Assembly: GCA_020073615.1 (NCBI GenBank)
Contig: JAIQEX010000041.1
Coordinates: 1 to 46,485 of the forward strand
DNA from: Terriglobia bacterium
Lineage (GTDB): Bacteria > Acidobacteriota > Terriglobia > Bryobacterales > Bryobacteraceae
Length of the DNA: 46,485 bases
Direction: 5' to 3'
In this document: one piece after another, positions 1 through 46,485 of the stretch
Layout: every line of letters begins with the position of its first letter
Numbering within the stretch: position 1 is the stretch's first letter
The notes under the pieces: generated by a model
Database searches by the model: none
What the model was told of the DNA's origin: nothing
Seen by the model: only the letters and a program-made list of their open reading frames with translations
Program-made: the position numbers and the translations under genes

Positions 1-513
1 CACCGCCGCCATCGACAAGGCTTCTGGTCCTACTTGCACTTCGCCTACACGGAGCGAATCGGAGGTCTGCAACGGATGCCGGCCCTGCGCTTGCCGTCCG
101 CAGCACGCACAAGTCCCCACTTCGACGTCAAAGCGGCGGACGATGGTCATCCGCACGATGTCTTCTTGGTACTGAGGTTGAGTGCTCTTCAGGATGATCG
201 GACCTTGACGGTGCTGGCAGCGCGGGGGGAGCGGCACGTGGATTTGCTCATCTACCCGGCTGGGGACCGGTCGCGTGGCCCGCGATCCGTAGGCCGCCCC
301 AGGCTTGCGTCCTGGTGGCTGGGGGTTCGTCTTAGGATCTCCCTTGGAAAACGGCGCGGCACTTCGTTTGTTGGCCCGCAGCGCCTCTTCCAGTTCCTTT
401 CGCAGGCGCTCTATCTCCGCCAGCGCGCGCTCCAACTGCTTCTCCAGAGACTCGACTCTCTCTTCCAGTTCCTTATCCCGATTCGAGGAGCCACCGCGGT
501 TGGGCGCTTGCAT
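1..513 (-). CDS. IS66-like transposase, N-terminal part (cut by window edge)
   Basis: 171 codons read leftward from an ATG at 513 to the window edge with no stop. Residues 13-49 form a charged heptad coiled coil. A basic Pro/Gly-rich linker follows (RSAAPFSKG at 50-58, PPGRKPG at 66-72), then a Cys-containing segment with CACCG near residue 135 and the HPLQTSD motif near 147. This order (leucine zipper, KRSAAPFSKG linker, zinc-finger region) is that of IS66-group transposases; the DDE catalytic domain would lie beyond the window. The usual first CxxC of the finger is not intact here (PRCQHRQG), so the finger may be degenerate. An in-frame TAA lies upstream and no Shine-Dalgarno is evident. 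I found no matching terminal repeat on this side, so the IS boundary between 514 and about 660 is unresolved. Confidence 0.7.
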   Translation of the reverse strand, partial: MQAPNRGGSSNRDKELEERVESLEKQLERALAEIERLRKELEEALRANKRSAAPFSKGDPKTNPQPPGRKPGAAYGSRATRPVPSRVDEQIHVPLPPRCQHRQGPIILKSTQPQYQEDIVRMTIVRRFDVEVGTCACCGRQAQGRHPLQTSDSLRVGEVQVGPEALSMAAV

Positions 514-588
514 CCATTTGACGATGACATAAGCTTGAGGATTTGTCCAGCCCCTTGCCTCAATACCCTGTGTTTATTGAGTCATGCG

Positions 589-641
589 CTGGTAAACATT
601 GTCGCCTCCGCCGACGTGTGCCTCACCGCCTGGTAAACATT
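589..641. repeat. 12-bp direct repeat pair, offset 41 bp
   Basis: CTGGTAAACATT occurs exactly at 589-600 and again at 630-641, between the IS66-like transposase start and the truncated DUF3800 gene. It may mark an insertion junction or a binding site; its role is unknown. Confidence 0.55.
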
Positions 642-664
642 CGCGTATAATCTCGCGTCGCTGT

Positions 665-1162
665 ATGATATCTATCGGAGTTGTGATTGATCGAGCAGCA
701 TTCCGCGCCACGATAGCACAAGATGAGGATATATCTTCACTTTATGTTAACGAGTATTCCACGGCGGCATTCATGTCTCTTCTTGTGACCGAGAACTGGG
801 CTAGTAAGTGTACATTCAGCAATCCTGTAGATTATGTATTTGATCGGGGGAACGCACAGCGCGTCGATTTGCAAAGGGCCTATGATATAGCCCTCATGAT
901 GCCTGGCCAGCGCGAGATGCTTGGAGCGTTATCCTTCGGCGACGATAAGCGCATTCCTGCTTTGCAGGCTGCGGACCTTATTGCTTACGAAGCATGCGAG
1001 ATATACACGGACGTCCATCTGGGGAAGAACCGCTTTCGCCATTCAATGAGTGCCATACTGAGTAACATGAGGTGCGACATCAAAATTGCGTCTGAGTCCG
1101 GCCTTTCCAAGTTGGTGAGGCGCATGCATGAGATAGATGATGGTGATTTGTGCGATCATTGA
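665..1162 (+). pseudogene. DUF3800 family protein, N-terminus missing
   Basis: Encodes about 165 aa matching only the C-terminal two thirds of a DUF3800 protein. The hallmark is IPALQAADLIAYEA near residue 98-111, the acidic active-site-like motif that closes this RNase H-like family. The usual N-terminal strand with the FxDESG motif is absent; upstream codons (from 599) look like junk joined to the transposon zone. Base composition here is clearly lower in GC than the surrounding chromosome, which suggests acquired DNA. DUF3800 genes are often linked to mobile elements or defence regions; the biochemical role is not established. It is followed after 3 bp by a small gene that looks like its normal partner. 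The likely history is truncation by insertion of the element at the left edge. Confidence 0.6.
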
Positions 1163-1165
1163 AAC

Positions 1166-1354
1166 ATGAAGTCAAAACCGAAATCGGAATGTGTCGAAGG
1201 CCCGGCGGCGGCGGCGAGATTCGACATGCTTGTGCGAAAAGTGCTTTCCGTGCCCCGCGAAGAGATCATGCGGCGCGAAGCCGAGTACAAGCGGCAATCC
1301 ATGTTGAACCCCCATCGGCGCGGTCCCAAGCCCAAGCTCAAGCCTTCGGCTTAG
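1166..1354 (+). CDS. small conserved protein, partner of the DUF3800 gene
   Basis: 62 aa, strongly basic, beginning MKSKPKSE and ending in a lysine/proline tail (RRGPKPKLKPSA). It starts 3 bp after the DUF3800 stop, so it is probably translationally coupled. The pattern 'FDMLVRKVLSVPREEI.RREAEY' resembles short proteins I associate with DUF3800 genes in acidobacteria and related bacteria, where they are annotated only as hypothetical. No transmembrane segment or known catalytic motif. Function unknown; a DNA- or RNA-binding or antitoxin-like accessory role is only a guess. The IS1595 transposase stop lies 20 bp downstream on the other strand. Confidence 0.55.
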   Translation: MKSKPKSECVEGPAAAARFDMLVRKVLSVPREEIMRREAEYKRQSMLNPHRRGPKPKLKPSA

Positions 1355-1374
1355 GCCCACGTGGAAGTCGCGCG

Positions 1375-2346
1375 TTAGAACGGGATCTCTTGGCTCGGCC
1401 CTTCCTCCGTCTTGCCGGTCAACTCGGCATAGGTGAGGCGCTTCCCCACGATCTTGCGAACCAGAAAGCTGAAGCGGTCTGCATCGCTCATGGGCAGGCG
1501 GTTGTTGAATCGGAAAGCGGCTTCGTCAATATAGCGGAACAGATGGAAGGCTTCGACCGAAACATAGGTTCCGTTGATTCCGTTGATTCCGCGTTTCAGC
1601 AAGCTCCAGAAATTCTCCATGCCGTTGGTGTGAACGTTGTCGTCCACGTAAGCGACGAGATGATTGATCGTGTCGTGGGTGTACTCGGCCATCTTCCAGT
1701 TGTCACCGTGCTCATCGGAGAAAATCTGAGATCCTGGTTCTACATTGGCAGCTATGATAGGTTGCATAGTGACCTTGGTTCGGTCGGCAATAACAGTGGC
1801 GCGAACCCTTCCCTTGCGTTCCAGCATTCCGAGAACGATAGCTTTACCGCCTGTGTTACGACCTTCTTTCTGTACGCGGCGCTTGCGATCCGTGTGCATG
1901 TTGCGCGCCTTGCCGCCGATGAAAGTTTCGTCAATTTCGACTTCGCCCGCCAGGCTTCCTCCGGTCAGTTCGTCTTGCATGGCAAGGCGAACCCGATGCA
2001 AGAGAAACCACGCGGTCTTCTGAGTTACCCCAAGCGCACGGTGAAGCTCCCAAGAGGAAATGCCGTTGCGATTGCTGGCAACCAGCCACATCGCAGTGAG
2101 CCACTTGTCCAGACCGATAGGCGAGTCTTCCATTACGGTTCCGGTCTTCAAGGTGAACTGTCGCTGCGAATGGTGGGCGCTACACTGCCAGCGATTGTGT
2201 TGGGGCTGAAATCGAACGTGGTCGGTGCCGCAGGTGGGGCAAGTGACGCCATTCGGCCAGCGCCGGGGCACAACGTATTCACGACAGTTGTCTGGGCTGG
2301 AGAAGTAGATTACCGCTTCTTGGAGCGTGGTTGGTTCGCTTGCCAT
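1375..2346 (-). CDS. IS1595-family (ISXO2-like) transposase
   Basis: 323 aa, full length for the family. The N-terminal zinc ribbon (CPTCG at about 36-40, then WQCSAHH at about 53-59) is followed by the RQFTLKTGTVMEDS segment typical of this group. The catalytic ISXO2 domain carries EIDETFIGGK (about 138-147), SDEHGDNW (about 210-217) and NGMENFWSLLKRG (about 242-254), which supply the acidic/Asn catalytic positions. The frame is intact, so the element may be active. Starts at ATG 2346 without a Shine-Dalgarno but with a promoter immediately upstream. Ends of the element were not defined: minus-strand GGCACAAAT near 2394-2402 and plus-strand GGCCCACGT near 1354 are weak inverted-repeat candidates, and no target-site duplication was found. 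Confidence 0.9.
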   Translation of the reverse strand: MASEPTTLQEAVIYFSSPDNCREYVVPRRWPNGVTCPTCGTDHVRFQPQHNRWQCSAHHSQRQFTLKTGTVMEDSPIGLDKWLTAMWLVASNRNGISSWELHRALGVTQKTAWFLLHRVRLAMQDELTGGSLAGEVEIDETFIGGKARNMHTDRKRRVQKEGRNTGGKAIVLGMLERKGRVRATVIADRTKVTMQPIIAANVEPGSQIFSDEHGDNWKMAEYTHDTINHLVAYVDDNVHTNGMENFWSLLKRGINGINGTYVSVEAFHLFRYIDEAAFRFNNRLPMSDADRFSFLVRKIVGKRLTYAELTGKTEEGPSQEIPF

Positions 2347-2352
2347 GACTCA

Positions 2353-2381
2353 ACTATATCGCGTTGCTGCGGAGTTGTCAA
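2353..2381 (-). promoter_or_regulatory. near-consensus sigma70 promoter of the IS1595 transposase
   Basis: On the minus strand, TTGACA (2381-2376) and TATAGT (2358-2353) are separated by exactly 17 nt. Only 6 nt separate the -10 box from the transposase ATG, so transcription would start at or next to the start codon (leaderless mRNA). Confidence 0.8.
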
Positions 2382-2396
2382 GTATATTTGTGCCGG

Positions 2397-2706
2397 AATC
2401 TTTACTTCAATATCAACGCGTTTAATCCGATTCCAGCGCCGGGGCGGATTGGAAATTGCGCGGTGGGAAGCCTGGTAGGCCCGGGGACGACGGCGATCGC
2501 GGGCGGCATGTCGAAGACGTTCCAGTTGCGAGCGGGAGTACGTTTGCGATTTGAAGCGGCTTTCACCAACCTGCCGAACCACCCCAACTTCGCGCGCCGC
2601 CGGTTGAGTTTCAGCTCCCGCCACATTCGGGAAGATCACGACCGTTCAGTCGGCGGAGAACTCCGGAAATCCCACCGGCCAACTCGCTCTCCGACCCGAT
2701 TTTTGA
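2397..2706 (+). pseudogene. C-terminal remnant of a TonB-dependent receptor (frameshifted)
   Basis: Two frames together give the tail of a large acidobacterial-type TonB-dependent receptor (carboxypeptidase-regulatory-like N-domain family). Frame 1 from 2397 reads YFNINAFNPIP, then SLVGPGTTAIAGGMSKTFQL, then LRFEAAFTNLPNHPNF. Frame 2 continues with APATFGKITTVQSAENSG and ends GQLALRPDF plus TGA at 2704-2706, the terminal aromatic residue expected for a beta-barrel protein. The frame change lies at about 2590-2615. Everything upstream (the plug and most of the barrel) is missing, replaced by the IS1595 element. This is a decayed gene and probably untranslated. The sequence type is the best taxonomic hint in the window. 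Confidence 0.75.
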
Positions 2707-2804
2707 TCGGCTTGGAAACCACGGCGATGGCCCCGCACCGGCCACTTTGCGGATGTCTTGAAGTAGCCCGCGCCGCCGACGGCCGAGGTGTATCTTGATA
2801 TCTG

Positions 2805-4244
2805 ATGGCCGAGATCCATCCGCAAGCGATCGACGCGTTTCGCTACCGCATCCCGCGCGATGAAGCGTTGGGCATGCGCACGGACGTGGTGGTGTATGCC
2901 TCGGCCGCGCTCATGAACCACATCCGCAAAGACCAGTCGCTGGCGCAGGCCATGAACGTCGCCACACTGCCGGGGATCGTGGGCTCCAGCCTGGCCATGC
3001 CCGACATTCACCAGGGTTACGGCTTCCCCATCGGCGGCGTGGCGGCGCTCGATGCGGAACACGGTGTGGTATCGCCCGGAGGCGTGGGTTTCGATATCAA
3101 TTGCGGCGTCCGCCTGGTACGCAGCAGTCTGACGGCAGACCAGGTGCGTCCGCGCATGAAAGAGCTGGTCGACCAGATTTTTCGCGACGTCCCGTGCGGC
3201 ACGGGGCGCGAGGGCCGGGTCGCCATCAAGCGTACGCAGCTCGAAGATGTGCTGCGCCAGGGCGCGCGCTGGATGGTCGCCAACGGCTACGGCGACGAGC
3301 GCGATGCCGACTTCGCCGAAGCCGGCGGCATGCTCGATAGCGCCCTGCCCGGCAAAGTCTCCGATCGTGCCAAGGAGCGCGGAGGTCCGCAGTTGGGCAC
3401 GCTCGGCAGCGGCAATCACTTCCTGGAGGTGCAGTACGTCGAAGAGGTGCATGACCCGGCGGCGGCCCGCGCCATGCGCATCGAAAAGGGACAGGTGGTG
3501 GTGTTGATTCACTCCGGCTCCCGCGGATTGGGCCACCAGATCTGCACCGATTACGTCGCTTTGATGAACCAGGTGATGCCCCGTTACGGCATTTCCCTGC
3601 CCGACCGGCAGTTGGCTTGCGCGCCGGCCCGCTCGGAAGAAGGAGAGTCGTACCTCGGCGCCATGGCGGCGGCGGCCAACTTCGCCTGGGCCAACCGCCA
3701 GGCCATCCTGCACTTCCTGCGCGGCGCCTTCCGGCGCATCTTCGGCGAGGAGGCGCGCCTGGAGTTGATCTACGACGTCTGCCACAACATCGCCAAGCGC
3801 GAGACGTACACGGTGGACGGCCGCAAGCGCGAAGTGCTGGTGCACCGTAAGGGCGCCACGCGCGCGTTTCCGCCGGGGCACCGCGAAATTCCCGCGGACT
3901 ACCGCGCCATCGGGCAGCCGGTCTTTGTCCCGGGCAGCATGGGCACGGCATCCTGGGTGCTCGTGGGACAGCAGGGCGCGCTCGACGAGACTTTCGGCAG
4001 CGTATGCCACGGCGCCGGCCGCCTGATGAGCCGCACCGCCGTGCGCAAGGGCAAGGACGCGCGCCACGAACAGCGCAAGCTCGAAGAACAAGGCATCCTG
4101 GTGCGCAGCGAATCGCGCGACGGCATCCTGGAAGAGCTGCCCGAAGCCTACAAAGATGTCGACGAGGTGATCGAAGTAGTCCACGGCGCCGGGCTGGCCA
4201 GGAAAGTCGCCCGCCTGCGGCCCATGGGCGTCATCAAGGGGTAG
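2805..4244 (+). CDS. rtcB: RNA-splicing ligase RtcB
   Basis: 479 aa, full length. RtcB joins 2',3'-cyclic-phosphate (or 3'-phosphate) RNA ends to 5'-OH ends in a GTP- and Mn-dependent reaction, in RNA repair or tRNA splicing. The active site is complete: metal ligands D97 and C100 in GFDINCG, H205 in GSGNHF, H236 in HSGSRG and H326 in DVCHNIAK, and the guanylylated histidine H401 in SVCHGAGRLMSRT. HRKGATRAFPPGH (347-359) and PGSMGTASWVL (375-385) are also present. No archease or RtcA gene is adjacent, so it stands alone. Convergent with the cytochrome gene downstream (21 bp apart). Start ATG 2805 agrees with the conserved N-terminus; no strong Shine-Dalgarno. Confidence 0.95.
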   Translation: MAEIHPQAIDAFRYRIPRDEALGMRTDVVVYASAALMNHIRKDQSLAQAMNVATLPGIVGSSLAMPDIHQGYGFPIGGVAALDAEHGVVSPGGVGFDINCGVRLVRSSLTADQVRPRMKELVDQIFRDVPCGTGREGRVAIKRTQLEDVLRQGARWMVANGYGDERDADFAEAGGMLDSALPGKVSDRAKERGGPQLGTLGSGNHFLEVQYVEEVHDPAAARAMRIEKGQVVVLIHSGSRGLGHQICTDYVALMNQVMPRYGISLPDRQLACAPARSEEGESYLGAMAAAANFAWANRQAILHFLRGAFRRIFGEEARLELIYDVCHNIAKRETYTVDGRKREVLVHRKGATRAFPPGHREIPADYRAIGQPVFVPGSMGTASWVLVGQQGALDETFGSVCHGAGRLMSRTAVRKGKDARHEQRKLEEQGILVRSESRDGILEELPEAYKDVDEVIEVVHGAGLARKVARLRPMGVIKG

Positions 4245-4264
4245 CCGCGGCCAGGCGGCCCGTC

Positions 4265-5596
4265 TTACAGCGATTTCAAGTATTCCACGAGTGCCGCCTT
4301 CTCAGGTTCGCTCAGCCCCAAGTGAGAGACGCCATCGTAATGATCGACCACATCCCGCAAGGTCGCGAAGCGGCCGTCGTGGTAGAACCCGCCTTTCGCA
4401 TGGCTCCACAGTCCCGCCAGCGGCGCCGTACGGTACATGTGAGTCGGCGAGCGGTCCGCCTGGAAGGAGTCCACGCCGATTTCGCCAGGGGAGTGGAGAT
4501 TGTTCCCCGGCTCCGTGTAGAGCGGCGGGACATGGCAACGGGCGCATTTCCCCTTGCCGTTGAAGATCGCCTGTCCCTGCGCCGCCGCGCTCTTGTCGAA
4601 GCTGCCGGGCGCCGGCTTCGGCGCGGGGATGGCCAACTGGTAGAAGTGCAGGGCAGCCAGTTTCGCAGTGACTCGATCGGGTGTACCCCGCGTATCGCCG
4701 GCACCGCTCCGGGCGGCCACCGGATACTGCTCCGCATTGTTCAACCGCGCGTCGAAAAATGTGCCCGCGCCGTGCATTTCCGTGGCCGCGACGTATGCAT
4801 TCCAGTACGGAACGGAGCCAAACCCAGTCCATGTGTGCAGGTTCACGCCGGCCAGTCCGAATGCCGGAGGGATGAGCGTGCATGCCCGCTTGCCGTCGGG
4901 GCGGAGGGCCTTCCCGTCTTTGTCCAGTTCGGCGTCGAAGCACCCGGGACCCCAGCTCGCCAGGACTTTCTTGACGGTGCCGGCATCCACGCCGAGCAGG
5001 TCCGTGAAAGGCTTCAGATTGGGCGCCAGGGAGACGATCGCGCCCACGTTCAAATCGCGATTGGACCAGCCGTCCAGCCGCCTTCCGATTCCCGGGGAGA
5101 ACGAGTCGTCCACGCTGGCGTGGCAAAAGGCGCATTGGATGCCCATCGAGCGGAGATTCCCGTTCTGCTCAAAGAAGCCGGTCACTCCCACCACGGCATT
5201 TAGCTTCAACAAGGCCAGCGTCGTGGCGGCATCGTCCAGGTTCACCTTCCCGTCCTTGATCTGCTGTTTCAGCGCCGCCGGCAAGGCATCCGCATCCACT
5301 TTCAGCCCCACGGAAAGGGCTGTCTTGGGGCTCACCCCTCCGCCCACACCGCCATTCTTCGCACCGGCGATTGCCCGATGCAGTTGTAGGGCATCGCCCC
5401 AGAAAGCCTCGCTGCCGAACGTGTCATAACGAAAAGTATGCTTGCCTTCCTCCAACATTTGCGTTGCGTTTTTGTCAATCGTCGCATCGAATCCGGAACT
5501 CTTCGATGCCTTGCTTTGCCCGGCCATCTGCTGTTCGATCGCTACACAAAGCAGAACGAAACCAAACAGAAGCGGCCAAGCCATGGTCTTTTTCAT
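4265..5596 (-). CDS. di-haem cytochrome c peroxidase/MauG-like secreted protein
   Basis: 443 aa from ATG 5596, which follows GGAGG and begins a signal peptide (MKKTMAW plus a hydrophobic core, ending near AGQ at residue 27); an ATG 42 bp further upstream would spoil the signal. Two haem c sites, CAFCH (155-159) and CARCH (351-355), give the two-domain layout of bacterial di-haem peroxidases. The region between them is long and lacks the short spacing of classical CcpA. The C-terminal segment GGFYHDGRFATLRDVVDHYD is typical of the family. It is expected to be periplasmic and to reduce peroxide or oxidise a small substrate or cofactor; the substrate is not predictable. The nearby Crp/Fnr gene and a 5-N4-5 palindrome upstream suggest redox-linked control. 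Confidence 0.85.
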   Translation of the reverse strand: MKKTMAWPLLFGFVLLCVAIEQQMAGQSKASKSSGFDATIDKNATQMLEEGKHTFRYDTFGSEAFWGDALQLHRAIAGAKNGGVGGGVSPKTALSVGLKVDADALPAALKQQIKDGKVNLDDAATTLALLKLNAVVGVTGFFEQNGNLRSMGIQCAFCHASVDDSFSPGIGRRLDGWSNRDLNVGAIVSLAPNLKPFTDLLGVDAGTVKKVLASWGPGCFDAELDKDGKALRPDGKRACTLIPPAFGLAGVNLHTWTGFGSVPYWNAYVAATEMHGAGTFFDARLNNAEQYPVAARSGAGDTRGTPDRVTAKLAALHFYQLAIPAPKPAPGSFDKSAAAQGQAIFNGKGKCARCHVPPLYTEPGNNLHSPGEIGVDSFQADRSPTHMYRTAPLAGLWSHAKGGFYHDGRFATLRDVVDHYDGVSHLGLSEPEKAALVEYLKSL

Positions 5597-5688
5597 CGCG
5601 GAGAAACCTCCAATGACAAGGGTTTGGATTTTGTGCACGGAGTGGTTACCGGCCCGAGTTACGATACCGCCTTTATCGGGGCCAGTCA

Positions 5689-5702
5689 GTTACTTCTGTA
5701 AC
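5689..5702. promoter_or_regulatory. candidate Crp/Fnr-type operator (GTTAC-N4-GTAAC)
   Basis: A perfect 5-bp inverted repeat with a 4-bp spacer, the half-site spacing of FNR-class operators, lies in the gap between the cytochrome gene (start 93 bp away) and the end of the Crp/Fnr gene. It is positioned to act on the cytochrome promoter. The assignment is from architecture only. Confidence 0.4.
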
Positions 5703-5742
5703 ACTGGAAGAACAATACGATACACCGAAGACGCTCCCGCCC

Positions 5743-6498
5743 TCAACCGATGTAGCTTTCCAGAGCCTCGGCATCCAGCATCAGGTTTCCGTGGTTCGAA
5801 TAGCGGACCATCCCCCGGCGGCGCAGGAGGTTGAGCGCCGTCGAAACTCTCTCCCGGCGAGCCGCCACCATCTGCGAGATCTCGTCTTGCGTCAAATACG
5901 TTGGAATCTCCACCGCGTGCCCGGAACGATGGCCGACCTTCGCCGCCAGTCTGAGCAAAACCTTAACCAGGCGATGCACGGTGTCGTCTACCGCCAGGCT
6001 GTTTACTTGCTCGTAGGCTTCGACCAACGCCTGGCAGAAAACCTCGACGAACTGGGCGAGCAGGCCCGGCTGCTGGTGCAAGACGTCCATTACTTCGTCG
6101 TACGGCACGGGAATGGCGTCGGTTCGTTCCAGCGCCACGACGCGGTCCGGGCGTTCGCGTTGCGTTGCGCAGAGCTCTCCAACAACATCACCGCCTTTGC
6201 GTACGTCGTAGATGAGCTCATGTCCGTCGGTTGTAATCGTTCCCACTTTGACCAATCCGCTCCGCAAGAAGAAGAGCGTTCTGTCCCTGCCTCCCACGTC
6301 ATAGACGACGTCGTTCTTCTCGAAGACTGCCGCCTTCCGGTTCGGCAGAATGGCATCGCAAAACTTACCTCGAAACACCGTAACCAATGCAGAGGAAACG
6401 ACTGACAGACGAACCGCGAAATCGTCGCCGGCAGGAGGTTGGTCGACGGCCGCCGGCTCCCCATCGCCACGGGGCGGCATGGAAGGTTCTACTGTCAT
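5743..6498 (-). CDS. Crp/Fnr-family transcriptional regulator
   Basis: 251 aa. After a disordered N-terminus of about 35 residues comes a cyclic-nucleotide-binding type beta-roll (about 40-150, including FEKNDVVYDVGG and GGDVVGELCA), a dimer helix, and a C-terminal Crp-type winged helix-turn-helix (LTQDEISQMVAARRERVS near 200-218). The recognition helix keeps the R-E pair that CRP uses to read its operator but has T where CRP has its second Arg. There is no N-terminal Fe-S cysteine cluster of the FNR type and no clear cAMP-site Arg/Ser set, so the ligand is unknown. Its ATG overlaps the stop of the Mut7-C gene by 4 bp (ATGA), so the two are co-translated. Confidence 0.88.
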   Translation of the reverse strand: MTVEPSMPPRGDGEPAAVDQPPAGDDFAVRLSVVSSALVTVFRGKFCDAILPNRKAAVFEKNDVVYDVGGRDRTLFFLRSGLVKVGTITTDGHELIYDVRKGGDVVGELCATQRERPDRVVALERTDAIPVPYDEVMDVLHQQPGLLAQFVEVFCQALVEAYEQVNSLAVDDTVHRLVKVLLRLAAKVGHRSGHAVEIPTYLTQDEISQMVAARRERVSTALNLLRRRGMVRYSNHGNLMLDAEALESYIG

Positions 6499-7280
6499 GA
6501 TTCATTTTCACCTGCACAAAGTATACACAGGGGGTGCTCGGGGCGGGCCAGTTCCTCGATCCATTGCTGCATGCGGCGGTAATGCGACCCCTTCCAGTAA
6601 ACGCGATGACACTCCAGGCATTGCCGGAACTCGTCGTATAATTCCGCGGTCCGCGCCGGCAGCAGATGACGCACTTGCTCCTTGGAGACTTCCTCCAGGC
6701 TTCCGCCGCAAGCCATGCACCGCGTGAAGGGCCGCATCGCGCGCGCCAGGTCGAACCGGGTTACGATCTCGGCAAGCTGGCGGCGGCTGTCGGTCTGCCG
6801 CACCCAGTAGCCGTGCGTAACGTCCCGGTGCTTGAGCAGGCCTCGGTCGCGCGTGAGCAGAATGCGCTGCTGCTCGCAGGAAATCCGCACCAGCTCGCAA
6901 TCGCTGAAGCAGTTCCGAAACAAGGCATCGAAGCCCAACATGCGCAGATGGGCGGTGAGCCTGCCCAGGTGTACGTCGAGCACGAACTTGGGACCGCGCA
7001 GGGGCTGCCTCCGGATGCGCAGCTCCGGCGTCACATCGAGCGATTCGAACATCGGATATACGGCGATGCGATCGCCGTCGCGCACCACATGGGAGAAACC
7101 AGCCGATGTGCCGTTGACCACGATCAGCTCCACCTCGGTGTGCGGCACGCCGAAGCTCTCGATCATGTCCTTTACCGTACCAGGCGCCCAGAACGATTTC
7201 TCCAGGGTTTGGTATTGCGCGCCGGGCGGAAGGTGGTCGTTCAGTTCCGCATAGAACCGCAAACAGGCGCGGGAGGGCAT
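6495..7280 (-). CDS. Mut7-C RNase domain protein with ubiquitin-like N-domain
   Basis: 261 aa from ATG 7280, preceded by GGAGG at 8 nt; a GTG three codons earlier overlaps that Shine-Dalgarno and is less likely. Residues 1-80 form the Mut7-C ubiquitin-like (ThiS/MoaD-fold) domain. Residues about 88-165 form the PIN-like Mut7-C nuclease domain (FVLDVHLGRLTAHLRMLGFD, LTRDRGLL). A C-terminal zinc ribbon carries CMACGG and CLECHRVYWKGSHYRRM. The family is predicted to cleave RNA; substrates are not known. It is first in a two-gene leftward operon with the Crp/Fnr gene and divergent from cfa. Confidence 0.85.
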   Translation of the reverse strand: MPSRACLRFYAELNDHLPPGAQYQTLEKSFWAPGTVKDMIESFGVPHTEVELIVVNGTSAGFSHVVRDGDRIAVYPMFESLDVTPELRIRRQPLRGPKFVLDVHLGRLTAHLRMLGFDALFRNCFSDCELVRISCEQQRILLTRDRGLLKHRDVTHGYWVRQTDSRRQLAEIVTRFDLARAMRPFTRCMACGGSLEEVSKEQVRHLLPARTAELYDEFRQCLECHRVYWKGSHYRRMQQWIEELARPEHPLCILCAGENES

Positions 7281-7420
7281 TGGCTCCACCTCCTCATGCT
7301 AACGCCCTTCGGAACCGCACGTGCAAGTTGGCTCTTGTCGCCCGCCCGAAAATGGAGTAACTTCAAATCGGCAGACATCAATCCGTCAGTCTTGTGCCAG
7401 GAGGAGGCGCAAAGATTACC

Positions 7421-8644
7421 ATGACTTCCGCTCTGGGATCTGGATCTGGAGGCAACTCTCTAAGCCACCCGTCATTCGAAGTGCTTCCCGACAGGCGGCC
7501 AACCGCCCCGGAGAGCCCCGCCCTCCGGTCGCGAGCGGCCCGGAAGATCGCGCAACTGCTTGCTCTGGCGGACATACGGATCAACGGTGGCCGCCCGTGG
7601 GATATCCGGGTGCACAACGATCGGTTTTACCGGCGCGTGTTTCGCGAGGGCAGTATCGCGGCCGGCGAATCCTACATGGATGGCTGGTGGGATGTCGACA
7701 CGCTCGACGAGTTCTTCGCCGGAATTCATCGTGCCGGCCTCTACGACAAGGTCGGCGCCTGGAGCGCCTTCTGGCTGTCCCTCCAGGACCGGATCGTCAA
7801 CCGCCAGGCAAAATCCCGCGCGCAGAAGGTCGCGCAAGATCACTACGACCGCGGCAACGACCTCTACGAGGCCATGCTAGACCGCAGGATGCAGTACACC
7901 TGTGCGTACTGGAACGGCGCGAGGACGCTGGACGAGGCTCAGGAGAATAAACTGAGTCTGATCGCCAGGAAGCTCAAGCTCTCGCCCGGCATGGACATTC
8001 TGGAACTCGGTGGAGGTTTCGGCGGTCTGGCGTACTTCCTGGCCACGGAGTACGGCTGCCACGTGGTGAGCTATAACATCTCGCGGGAACAGGTGGCCTA
8101 TGCGCGCGCGTTGTGCCAGGGCTTGCCCGTGCGGTTCGAGCAGAAGGACTATCGCGAAGCCGCCGGCGAACGGGGGCCGTTCGATCGCGTCGTCGCCATC
8201 GGCCTCTGTGAACACATCGGCCACAAGAACTACCGGCGATTCCTCGAACTGGCGCACGCCCAACTGAAGAGCCGGGGACTGTTCCTGCTGCACACCATCG
8301 GTGGCAACCGTTCCCTTACCAGCACCGACCCGTGGTTCGACAAGTACATCTTCCCCAACGGCATGATCCCATCGATCGCGCAATTGGCCCAAGCGATGGA
8401 GAGCCTTTGGGTGGTCGAGGACTGGCACAACTTCGGCCCCGATTACGACAAGACGCTGCTGGCCTGGTGGGAGAACTTCGACCGCGCGTGGCCGCAGCTT
8501 CGCGCCCGGTACGGCGACCGGTTCTATCGCATGTGGCGGTTTTACCTCATGGGCTCGGCCGGCGGATTCCGCGCGCGCAAGCTGCAGTTGTGGCAGATCG
8601 TTCTCTCCAAGGGCGACGTCCCCTCATACACGCCGGTCCGATAG
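7421..8644 (+). CDS. cyclopropane-fatty-acyl-phospholipid synthase family methyltransferase
   Basis: About 407 aa from ATG 7421, with GGAGGAGG 13 nt before it; an in-frame GTG at 7394 lies upstream of the Shine-Dalgarno. SAM-dependent enzyme that methylates the double bond of unsaturated phospholipid acyl chains. The Cfa active site is recognisable: QYTCAYW (catalytic Cys), LELGGGFGGLA (SAM loop, with G where many members have C), GLCEHIGHKNY (Glu), LLHTIGG (His) and FGPDYDKTL (Tyr region). The final segment FRARKLQLWQIVLSK is classic Cfa. The next gene, 3 bp downstream, is a FAD-binding oxidoreductase. That pairing is the TmsB/TmsA (BfaB/BfaA) arrangement that makes 10-methyl fatty acids instead of cyclopropanes, so the product may be a methyl-branched lipid. 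Confidence 0.9.
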   Translation: MTSALGSGSGGNSLSHPSFEVLPDRRPTAPESPALRSRAARKIAQLLALADIRINGGRPWDIRVHNDRFYRRVFREGSIAAGESYMDGWWDVDTLDEFFAGIHRAGLYDKVGAWSAFWLSLQDRIVNRQAKSRAQKVAQDHYDRGNDLYEAMLDRRMQYTCAYWNGARTLDEAQENKLSLIARKLKLSPGMDILELGGGFGGLAYFLATEYGCHVVSYNISREQVAYARALCQGLPVRFEQKDYREAAGERGPFDRVVAIGLCEHIGHKNYRRFLELAHAQLKSRGLFLLHTIGGNRSLTSTDPWFDKYIFPNGMIPSIAQLAQAMESLWVVEDWHNFGPDYDKTLLAWWENFDRAWPQLRARYGDRFYRMWRFYLMGSAGGFRARKLQLWQIVLSKGDVPSYTPVR

Positions 8645-8647
8645 CTC

Positions 8648-9967
8648 ATGGATCCGTTCCGCGAGCACGAGCGGAAATGCCGCAGGCTGGCCGCGGAGAT
8701 TGCCGCCGCCCGGGCGCGGGGATCGCCGGTCGCCCTCGCGAAGACCACCTCCAACCTCTTCCGCCACCGCGATCGCACGGGCGCGTACCGGCTCGAGGTG
8801 CGGCGCTTCAACCGCGTGCTGCGGATCGACCCGGAGCGAATGTACGCGGAGGTCGAAGGCATGACCACCTATGAAGACCTCGTGGATGCCACGCTCCCCT
8901 TTGGACTGCTGCCCGCGGTGGTGCCCCAACTGAAGACCATCACCATCGGCGGCGCGGTCAGCGGGCTGGGCATCGAGTCGTCATCGTTCCGCTACGGCCT
9001 GGTGCATGAGACCGTTGAGGAGATGGAAATCCTGCTCGCGGACGGAACCGTCGCCGTCTGCTCCGCGAGCGAAAACCGGGACCTGTTCTTCGGCTTTCCG
9101 AACTCTTACGGCACGCTGGGCTATGTGCTGCGCCTGCGTATCCGGCTGGTGCCGGCCCAGCGCTTCGTCCATCTCATCCACGAGCGATTCTCCGATCCGC
9201 GGGCATACTTCGAGCGCATCGCGGAGCTGTGCGCTCCCGACGCCGCCGATTTTCTGGACGGAACCGTATTCCGCCGCGACGAGATGTACGTCACCACGGG
9301 CCGGTTCTCCTCCGCGGCGCCGTACGTGAGCGATTACACCTGGATGCGCATCTACTACCAGTCGATCCCGCGCAAGAAGGACGACTGGCTCACGGCCAAG
9401 GCCTACATCTGGCGTTGGGACACGGACTGGTTCTGGTGCTCGAAGCACTTTCACGTGCAGAAGCCGGCCGTCCGCCTGCTGGCCAAGTGGGGTCTGAACT
9501 CGCGCACCTATCAGCGCATCATGCGCCTGGCGCATCGCCTCATGCCGGCTGCGGATGGCGCCGAATCGGTCATTCAGGACGTGGACATTCCCGTCGCCAA
9601 CGCGGCGCAATTCCTCGAATTCCTGTTCGCCGAAATTGGCATTGCTCCGGTATGGATCTGCCCGTTCCAGGCCTGCGACCCGAGTGTGAAGTACGATCTC
9701 TGCCCGCTCGATGCGAACACTCTCTATATCAACTTCGGATTTTGGGACGTGGTTCCGTCCACGCACGAACCCGGCCACTTCAACCGGAAAGTCGAGCGCA
9801 AAGCGCGGGAGTTGGGAGGAATCAAGGGGCTCTACTCCACCGCTTACTACGACGAGGAGACCTTCTGGAAGATCTACGACCGCGCGCGCTACCACGAGCT
9901 CAAGCGCAAGTACGATGCCGGCGGCGTCTTGCGGGACCTCTACTCCAAGTGTGTCGCCCGCCAGTAG
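8648..9967 (+). CDS. FAD-binding oxidoreductase (TmsA/DHCR24-like)
   Basis: 439 aa. The N-terminal PCMH-type FAD-binding domain (about 30-190) contains TTYEDLVDATLPFGLLPAVV and a GGAVSGLGIESSSFRYG loop. A C-terminal substrate domain with aromatic-rich stretches (SDYTWMRIYYQS, WRWDTDWFWCSKHF, YINFGFWDVVP) resembles the delta-24-sterol reductase/DIMINUTO group. It is encoded 3 bp after the cfa-family gene, in the same operon. In actinobacteria and some proteobacteria such a protein (TmsA, also called BfaA) reduces the 10-methylene fatty acid made by the partner methyltransferase to 10-methyl stearate. That function is inferred here from the pairing, not from a diagnostic residue. No signal peptide; probably cytoplasmic or membrane-peripheral. 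Confidence 0.8.
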   Translation: MDPFREHERKCRRLAAEIAAARARGSPVALAKTTSNLFRHRDRTGAYRLEVRRFNRVLRIDPERMYAEVEGMTTYEDLVDATLPFGLLPAVVPQLKTITIGGAVSGLGIESSSFRYGLVHETVEEMEILLADGTVAVCSASENRDLFFGFPNSYGTLGYVLRLRIRLVPAQRFVHLIHERFSDPRAYFERIAELCAPDAADFLDGTVFRRDEMYVTTGRFSSAAPYVSDYTWMRIYYQSIPRKKDDWLTAKAYIWRWDTDWFWCSKHFHVQKPAVRLLAKWGLNSRTYQRIMRLAHRLMPAADGAESVIQDVDIPVANAAQFLEFLFAEIGIAPVWICPFQACDPSVKYDLCPLDANTLYINFGFWDVVPSTHEPGHFNRKVERKARELGGIKGLYSTAYYDEETFWKIYDRARYHELKRKYDAGGVLRDLYSKCVARQ

Positions 9968-9975
9968 CAGGTCGC

Positions 9976-11553
9976 CTAACCGCAGGCTGCCATCACCGCG
10001 TCGACGGCACCCGGCGGCAGCGTGCCGAACGCGCGCCCGCTATCGCCCTCCAGGCGCGATGCGCAGAATGCATCCGCCGTGGCGGGAGGGCTGAACCGGA
10101 TCAGGAGCGACGCCTGAAGGGCCAACGCCAGCCGCTCGGCAAGACGCCGCGCGCCAGCCTCGGGGACATCCGCACGCGTTCCCGCCAGGAACTTCTCCAC
10201 GCGCGGGTCGTTCGCCAGGCGAATCTCCGCCCGCACGCGTTCCAGGGTCTCCGGCTCTTTGACGACGGCGCGCAACACGTCGAGCGCTATCACGTTGCCC
10301 GAGCCTTCCCAAATGGAGTTGAGCGGCGCTTCGCGATAGAGCCGCGGCATCATCGACTCCTCGACGTAGCCGTTGCCTCCCAGGCACTCGAGCGCTTCGG
10401 CCGTGAAGGCGGCGGCGCGTTTCGTCACCCAGTACTTGCCGGCGGCCACGGCCAGGCGCGCGAACGCGCGGTCGCCTTCGTCGAAGGCGCGCGCCAGGCG
10501 CAGGGCCAGCAGCGTAGCGGCTTCGGATTCCACCGCCAGGTCGGCCAGCACGTTGCGCATCAAAGGTTGGTCGATGAGCGCGCGCCCGAACGCCCGGCGG
10601 TAGCGCGCATGGTGCATGGCCTCGGCCAGCGCGCGCCGCATCAGCGCGGCCGAGCCGGCCACACAATCCAGGCGCGTATGGTGCACCATCTCGATGATGG
10701 TCGCCACGCCGCGCCCCTCCTCGCCGATGAGCCGCGCCCAGGCGCCCGCGAACTCCACTTCGCTCGAAGCGTTGGCGCGGTTTCCGAGCTTGGGTTTGAG
10801 CCGCTGCAAGTAAAACGCGTTGCGCTTCTCATCCGGCGTCCAGCGCGGCACAAGGAAGCAGGAAAGGCCGCGCGGCGCCTGCGCCAGCGCCAGAAACGCG
10901 TCCGACATGGGCGCCGAGCAGAACCACTTGTGCCCGTGGAGCAAGTACTCGCCATTGCCGATCGCCTCGGCGCGCGTAATGTTGGCGCGCACATCGCTCC
11001 CGCCCTGCTTCTCGGTCATGGCCATGCCCACCAGCGCGCCCTCTTTGCGCGACGCCGGGCGGAACGAGGGATCGTAGCGCATCGAGCAGATCCGCGGAAG
11101 CCACTCGCCGGCGAGTGCCGCGTCGTGGCGCAGCACCGGCGCCGCGGCGTAGGTCATGGAGATGGGGCAAATGTGCGCCGCCTCGTTTTCGGACGCAAGC
11201 ATGAGCAGCGCCGCCCGTGCCACGTGCGCTCCGGGACGCGGGCCGGCCCACGGCAGGCTGTGAATGCCGTGTTCCACCGCGAGGCGCATCAGGTGGTGCC
11301 AGGCGGGGTGGAACTCCACCTCGTCGCGCCGCCGCCCGTAGCGGTCATGGGTGTGCAGCACCGGCGGATGCTCGTTGGCCTGCGCGCCCCACGCGATCGC
11401 TTCGGCGCTGCCGGCGATGCGGCCGTACTCTGCAAGCTGCGCGCAGGCCCACCCCGCGCCCTCGCGCGCCACCGCTTCCCGCAAGGCGCGATCCGTCGCG
11501 AACAGGTTGTAGTCCTGGAGCGGCGGCGGCTGGTTCAAGACCTCATCGTTCAC
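9976..11553 (-). CDS. AidB-like acyl-CoA dehydrogenase
   Basis: 525 aa; start GTG 11553, no clear Shine-Dalgarno. Typical three-domain acyl-CoA dehydrogenase with the long N-terminus of the AidB subgroup (NQPPPLQDYNLFATDRAL). The flavin/substrate segment is MTEKQGGSDVRANITRA (about 176-192), followed by HKWFCSAPMSDAFL. The C-terminal domain shows YRRAFGRALIDQPLMRN, AALECLGGNGYVEES and REAPLNSIWEGSGNVIALDVLR, which is characteristic of AidB and its relatives. The enzyme is expected to oxidise acyl-CoAs with FAD; E. coli AidB is a DNA-damage-response protein, whereas here the context is beta-oxidation. It is divergent from the CaiB gene with only 20 bp between start codons. Confidence 0.9.
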   Translation of the reverse strand: MNDEVLNQPPPLQDYNLFATDRALREAVAREGAGWACAQLAEYGRIAGSAEAIAWGAQANEHPPVLHTHDRYGRRRDEVEFHPAWHHLMRLAVEHGIHSLPWAGPRPGAHVARAALLMLASENEAAHICPISMTYAAAPVLRHDAALAGEWLPRICSMRYDPSFRPASRKEGALVGMAMTEKQGGSDVRANITRAEAIGNGEYLLHGHKWFCSAPMSDAFLALAQAPRGLSCFLVPRWTPDEKRNAFYLQRLKPKLGNRANASSEVEFAGAWARLIGEEGRGVATIIEMVHHTRLDCVAGSAALMRRALAEAMHHARYRRAFGRALIDQPLMRNVLADLAVESEAATLLALRLARAFDEGDRAFARLAVAAGKYWVTKRAAAFTAEALECLGGNGYVEESMMPRLYREAPLNSIWEGSGNVIALDVLRAVVKEPETLERVRAEIRLANDPRVEKFLAGTRADVPEAGARRLAERLALALQASLLIRFSPPATADAFCASRLEGDSGRAFGTLPPGAVDAVMAACG

Positions 11554-11573
11554 GACTGGTATCTTACATCAAG

Positions 11574-12731
<1,158 letters not shown>

Positions 12732-12732
12732 T

Positions 12733-13941
<1,209 letters not shown>

Positions 13942-13942
13942 T

Positions 13943-16087
13943 ATGGCCGAACCTATGATCGATTACCACGTGGATGCCGACGGCATCGCCACCATTACCT
14001 GGGACATGCCCGGCCGCGCGGTGAACGTCATCAACGCGCAGTCGCTCGAGGAATACGCCGCGTGCGTCGACCGGGCCATCGCCGACCGGCAGGTGCGCGG
14101 CGTCATCGTCACTTCCTCCAAGCCGGGCTTCATTGCGGGCGCCGATCTGGAATGGCTGCCCCATCTGGATGCGCAGCAGATGCAGGCGCAGGGCAGCCGG
14201 ATTCGCCAGTTGCTGCGCAAGATGGAAATTGGCGGCAAACCGTTCGTGGCGGCCATCAACGGCGCCGCGCTCGGCGGCGGATTCGAAATCTGTCTCGCCT
14301 GCCACCACCGCATCGCCGCCGCCAATCCCGCGGTCGAAGTCGGCTTGCCAGAAGTGCAGTTGGGATTGCTGCCCGGAGCCGGCGGCACGCAGCGGCTGCC
14401 GCGCATGATCGGCATCCGAAACGCTTTGCCCCTGCTGCTGGACGGTATTAAACTGCGGCCGCGCGAAGCGCTCGAAGCCGGGCTGGTGGACGCGGTGGCG
14501 CCCGAAGGCGAGTTGCTCTCCGCCGCGCGCGCCTGGCTTCTGAGCCCTGGCGCCAAGGCCGTCCAGCCGTGGGACGCCAAAGGCTTCCGCATCCCGGGCG
14601 GGCCCCCCATGGGCCCCGCCGGCATGGAATCGATCGCCGCCGCCATCGCCATGGTGCGCGCAAAAACCATGGGGCTCTATCCCGCTCCGTTCGAAATTCT
14701 CTCGGCGGTGTACGAAGGTTGCGCCGTGGATATCGATACCGGATTGAAGATCGAGGAGCGCTACTTCCTGCACTTGTTCGGTACGCCGGAAACGCGCAAC
14801 CTGATCCGCCTGTTTTTTGCGCGAGTAGGTTTGCAAAAACTGGCCGCCCGCCCGCGGGAATTCCCCACGCAGGCCTACACCAAAATCGGCGTGCTGGGCG
14901 CGGGGATGATGGGTGCGGGCATCGCCTATGTCTGCGCCCATGCGGGTCTCGAAGTGGTGCTGCTCGATACGGCGCCGGAAATTGCGGAACGCGGAAAAGC
15001 GTACAGCGCCAAGTTGCTCGATAAGAGACAGGTGTCCGGCGAAGCGCGCGAGCGGTTTCTGGCGCGCATCCGGCCCACCGCCGACTTTGCCGATCTCGAC
15101 GGCTGCGAGCTGGTGGTCGAAGCCGTGTTCGAGAACTTCGACCTCAAGGGTGCGGTCACGCGCCAGGCGGAAGCGGTGCTCGGTCCCCACGCCATCCTGG
15201 CCTCCAACACGTCCACCTTGCCGATCTCGGGACTGGCCCGAGCCAGCGCCCGCCCGGAGAACTTCATCGGCATGCACTTTTTCTCTCCGGTGGACAGGAT
15301 GCCGCTCGTCGAAATCATCGTGGGCAAGGAGACCTCGGCCGAGTGCCTGGCCCGCGTCATGGATCTGGCGGCGAAAGTCCACAAGACCCCGATCGTGGTG
15401 AATGACAGCCGCGGCTTCTACACCTCGCGCGTGTTCGGCACCTATTTGAACGAAGGGCTGGCCATGCTGGGCGAAGGCATCGCCCCGGCGCTGATCGAAA
15501 ACGCGGGCCGCCTGGCCGGCATGCCGCTGGGACCTCTCGCGCTGGCGGACGAAGTATCGCTCGACCTCCAGGCTCGCATTCGCGCGCAAGCCATGGCCGC
15601 CCTCGGCGACGCCTGGCGCCCACCCCCCGGCGACCATGTCCTGCTGGCCATGGTGGAGCAGCATGGCCGCCTCGGCAAGAAAATCGGCCAGGGCTTCTAC
15701 GACTATCCGCCGGGCGCGAAGAAGAGCCTGTGGCCGGGCCTCGCGGAGTGTTTTTCGGTGCGCTCCGATCCGCCCGAAATCGCAGAGATCGTCCGGCGCT
15801 TCCGCTATGTCCAGTCGCTCGAAAGTGTCCGTTGCCTGGAGGAAGGCGTGGTGACCGATCCGCGCGACGCGGATGTAGGCTCTGTCCTCGGCTGGAGCTT
15901 CTGCCCGGCGCTGGGAGGCGCCATCGGCCACATAGAGACCGTGGGCATCGCCCGCTTCACCGAAGAATGCCGGCTCCTGGAGGAGGCTTATGGCGAGCGG
16001 TTCCGCGTCCCCGCGCTTTTGCGCGACATGGCGGAAAGCGGCGCGTCCTTTTATTCCGCTTCGCCCGGCATCATCTCGTCCACGTAG
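13943..16087 (+). CDS. 3-hydroxyacyl-CoA dehydrogenase / enoyl-CoA hydratase (FadB/FadJ-like)
   Basis: 714 aa, normal for the alpha subunit of the fatty-acid oxidation complex. The N-terminal crotonase domain (1-190) has SSKPGFIAGADLEWL, INGAALGGGFEICLACHHR and GLPEVQLGLLPGAGGTQRLP, which supply the oxyanion hole and a catalytic Glu. The NAD-binding domain begins at about 314 (KIGVLGAGMMGAGIAYV), followed by NTSTLPISGLA, the HFFSPVDRMPLVEII segment with the catalytic His, and two C-terminal 3HCDH domains. It hydrates enoyl-CoA and oxidises the 3-hydroxyacyl-CoA for the thiolase encoded just upstream. Its last 37 bp overlap the convergent zinc-finger gene. Confidence 0.93.
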   Translation: MAEPMIDYHVDADGIATITWDMPGRAVNVINAQSLEEYAACVDRAIADRQVRGVIVTSSKPGFIAGADLEWLPHLDAQQMQAQGSRIRQLLRKMEIGGKPFVAAINGAALGGGFEICLACHHRIAAANPAVEVGLPEVQLGLLPGAGGTQRLPRMIGIRNALPLLLDGIKLRPREALEAGLVDAVAPEGELLSAARAWLLSPGAKAVQPWDAKGFRIPGGPPMGPAGMESIAAAIAMVRAKTMGLYPAPFEILSAVYEGCAVDIDTGLKIEERYFLHLFGTPETRNLIRLFFARVGLQKLAARPREFPTQAYTKIGVLGAGMMGAGIAYVCAHAGLEVVLLDTAPEIAERGKAYSAKLLDKRQVSGEARERFLARIRPTADFADLDGCELVVEAVFENFDLKGAVTRQAEAVLGPHAILASNTSTLPISGLARASARPENFIGMHFFSPVDRMPLVEIIVGKETSAECLARVMDLAAKVHKTPIVVNDSRGFYTSRVFGTYLNEGLAMLGEGIAPALIENAGRLAGMPLGPLALADEVSLDLQARIRAQAMAALGDAWRPPPGDHVLLAMVEQHGRLGKKIGQGFYDYPPGAKKSLWPGLAECFSVRSDPPEIAEIVRRFRYVQSLESVRCLEEGVVTDPRDADVGSVLGWSFCPALGGAIGHIETVGIARFTEECRLLEEAYGERFRVPALLRDMAESGASFYSASPGIISST

Positions 16088-16320
16088 CACCACAGCCAGC
16101 TTTCTCCCGGCTCGATGGAGCGGATCAGCGGGTGCTGCGTCGCGTGGTAGTGCCGCGTGGCGTGCTTGTTCTTCGAAGAATCGCAGCAGCCCACGTGGCC
16201 GCACGTGAGGCACAGGCGCAGATGGACCCAGGTATCGCCCGTCTTGACGCATTCTTCGCAGACTTTCTTGCCGGTGTGCGTGGTTTTGATCTGGTCGAGG
16301 TGCGTGCACGTTTCGGCCAT
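16051..16320 (-). CDS. UBP-type zinc finger protein
   Basis: 89 aa made almost entirely of one ZnF-UBP domain. The metal ligands are CTHL (5-8), VCEEC near 20-24, CLTCGHVGCC (37-46) and HATRHYHATQHPL near 53-65, followed by WLWCYVDE. In eukaryotes this fold binds the ubiquitin C-terminus. In bacteria it occurs as small free-standing proteins of unknown partner, though many bacteria with it have no ubiquitin. Start ATG 16320 lies 8 bp after the DUF5996 stop, so this is the last gene of the leftward operon. The 3' end overlaps fadB by 37 bp. Confidence 0.88.
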   Translation of the reverse strand: MAETCTHLDQIKTTHTGKKVCEECVKTGDTWVHLRLCLTCGHVGCCDSSKNKHATRHYHATQHPLIRSIEPGESWLWCYVDEMMPGEAE

Positions 16321-16328
16321 GGTGTCTC

Positions 16329-17222
16329 CTACGGACGCTCCAGTGCGGCGCGGTCCCAATTCGCCAGCCGGGCGCCCGCGGCATAGGTGCTCTCGAAAAA
16401 CTCGAGCAGCGCGTGGCGGGGCGATGCCGCCTGGCGAACGTCGTCGTACATCAGGATGAACTCTCCCAACGTGCTGTTCCACGCCGCGGCCGCCGGGCGG
16501 ACGGGCGCCGATTCCAGACCCGCGGGCTTGGGCGCCGTGTAAGAGTAGAACGCCGGACCGTCCACCGCGCCGCCTCCCGGCCAGAAGCCCACGCTGATCT
16601 CCTCGTGCGAATACGCCGGACCGGTGATCACCCCTTTGCGCGGCGGTGCCGTGCGCCCGGAGAAGCGCGTGTGCGTCAGGTCGAAGCTCCCCCAGAAAAA
16701 ATGCACCGGGCTCGCCTTGCCGAGAAATCCCGAGCGGAACTCCTGAAGCACGATATCGGTCGAGAGCAGAATTCGCCAGAAGCGTTGGACCGCGTCGCGA
16801 TCGTAGGCGCCCGGCCGGTGGTCCTGGTCGAAGGGAACCGTCTCGGGCACTTCCTGCGGCATGGTGTTGATCCCGACGGCGATTTCCAGACCGCGCAGCG
16901 CTTCCATGAGCCGGCTGTAGAATGCCGACACCGGCTCGGGGGCGAGCTTCAGAAGTTTGCGCCCACCCTCGCTCGTGAGGATCTCGATCTGGTGCTCGAG
17001 AAAATCGAACTGGATCTCGAACACGCCCGCGCCATACGGGATCGGAGAAGTGGTCAGCCCGCGCGCGTTCACGTACAACGCCACGTGCCACCAGTGATTC
17101 AGCTCCGGGCTGAGCGTCATGCGGATCTTGCCCACCACCTGCGTCCACATGTGCAGCGTGCGGTAGGTATCCCGCCAGCCATCGAGCGGCAGCGCGGGCC
17201 AGGAATCGGTATGGGGCGTCAT
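16329..17222 (-). CDS. DUF5996 family protein
   Basis: 297 aa; ATG 17222 overlaps the acetamidase stop by 4 bp (ATGA). Soluble, with WPALPLDGWRDTYRTLHMWTQVVGKIR at the start (given in part), YGAGVFEIQFDF, and the C-terminal SHEEISVGFWPGGG and EFILMYDDVR segments that mark DUF5996. No catalytic motif is known for the family. Conserved Trp, His and Asp/Glu suggest a ligand-binding or enzymatic fold, but no function can be assigned. It lies in an operon with a secreted acetamidase-like protein and the UBP finger. Confidence 0.8.
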   Translation of the reverse strand: MTPHTDSWPALPLDGWRDTYRTLHMWTQVVGKIRMTLSPELNHWWHVALYVNARGLTTSPIPYGAGVFEIQFDFLEHQIEILTSEGGRKLLKLAPEPVSAFYSRLMEALRGLEIAVGINTMPQEVPETVPFDQDHRPGAYDRDAVQRFWRILLSTDIVLQEFRSGFLGKASPVHFFWGSFDLTHTRFSGRTAPPRKGVITGPAYSHEEISVGFWPGGGAVDGPAFYSYTAPKPAGLESAPVRPAAAAWNSTLGEFILMYDDVRQAASPRHALLEFFESTYAAGARLANWDRAALERP

Positions 17223-18496
17223 TCGTGCAACTGCGCCAGCGCGGCCTTGCTGACCTTGGCGACGATGTTCACTTGCGGATCCACGATCTCCGCGATGTCG
17301 TACCGCATGGAAGTGCCGAGCACGACGGCGGCTTCGTTGGGCGTCAGGTGGTAATCGCGCTCCAGCCAGCGGACAAGCTGGGTGGTGGCCTGGCGCAGGG
17401 CGTCGGGCAGCGAGTTGGCGATGCCCATCGCCATGATGTACTCGTCGTTTTCCGCGCGCGGCGAGCCGGTGCTCTTCCCCGAAACCAGGTTCACGGTGAA
17501 CTCCACGTCCATGGAGGTTTCCAGAGCATCGCCGGTCAGTTCGCCATCGCCCTGCGCGGCGTGGCCGTCGCCCACAAACAGCATGGCGCCCGCCTGGAAC
17601 ACGGGCAGGTAGACGGTGGTGCCCTCGCGCATTCCGTTGTAGTCCATGTTGCCGCCCCACGAGCCCAGCCAGCCGGCTTGAAACGCCTGCTTATCGGGCG
17701 GCGCGACGCCCACGCACCCCAGCATGGGCTGCAGCTTGACGCGGAAATTCTTCAGGTGCTCGGAAGGCTTGGCCAGCATGGCCACGCCGTTCTCCCGGTC
17801 GAGCTTCCACTCGGCCTGGAAGGCGTTGTTGTACTTGGCGTCGCGGATATACCCGCCGGCCAGGGCGCTGTCGGTGATGCGATTCCCGCTGCCCGCCGAG
17901 TCACGATTCAGGCGGATGCGGTTGAACTTCACCACCAGCGTGTCGCCCGGCATGGCGCCTTCCACATAGAACGGGCCGGTCTCCGGATTGCCGCCGTTGG
18001 AGCGCCGCACGCCTTGCCCATCGCGCCCGCCGGCATCCACGGTGGTGGTGCGGACGGTGTCGCCCGGGTTGATGTGCAGCGCCGCGGGAATCGTCCCCGA
18101 GAAATAGCGGTGAAATTCCGACGGTGCGAAGGTGCGCGTCTGCGGTTGCTCGGTTGGAACCTTCGCGCGGCGCGCCACCCACTGGCGCGCGTCCTTGTCG
18201 TCGCCGATGCGCACCGTGCCGGTCAGTTCCTCGCCCGTGAGACGGCCTTCGAACGTGCCCCAATGGTCGCCGTTGGGCCGCTTGCCGGTGAATGTGAGGA
18301 CGCCGTTCTGGAGCGTGCCCTCGAGCTTGACTTCGTTCAGGGTCCCAGTGAGCTTCTCGCCGTCCACTTTGAGCTCGACGCGGGCCGGAGCGACCTCCTC
18401 CCCGAAACTCACCATGTAAAAAACCCAGGAGCCGGCGATATCGGCGGCTCCCAGTCCCGGCGCCAGCGCGAGCAGCAGCAGCGCAAGTTTGTGCAT
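17219..18496 (-). CDS. secreted acetamidase/formamidase family protein with extra N-terminal beta domain
   Basis: 425 aa; ATG 18496 follows GGAGG at 7 nt. Signal peptide MHKLALLLLALAPGLGA. Residues about 20-112 form an added all-beta domain (IAGSWVFYMVSF, KVDGEKLTGTL, GEELTGTVRIGD) resembling the free-standing protein encoded just upstream (18513-18905). The acetamidase/formamidase domain follows (about 125-420) with HINPGDTVRTTTVDAGG, EGAMPGDTLVVKFNRI, QPMLGCVGVAP, the family hallmark GDGHAAQGDGEL near 311-322, and GIANSLPDALRQA. The family hydrolyses acetamide, formamide or related amides. Export plus the added domain suggests a periplasmic enzyme with an uncertain substrate. Confidence 0.85.
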   Translation of the reverse strand: MHKLALLLLALAPGLGAADIAGSWVFYMVSFGEEVAPARVELKVDGEKLTGTLNEVKLEGTLQNGVLTFTGKRPNGDHWGTFEGRLTGEELTGTVRIGDDKDARQWVARRAKVPTEQPQTRTFAPSEFHRYFSGTIPAALHINPGDTVRTTTVDAGGRDGQGVRRSNGGNPETGPFYVEGAMPGDTLVVKFNRIRLNRDSAGSGNRITDSALAGGYIRDAKYNNAFQAEWKLDRENGVAMLAKPSEHLKNFRVKLQPMLGCVGVAPPDKQAFQAGWLGSWGGNMDYNGMREGTTVYLPVFQAGAMLFVGDGHAAQGDGELTGDALETSMDVEFTVNLVSGKSTGSPRAENDEYIMAMGIANSLPDALRQATTQLVRWLERDYHLTPNEAAVVLGTSMRYDIAEIVDPQVNIVAKVSKAALAQLHE

Positions 18497-18512
18497 CGTG
18501 CACCTCCGCGTC

Positions 18513-18905
18513 TTACTTCGCCCGCGTGGCGTCCAGCTTGGCTTTCATGGTCTGGCCGTCGGGCGAGGTCACGGTAACGTCGCCCTTGATGTGATCGCCG
18601 TCCAGCACCAGGTCCAGCTTATATAATGCTCCGTCCGGGGCATGCACCTCGCCCGTGATCTTATTGTTCTCGATCTTTCCCTTCTCAATCGGCCACTGTT
18701 CCCCTTCGTCCGGGCCGCCCGTGCCGGTGAGTTCGGTTCCGTTCTGCTTCAGCACCATGAACGCGGCGCTGTCCTCCGTATTCCCGTCGGGGCCGGTCAT
18801 AGTGAACGTTCCCGACCATTTCCCGGTCACGTCCGCGGCCCTCGCCGGCAGCGCCACCGCCAGGGCCAGCGCCACGAGCGTCAAAAAGCACACGAATCCC
18901 TTCAT
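18513..18905 (-). CDS. secreted small beta-rich protein
   Basis: 130 aa; ATG 18905 with GGAGG about 7 nt upstream. A signal peptide ending in ALPARAA is followed by about 105 residues of short beta strands with repeated G-N/D turns (VTGKWSGTFTM, NGTELTGTGG, KITGEVHAPDG, HIKGDVTVTSPDG). The layout 'G.W ... L....G..LTGT ... ITG.V' is shared with the N-terminal domain of the next gene's acetamidase, so the two are probably homologous modules. Similar small proteins are common and unnamed in acidobacteria. Likely periplasmic; function unknown. First gene of the leftward operon, 16 bp before the acetamidase start. Confidence 0.75.
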   Translation of the reverse strand: MKGFVCFLTLVALALAVALPARAADVTGKWSGTFTMTGPDGNTEDSAAFMVLKQNGTELTGTGGPDEGEQWPIEKGKIENNKITGEVHAPDGALYKLDLVLDGDHIKGDVTVTSPDGQTMKAKLDATRAK

Positions 18906-18993
18906 GTAAACCTCCGCACAGCTAAGACGTTCATCATTCAGAAAAGTTTAATGCATTTTCGCGCGGGCCGGGCAAACGGACTCGTTATCACAC

Positions 18994-19021
18994 TTGTAAA
19001 GGAAATCGCGCGTGCTACTAT
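18994..19021 (+). promoter_or_regulatory. candidate promoter of the phoR-like gene
   Basis: TTGTAA (18994-18999) and TACTAT (19016-19021) with 16-nt spacing lie 15 nt before the kinase ATG at 19037. Confidence 0.4.
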
Positions 19022-19036
19022 TGGGGCAATCCTGAG

Positions 19037-20392
19037 ATGCGGGGATCCATCTCCCACAAGGCCCTGGCCATCGCGCTTGCGCTCGTGGCTCCTCCGGTGA
19101 TCCTTCTCTTCGCCCATGTGCACGATGCCGGAATCCGCGCCCTGGCCCTCGGGCTGGCGTTGGCCGGGATGGCGCTGGCCTGGTGGTTCGCGGTGTCGCT
19201 GGCGCTACGCATCAACCGCATGACCCTCTTCGTGCAACGGATTCTGAACCCGGGTGTGGGGCGGCCTCGCTTGCGGACCGAGGGCGACGAATTGGGCGAG
19301 CTGGCGCGAGCCCTTTCCCGACGGGCGCCCGAAATCGAGGACCTGGTGAAACGCCTCGGCACGGAGCTCACGCGGCGCGAAGCCATCCTGGCGAGCATGT
19401 CGGAGCCGGTGCTGGCGGTGGACGCGCATTTGAACGTGACGTTTTGCAATCCCGCGTTCCAGCAAACAGTGGGGGACCACGGGGTAGTGGAAGGCGTTCC
19501 GCTCATCAAGATGGTGCGCGACCCGGACCTATTTCGCGTCTTGCAGCGCGCGGTGGATTCGGAAGAAACGGTGCGCGTGCGCCTGCGCCTGGCGGCCGGC
19601 GGAGGACGTTCCTTCGACGTCTATGCGGCGCCGCTGTCGGGCAGCGCCCCGCGCGGCGCCTTTGCCATCCTGCACGACGTGACGCCCATCGAGCGGCTGG
19701 AGCGGACCAAGCGGGATTTCATCGCCAACGTCTCGCACGAGTTTCGCACGCCGCTGGCCATCATTTGCGGCTATGCCGAGACGCTGCTCGAAAGCGGGCT
19801 CGAAGACCCGGAGAACCGCCGCCGCTTCGTCGAGATCATCCAGGCCAACGGCGTGCGGCTGAACAACATCGCCGCCGACCTGATTGCCTTGTCGGAACTG
19901 GAGGCCGGCAGCCCGGCAGCGGCGCCTGGAGCGGTGCGCGTGGACGAAGCGATTTCGGGGGCGCTACGCGTCATCGAGCCGGCGGCCAGGCTCAGCGGCG
20001 TGCGTCTGCATGCCGGTCCCGTCCCGGAGGTCGAGATCCTGGGCTACGGAATCCGCTTCGAACAGGCGCTGGTCAACCTGCTCGACAACGCCGTCAAGTT
20101 CAACAAGCCGGATGGGGAGGTCCGCGTGGAAGTCCGCACGCGCGGCGACCGCCACGTGGAGGTCACGGTCGCCGATACCGGGCTGGGAATCCCCGCCGAA
20201 GATCTTTCGCGCATTTTCGAACGCTTCTACCGTGTGGACAAGACCCGCTCCCGGCAAGTGGGAGGGACCGGGCTCGGACTGTCCATCGTGAAGCACGCCA
20301 TCGAACAGATGAACGGCACGGTGGCGGCCGAAAGCCAGCTTGGCAAAGGTTCCAGATTTACCATTACCCTGCCGCAGTACGCGCGCACGTGA
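19037..20392 (+). CDS. phoR: PhoR-like sensor histidine kinase
   Basis: 451 aa. Two N-terminal membrane helices (about 9-27 and 34-56) with almost no periplasmic loop, then a HAMP-like linker and a PAS domain (about 115-215, PVLAVDAHLNVTFCNPAF). HisKA follows with phospho-acceptor H234 in NVSHEFRTPL, then the ATPase domain with NLLDNAVKFNK (N box), DTGLGIP (G1), FERFYRVDK (F box) and GGTGLGLSIVK (G2). This domain order without a sensory loop is that of PhoR, which senses phosphate through PstSCAB-PhoU. The following porin and pst genes support that. No phoB response-regulator gene is next to it, which is unusual. Confidence 0.85.
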   Translation: MRGSISHKALAIALALVAPPVILLFAHVHDAGIRALALGLALAGMALAWWFAVSLALRINRMTLFVQRILNPGVGRPRLRTEGDELGELARALSRRAPEIEDLVKRLGTELTRREAILASMSEPVLAVDAHLNVTFCNPAFQQTVGDHGVVEGVPLIKMVRDPDLFRVLQRAVDSEETVRVRLRLAAGGGRSFDVYAAPLSGSAPRGAFAILHDVTPIERLERTKRDFIANVSHEFRTPLAIICGYAETLLESGLEDPENRRRFVEIIQANGVRLNNIAADLIALSELEAGSPAAAPGAVRVDEAISGALRVIEPAARLSGVRLHAGPVPEVEILGYGIRFEQALVNLLDNAVKFNKPDGEVRVEVRTRGDRHVEVTVADTGLGIPAEDLSRIFERFYRVDKTRSRQVGGTGLGLSIVKHAIEQMNGTVAAESQLGKGSRFTITLPQYART

Positions 20393-20408
20393 GCGATCCT
20401 TAACCGCG

Positions 20409-20440
20409 CAGTCATCGTACAGTAACACGGCTTCAGTAAC
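20409..20440 (+). promoter_or_regulatory. Pho-box-like repeats before the porin gene
   Basis: CAGTCAT (20409-20415) and CAGTAAC (20420-20426) are spaced 11 bp apart with a 4-bp gap, the layout of PhoB half-sites; a further CAGTAAC sits at 20434-20440. The porin ATG is at 20496. Confidence 0.5.
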
Positions 20441-20495
20441 CTCAAACGTTAGCTCCGCAAACTTGCAATCACTCTTTTCAGGAAGGAATGTCGGA

Positions 20496-22145
20496 ATGAA
20501 CAGATCGCGAACAGCAGCATTGGCATTGTGCTCCATGGCGGTGGCGTTTCTCGGAACGGGCCGGGCGGCCGATCCGCCGGCGAATCCCAACGGAGCCGCC
20601 ACCACCAACGCCTCGCCGGAACTGGCGAAACTGAAAGCACAATTAGACGAACAGCAGAAGCTTATCGAGCAACTGCGCACCGCTCTGGAAGCGCAGCAGA
20701 AGATCCTCGAGCAGGTGACGGCCTCGCGGCGCATGATGCCCAACCTGGGAGAAGTGGCGTCGACCACGCCCACGCTTCCCTCCGCGCCAACGGCTGCGCC
20801 GCCTTCGCCCCGCGTCCCCGCGCCGGCCCAGGCGGAAAGCGCCGCGCCGCTGCAAATTCAGATCGGCGACACCACCATCATGCCGGTCGGATTCATGGAT
20901 GCCACGGCGGTGTGGCGCGACAAGAACGCGGGCTCGGGTATCGGCAGCAACTTCGGCAGCGTCCCGTTCAATAATGTGACCGCGGGCAAGCTCGGCGAAT
21001 TCCGCTTCAGCCCGCAGAACTCGCGCCTGGGCTTCCGCGTGGACGGCAACTGGAAGGGTGCCCACTTCATCGGCTACAACGAGTTCGACTTCCTGGGCAC
21101 CAGCGGATCCAACAACCTGGGTGTGACCAACGGCGCCTTCGTGCCGCGCCTCCGCCTGTTCTGGATAGACGTGCGCAAGGACCAGTGGGAAATCCTGGGC
21201 GGCCAGAGCTGGAGCATGCTCACCCCCAACCGCAAGGGCATCTCGGCGTTGCCGGGCGACATCTTTTTCAGCCAGGTCGTGGATGTGAATTACATGATCG
21301 GTTTGCCCTGGACGCGCCAGCCCGGCGTCCGTTTCCTCTACCATCCCACCAACCAGGTGACGCTGGGCGTCTCGCTCGAGAATCCCAACCAGTACATCGG
21401 TGGGTCGGCGGGCGGACCCGCGATCGTGCTTCCCGCGGCCCTCACCGCCCTGGCCGGCACCCAACTCGACAATTCGAGCAACGTGCTGGTGACGCCCAAC
21501 GTGCACCCCGACATCATCGCCAAGATCGCCTTTGACCCGAATTCCAAAGTCCACGTGGAAATCGCGGGCATCGAGCGCACCTTCAAGGATTGGAACCCGG
21601 CGACCAACCAATACTCCACCAAGGCGGCCGGCGGCGGCGCGATCAACGCCAATTTCGAGGTGGTCAAGAACTTCCGCCTGATCACCAACAACTACTGGAG
21701 CGATGGCGGGGGGCGGTACATCTTCGGCCAAGCCCCGGACGTTGTGGTACGCGCCAACGGCAGCATCAGTCCCATCCATGCGGGCGGCACGGTGGACGGA
21801 TTCGAAGCCGTGGTGAACAAGAACACCCTCCTGTACTCCTACTACGGTGGCCTCTACGTGGGCCGCAACGTGGCCGTTGACGCCAACGGCACCAATCTGG
21901 TGGGCTACGGCTTCCGGGGCTCGGCCAACAGCCAGAATCGCAATGTACAGGAACTCACTTTCGGCTTGAACCAGACCTTGTGGAAAGACGCCAAGTACGG
22001 CGCGCTCAACTTCATGGCCCAGTATGAGTACCTGTTTCGCCGCCCCTGGTTTGTGGCCGCGAATACACCCAAAGCCACGCACGACAACACGGTGTACCTG
22101 AACCTGCGATACACGCTTCCGGGCGGTGCGCCCGCGATCAAGTGA
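20496..22145 (+). CDS. outer-membrane porin with N-terminal coiled coil (DcaP-like)
   Basis: 549 aa from ATG 20496, with GGAAGG 9 nt before. Signal peptide (MNRSRTAALALCSMAVAFLGTGRAA). A coiled-coil stretch follows (about 45-80, ELAKLKAQLDEQQKLIEQL), then a Pro/Ala-rich linker to about 145, and a beta-barrel of alternating aromatic strands (FRFSPQNSRLGFRVDG, HFIGYNEFDFLG, WEILGGQSWSML) ending in a short strand NLRYTLPGGAPAIK. A trimerising coiled coil before a barrel is the plan of DcaP-type and related porins. Placement between phoR and pstS, with a Pho-box-like site upstream, suggests uptake of phosphate or organophosphate across the outer membrane; the selectivity is inferred from context only. 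Confidence 0.75.
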   Translation: MNRSRTAALALCSMAVAFLGTGRAADPPANPNGAATTNASPELAKLKAQLDEQQKLIEQLRTALEAQQKILEQVTASRRMMPNLGEVASTTPTLPSAPTAAPPSPRVPAPAQAESAAPLQIQIGDTTIMPVGFMDATAVWRDKNAGSGIGSNFGSVPFNNVTAGKLGEFRFSPQNSRLGFRVDGNWKGAHFIGYNEFDFLGTSGSNNLGVTNGAFVPRLRLFWIDVRKDQWEILGGQSWSMLTPNRKGISALPGDIFFSQVVDVNYMIGLPWTRQPGVRFLYHPTNQVTLGVSLENPNQYIGGSAGGPAIVLPAALTALAGTQLDNSSNVLVTPNVHPDIIAKIAFDPNSKVHVEIAGIERTFKDWNPATNQYSTKAAGGGAINANFEVVKNFRLITNNYWSDGGGRYIFGQAPDVVVRANGSISPIHAGGTVDGFEAVVNKNTLLYSYYGGLYVGRNVAVDANGTNLVGYGFRGSANSQNRNVQELTFGLNQTLWKDAKYGALNFMAQYEYLFRRPWFVAANTPKATHDNTVYLNLRYTLPGGAPAIK

Positions 22146-22157
22146 ACGTCGCACGCT

Positions 22158-22175
22158 TCGTAACAGAACTGTAAC
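22158..22175 (+). promoter_or_regulatory. Pho box of the pst operon
   Basis: TCGTAAC (22158-22164), four bases AGAA, then CTGTAAC (22169-22175): two half-sites at 11-bp period. A weaker third copy (GTGAGA, 22182-22187) is in phase. GAAAAT (22186-22191) would serve as the -10, 17 nt before the pstS ATG. Confidence 0.65.
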
Positions 22176-22207
22176 ATTCGAGTGAGAAAATTGAGGTGAC
22201 AACACAA

Positions 22208-23218
22208 ATGAAGAGAATGCATCTGACTTTGGCGGGATTGCTGATGGCGGGCGCCTCCCTCGCGACGGCGCAGCAGATCAATGCGGCAGGCGCTACCTTT
22301 CCCGCGGTGATCTATCAGAAGTGGTTCCAGGATTATCACGGCAAGAATCCCGGCGTGCAGGTGAACTATCAGTCACTCGGGTCGGGCGCCGGTATCCAGC
22401 AGCTCACTTCGGGAACCGTGGATTTCGGCGCTTCGGACATGCCCATGACCAACGACCAGATCGCGGCCATGAAGGTGAAGCCCCTGCACTTCCCCACGGT
22501 CCTGGGCGCCGTGGTACCGATTTACAACATCCCCGGTGTCACCCAGGAGCTGCGGTTCGCGCCCGAAACGCTGGCGGGCATCTTTCTGGGCTCGATCAAG
22601 AAATGGAACGATGGCGCTCTCACGAAAGACAACCCCGGGGTAAAGTTTCCGGACAAGGAGATTGAGGTGGTCCACCGGTCGGACGGCAGCGGCACGACAT
22701 TCGTGTGGACCGATTACCTGTCGAAGGTCAGCCCCGAATGGAAGAGCAAAGTCGGCGCCAATACCTCGGTGGCCTGGCCTGTCGGCCTGGGCCAAAAAGG
22801 GAACGAGGGTGTGGCCGGCCAGGTGCAGCAGATGCCTTTCTCCATGGGATACGTGGAGCTGATTTACGCGGCCAAGAACAAGCTGGGCTACGGCACGGTA
22901 AAGAACGCGGCAGGAGCGTGGGTGAAGCCGAGCCTGGAATCGGTGACCGAGGCGGCGGCCGGCGCGGCTAAGTCCATGCCCGATGATTTCCGGGTCTCCA
23001 TCACCAACCCTCCCGGAAAGGGCGCATATCCGATCGCCACCTTCACGTGGCTGCTGATCCCGGAAAAGTTCTCCGACGCGAACAAGGCCAAAAGCATCAA
23101 AGTATTTCTCCAGTGGATGCTGGCCGACGGCCAGAAGTACGCCGCGGGCCTCGACTACGCGCCGCTTCCCAAGGAAGTGGTGGCCCGGGAGGAGAAGCAG
23201 ATCGCGCGGATTCAGTAA
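22208..23218 (+). CDS. pstS: phosphate ABC transporter, substrate-binding protein PstS
   Basis: 336 aa from ATG 22208 (GAGG 11 nt upstream); signal peptide MKRMHLTLAGLLMAGASLATA. PstS motifs: INAAGATFPAVIYQKW, YQSLGSGAGIQQ, DFGASDMPM and RSDGSGTTFVWTDYL, which carry the Ser/Thr/Asp/Arg residues that hydrogen-bond phosphate. Periplasmic, or in this group possibly membrane-associated; delivers phosphate to PstCA. First gene of pstSCAB-phoU, directly behind a Pho box; pstC starts 6 bp after the stop. Confidence 0.96.
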   Translation: MKRMHLTLAGLLMAGASLATAQQINAAGATFPAVIYQKWFQDYHGKNPGVQVNYQSLGSGAGIQQLTSGTVDFGASDMPMTNDQIAAMKVKPLHFPTVLGAVVPIYNIPGVTQELRFAPETLAGIFLGSIKKWNDGALTKDNPGVKFPDKEIEVVHRSDGSGTTFVWTDYLSKVSPEWKSKVGANTSVAWPVGLGQKGNEGVAGQVQQMPFSMGYVELIYAAKNKLGYGTVKNAAGAWVKPSLESVTEAAAGAAKSMPDDFRVSITNPPGKGAYPIATFTWLLIPEKFSDANKAKSIKVFLQWMLADGQKYAAGLDYAPLPKEVVAREEKQIARIQ

Positions 23219-23224
23219 ACGCTT

Positions 23225-24184
23225 ATGTCTACTCCAGCGGCTGTGGCAGCTCCCTTCGCGGGACGGCGAGTGCAAACGGGCGACGTGGCCGCCCGTTTGA
23301 TCACCCTGGCCTTTGCGGCGGGCATTCTGCTGGTTGCCCTGCTGCTGGTGCGGGAGCTCTGGACCAGCTCCAGTGCGGCGCGCCATGACTTGGGCTTCGG
23401 CTTTCTGAAGTCGAGCGAATGGGATCCCGTGACCGAGAAGTTCGGCGCTCTGCCGTTCATCTACGGGACGGTGTTGACTTCGGTGGTGGCGCTACTGATC
23501 TCCGTGCCGCTGGGGTTGGGTGCGGCCATTTTCCTTTCGGAGCTGGCGCCGGCCGGCGTTTCCAACGCACTGACCTTCCTGATCGAGCTGCTGGCCGCGA
23601 TCCCCAGCGTCATCTACGGACTGCTGGCGATCTTCGCCCTGGTTCCGCTGATGCGCAACCATGTCGAGCCGTTCCTGAAAACCACGCTGGGATGGCTGCC
23701 GTTTTTTCAAGGGCGGGCTTACGGCGTGGGCTACCTCACAGCAGCCGTGATTCTGGCGGTGATGACCATTCCCTTCGTCATCTCGGTATCGCGCGAATCT
23801 CTTCTGGCGGTGCCGCGGGAGCAGCGGGAAGCGGCCCTGGCGCTGGGGGCCACGCGTTGGGAGACCACCTGGCAAGTGGTCGTTCCGTACGCCAAACTCG
23901 GCATCCTGGGATCGGTCTTCCTGGGACTGGCGCGCGCTCTGGGCGAGACCATGGCGGTCACCATGGTGATCGGCAACGATCCCAAGATCAGCGCGTCGCT
24001 GCTGGCGCCGGGCTATACCATCGCCGCGGTGATCGCCAACGAATTCACCGAAGCCACGGGCAAGATCTACCCCGCGGCGCTGGTGGAGCTGGGGCTGGTG
24101 CTGTTTGGCCTGACCATCGTCATCAACGGCGTGGCGCGTCTCATGATCATGGCCACCACGCGGAAGGGGTCCCGGCGGTCATGA
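23225..24184 (+). CDS. pstC: phosphate ABC transporter permease PstC
   Basis: 319 aa inner-membrane protein with six or more hydrophobic segments. The family pattern LPFIYGTVLTSVVALLISVPLG is followed by IPSVIYGLLAIFALVPLM and the cytoplasmic EAA loop (REAALALGATRWETTWQVVVPYAK) that docks PstB. ARALGETMAVTMVIGN is a PstC hallmark containing the Glu implicated in transport. The stop overlaps the pstA start by 4 bp (ATGA). Confidence 0.95.
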   Translation: MSTPAAVAAPFAGRRVQTGDVAARLITLAFAAGILLVALLLVRELWTSSSAARHDLGFGFLKSSEWDPVTEKFGALPFIYGTVLTSVVALLISVPLGLGAAIFLSELAPAGVSNALTFLIELLAAIPSVIYGLLAIFALVPLMRNHVEPFLKTTLGWLPFFQGRAYGVGYLTAAVILAVMTIPFVISVSRESLLAVPREQREAALALGATRWETTWQVVVPYAKLGILGSVFLGLARALGETMAVTMVIGNDPKISASLLAPGYTIAAVIANEFTEATGKIYPAALVELGLVLFGLTIVINGVARLMIMATTRKGSRRS

Positions 24185-25029
24185 ACGGGCGGCTAATGTG
24201 GCGCAAGATGGTCAACGGGGTGATGCTCTCGCTCACCGGCGTCTTCACCGTAGCGACGATTTCGGTTCTCTTTTTGATCCTGGGATACCTGGTCTACTAT
24301 GGCGGCCGCTCGCTGGACTGGAATTTCTTCACCCGCCTCCCGCTGTCGCCCGGCGAACAGGGCGGCGGCATGGCCAACGCCATTGTCGGCACCGTGCAGA
24401 TCGTGGGCACGGCAGCCTTTATCGGCCTCCCCATCGGTTTCCTCGCCGGCGTGTATCTGTCGGAATTCGAAGACCGGCGCTTCGCCCCCTTGGTGCGCTA
24501 CGTGGCCGACCTGTTGAACGGCATTCCCTCCATCGTGATCGGCCTGCTCGCGTGGTCCCTGGTGGTGGTTCCCATGCGGCGGTTTTCCGCCCTGGCCGGC
24601 TCCATCGCGCTCAGCGTCATGCTCGTCCCCATCGTGACGCGGCAGACCGAACAGTTCCTCCGCGAAGTTCCCTCCGCCCTGCGCGAGGGAGCGCTGGCGC
24701 TGGGCGCGAGTAAATGGAAGATGATCGCCACGGTGGTGGTGCCCGCCGGCAGTAAGGGCGTGCTGACCGGCATGATCCTGGGGGTCGCGCGCATTGCCGG
24801 CGAGTCGGCGCCGCTGCTGTTCACTTCGCTCAACAATCAATTCTGGGGAGGCTTCACCCAGCCCACCGCGTCCCTGCCGCAGATGATCTATACCCACGCC
24901 ATTTCGGTCTATGACGACTGGCACCGGCAGGCGTGGGCCGCCGGGCTGGTGCTGATTACGCTGGTGCTGGTGGCCAACATTGCCGCCCGCCTGGTCTTAG
25001 CAAGAGGGATTTCCGTTCCGCGTGGCTGA
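24181..25029 (+). CDS. pstA: phosphate ABC transporter permease PstA
   Basis: 282 aa from ATG 24181, overlapping pstC by 4 bp. Six predicted helices, with [36 protein letters not shown] and the EAA loop [23 protein letters not shown], then [15 protein letters not shown], the PstA counterpart of the PstC Glu motif. The periplasmic end [14 protein letters not shown] is typical. Overlaps pstB by 8 bp if the GTG start of pstB is used. Confidence 0.95.
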
Positions 25030-25879
25030 TACCGAGACGCTTATGTACACCTTGCCCGAATCCGTGTCGCAGCCGAAACCTTCCCGGCAAGAGAAGGACA
25101 ACCAATTGCCAGGCAGTCCCGCCGCGGAGTTGAGCCCCAAACTGCGGGCCAGCAACGTGAGTTTCTTCTATGGCGCCTTCCAGGCGTTATTCGACATTTC
25201 CCTCGACATGCTGGCCAGGCGGATTACCGCGCTGATCGGTCCTTCGGGCTGCGGCAAATCGACGTTTCTGCGGAATCTTAACCGCATCAATGAAACCGTG
25301 CGCCACGCGCGCATGGAGGGGAAAGTCCTGCTGGACAACGAAGACGTGCGCAACGTGGATGTCACCAGCCTGCGCCGCCGCGTGGGCATGGTGTTCCAAC
25401 GGCCCAATCCGTTCCCCAAGTCGATCGCCGACAACATCGCCTACGGCCTGCGCATCAACGGCATGGCTTCGCGCAGCGAAATGCGCGACCGCGTGGAGCA
25501 CAGCCTGCGGCGGGCGGCGCTCTGGGATGAAGTCAAGGACAAGCTGAACGACTCGGCTTACGCCCTGTCGGGCGGCCAGCAGCAGCGGCTGTGCATCGCC
25601 CGCGCGCTGGCCGTCGATCCCGAAGTGCTGCTGCTCGACGAGCCCTGCTCGGCCCTCGACCCCATCGCCACCGCCAAGATCGAAGACCTGATGTTCAGCC
25701 TCAAGGATCAGTGCACCATGGTGATCGTGACGCACAACATGCAGCAGGCGGCCCGCGTCGCGGATTTCACCGGCTTTTTCCTGCTGGGCCGCCTGATCGA
25801 ATACAACAAAACCGATATCGTGTTCCGCACCCCGGCGCGCAAGGAGACGGAGGATTACATCACGGGGAGATTCGGGTAG
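25022..25879 (+). CDS. pstB: phosphate ABC transporter ATP-binding protein PstB
   Basis: 285 aa from GTG 25022; ATG 25043 is an alternative, since the first 35 residues are poorly conserved. Walker A GPSGCGKS (about 78-85), [18 protein letters not shown] (PstB-specific Q loop), signature LSGGQQQR (about 182-189), Walker [14 protein letters not shown] and switch His in [15 protein letters not shown]. Energises phosphate import with PstC and PstA at the inner membrane and contributes to PhoR signalling. Confidence 0.96.
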
Positions 25880-25909
25880 GCGAATGGTGCTTCAATGGGA
25901 GGGGCCGCG

Positions 25910-26593
25910 ATGCGACACTTCACTGTCGAACTCGAGGAGTTGAATCAGAAGCTGTTGCAGATGGGCGGGCTGGTGGAGTCCGCCATTCACCGCAGCGTGC
26001 GGTCGCTGGTCGAACAGGACCGGGACCTGGCCGAACAGGTCATTCGCGACGAGCCGCAGATCAACAGAATGGAGATGGAGATCGACGGGCTGGTCACCCG
26101 CCTGCTCGCCTTGCGGCAACCGGTGGCGCGCGATCTCCGCTTCCTGACGTCGGTGCTCAAGATCAATACCGACCTGGAGCGCATTGGCGACCTGGCGCAG
26201 CACATCGCCGAGCGGTCGCTTTCGCTCATGCACCATCCGCTGGTGAAGCCGATGGTGGACATCCCCAAGATGGCGTCGCTGGTGCAGGCCATGCTGCTCA
26301 AGTGCCTCGACGCGTTTGTGCATGAAGACGCCGCGCTGGCGCGCTCCGTGCTCATCTCCGACGATGAGGTGGACGCCCTGCGCGATGCCGTCTACGGGGA
26401 CCTGCTGGAGACCATGCAGCGCGACCCCGGGGTGGTGCCGGCGGCGGTGGATCTCATCTTCGTGGCGCGCAACCTGGAGCGCATCGGCGACCACGCCACC
26501 AACATCGCCGAAGACGTCGTATTCCTGGTGAAAGGCATCGACGTCCGGCACCACGCCGAAGACCACACCGACCTGAGCATGCCGCGGGAGTGA
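25910..26593 (+). CDS. phoU: phosphate signalling regulator PhoU
   Basis: 227 aa from ATG 25910, preceded by GGGAGGGG at 5 nt; an ATG 15 bp earlier lacks one. Two three-helix PhoU bundles with the metal-binding repeats DLERIGDLAQHIAE (about 90-103) and NLERIGDHATNIAEDVV (about 191-207). PhoU couples the Pst transporter state to PhoR and restrains phosphate uptake. Last gene of the Pst operon, 30 bp after pstB. Confidence 0.95.
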   Translation: MRHFTVELEELNQKLLQMGGLVESAIHRSVRSLVEQDRDLAEQVIRDEPQINRMEMEIDGLVTRLLALRQPVARDLRFLTSVLKINTDLERIGDLAQHIAERSLSLMHHPLVKPMVDIPKMASLVQAMLLKCLDAFVHEDAALARSVLISDDEVDALRDAVYGDLLETMQRDPGVVPAAVDLIFVARNLERIGDHATNIAEDVVFLVKGIDVRHHAEDHTDLSMPRE

Positions 26594-26613
26594 GGGCAAG
26601 AGGGGTATGCCCC

Positions 26614-26760
26614 ATGCCGGTCACCCGTCCATTGAGGAACTCGTTGCCGAATAGGGCACGAGGTTCCGGCATGGACGACTATGTCACAAAGCCCCTGGTG
26701 CGCGATGAGTTGACCATGACCCTGGCGCGGGTGTGCGATTCCCGCGCCGTCGTGGTCTGA
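26614..26760 (+). pseudogene. fragment of a response-regulator receiver domain
   Basis: A 48-codon frame ending TGA 26758-26760. Residues 20-40 read MDDYVTKPLVRDELTMTLAR, the beta5-alpha5 end of a receiver domain (Lys in TKP is the conserved switch lysine). The MDDY variant is more like receivers of hybrid kinases than PhoB-type regulators. Everything upstream of that point is missing. It lies directly behind phoU; the rest of the 244-bp gap to xseB shows nothing else. Confidence 0.5.
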
Positions 26761-26837
26761 CCTCGGGCGCGCCTTCCGCCATCGCCCTCCGCCCCGCGGC
26801 CCGGCCTCGATTTGCCCGCCCTTGTTAGAATAAGGCG

Positions 26838-27098
26838 ATGGCGGATAATCAGGCCGGCGCGGAGCCGGTGGCGTCTTTCGAATCGTGCCTCGACGAGCTC
26901 GAAAAGGTGGTGCAGCAACTGGAGGCGGGCGACCTCTCGCTCGAGCGCTCGCTGGCGCTCTTCGAGCGCGGCATGAGCCTCAGCGATACCTGCCGCAAGC
27001 AGCTCGAAGAGGCCGAGACGCGCGTCGAAATGCTCATCCGCAAAGAGGGCAAGATCGCGGCCGAGCCGTTCCGCCCGGAAAAATCCGAAAAGGCATGA
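26838..27098 (+). CDS. xseB: exodeoxyribonuclease VII small subunit
   Basis: 86 aa. The XseB motif SFESCLDELEKVVQQLEAGDLSLERSLALFERGM spans about 14-47 (shown here by its first and last parts) and forms the helical hairpin that binds XseA. The large-subunit gene xseA is not in the window. The first gene of a rightward run; its stop overlaps the ispA start by 4 bp. xseB next to ispA is a widespread arrangement. Confidence 0.93.
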   Translation: MADNQAGAEPVASFESCLDELEKVVQQLEAGDLSLERSLALFERGMSLSDTCRKQLEEAETRVEMLIRKEGKIAAEPFRPEKSEKA

Positions 27099-27976
27099 AC
27101 CTGCGCGAATACCTGGCCCAGCAACAACGGCTCGTGGATGCCGAGCTCGACCGGCTGGTCCCTCCGGAAGCGGCGCCGCCCGAAACCATTCATCGCGCCA
27201 TGCGCTACAGCCTCTTCGCCGGCGGCAAGCGCATCCGGCCCATCCTGTGCATCGAAGCGGCGCGCGCCGTGGCCGATGCCTCCGATGGGGTGGTGGCCGC
27301 GGCCTGCGCGCTCGAGCTCATCCACACCTACTCGTTGATCCACGACGATCTGCCCGCGCTCGATAACGACGATTACCGGCGCGGCAAGCTCACCAACCAC
27401 AAAGTGTTCGGCGAGGCCATGGCGATCCTGGCCGGCGACGCGTTGCTCACGCTCGCTTTTCAGGTGCTCGCCGCGCTCGATACCAGCGGCGAGCGCAAGA
27501 CGCGCCTCATCGGCGAGTTGGCGGCGGCGTCGGGCACCGTGGGCGGCATGATCGGCGGCCAGGTGGCCGATCTCGAAGGCGAGGGCAAACTGCCCACCGC
27601 GCACCTGCTCGAGACCATCCACCGCGCCAAGACCGGCGCCCTGCTGCGCGCCAGCTTGCGGCTCGGCGCCATCCACGCCGGCGCCGACGACGCCCGCTAC
27701 GCCGCGCTCTCCTGCTACGGCGAGTGCGTGGGCCTGGCCTTCCAGATTGTGGACGACATTCTCGATGTGGAAGAGTCCTCCGAAGCGCTGGGCAAGACCG
27801 CCGGCAAGGACGCGCAGCAGGGCAAGATCACCTTTCCCGCGGTCTACGGCCTGGAAGCGTCGCGCCGCATGGCCGAGGAGGAATGCGCCCGCGCGCACCA
27901 GGCGCTGGAACCGTTCGGCGAGCGCGCCGCACGCCTGCACGAGCTGGCGGACCTGATCGTGAACCGCAAGTCATGA
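27095..27976 (+). CDS. ispA: polyprenyl (farnesyl/geranylgeranyl) diphosphate synthase
   Basis: 293 aa from ATG 27095. Trans-prenyltransferase with the first Asp-rich motif DDLPALDNDDYRRG (D84, D85, D90) and the second QIVDDILD (near 217-224), plus the FAGGKRIRP IPP-binding segment (41-49). Extends DMAPP with IPP to short-chain prenyl diphosphate for quinones, bactoprenol or hopanoids. The two residues before the first motif (I-H) fit a short-chain product but do not settle C15 against C20. Overlaps xseB and tlyA by 4 bp each. Confidence 0.93.
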   Translation: MNLREYLAQQQRLVDAELDRLVPPEAAPPETIHRAMRYSLFAGGKRIRPILCIEAARAVADASDGVVAAACALELIHTYSLIHDDLPALDNDDYRRGKLTNHKVFGEAMAILAGDALLTLAFQVLAALDTSGERKTRLIGELAAASGTVGGMIGGQVADLEGEGKLPTAHLLETIHRAKTGALLRASLRLGAIHAGADDARYAALSCYGECVGLAFQIVDDILDVEESSEALGKTAGKDAQQGKITFPAVYGLEASRRMAEEECARAHQALEPFGERAARLHELADLIVNRKS

Positions 27977-28695
27977 AGACCCGGCTGGACCGGCTGATGG
28001 TGGCGCGCGGTCTCGCCGAATCGCGCGAGAAGGCGCAAGCCCTGATCATGGCGGGCGAAGTGCTGGTCGAGGGCCATAAGGCGTCCAAACCCGGCCAGCC
28101 CGTCGCCGAGGAGGTTGCGGTCGAGGTCCTGGCGCGCCCGCCCTACGTGGGCCGCGGCGGGCTCAAGCTGGCCGCCGCACTGGAGCATTTCGCCATCGAC
28201 CCGCGCGGCCAGACGTGCCTCGATATCGGCGCTTCCACGGGCGGATTCACCGACGCCCTGCTGCAAGCCGGCGCCGTTCGGGTGCATGCCGTGGATGTAG
28301 GCGCGGGGCAGATCGCCTGGCGCCTGCGCACCGATCCGCGCGTCGTTCTGCACGAGGGCGTCAACGCGCGCCGGCTTCGCTTCGAGGATATCGGCGAGTT
28401 GGCCGACCTGCTGGTTTGCGACGTCAGCTTCATCTCCGTGACCCTGATTCTGCCCGCCGCCGTCGCCCTGTTACGGCGCGGCGGGCAAATGGTTATACTG
28501 ATCAAGCCGCAGTTTGAAGCCGGCAAGGGGCAAGTGGGCAAGGGCGGCATCGTGCGCGAGCCGGCGCTGCATCAGGCCGCTTGCCAACGGGTCGCAGACG
28601 CCGTGGGCAAGTTGGGATTCGAAACCAGCATCATGGAAAGCCCCATCCTCGGCGCCGCAGGGAACAAGGAGTTCCTGCTCTATGCCCACCATTGA
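27973..28695 (+). CDS. tlyA: TlyA family rRNA methyltransferase
   Basis: 240 aa. An N-terminal S4 RNA-binding domain (1-60, RLDRLMVARGLAESREKAQ) precedes an FtsJ-like SAM domain: YVGRGGLKLAAAL, CLDIGASTGGFTDALLQAG (SAM loop), DVGAGQIAW, LLVCDVSFIS and LIKPQFEAGKGQVGKGGIV with the catalytic Lys. TlyA methylates 2'-O of ribose in 16S/23S rRNA in species that have been studied; some homologues are called haemolysins. Overlaps ispA by 4 bp and nadK by 14 bp. Confidence 0.93.
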   Translation: MKTRLDRLMVARGLAESREKAQALIMAGEVLVEGHKASKPGQPVAEEVAVEVLARPPYVGRGGLKLAAALEHFAIDPRGQTCLDIGASTGGFTDALLQAGAVRVHAVDVGAGQIAWRLRTDPRVVLHEGVNARRLRFEDIGELADLLVCDVSFISVTLILPAAVALLRRGGQMVILIKPQFEAGKGQVGKGGIVREPALHQAACQRVADAVGKLGFETSIMESPILGAAGNKEFLLYAHH

Positions 28696-29545
28696 CACCG
28701 TCGGGATCGTTTCCAAGCCGGGCGCCGAAGCCGCCGTGGAGATCGTGCCCGCGCTCATCGAGTGGCTGCGCCTCCGCGGCATTGCCGTGCGCATCGACCA
28801 GCAGACCGCCGTCTATGCCGGCGGCAAAGGCGGCATGCCGCGCGAGGACGTGCCCGAAGGCTGCGGCTTCGTCATCGTGCTCGGCGGGGACGGCACGCTG
28901 CTTTCCGCCGCGCGCGCCATCGGCCGGCGCGAGATCCCGCTGTTCCCCGTGAATCTGGGTGGTCTCGGTTTCCTCACCGCCATCACCGTCGAAGAGCTGT
29001 ACCCCGAACTGGAGCGCGCCCTCCGCGGCGAGCACCGCGTGGCCAGGCGAAAACTCTTGAATACGGAAGTGGTGCGCGAGGGGCTGGTGGTGGCCTCCTA
29101 CGACGCCCTCAACGACGCCGTGCTCACCAAGTCGTCCATCGCCCGCATGATCGATCTCGAAGCGTACGTCGATGAGCAGTTCGTCTGCTCCTACAAAGCC
29201 GACGGCCTGATCATCGCCACGCCCACCGGCTCCACCGCGTATTCGCTATCCGCGGGCGGTCCCATCATCTTCCCCACCGTGCCGGCCATCTGCCTCACCC
29301 CCATCTGCCCGCACATGCTCACCAACCGTCCGGTGCTGGTGCCCGAGACCAGCGTCGTGCGGGTGGTCTCAAGGGGTCCCGATGAGAGCGTGTATCTCAC
29401 CATCGACGGCCAGGTGGGCACGCCCATTCACGAAAGCGACGCGCTGGTCTGCCGCAGCTCGCGGTACTCGCTGCACCTGATCCGTCCGCCGCACATGATG
29501 TTCTTCGACGTGCTGCGGCAGAAGCTGAAGTGGGGGGAGCGATGA
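28682..29545 (+). CDS. nadK: NAD kinase
   Basis: 287 aa from ATG 28682, inside the end of tlyA. Phosphorylates NAD to NADP. Motifs: VLGGDGTLLSAARA (67-80, catalytic GGDG), NLGGLGFLTAI, the NE/D-type NDAVLTKSS segment, KADGLIIATPTGSTAYSLSAGGP, and TNRPVLVPE. Followed by the symporter gene with a 4-bp ATGA overlap. Confidence 0.95.
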   Translation: MPTIDTVGIVSKPGAEAAVEIVPALIEWLRLRGIAVRIDQQTAVYAGGKGGMPREDVPEGCGFVIVLGGDGTLLSAARAIGRREIPLFPVNLGGLGFLTAITVEELYPELERALRGEHRVARRKLLNTEVVREGLVVASYDALNDAVLTKSSIARMIDLEAYVDEQFVCSYKADGLIIATPTGSTAYSLSAGGPIIFPTVPAICLTPICPHMLTNRPVLVPETSVVRVVSRGPDESVYLTIDGQVGTPIHESDALVCRSSRYSLHLIRPPHMMFFDVLRQKLKWGER

Positions 29546-30744
29546 AGCGTCTTTCGCTCACCACCTGGATTTTTATCGGCATGGCCGCGGGCATCGCCGT
29601 GGGAGCCGCAGCGCCCGGGTTCGCCGCGCACCTGGAGCCCGTCAGTCATATTTTCCTGCGGCTGATCCGCTCCATCATCGCTCCGCTGCTGTTCGCCACC
29701 CTGGTGTACGGCATCGCCGGATCGGGCGATCTGAAACAGATGGGCCGCATCGGCCTCAAGGCCATCGTGTATTTCGAGATTGTCACCACGCTGGCGCTGT
29801 TTCTGGGTCTGGGCGCGGTGAACCTGGTGCGCCCCGGCGCCGGCGTTCCCATTGCGCGCACCGCCGCCGAGGCTGCCCTGCCCCAGGGCCCGATCGCGTT
29901 CAAAATCGAAAACATTTTTCCCACCAGCCTGGTGGACGCGATGGCACGCAACGACGCCTTGCAGATCGTGGTCTTCGCGTTCCTGTTCGGCGCCGCCTGC
30001 GCGGCTGTCGGCGCCAAGGCCGAACCGGTGGTCAAGTTCTGCGCCTCGCTCGCCGAGGTGATGTTCCGCTTCACGAAATACGTGATGTACCTGGCCCCGC
30101 TGGGCGTGGGCGCCGCGCTGGCGGTAGTGATCGGCAGCAAAGGCGCGGGCGTGCTGTTCGGGTTGGGGAAGCTGATCGCCGCCATGTATGTCTCGGCGGT
30201 GATCTGCATTGTGCTGGTGCTCGCGCCCGCGCTGGTTCTGTTCCGCATCCCGGTGGGCGCTTTCTATCGCGCGGTGCGCGAGCCGTTCCTGATCGGCTTC
30301 TCCACGGCATCGAGCGAGGCCGCGCTGCCGCTGGCGCTCGAAAATATGGAGCAGTTCGGCGTGCCCAAGCACATCGTGGGTTTCGTGATTCCCACCGGCT
30401 ACAGCTTCAACCTGGTGGGCAGCGCGCTCTACCTTTCACTGGCCTCCGTCTTTGTGGCGCAGGCCGCGGGCATTCACCTGTCCTTCGGCGAGCAACTGGC
30501 CATGATGCTCACGCTCATGCTGACCAGCAAAGGCGTAGCCGGCGTCCCGCGCGCCGCGCTGGTGATTCTGGCGGCCACGCTCACGACGTTCCATCTGCCG
30601 ATGGAAGGCGTCGCCGTGCTGTTAGGCGTCGACGCCATCCTGGACATGGCACGCACCTCGATCAACGTACTAGGCAACTGCCTGGCCAGCGCCGTGGTGG
30701 CACGGTGGGAAGGCTACCAGCTCGCGCAGCAACCACTCCCTTAG
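29542..30744 (+). CDS. dicarboxylate/amino acid:cation symporter (DAACS/SDF family)
   Basis: 400 aa with about eight transmembrane segments plus two re-entrant loops. Motifs of the GltPh/DctA/GltP family: FLRLIRSIIAPLLFATLVYG, the first hairpin FSTASSEAALPLALENM (serine-rich loop), GYSFNLVGSALYLSL (unwound TM7, equivalent to the NMDGT region but with different residues), the second hairpin SKGVAGVPRAALVILAATL, and the substrate-binding VDAILDMARTSINVLGNCLA. The Asp and Arg near 'DMARTS' would contact an acidic substrate. Imports glutamate, aspartate or C4-dicarboxylates with Na+ or H+. It overlaps nadK by 4 bp, so it is co-transcribed with housekeeping genes. Confidence 0.9.
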   Translation: MKRLSLTTWIFIGMAAGIAVGAAAPGFAAHLEPVSHIFLRLIRSIIAPLLFATLVYGIAGSGDLKQMGRIGLKAIVYFEIVTTLALFLGLGAVNLVRPGAGVPIARTAAEAALPQGPIAFKIENIFPTSLVDAMARNDALQIVVFAFLFGAACAAVGAKAEPVVKFCASLAEVMFRFTKYVMYLAPLGVGAALAVVIGSKGAGVLFGLGKLIAAMYVSAVICIVLVLAPALVLFRIPVGAFYRAVREPFLIGFSTASSEAALPLALENMEQFGVPKHIVGFVIPTGYSFNLVGSALYLSLASVFVAQAAGIHLSFGEQLAMMLTLMLTSKGVAGVPRAALVILAATLTTFHLPMEGVAVLLGVDAILDMARTSINVLGNCLASAVVARWEGYQLAQQPLP

Positions 30745-30787
30745 GGAGGGTGGGGAAGGGCGCCGAGGCTGCGCCGATGCAAGCACT

Positions 30788-31912
30788 CTAATTCCGGAAA
30801 ATCGACTGGAAGTCGGCTCGCGCGCGCAGTTTCTCGAATGCGGCGTCCCGCTGGAGGTTGGCTGGGAGAAACTGCTTCGGGACGGTCTTCAGCCAGACGA
30901 TGGCAGCGTCCCCATCGCCGTCCAGAGCGCTGGCCATGGCCGCCGGAACGCCGAGGTCGCGGGGGCCGAGTCCGCCGAGTAGCCGGGCGCGGTCGAACTG
31001 TGCTCGGGCATCGCGATAGCGTTTCGCGCCCAGCAGTGCCTCGCCGTAAGCGAGACGCAGCGTGGCGCTGCTGTGTTCGTCGATCGACTGTGCGTAAAGC
31101 GAAGCGGCGCGTTCATAATCGCCCGACGACACGGCGCCGGCGGCCTCCGCCAGCGCCTGGCCCGACGCGAAGGCCGCGCGCCACGATGGATCCAGCGACT
31201 TCCGGAAGAACTGAAACGTTTGCTCGATCACGTCGCGCGCGGCGTCGTTATCGTCGATGGCTTCGAAGCCATGATGGCCCGCTGCGAAGTTCACCACGGC
31301 AACGGTGACGTTTTGGCGGATCGCCTTGGCGGCCGCCTCGTCTATCTCGCGATTCATTTGGGGACGATCGAGGCCGGCGCGCACCCAGAAGAGCGGAATC
31401 TCGGGACGAAACCGCTCGATGCCGGCGGCGCCATAGTAAATGGCCGCGGCCTTGATCCAGGTTCGCTTTTGGTCTTCGATGACGGGCAGACCGCGGAAAG
31501 CGTTGCCCGACGCGGCATAGACGGCAATCCGATCGGGATCGATGTGCAGTTCGGAGGCGTGCTGCCGCAGGTACGCCGCCAGTCGATCGAAATCGTCCGC
31601 GGCTCCGCCGGTATGCGTGTCGGCGTTGATCGCCGCGAAACCGTGAGCGGTCGCGGCTTTGGCCCAGCCGGTGTAGATCGCCCATTCGCGCTGCGACTGC
31701 GCGCCGGAAGCATCCATGAAGATGATGACGGGCAGGCGAGCCGGGGCGGAGGCGGGCCGGTACAGGTCGAACTGGAGTTCGCGATCGGCGAGCTTGCGGT
31801 ACGTGAGATCCTTCTCGACGGTGAACTGTCCAGCGGGCGGTATTGGGTAGATGAACTTCTGTTGTGCGGCACCTGCCCACGCCAAGACCAGGAACGGGAT
31901 CAATCGGTTCAC
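30788..31912 (-). CDS. secreted alpha/beta hydrolase with C-terminal TPR-like repeats
   Basis: 374 aa; GTG start 31912; short signal peptide (MNRLIPFLVLAWAGAA). The alpha/beta-hydrolase part spans about 35-240: PVIIFMDASGA (oxyanion strand), IDPDRIAVYAASGNAF with the nucleophile elbow A-A-S-G-N instead of the usual G-x-S-x-G, an Asp/Arg segment FWVRAGLDRPQ and a GHHGFEAIDD His. The rest (about 245-370) is helical TPR-like (YERAASLYAQSIDE, RYRDARAQFDRARLL). Resembles carboxylesterases or dienelactone-hydrolase-like proteins. Convergent with the symporter gene and divergent from the DapA-fold gene (94-bp gap). Confidence 0.75.
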   Translation of the reverse strand: MNRLIPFLVLAWAGAAQQKFIYPIPPAGQFTVEKDLTYRKLADRELQFDLYRPASAPARLPVIIFMDASGAQSQREWAIYTGWAKAATAHGFAAINADTHTGGAADDFDRLAAYLRQHASELHIDPDRIAVYAASGNAFRGLPVIEDQKRTWIKAAAIYYGAAGIERFRPEIPLFWVRAGLDRPQMNREIDEAAAKAIRQNVTVAVVNFAAGHHGFEAIDDNDAARDVIEQTFQFFRKSLDPSWRAAFASGQALAEAAGAVSSGDYERAASLYAQSIDEHSSATLRLAYGEALLGAKRYRDARAQFDRARLLGGLGPRDLGVPAAMASALDGDGDAAIVWLKTVPKQFLPANLQRDAAFEKLRARADFQSIFRN

Positions 31913-32006
31913 CCGCGTTTAGACGACGGTGCCGTCCATCCGTCACCAGCAACGGAACCGGTGGCGACCATGATACAGTGAACCGCAGGAAGCGCCCCAT
32001 TGTCCG

Positions 32007-32906
32007 ATGACTGAGGTCCAAGGCGTGAACGCCGCCGCCGTGACACCGCGCGGCAAGCAGGGCGACGTAGATTTCGGCGCGACGTTCGAACTGATCGACT
32101 ACCTTGGCGCGGCGCGCGTGCAGGGCATTGCGCTGTTCACCGCGGCCGGCGAGTTCCCCGCGCTGGCTCCCGACGAGCGCTCGCGGCTGCTCTACCTGGC
32201 GGTGAAACGCAGCCGCGTGCCCGTGCTGGCCGGCGTGGGCAGCGCCACGCTCGATCTTTCCGTCGCGCTGGCCCGCGAAGCGCGCAACGCGGGCGCGTCC
32301 GCGCTGCTGCTGCCCCCGCCGCACTTCTTCCGCTACCGCCAGGACGAGATCCGCGAGTTCTACCTCCAGTTTGTGGCGCAGGTGGGGAGCGGCACGGGGA
32401 TTCTCCTCTCGCATACGCCGCTATACGCCAGCGGCCTCGAGGTGGAGACTGCGACCGGCCTGCTGGCCACCGGACAGTTCGCCGGCATCGAAGACGCAAG
32501 CGGAGACCTGGAGTTTTTCTCCGGCCTGCAAGCGGCGGCTGGCGCCCTCCCGGTGCTGGTGGGGAGCGACGCCGTTTTCACCCGCGCGCGGGAGGCCGGC
32601 GCAGCGGGCGTGGTTTCACCCATTGCGTGCGCGGTTCCCGAACTGCTGGTGGCGCTCGACCGTGCGATCTGCGCGGGCGACCGCGAGAAGACCGGCCGTC
32701 TGGACGGCATGCTGCAAGAGTTCGCCGAGTGGATGGATCAATTCCCGCAGCCGGTCGCCGTCAAAGCGGCCACAGCGCTCCGTGGAGTGAAAACCGGGCC
32801 GGCGCCGGTTCCCCTGCCTCCGGCGCGGCAGAAGAAGCTCGACGAGTTTCGCGAATGGTTTCAGGCCTGGTTGCCGCTGGTGAAGAGACTGGACGCTCAT
32901 GCCTAA
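32007..32906 (+). CDS. DapA-fold (DHDPS/NAL superfamily) protein lacking the catalytic lysine
   Basis: 299 aa TIM barrel of the dihydrodipicolinate synthase/N-acetylneuraminate lyase superfamily. The family's Schiff-base Lys in 'GIKxxSGD' is replaced by Glu here (GIEDASGD, near 165). The catalytic Tyr of 'LLYN' is Ser (LLSHTP, about 136-141), and the substrate-binding Thr-Thr of 'TTGE' is Ala-Ala (FTAAGEF, about 44-50). Three independent active-site losses in an otherwise intact frame argue for a changed or non-catalytic role, not a sequencing error. The next gene (secreted esterase) overlaps its end by 8 bp. Confidence 0.85.
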   Translation: MTEVQGVNAAAVTPRGKQGDVDFGATFELIDYLGAARVQGIALFTAAGEFPALAPDERSRLLYLAVKRSRVPVLAGVGSATLDLSVALAREARNAGASALLLPPPHFFRYRQDEIREFYLQFVAQVGSGTGILLSHTPLYASGLEVETATGLLATGQFAGIEDASGDLEFFSGLQAAAGALPVLVGSDAVFTRAREAGAAGVVSPIACAVPELLVALDRAICAGDREKTGRLDGMLQEFAEWMDQFPQPVAVKAATALRGVKTGPAPVPLPPARQKKLDEFREWFQAWLPLVKRLDAHA

Positions 32907-34485
32907 GCGCGGCGTGCCGGCCTCGCTCGCGGCGGGATTGCTGCTGTGGGGAGCGGGCTGCGTGGCCGCGCAATCCGACGCGGTCGAGACGTTTCTGGCG
33001 ACGGCGGACGGCTCGCGCCAGCCATATGCGCTGTATATGCCGCGGTCCTTCAGCCCTGCGAAGAAGTACCCGCTGGTTTTGAGCCTGCATGCGGAGGATT
33101 CCAACCACCGCTTCAACCTGAAGCAGATTTTCGGCGGCACCGCGCGCGACGCGGAATTCATCGTCGCCTGCCCGCTGGCGCGTGGCACTATGGGCTATCG
33201 CGGGATCGCCGAACAGGACGTCTACGATGTACTTGGCGACGTGGAGCGCCGTTTTCCCATCGACCCGGACCGGGTCTACCTGACGGGCATCTCCATGGGC
33301 GGCGGCGGAGCCCTGTGGCTGGCGCTGACGCGGCCGGACCTGTGGGCCGCGGTGGCGCCGGTCTCGGCGGCGGCGATTCCGGGCAGCGAGGAACTGGCGC
33401 CCAACCTGTTAAATCTGCCCGTCAAGCTGTTCCACGGCGAGCTGGACACGGTCATACCACCAGACTCCTCGCGCACGTGGCAACGGCGGCTGCTCGATCT
33501 CGACGTGGCCGCCGATTACGTGGAATATCCCGGCGTCCGCCACAACGCCTGGGACTTCGCCTACAAAAACGCGGCCCTCTTCGATTGGTTCGCCGGCTTC
33601 CGCCGCAACCGCTTCCCCGAGCGCGTGCGCTTCGCCACGCGTTCCTACCGCTATAGCTCGGCTTACTGGGTTCATATCGACGGGTTGACCCCGGGCACGC
33701 TGGCTTCGATCGACGCGAAGCGCGTGGGCACTGCCGAAGTGCGCGTGGAGACGCACAACGTCGACGGGTTCACTCTGGCGCTAGACCGCCCGGCGGCGCT
33801 GGTGACCATCGACGGCGCGGCCATTCGCGTCAAGCCCGCGGCCACAGTCTCATTCGCCAACACGGCGGGGCGATGGCGGGCCGGGCGGTTGCCACCGGAA
33901 GCCAAACATGCCGGCGCCGAAGGACCCATCGCCGAAGCGGTCGCGGCGCGGCACATCTATGTGTACGGCACCGTCGGCATGCATACCGCCGAGGAGCTGG
34001 AGGCTCGCCGCCAAACGGCCGAGACTGCGGCCCGATGGTCCACGCCGAACGCGCCCCTGACCCTGGAACTGCCGGTCAAGGCGGATCATGCGGTGACCCC
34101 CGAGGATATGGAAACAGCCAGCCTGGTGCTGTTCGGAACCGCGGAGACCAACTCGCTGATCGCGCGTTTCGCCAGCCGGCTTCCCCTGGCGCTGCACACC
34201 GGCGCGGCCGATTACGGGCTGCTGTTCCTCGCGCCGGTAGGAAACCATTACGCGCTGGTGAGCTCGGGCCTCCCCTGGTGGACGGGCGCCGACGATGCCC
34301 ATCGCGGCGGCGACCCGTTCGCCCCGGCGCAGTACCGCCTGCTGGCCACGTTCGGCGACTATATCCTCTTTAAGGGGTCGCTGGCCCATGTGGTGGCCGA
34401 GGGCCGTTTTGATCGAAACTGGAAGCTTCCGGCCGATGCCGCGGCGAAAATGTCGGGCACCGGCACGGTCACGATACTGAAATGA
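32899..34485 (+). CDS. secreted esterase/depolymerase-like alpha/beta hydrolase
   Basis: 528 aa with an N-terminal signal (cleavage near GCVAAQ; the Cys at 21 could also allow lipidation, but no clean lipobox). The hydrolase domain spans about 30-245: the nucleophile in YLTGISMGGGGALWLAL (Ser in G-I-S-M-G), the Asp in LFHGELDTVIPP and the His in YPGVRHNAWD complete the triad. This matches the PHB-depolymerase/prolyl-oligopeptidase-like esterases. The C-terminal 280 residues include a beta-rich part (SSAYWVHIDGLTPGT) and an uncharacterised domain with VLFGTAETNSLIARF, similar to C-terminal parts of large acidobacterial and planctomycetal hydrolases. Overlaps the decarboxylase gene by 4 bp. Confidence 0.8.
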   Translation: MPKRGVPASLAAGLLLWGAGCVAAQSDAVETFLATADGSRQPYALYMPRSFSPAKKYPLVLSLHAEDSNHRFNLKQIFGGTARDAEFIVACPLARGTMGYRGIAEQDVYDVLGDVERRFPIDPDRVYLTGISMGGGGALWLALTRPDLWAAVAPVSAAAIPGSEELAPNLLNLPVKLFHGELDTVIPPDSSRTWQRRLLDLDVAADYVEYPGVRHNAWDFAYKNAALFDWFAGFRRNRFPERVRFATRSYRYSSAYWVHIDGLTPGTLASIDAKRVGTAEVRVETHNVDGFTLALDRPAALVTIDGAAIRVKPAATVSFANTAGRWRAGRLPPEAKHAGAEGPIAEAVAARHIYVYGTVGMHTAEELEARRQTAETAARWSTPNAPLTLELPVKADHAVTPEDMETASLVLFGTAETNSLIARFASRLPLALHTGAADYGLLFLAPVGNHYALVSSGLPWWTGADDAHRGGDPFAPAQYRLLATFGDYILFKGSLAHVVAEGRFDRNWKLPADAAAKMSGTGTVTILK

Positions 34486-35858
34486 CACCTGAAGAATTCC
34501 GACGGTACGGCCATCAGGCCATCGATTGGGTGGCCGACTACCTGGCGCACCCCGAGCGCTATCCCGTGCTTCCGTCCGTGAAGCCGGGCCAACTCACCGA
34601 CGCCCTGCCCGCTTGCGGTCCGGAGCGCGGCGAAGCCATGGACGCCATCCTGGCCGATTTCGAGCGCCTCATCGTGCCCGCCACCACGCACTGGAACCAT
34701 CCCGGTTTCATGGCCTACTTTGGCATCTCGGGCTCGCCGGCCGGGGTGCTGGGCGAACTGCTCACCGCGGCGCTGAACGGAAACGGCATGCTGTGGAAGA
34801 CGTCGCCCGCCATCACCGAGCTGGAGCAAGTGACGCTGCGCTGGCTGCGCCAGTGGACCGGCCTGCCGGACGACTGGTTCGGCATCACCTACGACACCGC
34901 CTCGACCGCCAGCATGCACGCCATCGCGGCGGCGCGCGAAGCGGCCGACCCGGGAGCGCGCACGCGCGGCGCGGCGCCGGGCCTGGTGCTCTACACCTCC
35001 GAGCAGTCGCACTCCTCCATCGAGAAGGGCGCCATGGCCGTGGGCATGGGCCAGGACCACGTGCGCAAGGTGCCGGTGGACGCCGCATTCCGCATGCGGT
35101 CGGACGTGTTGGCGGAGCTGATCGAGCGCGATCTCGCCCGCGGCCTGCGCCCCTGCTGCGTCACGGCGACCGTAGGCACGACCTCCACTACCAGCGTGGA
35201 CCCCGTGCCGGCCATCGCCGATATCTGCGAACGCCACGGCTTGTGGCTGCACGTGGACGCCGCCTACGCCGGCTCGGCCGCGGTGGCTCCGGAATTCCGC
35301 TGGGCGCTGGCGGGATGCGAGCGCGCCGATTCCCTGGTGACCAATCCCCATAAATGGCTGATGACGCCGGTGGATTGCAGCGTCTTTTATACGCGCCGTC
35401 CCGACATCCTGCGCCGCGCCTTCTCGCTGGTTCCCGAGTACCTGACCACGAAGGACGACCCGCGCGCCATCAACCTGATGGATTACGGCGTGCCGCTGGG
35501 CCACCGTTTCCGCGCCCTGAAATTGTGGTTTGTGATGCGCTCGTTCGGCCGCGAAGGCCTGGCCGCCCTGATCCGCGAGCATGTGCGCCTGGCCCAGGAC
35601 CTGGCGCGCGAGATCGACAGCGACCCGCGCTTCGAGCGCACCGCGCCGGCGCCGTTTTCCGTGGTCTGCTTCCGCTACAAGGGCAGCGACGAGGAGAACC
35701 GCCGCATCCAGGACGGCGTCAACGCCGCCGGCGACATCTTCCTTTCGGGCACCGTCCTCAACGGTCGCTTCACGCTGCGTTTGGCGATCGGCAACCAGGC
35801 GACCACAGCGGCGCACGTGGCGCGCGCGTGGGAATTGGTACGCGCGCAGGTGGCATAG
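34482..35858 (+). CDS. PLP-dependent (aromatic-L-amino-acid-type) decarboxylase
   Basis: 458 aa group II pyridoxal-dependent decarboxylase. PATTHWNHPGFMAYF (near 66-80), the PLP stacking region ITYDTASTASMHAIAAAR, HSSIEKGA, TVGTTSTTSVDPV, HVDAAYAGSA (Asp binding the PLP pyridine nitrogen) and the Schiff-base Lys in TNPHKWLMTPVDC (near 304) are all present. It removes CO2 from an amino acid, probably aromatic; the substrate cannot be fixed from sequence. Overlaps the esterase gene by 4 bp, so it is the third gene of the DapA-fold operon; whether the operon is a catabolic pathway is unclear. Confidence 0.92.
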   Translation: MTPEEFRRYGHQAIDWVADYLAHPERYPVLPSVKPGQLTDALPACGPERGEAMDAILADFERLIVPATTHWNHPGFMAYFGISGSPAGVLGELLTAALNGNGMLWKTSPAITELEQVTLRWLRQWTGLPDDWFGITYDTASTASMHAIAAAREAADPGARTRGAAPGLVLYTSEQSHSSIEKGAMAVGMGQDHVRKVPVDAAFRMRSDVLAELIERDLARGLRPCCVTATVGTTSTTSVDPVPAIADICERHGLWLHVDAAYAGSAAVAPEFRWALAGCERADSLVTNPHKWLMTPVDCSVFYTRRPDILRRAFSLVPEYLTTKDDPRAINLMDYGVPLGHRFRALKLWFVMRSFGREGLAALIREHVRLAQDLAREIDSDPRFERTAPAPFSVVCFRYKGSDEENRRIQDGVNAAGDIFLSGTVLNGRFTLRLAIGNQATTAAHVARAWELVRAQVA

Positions 35859-35867
35859 ACTGGGTGC

Positions 35868-36386
35868 ATGACACGCTTGATTCGCCTGCTTGTTATTTGT
35901 GCGGGATTGGCGGGAGTGGCTTCCGCGCAGACCAGCCCTTCCCAGACGCTCGACGCCCTGCTGGCTGAAGTACGGCAGCTTCGCGTGGCGGTGGAGCGCT
36001 CCATGAGCATAGGGCCGCGCGTCCAGGTGCTGCTGCAACGTTTGCAGATCCAGCAAACCGCGGTGACGCGCCTTTCGCGGGACCTCGAGGACATCCGCAG
36101 CCAGATCACCCACGAGAACCTCGAAGTTACCAGCGGCGAGAAGGCCATCGCCGACGCCGAAGAACGGGCGAGGCAGGAGCAGAACCCGGCGATGAAACAA
36201 GCCCGCGAGGAACGCCAGCGGCAGTTCAAGTCGAATATCGAGACGCACAAGGCCGTCGAGCAGCAACTGCAGGCGCGCGCCGGGGAGATCGCCACCCAGT
36301 TGCAGGTGGAACAGGGCAAGCTGGAGGCGCTGGAAGCGCGTCTGGACGCGCTCGACAAACAGTTGGACGCGCCGCCGCGGCAGTAG
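35868..36386 (+). CDS. periplasmic coiled-coil protein
   Basis: 172 aa. Signal peptide MTRLIRLLVICAGLAGVASA, then nearly continuous heptads rich in Gln, Arg, Glu and Leu from about 28 to 165 (LDALLAEVRQLRVAVERS, QARAGEIATQLQVEQGKLE). No known domain. Starts 9 bp after the decarboxylase stop and may be in the same transcript. Function unknown; a structural or scaffold role in the periplasm is a guess. Confidence 0.7.
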   Translation: MTRLIRLLVICAGLAGVASAQTSPSQTLDALLAEVRQLRVAVERSMSIGPRVQVLLQRLQIQQTAVTRLSRDLEDIRSQITHENLEVTSGEKAIADAEERARQEQNPAMKQAREERQRQFKSNIETHKAVEQQLQARAGEIATQLQVEQGKLEALEARLDALDKQLDAPPRQ

Positions 36387-36411
36387 CCGCCAGGCCCGCG
36401 CGGCCTGGCGG
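36387..36411. terminator. 10-bp hairpin between the coiled-coil gene and vapC
   Basis: Perfect inverted repeat CCGCCAGGCC / GGCCTGGCGG with a 5-nt loop, directly after the stop at 36386 and ending 3 bp before the convergent stop at 36415. No T-tract, so it may be a bidirectional pause or terminator. Confidence 0.55.
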
Positions 36412-36414
36412 CGT

Positions 36415-36834
36415 TCAAGTTCGTAGAGGAATCAACAGCCGGAACCGTTTGTTCGCGCCCCAACGGTACACTTCAAAGTCGCGGTCGAGAGTCAGAATGT
36501 CGCCGGTCCCCAGTTGTCCGGCGAGATGGACCAGGCAGGCATCGGCGAGATCGACCTCGCGGTCCCGGTACTTTCGGTAAACGCGCCGCAGTTGTGCCGC
36601 TGCCCGCGAGAGCTGTGCCGGAATCTGGAATGTTCCGGTTTCCACGTTTTCGAGAATCGCGTCCGCGGCGCCGGGCAGGTGCCGCAGCAGGTAACAACTT
36701 TCCGCGATGACCGCTTCACAGGTGACCAGGGGCGCCGCCAGCTTCTGCAGGTAATCGACACACGCCGTATGATACTGCTCGCTGCGGTCCAGCCAGGCGA
36801 CGACCACGCCGGTATCGAGCAATACCGGCTTCAA
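36415..36834 (-). CDS. PIN-domain toxin (VapC-like)
   Basis: 139 aa with a TTG start at 36834 overlapping the antitoxin stop (TTGA). PIN-fold acidic cluster: D in LLDTGVVVAWLD (about 7), E in EAVIAESCYLL (about 45), D in VDLADACLVHLA (about 98), and the later TLDRDFEVYRW (about 115-125). These are the metal-binding residues of VapC-type ribonucleases, which inhibit translation by cutting RNA. Together with the upstream short basic protein it forms a typical two-gene toxin-antitoxin unit, antitoxin first. Confidence 0.88.
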   Translation of the reverse strand: MKPVLLDTGVVVAWLDRSEQYHTACVDYLQKLAAPLVTCEAVIAESCYLLRHLPGAADAILENVETGTFQIPAQLSRAAAQLRRVYRKYRDREVDLADACLVHLAGQLGTGDILTLDRDFEVYRWGANKRFRLLIPLRT

Positions 36835-37061
36835 GACCCGAAACCCCTCAAGTGTTTCTTGTTCGATCCGAGGTCGGAGGTTCCGGAGTGGAATTGAGCC
36901 AGTCCGGCGATTCGTGGACGGCCCGACACAGGGTGCAGAGCAGCCACCAGGCGCAATCCCTCGCGCACGATCCGCGACGGGCTCCAGCCGAGCTCGCGGG
37001 CCATCTGCGCCAAGGCGCGCCGCTCCGCCGGACTAATTCGCGCCTGCACCGTAGCCTTCAT
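36831..37061 (-). CDS. antitoxin, ribbon-helix-helix-like, partner of VapC
   Basis: 76 aa from ATG 37061; an open frame continues upstream but carries no conserved sequence. N-terminal MKATVQARISPAERRALAQM is an RHH-like strand plus helix (KATVQARIS at the strand), followed by LGWSPSRIVREGLRLV. The C-terminal half (about 45-76) would wrap the toxin. A palindrome overlaps the region immediately upstream, as expected for autoregulation. Only 7 nt separate a TATACT -10-like element (minus strand, 37074-37069) from the start codon. Confidence 0.75.
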   Translation of the reverse strand: MKATVQARISPAERRALAQMARELGWSPSRIVREGLRLVAALHPVSGRPRIAGLAQFHSGTSDLGSNKKHLRGFGS

Positions 37062-37072
37062 AAAGGAGAGTA

Positions 37073-37096
37073 TACTACAAATGACTATTTGTACTA
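37073..37096. promoter_or_regulatory. operator palindrome of the toxin-antitoxin operon
   Basis: TACTACAAAT (37073-37082), spacer GACT, ATTTGTACTA (37087-37096): a 10-bp inverted repeat with one mismatch, 12 bp upstream of the antitoxin start and overlapping the likely -10. Matches the position at which antitoxin-toxin complexes repress their own genes. Confidence 0.6.
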
Positions 37097-37508
37097 CGAT
37101 TTGCATCCCGACGCGCGATACCGCTGCCCGCCGCCCCGAGTTTCTTAGAAGCTGGATTGCGTCTCTTGCCCGCTGGCAAGAACGGTTCTTGTTCGCCGCC
37201 AAGCGCTGGGTCACTTGTGGCGAGCAAAGTAGGGTCATGCTCGCGAGTGCCGAGGGGAATCGGAAAAGCGCGAATCGCTTCCGAACACGCACTCGCGGCT
37301 GCACCCAACAGGTACCGGCGCCGAGGGGGCCGAGCGCGCCGAAACCCTCATTTCCCGGCGTCCCGGCGCCTCGGCGGTGGAAAGTCCTTCCCCTTAAGTA
37401 CGGAGCACGGCCGGTCGGCAGGCGATAGCGCCTGTCCCACAGCAACGCAAGCCTCCCGCCGGCCGATTCCCTTCCTTCACGCCCTTGAAAACAGGGCAAA
37501 TATTTCCC
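37097..37508. other. intergenic region without a recognisable gene
   Basis: About 410 bp with no convincing coding sequence on either strand. It holds a perfect 7-bp inverted repeat (CAAGAAC, one base, GTTCTTG; 37177-37191) of unknown meaning. The A+T-rich stretch at its right end is the promoter of the XRE gene. Confidence 0.5.
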
Positions 37509-37556
37509 TTGACAGCCAATCGCAATTTGCAATATAGTAATCACAGATTGCTATAT
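37509..37556 (+). promoter_or_regulatory. promoter and autoregulatory palindrome of the XRE gene
   Basis: TTGACA (37509-37514) and TATAGT (37533-37538) with 18-nt spacing. ATATAGTAAT (37532-37541) and ATTGCTATAT (37547-37556) form a 10-bp inverted repeat (one mismatch, 5-bp spacer) running from the -10 box into the ATG at 37555, a placement that would block both transcription and initiation. There is no Shine-Dalgarno, and the predicted leader is about 10 nt. Confidence 0.7.
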
Positions 37557-38058
37557 GAGACTCGGCGAAAAACTCCGGTACCTGCGCGAGGTCGAGGGCA
37601 CGCTGCGCGGCCTCGATCGCGAGCTCTCGCAGCTCGAAATGGCGCGGCTCATTGAAAAGGAGCTGGGCAAAACCATCAGCCAGAGCTACCTTTCGCAGAT
37701 CGAGAGCGGCGCCCGGCCGCACCTCACCAACTCGTCGCGCATGTTGCTGGCGCGCTTCTTCAAGGTGCATCCGGGCTACCTGGTGGACGACCCGGAAGGC
37801 TACCAGAACGAGCTGATCAGCGACGTGGGAGCGCTTGAAGACAAGCTCGACCTGTGGCTCATCAGCGGCGCCGAGCGGTTCAGCCGCGACGTCGACCTGC
37901 ACCACGCGCTGCTTACCGTGGCGCGGCATGCGGATTCGCGCATGTGCCTGGTCCTGCTGGACACGATTTTAGAGAACCCGGGGCTGGCCGAGCGCCTCAT
38001 GGAAGTTCTCAAGGCGCCGCCGGCCGCGACGGAGCACAAACCGAGGAGGCGTTCATGA
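37555..38058 (+). CDS. XRE-family HTH regulator, first gene of the NfeD-flotillin-PspA operon
   Basis: 167 aa. The N-terminal helix-turn-helix (about 1-65) resembles Cro/C1-type repressors: LGEKLRYLREVEG, LSQLEMARLIEKELGKTISQSYLSQIESG (first and last parts of the HTH) and HLTNSSRMLLARFFKVHPGYL. The C-terminal 90 residues lack a known sensor domain and may dimerise. The start overlaps a palindrome, pointing to autorepression. The stop overlaps the nfeD-like start by 4 bp (ATGA), so it is co-translated with the membrane genes and is probably their regulator. Confidence 0.85.
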   Translation: MRLGEKLRYLREVEGTLRGLDRELSQLEMARLIEKELGKTISQSYLSQIESGARPHLTNSSRMLLARFFKVHPGYLVDDPEGYQNELISDVGALEDKLDLWLISGAERFSRDVDLHHALLTVARHADSRMCLVLLDTILENPGLAERLMEVLKAPPAATEHKPRRRS

Positions 38059-38654
38059 CCTGGTCCGATTTCTATCTCACTTGTTTCCTCGTCGGGTTCG
38101 GCCTGAGCGCGCTGGCGCTCCTGGCCGGCAGCGTGCACCTGCATCTGCCCCACCTGCACTTTCATCACGGCATCCACCTGCCCAACGGCGGGCGCGGGGG
38201 CGAAGTGCCGTGGTTTAATTTCGGCACCATCGCTGCCTTCCTGGCCTGGTTCGGCGGCACGGGCTACCTGCTGGAGCATTACTACCACGTGTGGGTAGTC
38301 ATCGCCATCGGCGTGGCCACCTTCAGCGGCCTGGGCGCGGCGGCGGTGGTGTTCTGGTTCCTGGCCAAGGTGTTGATGGCCGACGATGTGCCGCTCGATC
38401 CGGCCGATTACGACATGATCGGCGTGCTCGGCCACATCACCATTCCCATCCGCGCGGGCGGCACCGGCGAGTTGGTCTACTCGCAGGACGGCACGCGCCA
38501 CGTATCCGGCGCGCGCAGCGAGGACGGCGCCGCGGTCGCCAAAGGTTCCGAAGTCATCGTCACCCGGTACGAGAAGGGCATCGCCTACGTGCGCCCCTGG
38601 GAGGACCCCGGCGCCGGGTTGGACCATCAGGAGAATCAAGAGGAGAGACGCTAA
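38055..38654 (+). CDS. NfeD-like membrane protein
   Basis: 199 aa. Three predicted transmembrane segments (about 5-24, 55-75, 78-106), with a His-rich loop after the first (seven His in HLHLPHLHFHHGIH, about 26-39). A C-terminal OB-fold-like NfeD domain (about 118-185) reads GVLGHITIPIRAGGTGELVY and GSEVIVTRYEKGIAYV. NfeD proteins act with flotillin-type SPFH proteins in membrane organisation; this one precedes the flotillin gene by 5 bp. The His cluster is not usual for the family and could bind metal. Confidence 0.8.
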   Translation: MTWSDFYLTCFLVGFGLSALALLAGSVHLHLPHLHFHHGIHLPNGGRGGEVPWFNFGTIAAFLAWFGGTGYLLEHYYHVWVVIAIGVATFSGLGAAAVVFWFLAKVLMADDVPLDPADYDMIGVLGHITIPIRAGGTGELVYSQDGTRHVSGARSEDGAAVAKGSEVIVTRYEKGIAYVRPWEDPGAGLDHQENQEERR

Positions 38655-38659
38655 CTTTT

Positions 38660-40096
38660 ATGCCCCTACCAACTCCAGTCTGGATCGCCGCAGGTTTGTT
38701 GCTGGCGATTATGTTTATCATGGCGGTGATCGCCAAGCTGTACCGCAAGGCGGGACCGCATGAGGCGCTCATTGTCTACGGATTCCGCGGCACGCGCGTG
38801 ATCAAGGGCCGCGGCACCGTAATCTATCCCATGGTGCAGAGCTGCCGTGGGCTGTCGCTCGAGCTGATGTCGTTCGACGTCGCACCGAAGCAGGACCTCT
38901 ACACCCGGCAGGGCGTGGCGGTCACGGTGGAAGCCGTGGCGCAGATCAAAGTGAAGTCCGACCCCGAGTCGATCCTCACCGCCGCGGAGCAGTTTCTCAC
39001 CAAGCCGCCCGACGAGCGCGAAGGGCTCATTCGCCTGGTGATGGAAGGCCACCTGCGCGGCATTATCGGCCAGCTCACGGTCGAGGAGATCGTCAAGCAG
39101 CCGGAGATGGTGGGCGACCGCATGCGCTCCACCTGCGCCGACGATATGAACAAGATGGGCCTCGAGGTGATTTCCTTCACCATCAAAGAAGTCCGCGACA
39201 AGAACGACTACATCACCAACATGGGCCGCCCGGACGTGGCGCGCATCAAGCGCGACGCCGAGATGGCCACCGCCGACGCCGAGCGCGATACGGCCATCAA
39301 GCGCGCCGTGGCGTCGCGCGAAGCCGCCGTCGCCAAGGCCCAGGCCGACCAGGAGCGGGTGCTCGCCGAGACGCTGTCCCAGGCCAAACAAGCCGAGGCG
39401 CAGCGCGACCTGGAAGTCAAGAAGGCCGCCTATCTCGAGATGGTGAAGAAGCAGCAGGCGCAGGCCGACAAGGCCTACGAGATCCAGGGCAACATCATGC
39501 AGCAGCAGGTGCGCGCCGAGGAAGTCACCATCCACCAGGTGGAGAAGGAGCACGAGGTCAAGGTGCAGGACGCGGAAATTCAGCGCCGCGACCGCGAGCT
39601 CACCGCCACCGTGCTCAAGGCCGCCGAGTACGAGCGCAAGCGCATCGAGACGCTGGCCGAGGCCGAGAAGCAGCGCCTCATCATGGAGGCCGAGGGCCAC
39701 GCCGCGGCCATCCGCACGCAGGGCGAAGCGGAAGCCGAGATCATCTTCAAGAAGGGCGATGCCGAGGCGCGCGCCATGAACGTGAAGGCCGAGGCCTACC
39801 AGGAGTTCAACCAGGCGGCGATCGTCGACAAGCTCATCACCAATATGCCCGAGGTGGTCCGGGCCCTGGCCGCGCCGCTGGCCAACATCGACAAGATCAC
39901 CATCGTGTCCACGGGCAACGGCGACACCGCGGGCATTCACAAGATCACCGGCGATATCACGCAAATGGCGGCGCAGATCCCCGCGCTGTTCGAGACGCTC
40001 TCGGGCATGCCCCTCAAAGAGCTGTTCTCCAAGGTGCGGTTGATCGGCGACAAGTCGCCCAAGCACGACGGCAAGGACAAAGGCGCGACCGAGTAA
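38660..40096 (+). CDS. flotillin-like SPFH-domain protein
   Basis: 478 aa from ATG 38660. One N-terminal membrane anchor (about 6-28), SPFH/band-7 domain (about 30-190, MVQSCRGLSLELMSFDVAP, VEEIVKQPEMVGDRM), then a long Ala/Glu/Lys/Gln coiled coil (about 205-400) with the many EA/EAE repeats typical of flotillins (AEAEIIFKKGDAEARA). The C-terminal part is TNMPEVVRALAAPLANIDKIT, a flotillin signature. Forms oligomeric scaffolds at the inner membrane, probably with the NfeD-like and PspA proteins encoded either side of it. Confidence 0.93.
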   Translation: MPLPTPVWIAAGLLLAIMFIMAVIAKLYRKAGPHEALIVYGFRGTRVIKGRGTVIYPMVQSCRGLSLELMSFDVAPKQDLYTRQGVAVTVEAVAQIKVKSDPESILTAAEQFLTKPPDEREGLIRLVMEGHLRGIIGQLTVEEIVKQPEMVGDRMRSTCADDMNKMGLEVISFTIKEVRDKNDYITNMGRPDVARIKRDAEMATADAERDTAIKRAVASREAAVAKAQADQERVLAETLSQAKQAEAQRDLEVKKAAYLEMVKKQQAQADKAYEIQGNIMQQQVRAEEVTIHQVEKEHEVKVQDAEIQRRDRELTATVLKAAEYERKRIETLAEAEKQRLIMEAEGHAAAIRTQGEAEAEIIFKKGDAEARAMNVKAEAYQEFNQAAIVDKLITNMPEVVRALAAPLANIDKITIVSTGNGDTAGIHKITGDITQMAAQIPALFETLSGMPLKELFSKVRLIGDKSPKHDGKDKGATE

Positions 40097-40112
40097 GGAA
40101 AAGGAGAATCCC

Positions 40113-40775
40113 ATGGCACTCTTAGAGCGTGTTTCCACACTGGTCCGGGCGAATCTCAACGACCTCATCGACAAGGCCGAAGACCCGGAAAAAATGATCA
40201 AGCAGGTAATCCTGGACATGGAAAACCAGTTGCTCCAGGTGAAGACGCAGGTGGCCATTTCCATCGCCGACCAGCACGTGCTGGAGAAAAAGCTGAGCGA
40301 GAACGCCGACAACGAGCGGCAGTGGATGCGCCGCGCCGAGCTGGCCGTGGACAAAAAGGACGACGCCTTGGCGCGCGCCGCCGTGGAGCGGTCCATGAGC
40401 TACAAGTCCACCACCGAGAGCTTCCGGCAACAGGTGGAGGACCAGAAGACGCAGGTGGAGAACCTCAAGACGGCGCTGCTCAAGCTGCAGCAGAAGCTGG
40501 CCGAGGCGCAGTCCAAGAGCGACATGCTGATCGCCCAGCACCGCCGCTCGCGGGCCCTCGGCAAGGCTACCAACGCCGGCCTCAACATCGGCGATCAATC
40601 CAAGGCGGCGGCCTTCGACCGCATGAAGAACAAGGTGCACCACACGGAAGCGGCGGCGCAGGCCAAGGCCGAGCTGCTGGCCGACGACGTGGACGACCGC
40701 TTCGCGGCCATGGAGAAGCAGGAGAAGATCGATCAGGTCCTGGAGGAGATCAAATCCAAACGCAAAGTGGGGTAG
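40113..40775 (+). CDS. pspA: PspA/IM30 family membrane-stress protein
   Basis: 220 aa; AAGGAG 6 nt before ATG 40113. All-helical coiled-coil ESCRT-III-like protein with the family segment LIDKAEDPEKMIKQVILDME (about 18-37), followed by the long hairpin (QQVEDQKTQVENLKTALLKLQQKL) and a C-terminal helix (FAAMEKQEKIDQVLEEIKSK). PspA binds and repairs stressed inner membranes. It is 16 bp after the flotillin gene in the same operon; no pspF or pspBC genes are present, so control is probably by the XRE protein. Confidence 0.93.
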   Translation: MALLERVSTLVRANLNDLIDKAEDPEKMIKQVILDMENQLLQVKTQVAISIADQHVLEKKLSENADNERQWMRRAELAVDKKDDALARAAVERSMSYKSTTESFRQQVEDQKTQVENLKTALLKLQQKLAEAQSKSDMLIAQHRRSRALGKATNAGLNIGDQSKAAAFDRMKNKVHHTEAAAQAKAELLADDVDDRFAAMEKQEKIDQVLEEIKSKRKVG

Positions 40776-40803
40776 GCGGAGCCCTCTGGGCCCACCTGCC
40801 ACT

Positions 40804-40829
40804 GGCGGCCGGGACTCTTTCCGGCCGCC
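40804..40829. terminator. strong hairpin between pspA and the PH-domain gene
   Basis: GGCGGCCGG / CCGGCCGCC, a perfect 9-bp GC stem with an 8-nt loop, 28 bp after the pspA stop. No T-tract; could be a weak terminator or attenuator that lowers expression of the next two genes. Confidence 0.5.
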
Positions 40830-40844
40830 TGCGGGGAGAACTGT

Positions 40845-41222
40845 ATGACACACACGTCGCGATTCGACTGGTGGCTGTTGCCGGCCATCGCTCTTGCCAT
40901 TGCCGTCCTTCTCATAACGCACAACTACTGGGTGGGAGGGCCGGTCTTACTGGTCCTGGCGCTCTGCGCTTACCCCCAGTCCTACCAGACGACGCCCGAG
41001 GGACTGCTGGTCCGCGCCGCACTGACGCGGCAGTTGATCCCCTATGAGTCGATCATGTCGATCGGCCCGGGGGAGAGAGGAAACCGGATCCGGATCCAGT
41101 ACGGTCTCGCCTCCGAACTGCTGGTCGCGCCCGCCGACCGTGACGCCTTTCTGCGCGACATGGCGGCACACACGCCGCATTTGACGCGGCTGGGCCGCAA
41201 GCTGATGGCCATCTTCGCCTGA
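40845..41222 (+). CDS. membrane-anchored PH-domain-like protein
   Basis: 125 aa. Two closely spaced hydrophobic segments at 9-45 (WWLLPAIALAIAVLL and GPVLLVLALCAYP), then a bacterial PH-like beta domain (TPEGLLVRAALTRQLIPYESIMSIGPG, first part given) with helix DAFLRDMAAHTPHL. Similar to the YdbS/bPH_6 type proteins that sit at the membrane. Probably associates with lipid or with the PspA/flotillin assembly. Separated from pspA by the hairpin above. Confidence 0.65.
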   Translation: MTHTSRFDWWLLPAIALAIAVLLITHNYWVGGPVLLVLALCAYPQSYQTTPEGLLVRAALTRQLIPYESIMSIGPGERGNRIRIQYGLASELLVAPADRDAFLRDMAAHTPHLTRLGRKLMAIFA

Positions 41223-41226
41223 CCCC

Positions 41227-41640
41227 ATGGACAAGCTATTCCACTTCGACTGCCCGCAGGAGGTCTACACGGCGGATGCGTGCGTGATCTCCTGCTTCGA
41301 CGCGCGCTTCGACGTGGCGGTCCGCAAATTCCTCAAGCGCTGCGGCGTCTTCCTGTACGACCACGTCAAGATACCGGGCGGGGCGAAATCGCTGGCGGCG
41401 CCGGAGTGCGAGACCGACCGCGATTTCGTCCTGCGCATGGTGCGCACCTCCATCCGCCTGCACCGCCCGCGGCGCGCGCTCATCCTGGCGCACCAGGAAT
41501 GCGGGGCGTACGAAGGGATCGCGCTCGAGGTGGTCACCGCCGACGTCCTGCGCGCCGCCGAATGCCTGCGCGCGCAGGAGCCCTCGCTCGCCGTGGAATG
41601 CTACTTCGCCGATTTCGACGGCGTTTACCGGATCGGCTGA
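41227..41640 (+). CDS. short beta-carbonic-anhydrase-like protein
   Basis: 137 aa. Contains the zinc-site pattern of beta-carbonic anhydrases: SCFDARFD (C-x-D-x-R, about 22-29) and HQECGAYEG (H-x-x-C, about 88-96), plus the intervening KIPGGAKSLA. Beta-carbonic anhydrases are usually 180-230 aa and carry more helices around the active site. This protein has the core ligands (Cys, Asp-Arg pair, His, Cys) but is shorter, so activity is not certain. It begins 4 bp after the PH-domain stop. Last gene before the terminator. Confidence 0.7.
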   Translation: MDKLFHFDCPQEVYTADACVISCFDARFDVAVRKFLKRCGVFLYDHVKIPGGAKSLAAPECETDRDFVLRMVRTSIRLHRPRRALILAHQECGAYEGIALEVVTADVLRAAECLRAQEPSLAVECYFADFDGVYRIG

Positions 41641-41661
41641 GTCTTCTCTCCCAACCCCCCC

Positions 41662-41698
41662 ACCCCCGGTTCGATGCAGCGGCGCATCTGGGGGTTTT
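41662..41698 (+). terminator. intrinsic terminator
   Basis: Outer stem ACCCCC (41662-41667) / GGGGGT (41690-41695), inner stem GATGC / GCATC (41673-41677 and 41684-41688), followed by TTT. Lies 22 bp after the carbonic-anhydrase-like stop. Confidence 0.75.
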
Positions 41699-41844
41699 CT
41701 GCCCTCCAAAATACATGATTCACCCGTTCCTGCATCCTGTCAGCAACCTGCGATATTTACATTTGATTTACGAGTAATTCACAACGAAAGGAGCCCGGTT
41801 ACTCGCGCGGAAGTCAGTTGCGGGCGCCGTACCAGAAACGAATC

Positions 41845-44076
41845 ATGAACACCATCGAGAACGCAGCCGGCAGGGCCGCCATCGTGGCCCTGGCTTTTTT
41901 GATCGCCATTGCGGCGACCCCGGCCCGAGCAGGGCGTGGAGGCGACGGGCAGACTGGGCCGGCGGTGGGCCCAACCGACCACGGCGGGGTCAGCGGGGGT
42001 GGCGGCAACGGCGGAGGGGGCGGCAACCGGGGTGGAGGCGGCGAACAAGGCGGGGGGAACCAGGGCGGCGGAGGCGGCAAGAACGGGGGCGGCGGCAGGG
42101 TGGTCGGCACCCCGACCGGTGGCACTCCGACGGGCGGAACTCCGGCTGGCGGCACTCCCACGGGTGGAACGCCGACGGGCGGAACTCCGGCTGGTGGAAC
42201 CCCAACCGGCGGCACTCCAACCGGCGGCACCCCGACGGGGGGCACCCCGACGGGCGGCACCCCGACCGGTGGGAACGAGAACGGCGGCGGCGGTGGCGGC
42301 GGTGGCGGTGGCGGCACCCCCGCATCTTTAGGCACGGTCCCCATCCCCACGCCGCCCGATCTCACCACCTACGTGAGAGACCAGAAGGCCCTGGTCGTCC
42401 TCGGCAAGGCTCTGTTCTGGGACATGCAGACCGGCACTGATGGCAAGCAGGCCTGCGCCACGTGCCACTTCCACGCCGGCGCGGACCATCGGCGTACCAA
42501 CCAGATCAACGGCAATGGCGGCGCCTTCACCGCCAACTACACGCTCGGCGCCGGGGACTTCCCGTTCCACACGCAGCAGGTCGCCGGGTCGGCCGGCGTG
42601 CCCGACCGCTCATTTATCGACGTCGTCCCCGGCAGCGCGGTCGATGATGGTTTCTCGCAACTCGATCCGCAGTACAGCATCGAGGGCGTGGGCGTGCGGC
42701 GCGTGACCGGCCGCAATGCTCCCACGGTGATCAACGCCGTTTTCAACGTCCGCAACTTCTGGGACGGGCGCGCCAGGGATGTGTTCACCGTGTTTACGCC
42801 CTTCGGCGATTCGGACCCGAGCGCCAATATCGTGATGGAATCCGGCGGCAGGCTGACGGCGGTCAAGAACCGCATCCAGAACTCCAGCCTGGCCTCGCAG
42901 TCCGTGGGGCCGCCCATGAGTCCTGTAGAAATGTCGTCGGCAGGCCGCACCTGGCGGAAGCTCGGCAAGAAAATGCTCAGCCTGGCGCCCCTGGCCAACC
43001 AGCGCGTCCACCCCGGGGACAGCGTGCTCGGACCTTCCGCCAATGCGTTCGGAACCGGCCTGCAACCGTGGATCACATACGCCTCGTTGATCCAGCAGGC
43101 GTTCCTGCCGCAGTACTGGAGCTCGGTGCAACTGGTGGACGGCTCCGGCGCGAACCTCGGGCTCGCCGGCGCGCCGTCGAACACCGATCAATACTCGCAG
43201 ATGGAGTACAACTTCGCGCTCTTTTGGGGCCTGGCGATCCAGGCCTACGAGGCCACGCTGGTTTCCTCGGCGAGCCCGTTCGATCAATTCGCGGCCGGCA
43301 ACCGCAACGCCCTGACCGCCCAGCAGGCACAGGGACTGAACATCTTCACAGGCAAGGGGCAATGCACCAACTGCCACTCCGGAGCGGAATTCACCTCCGC
43401 GTCCTTCACCGCGCTGAACCGCCAGGGGAAGGTGCAAGGCCTCTCCCACGGCCTCCAAACCGACACCGGCTTCTTCCGCACCGGCGTGCGGCCCATTGCC
43501 GAGGACATCGGCATCGGCGGTAAGGACGGCTTCGGACAGCCGCTCTCCATCGCGGCGGCGCAGAGCCTCGGCAATGCCGCCGGCGTCAACGGCGCGTTCA
43601 AAGTGCCTACGGTGCGCAATACGGAGTTCACCGGCCCCTACTTCCACAACGGAGGCGCGGCCACGCTGGACCAGGTGGTGGACTTCTACTCCCGCGGCGG
43701 CGACTTCCCCGGCGACGGCAACCTGGGCCCCGGCATCCAGCCGCTCAGCCTGTCGGCCGGCGACCATGCCGCGCTGGTCGAGTTTCTCAAAGCGCTGAGC
43801 GACGACCGCGTGCGCTTCGAGCGCGCGCCCTTCGACCATCCCCAACTCTGCGTGCCCGACGGAGAGCAGACCTTCACCCCCGGCGTGCCGATCCCCAACT
43901 TCACCTTCGATGGGCGCTTCCTGAACGAAGCCCTGGACAACATGGTGGAGATTCCCGAAGTGGGCGCGGCGGGTGGGCCGCCGCTACAGACCTTCGCCGA
44001 GTTGATCGGCGCCGCCGCCGCCAACGGGCCGCGCGCGCACGATCTGTCGCAGGTGTGCACCACGCAATTCCAGTAA
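41845..44076 (+). CDS. secreted di-haem cytochrome c peroxidase-like protein with GTPTG repeat
   Basis: 743 aa from ATG 41845. A signal peptide (AAIVALAFLIAIAATPARA) is followed by a low-complexity segment of about 140 residues: Gly-rich, then 11 GTPTG units (88-142), then poly-Gly. The catalytic part follows, with haem motif CATCH (204-208) and second site CTNCH (507-511), and the peroxidase segments DGRARDVFTVF, FHNGGAATLDQVVDFYSRGG and ALVEFLKALSDDR. The haem spacing is much longer than in classical CcpA, as in the large MauG-type proteins. Likely exported; the repeat may extend the enzyme from the cell. No second gene supplies an obvious electron donor. Confidence 0.85.
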   Translation: MNTIENAAGRAAIVALAFLIAIAATPARAGRGGDGQTGPAVGPTDHGGVSGGGGNGGGGGNRGGGGEQGGGNQGGGGGKNGGGGRVVGTPTGGTPTGGTPAGGTPTGGTPTGGTPAGGTPTGGTPTGGTPTGGTPTGGTPTGGNENGGGGGGGGGGGTPASLGTVPIPTPPDLTTYVRDQKALVVLGKALFWDMQTGTDGKQACATCHFHAGADHRRTNQINGNGGAFTANYTLGAGDFPFHTQQVAGSAGVPDRSFIDVVPGSAVDDGFSQLDPQYSIEGVGVRRVTGRNAPTVINAVFNVRNFWDGRARDVFTVFTPFGDSDPSANIVMESGGRLTAVKNRIQNSSLASQSVGPPMSPVEMSSAGRTWRKLGKKMLSLAPLANQRVHPGDSVLGPSANAFGTGLQPWITYASLIQQAFLPQYWSSVQLVDGSGANLGLAGAPSNTDQYSQMEYNFALFWGLAIQAYEATLVSSASPFDQFAAGNRNALTAQQAQGLNIFTGKGQCTNCHSGAEFTSASFTALNRQGKVQGLSHGLQTDTGFFRTGVRPIAEDIGIGGKDGFGQPLSIAAAQSLGNAAGVNGAFKVPTVRNTEFTGPYFHNGGAATLDQVVDFYSRGGDFPGDGNLGPGIQPLSLSAGDHAALVEFLKALSDDRVRFERAPFDHPQLCVPDGEQTFTPGVPIPNFTFDGRFLNEALDNMVEIPEVGAAGGPPLQTFAELIGAAAANGPRAHDLSQVCTTQFQ
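42106..42270 (+). repeat. minisatellite, 15-bp unit x 11, coding for GTP(T/A)G
   Basis: Eleven tandem 15-nt units (consensus GGCACTCCGACGGGC with third-base variation), in frame, encode GTPTG or GTPAG. Copy number could vary between strains by slippage. Confidence 0.9.
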
Positions 44077-44116
44077 TGCCGGTACCGGCAGGATTCCAGA
44101 TCTTGAGAGGAAAGCC

Positions 44117-46485
44117 ATGAGAAGTCAGAATCGGATTGCCAAAATGAACCTATCCGCGTTTGCGGCCCTCCTTGTCCTTTTCGCGGCCGGCACGGCGAGC
44201 GCGCAGAGCGTGTTCAGCCAGCCGACGAGCGTGACGCTGTGGGCCGGGACCCAGGACTTCAACCAGTTCGGCCTGGCGGACATCACCGCCCCCAGCTCCG
44301 GCGTGATCCTGCAAGGCACGGCGATCAGCCCCATCACCGGCAAGCCGGTCCGCCATATGTGGTACGGCGACGCCAGCAACGGGCTGTGCCGCGTCGATCC
44401 CGAAATGGACGATCCCGGTGTGGTCACCGGCCCGGGCCTGGCCGGTCACCACAACATCATCCAGACCTGCATCGGCGCCATTCAAGCGACCGGTTTCAAG
44501 CCCGGCCAAACAGCGTTTGACGAGGCCACGAACACACTCTATTCGGTGAACGTATCCGCGGTGGGCGCCGGCATCATCCGCATGCATTACATTCCGAGTG
44601 GCGACAACGGGCATGGCACACTCGATCCGGTCCACGTGGAGGCCCTGCTGGGCAGACAGACCGGCCGAAACGCCGTCGGTGGCTGCCCCATGCTGGTCGA
44701 CCCGGTCACCAACAACCTTCCCGCACAGCCCATCTCGGCCTCGATCGGCCCGGACGGCAATCTGTACGCGGGATTCAAGCGCGGCGGCATGATCATCCGC
44801 ATCCTCAACGCGGCCACCATGGACCCCGCGAATCCGGCCGACTGCCAGAACAACGTACAAGTGCCGATGTTCAGCGCGGATGAACGTCTGGGCAACGGGC
44901 ATACCTTTGGAATGGGCTGGATCGGGCACACCCTGTTTGGCGCGGATAACATCGCGCCCTGGATCAAGGTAAACGCGGACCAGTGTCTGACTCCGCTCAA
45001 CGGCAACCTGCGGTGCGGACCGACGGCGGCCACGGAGATTTTGGCCACCCAGGTCCCCGGCCCCCAGGGTGGCTTGATCAGCGACGCGATCTATCCCTCC
45101 TTCCCCGGGAATACGCTCTACGCGGCCACACTGGGGGTCATCGCCAAGATCACCAACCTCGACACCATAACAGGCATGGCGCTCGATCCCAGCTACGGAG
45201 GGGCTTTCTGTTTCATCACGGGCCTCACTGCCGACACACGGGATCTGGCCAATGAGCCGCTCTATGTCGGGGTGGACTGCACCGGGGGAGCGATCAACGG
45301 AGCCGCCCAAATCTGGAAGGTCACGCCCGCTGCCGCGACGCCCGGGCCTCCGGCCACGCCGACCAGTGTTACGGCTGTACCCGGCCCCAACCAGGCAACC
45401 GTGACCTGGTTTCCGACTCCCAACGGCGAGCCCGTCACCAGCTACCTGGTGCGTGCCGCTCTGGTTTCCAACGGCACGACGGTGCCCGATGTGATCGTGA
45501 CCCCGACGCAAGGCACCAACCTGGTGCCGAATACGGTCACCGTCACGGGGCTGACCAACGGCGTGTCGTACGCATTCGTCGTGCAGGCGGTCAACGCGAA
45601 CGGCAGCAGCCCGTTCTCCTCCCCGAGCAACGTAGTAACTCCGCAGGCGATGAGCGTGCCGGGCGCGCCGACATCGGTAGTCGCCACGCCGGCGGACGCC
45701 TCGGCTGCAGTAGCCTGGACCGCTCCCGCGAGCAACGGCAACACCCCGATCACCAGCTACACCGTGACCGCCCTGGTAGGCGGGTTGCCTTCCGGAATCA
45801 CGGCCAGCGTGGCCGGAACAACTACTGGCGTGAATGTGACTGGCCTGACCAACGGGACGACTTACACCTTCACCGTGCACGCCACCAATGCCGTCGGCAG
45901 CGGCCTGGAGTCGGCGCCTTCCCTTCCCATGACGCCCGGGGCGACGCCCGGGAATCCGGACCTGCAAATCACCATGACGGGACCGGGGTCGATCAACGCC
46001 GGCTCGTTCGTCACCTTCAGCATGACGGTCACCAACAACGGGCCGCAGCCCGCCGCGCTGGTGACTCTGACCGATTCTCTGCCGGCGCCCTTCCAGTCGT
46101 CATCGACGTCGCGCGGCGCTTGTGCCATTACGGGAGCCGCCTTCAATTGCAACCTGGGCGCCATGGCTCCCGGCTCGAGCGCCACGGTGACCGTGACGGT
46201 AGCGATCGGCAGTGCGCCCATTACCAACACGGCGTCGGTGCAGCTCATGGATGCCAGCGGAACGATTCTGACCGACCCCGTGCCGGCCAATAACACGGCC
46301 AGTGCCACCACGAACATCAACGCACCGGCGATCGGCGCCGGCGGAGGTGGTGCGGCCGGTGGCGGCGGTGGCGCGGGCGGTGGTGGTGGCGGCGGAGCGG
46401 CCGGCGGCGGCGGTGGTGCAGCCGGCGGCGGTGGCGCGGCAGGCGGCGGTGGTGCAGCCGGCGGCGGTGGCGCGGCAGGCGGCGG
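44117..46485 (+). CDS. large secreted FN3/DUF11 protein with Gly-rich tail (runs past window end)
   Basis: At least 789 codons, open to the window edge. GAGAGGA 6 nt before ATG 44117; signal peptide ending near ASAQS (about 33). Residues 35-405 form a novel region with six-bladed-propeller-like spacing of Asn/Gly/Trp motifs (ASIGPDGNLYAGFKRGG, TLYAATLGVIAKI, YVGVDCTGGA) and conserved Cys. Two fibronectin type III domains follow (about 411-508 and 513-605), then a DUF11 (TonB/adhesin-like) domain from about 612 (NPDLQITMTG) to about 735, and finally a GGGGAA repeat from about 741. Stop not seen. Gene order suggests co-expression with the di-haem protein. Cell-surface or secreted; function unknown. 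Confidence 0.8.
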   Translation, partial: MRSQNRIAKMNLSAFAALLVLFAAGTASAQSVFSQPTSVTLWAGTQDFNQFGLADITAPSSGVILQGTAISPITGKPVRHMWYGDASNGLCRVDPEMDDPGVVTGPGLAGHHNIIQTCIGAIQATGFKPGQTAFDEATNTLYSVNVSAVGAGIIRMHYIPSGDNGHGTLDPVHVEALLGRQTGRNAVGGCPMLVDPVTNNLPAQPISASIGPDGNLYAGFKRGGMIIRILNAATMDPANPADCQNNVQVPMFSADERLGNGHTFGMGWIGHTLFGADNIAPWIKVNADQCLTPLNGNLRCGPTAATEILATQVPGPQGGLISDAIYPSFPGNTLYAATLGVIAKITNLDTITGMALDPSYGGAFCFITGLTADTRDLANEPLYVGVDCTGGAINGAAQIWKVTPAAATPGPPATPTSVTAVPGPNQATVTWFPTPNGEPVTSYLVRAALVSNGTTVPDVIVTPTQGTNLVPNTVTVTGLTNGVSYAFVVQAVNANGSSPFSSPSNVVTPQAMSVPGAPTSVVATPADASAAVAWTAPASNGNTPITSYTVTALVGGLPSGITASVAGTTTGVNVTGLTNGTTYTFTVHATNAVGSGLESAPSLPMTPGATPGNPDLQITMTGPGSINAGSFVTFSMTVTNNGPQPAALVTLTDSLPAPFQSSSTSRGACAITGAAFNCNLGAMAPGSSATVTVTVAIGSAPITNTASVQLMDASGTILTDPVPANNTASATTNINAPAIGAGGGGAAGGGGGAGGGGGGGAAGGGGGAAGGGGAAGGGGAAGGGGAAGG
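46339..46485 (+). repeat. GC-rich tandem repeat, 18-bp unit, coding for GGGGAA
   Basis: Repeats of GGCGGCGGTGGNGCNGCN, encoding Gly-Gly-Gly-Gly-Ala-Ala, occupy the end of the window and continue beyond it. Highly G-rich on the coding strand (G-quadruplex-prone). True copy number is unknown. Confidence 0.85.

Follow-up and report, generated by a model that had tools for sequence, protein, structure and literature searches.

An XRE-family regulator appears to act as the autorepressor of an acidobacterial operon that joins a flotillin–NfeD pair to PspA and, in some genera, of a second PspA operon as well; we give this reading, drawn from sequence comparison, a probability of about 0.7. The genomes themselves show that the genes are linked, that a double box sits in the promoter and co-occurs with the XRE gene, and that further copies of it exist. 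How PspA proteins, ancient factors of membrane repair, are controlled is known for only a few phyla. With a 37-bp signature that follows a single regulator through about 80 genomes, Psp control in acidobacteria becomes directly testable, and targets can be predicted genome by genome. That one regulator may coordinate two PspA paralogues, as suggested here, bears on why bacteria retain several.

Gene block and its conservation

The window (the whole 46,485-nt stretch analyzed) derives from a soil acidobacterium near Bryobacteraceae MAGs, with a 7-Mb genome that is 98% complete. Judged by its layout, the block XRE–NfeD-like–flotillin–PspA–PH-like–Pro_CA_2 is a genuine operon. Its genes, all on the + strand, encode an XRE-family regulator (37555–38058, 167 aa; HTH at about residues 23–76, helical C-terminal part at about 80–153), an NfeD-like membrane protein (38055–38654, 199 aa) that overlaps the XRE gene at ATGA, a flotillin (38660–40096, 478 aa) after a 5-nt gap, a PspA/IM30 family protein (40113–40775, 220 aa) after 16 nt, a PH-like protein (40845–41222, 125 aa) 69 nt beyond pspA, and, 4 nt after the PH gene, a putative carbonic anhydrase (Pro_CA_2; 41227–41640, 137 aa). 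Gene coordinates and Pfam confirmed the five-gene order of the original prediction, with weak evidence for PH, and the block runs past the end drawn there to include the carbonic-anhydrase-like gene, a recurrent last member.

The Pfam assignments vary in strength. PspA scored 131.7 bits with PspA_IM30 (PF04012; curated cut-off 33.9), placing it in that family, and the flotillin scored 99.2 bits with Band_7 and 33.8 with Flot while missing the FloT equivalog cut-off of NCBIfam (330 of 700 bits). The XRE protein just reached HTH_3 (23.2 bits, cut-off 23), with HTH_31 below cut-off, and the PH-like protein reached only 21.0 bits with bPH_4 (cut-off 22.9). Taken alone, the NfeD-like protein also fell under the Pfam cut-off (14.0 of 29.1 bits). 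PF01957 was matched at E 0.1 or better by 23 of its 41 relatives, a profile built from those 41 retrieved B. subtilis YuaF (E 6.8e-5), and the predicted fold matched YuaF (2k14) and chain AA of the QmcA–YbbJ complex (8z5g; E 1.2e-5 and 5.7e-5). Three long hydrophobic-looking helices, a histidine-rich loop, and a C-terminal beta (OB-like) domain make up this protein. A Band_7 + Flot flotillin next to an NfeD partner with membrane helices and an OB-like domain identifies the pair as an SPFH–NfeD operon.

The predicted linkage held in other genomes. From 201 related XRE loci found, 80 were retained, and NfeD, flotillin, and PspA were present at all 61 with at least 3.6 kb of downstream sequence; by this comparison, XRE, NfeD, flotillin, and PspA form a conserved unit. 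Among 61 genomes, the identical 12 carry close XRE, PspA, and flotillin matches. A named strain among the operon's carriers is Silvibacterium bohemicum S15 (L137). The PH gene, assigned to the operon in the original prediction, belongs to it in the window but follows the core genes at only 15 of 56 relatives' loci, and we rejected it as a core member; it is better regarded as optional. The predicted absence of PspB and PspC was borne out, with zero matches for PF06667 and PF04024 in a profile search of the whole genome (98% complete); the two proteins mark the classical pspF–pspABC system. An apparent XRE pseudogene in G003 (TAG) was dropped: at locus L120 of the same contig the protein is shorter and ends naturally at this stop.

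A GC-rich hairpin does lie between pspA and the PH gene (40799–40834, + strand), where it had been proposed to tune the genes behind it. The tuning role looks weak: a sequence scan found no terminator-like U-run after the hairpin, and strong stems occur in about half of PH-bearing relatives (a perfect stem of at least 8 bp within 110 nt after pspA at 10 of 19 PH-bearing vs 9 of 45 PH-less loci).

A putative tandem operator at the regulator's own promoter

A scan of 36800–41900 on both strands returned four promoter-like sites vs 0.6 in shuffles. The best is a predicted sigma-70-like promoter ahead of the XRE gene (37509–37538, + strand), with −35 TTGACA (37509–37514), −10 TATAGT (37533–37538), a spacer of 18, and 11 of 12 matches. 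Two putative operator boxes lie over it on the + strand. Box 1, ATCGCAATTTGCAATA (37519–37534), sits within the −35/−10 spacer and runs into the −10 hexamer; box 2, ATCACAGATTGCTATA (37540–37555), follows 21 bp from box 1 and covers the predicted transcription start. The last A of box 2 is the A of the XRE start codon, an ATG overlap found in 51 of 78 sites.

The conserved element is a pair of imperfect 16-bp dyads with the pattern ATYRCAnATTGCRATA, spaced 21 bp apart. We compared 84 distinct upstream sequences, comprising the window and 83 from the loci (excluded were six duplicates, L092 with only 19 bp upstream, and L071, which shares a contig with L083). Of the 84, 78 contained both boxes at 21 bp, and 76 scored 28–32 of 32, compared with 17–26 for 1680 base shuffles; the template itself came from these sequences, and the shuffles preserve base composition only. 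Over the 78 sites (window plus relatives; the PWM omits three sequences spaced at 22 bp and L123, L135, and L142), sequence information was high inside the boxes and low around them, seven box positions were near-invariant, and the best −35 match most often lay 3–4 bp ahead of box 1. By locus, the operator lies at most 110 nt from the start of the XRE gene in 74 of the 80, has 22-bp spacing in three, stands further upstream in two, and is cut by a contig end in one.

The palindrome that the original prediction placed over this promoter and into the start codon (37555) is real in the window: ATATAGTAATC-ACA-GATTGCTATAT (37532–37556, unstranded; arms 37532–37542 and 37546–37556) pairs at 10 of 11 positions and spans the end of box 1 plus box 2. 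Its register is only partly kept in relatives, with a mean of 6.7 of 11 pairs (61%) over the 78 distinct sites, and set against the near-invariant box positions it was not upheld as the conserved operator. The box dyads averaged 5.2 of 7 (74%) and 4.7 of 7 (68%) pairs over the same sites; the window's own have 6 and 4 of 7. An autoregulatory architecture at the regulator's own promoter is what the sequence suggests, with putative boxes overlapping the −10 hexamer, the predicted start, and the start codon.

We infer that the XRE protein binds these boxes and represses the operon, probably as a pair of adjacent dimers on one face of the DNA, each occupying a 16-bp box and two helical turns from the other, which would block the −10 box and transcription start. 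Release of the operon would follow when a stress captures or alters the protein, and the operon's products would then protect the membrane through a flotillin–NfeD membrane scaffold together with membrane-remodelling PspA. As the signal, we favor sequestration of the regulator on PspA or flotillin at the membrane. A bolder version, which we hold tentatively and at somewhat short of even odds, makes the XRE protein a dedicated master regulator by which Acidobacteriota protect the envelope: a single tandem 21-bp operator would couple flotillin–NfeD–PspA to CesT-like–PspA2, the near-leaderless start codon inside it would set the regulator's output, and the regulator's activity would depend on its sequestration on the flotillin/PspA scaffold.

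Alternatively, the regulator could be purely homeostatic, holding the operon at a fixed level and carrying no stress signal. Simple autorepression calls for just this dense overlap of the operator with the −10 box, the start, and the start codon, and no signal-binding domain was recognized in the protein (Pfam returned HTH models only, NCBIfam none). Against this, the C-terminal part is conserved, with D99, L100, W101, G105, and R129 invariant in 34 sequences, suggesting a role beyond DNA binding, though it may only dimerize; the operator also precedes other operons. We regard simple homeostasis as unlikely, yet worth serious consideration.

The nearest solved relative of the protein raises another option. 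By profile and fold, its closest HTH relative of known structure is EspR (3r1f, 3qf3, 3qwg), and its HTH resembles those of EspR-like XRE proteins in sequence and fold. EspR came first among the profile's structure matches (E 9.2e-6, with only residues ~26–83 aligned); no ClgR-named chain appeared among nine matches at E up to 10, and missing ClgR chains in the fold lists carry no evidential weight. The model matched the HTH domains of EspR and phage CI (EspR-type fold: VIA Z 9.4, rmsd 3.9 over 85 residues; best Foldseek E only 0.02). Its quality is middling (mean pLDDT 71.5, pTM 0.42), with a helical C-terminal part of uncertain arrangement. EspR binds sites of the TTTGC type, for which a dimer of dimers has been proposed (PMC3315491), and the half-sites here contain TTGC, so the protein could be an activator or a DNA-bridging architectural factor. 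Boxes over the −35/−10 spacer and the start region are poorly placed for activation, however, and EspR has a genome-wide nucleoid role, whereas the host's 7-Mb genome holds just two double sites. We consider an activating or architectural role improbable.

It is slightly less probable again that pspA and flotillin depend mainly on promoters of their own, with the XRE promoter serving the first genes only. Distant relatives have up to 901 nt ahead of pspA and up to 1032 nt ahead of flotillin, and extra promoters in the former gap are possible there. In the window, by contrast, the distances from XRE through NfeD and flotillin to PspA are just −4, 5, and 16 nt, and the sole other + strand promoter-like match has 9 of 12 positions and lies inside pspA. 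Exactly one 21-bp site was found in 75 of the 80 XRE loci (790 kb) and none in four, while the second site of L122 belongs to a tandem psp operon, so no site at this spacing stands ahead of NfeD, flotillin, or pspA.

Relation to known systems

The original prediction proposed that such an operon would be a distinct membrane-stress circuit; its novelty is not supported by the literature. Acidobacterial pspA beside band-7/FloT, NfeD, and an HTH regulator gene has been described in silico, with a suggestion that the regulator controls the operon and with a band7_Flot neighbor at 11 of 19 acidobacterial PspAs (Popp et al. 2022, PMC9239133). Relative to the accessible text of that study, the XRE assignment, operator, promoter, and regulon are added here. 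This study was the sole match in our literature search on Acidobacteriota and PspA; searches joining PspA, the XRE family, and flotillin, phage shock protein and flotillin in Acidobacteria, or transcriptional regulator, PspA, and membrane stress in Acidobacteria found no paper.

Other systems share parts of the arrangement. B. subtilis YuaF–FloT is an SPFH–NfeD operon; like it and E. coli QmcA–YbbJ, the present block sets an NfeD-like gene beside flotillin, but here the pair is joined to pspA and an XRE regulator, and the NfeD-like protein has a histidine-rich loop. The actinobacterial ClgR–PspA–PspM–PspN operon likewise encodes a Cro-like HTH regulator with pspA (HTH_3 at cut-off in our case), suggested to be a repressor; NfeD and flotillin are not part of that operon as described in the source's available sections (PMC11237479). 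Another operon that combines pspA with the gene of an SPFH protein is B. subtilis pspA–ydjGHI, where PspA requires this protein to form foci at the membrane; that operon is SigW-controlled and begins with pspA, and the portion of the source available names no XRE or NfeD gene (PMC8581546).

Operator distribution and probable further targets

We surveyed 257 genomes of the order: 82 carry the operator (up to three mismatches), 91 the XRE gene, and 81 both (Fisher p 2.6e-54, relatedness not corrected), while a reversed-pattern control gave 0 of 257. In the sole remaining operator genome, G248, the contig ends just past an XRE-like coding start. The assignment of the site to the XRE protein is by sequence, but a separate, unlinked regulator that owns the double box and leaves XRE a passenger is very improbable, given this co-occurrence in 81 of 82 genomes and the operator's absence from all nine genomes that carry a CesT-like gene without an XRE match.

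The autorepressor probably has targets beyond its own operon, judging from where additional sites fall. In at least 16 genomes (14 at 21 bp, two at 22 bp), a further operator copy with a −35 box ahead of it stands before a second psp operon; at the 14 sites, the −35 lies 3–4 bp before box 1 and is an exact TTGACA in 13 and 5 of 6 in one. This operon carries genes that we take to be CesT-like and DUF4178-like, neither product matching Pfam or NCBIfam, around a PspA2 that scored 142 bits with PF04012 in L189. Its small first protein, PspA2, and third gene resemble the CesT/Tir–PspA operons of PMC11237479, for which the source, in the part available, describes no XRE operator. PWM scans with the spacing fixed at 21 bp overlook sites at 22 bp; when the spacing was allowed to vary at 14 chosen loci, G253, G255, G070, G130, and G131 were recovered, and the CesT-like loci of G251–G253 and G255–G257 were read separately (G258 was left out).

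In some genera, then, the same regulator may hold the CesT-like–PspA2–DUF4178-like operon, while in other genera its targets may be secreted or membrane proteins. We rejected control of CesT-like/PspA2 operons across the whole regulon, as the site is present in at least 16 of 53 genomes and absent from the others examined. Since up to 37 of these 53 genomes with XRE and a CesT-like gene (five inspected early included) lack the operator there, the link is, by sequence distribution, clade-limited (four genera); taken alone, the difference between 16 of 53 and 0 of 9 is not strong. The G020 and G196 sites face away from the nearest lactonase gene. No match to the CesT-like gene was found in the host genome, and this genome's second PspA (C47) was rejected as a regulon member, with no site at the 21-bp PWM threshold and, by eye, a different context beside ABC-transporter-like genes. 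The other of the host's two double sites precedes a secreted protein with carboxypeptidase-regulatory-like repeats.

Gene content and conservation of the XRE operon

The block consists of six forward-strand genes. Starting at 37555, the XRE gene encodes a 167-residue HTH protein whose Pfam match lies at the cut-off (23.2 versus 23 bits). It is followed by genes for an NfeD-like protein (38055-38651; 199 residues), a flotillin (478 residues), PspA (220 residues), a PH-like protein (125 residues; a weak assignment, at 21.0 bits for a cut-off of 22.9), and a Pro_CA_2 carbonic-anhydrase-like protein (41227-41640; 137 residues). The successive intergenic gaps are −4, 5, 16, 69, and 4 nt. The original prediction had the block present as claimed from XRE to the PH gene but ended it one gene short, omitting the Pro_CA_2 gene, whose product carries CxDxR and HxxC motifs that we take to be those of beta-carbonic anhydrases. 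The NfeD-like protein was identified by profile (YuaF, E 6.8e-5) and by predicted fold, with Foldseek E values of 1.2e-5 to YuaF and 5.7e-5 to QmcA-YbbJ. Between its first two long helices, a histidine-rich loop (residues ~27-54) contains a median of 8 His per ~32 residues, compared with 1 in the remaining 167 (41 aligned sequences), and possibly binds metal.

On the reverse strand upstream, a PIN-domain gene (36415-36834; PF01850, 50.2 bits) and a short ORF upstream of it (~36831-37062), by inspection ribbon-helix-helix antitoxin-like, look like a putative VapBC-like pair. Downstream, 41818-44076 encodes a di-haem cytochrome c peroxidase (CCP_MauG, 85.6 bits) in which a long GGTPTGGTPA repeat is located close to the N-terminus.

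Among the 6.96-Mb genome that contains the window (252 contigs) and 60 relatives, an XRE match was found in 12 of 61, and the same 12 encode a close PspA and flotillin on the XRE contigs. The MAGs that hold the closest XRE relatives are labelled Bryobacteraceae, Bryobacterales, Terriglobia, or Solibacteraceae. Named genomes were also scanned, a set in which 80 of 201 stretches were analyzed and which overlaps in part with the 61-genome set, and showed a conserved neighborhood: all 61 loci with at least 3.6 kb downstream encode NfeD, flotillin, and PspA, in the window's order. Of these 80 loci, 78 carry an Acidobacteriota or subgroup label, Silvibacterium bohemicum included; going by record labels only, the other two are Deltaproteobacteria (L113) and Syntrophobacter (L130). 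Where 1.2 kb of room was available, a PH gene lies 3′ of pspA in 15 of 56 loci and a carbonic-anhydrase-like gene follows pspA in 10, in some without an intervening PH match (L094, L130); the carbonic-anhydrase-like gene thus recurs at the end of the psp block.

The available portions of Popp et al. 2022 (PMC9239133) describe band-7/FloT, NfeD, and HTH genes accompanying acidobacterial pspA and suggest the HTH proteins as regulators of the operon. Those of Ravi et al. 2024 (PMC11237479) present ClgR as a Cro-like HTH protein and describe gene contexts with flotillin, YuaF-like proteins, and CesT; Acidobacteri-, NfeD, and XRE do not occur in its main text. The gene set is already known, and what is added here is an operator and its placement, the co-occurrence of this operator with XRE, and its link to a second psp operon, none of which was found in the available portions of either paper.

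A predicted double-box operator at the XRE promoter

Comparison of 84 distinct upstream sequences yielded an operator of two 16-bp boxes (consensus ATYRCAnATTGCRATA; near-invariant positions AT..C.....G..ATA) spaced exactly 21 bp apart in 78 sequences and 22 bp in 3. Box 1 (37519-37534 in the window) lies between the −35 and −10 elements and runs into the −10 hexamer, while box 2 (37540-37555) covers the expected transcription start. In 51 of 78 sites, box 2 ends on the first base of the start codon, so that the two share this A. Since the resulting leader of ~10 bases has no space for a ribosome-binding site, the sequence suggests that the XRE gene likely has a near-leaderless start. The boxes are imperfect dyads, pairing on average at 5.2 and 4.7 of 7 positions. 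The palindrome originally proposed to reach into the start codon (37532-37542/37546-37556) pairs at 10 of 11 positions in the window but averages 6.7 of 11 over the 78 sites.

A 21-bp site lies within 110 nt of XRE in 74 of the 80 named loci; L106, L160, and L161 have 22-bp sites, and L092 is cut. The operator stands at −419 in L135 and −2025 in L142 relative to XRE, where extra DNA separates the retained operator from the gene, as if inserted between promoter and regulator.

Of the first 61 genomes, 12 have XRE, and 11 of these carry the operator; none of the other 49 does. Across the order (257 genomes), 82 carry the operator, 91 XRE, and 81 both; a reversed-pattern control gave no matches in any of the 257. 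In the one operator genome outside the overlap (G248), a contig end falls inside the XRE-like coding start. Ten XRE genomes lack a strict site: five have weaker 21-bp sites (G084, G085, G091, G095, G241), three have 22-bp sites (G070, G130, G131), G035 has a weak site, and G065 is cut.

The regulator and a proposed mechanism

An alignment of 34 XRE proteins revealed a common HTH at the N-terminus, followed by a C-terminal part that is helical and likewise conserved. Among proteins of solved structure, EspR comes closest (profile E 9.2e-6; VIA Z 9.4 over 85 residues and Foldseek E 0.02 for the XRE model). The model (mean pLDDT 71.5, pTM 0.42) is too weak to fix the oligomer. As described in the available part of PMC3315491, EspR recognizes TTTGC-type motifs, in agreement with TTGC in the XRE operator half-sites.

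The best overall explanation, to which we assign a probability of roughly 0.7, is that XRE represses its own promoter through the double box at the head of a membrane-protection operon and, in some genera, also controls a second PspA operon; our confidence is slightly lowered because the symmetry of the boxes is only partial. Judging from box position, one XRE dimer would bind each box, placing two dimers two helical turns apart, where they would close the promoter by occupying its spacer, −10 element, and start. Release would then yield XRE itself, an NfeD-anchored flotillin scaffold, and PspA. As the switch, we favor the hypothetical sequestration of XRE by the flotillin/PspA scaffold.

Extra operator sites and the second psp operon

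The window's own genome has one further double site, on contig C201, which faces the gene for a 561-residue secreted-looking protein with CarboxypepD_reg repeats and is flanked on its other side by a lactonase-type beta-propeller gene; a sister genome (G001) has the same arrangement. Fourteen genomes with 21-bp spacing and 2 more with 22-bp spacing also have a site 5′ of a second psp operon; they fall in four genera (g20, g49, g83, g86). This operon encodes a small first protein, presumably CesT-like, PspA2 (PF04012, 142 bits in G020), a presumably DUF4178-like third protein, and one further protein; profile searches gave no support for the CesT-like and DUF4178-like labels. In G247, the contig stops within the CesT-like gene, and G248 and G249 (L251, L252) carry both psp operons with both operators in tandem on one contig and strand. 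The CesT-like gene occurs in 62 genomes. Of the 53 that have XRE (G248 counted), at least 16 carry the site at the second psp operon, compared with none of the 9 lacking an XRE match.

A −35 box precedes box 1 by 3-4 bp at all 14 second-psp sites with 21-bp spacing and at most other extra sites, which therefore look, by sequence, like the same promoter module as that of XRE. Two operator-promoter modules (L190:5775-5811 and L240:2990-3026) are directed away from a neighboring lactonase gene, and their own strand shows no clear gene further downstream, raising the question of a small RNA or antisense transcript. Among the targets seen in single genomes are, by inspection, an alpha/beta-hydrolase-like protein (G062) and a membrane protein (G168, G169).
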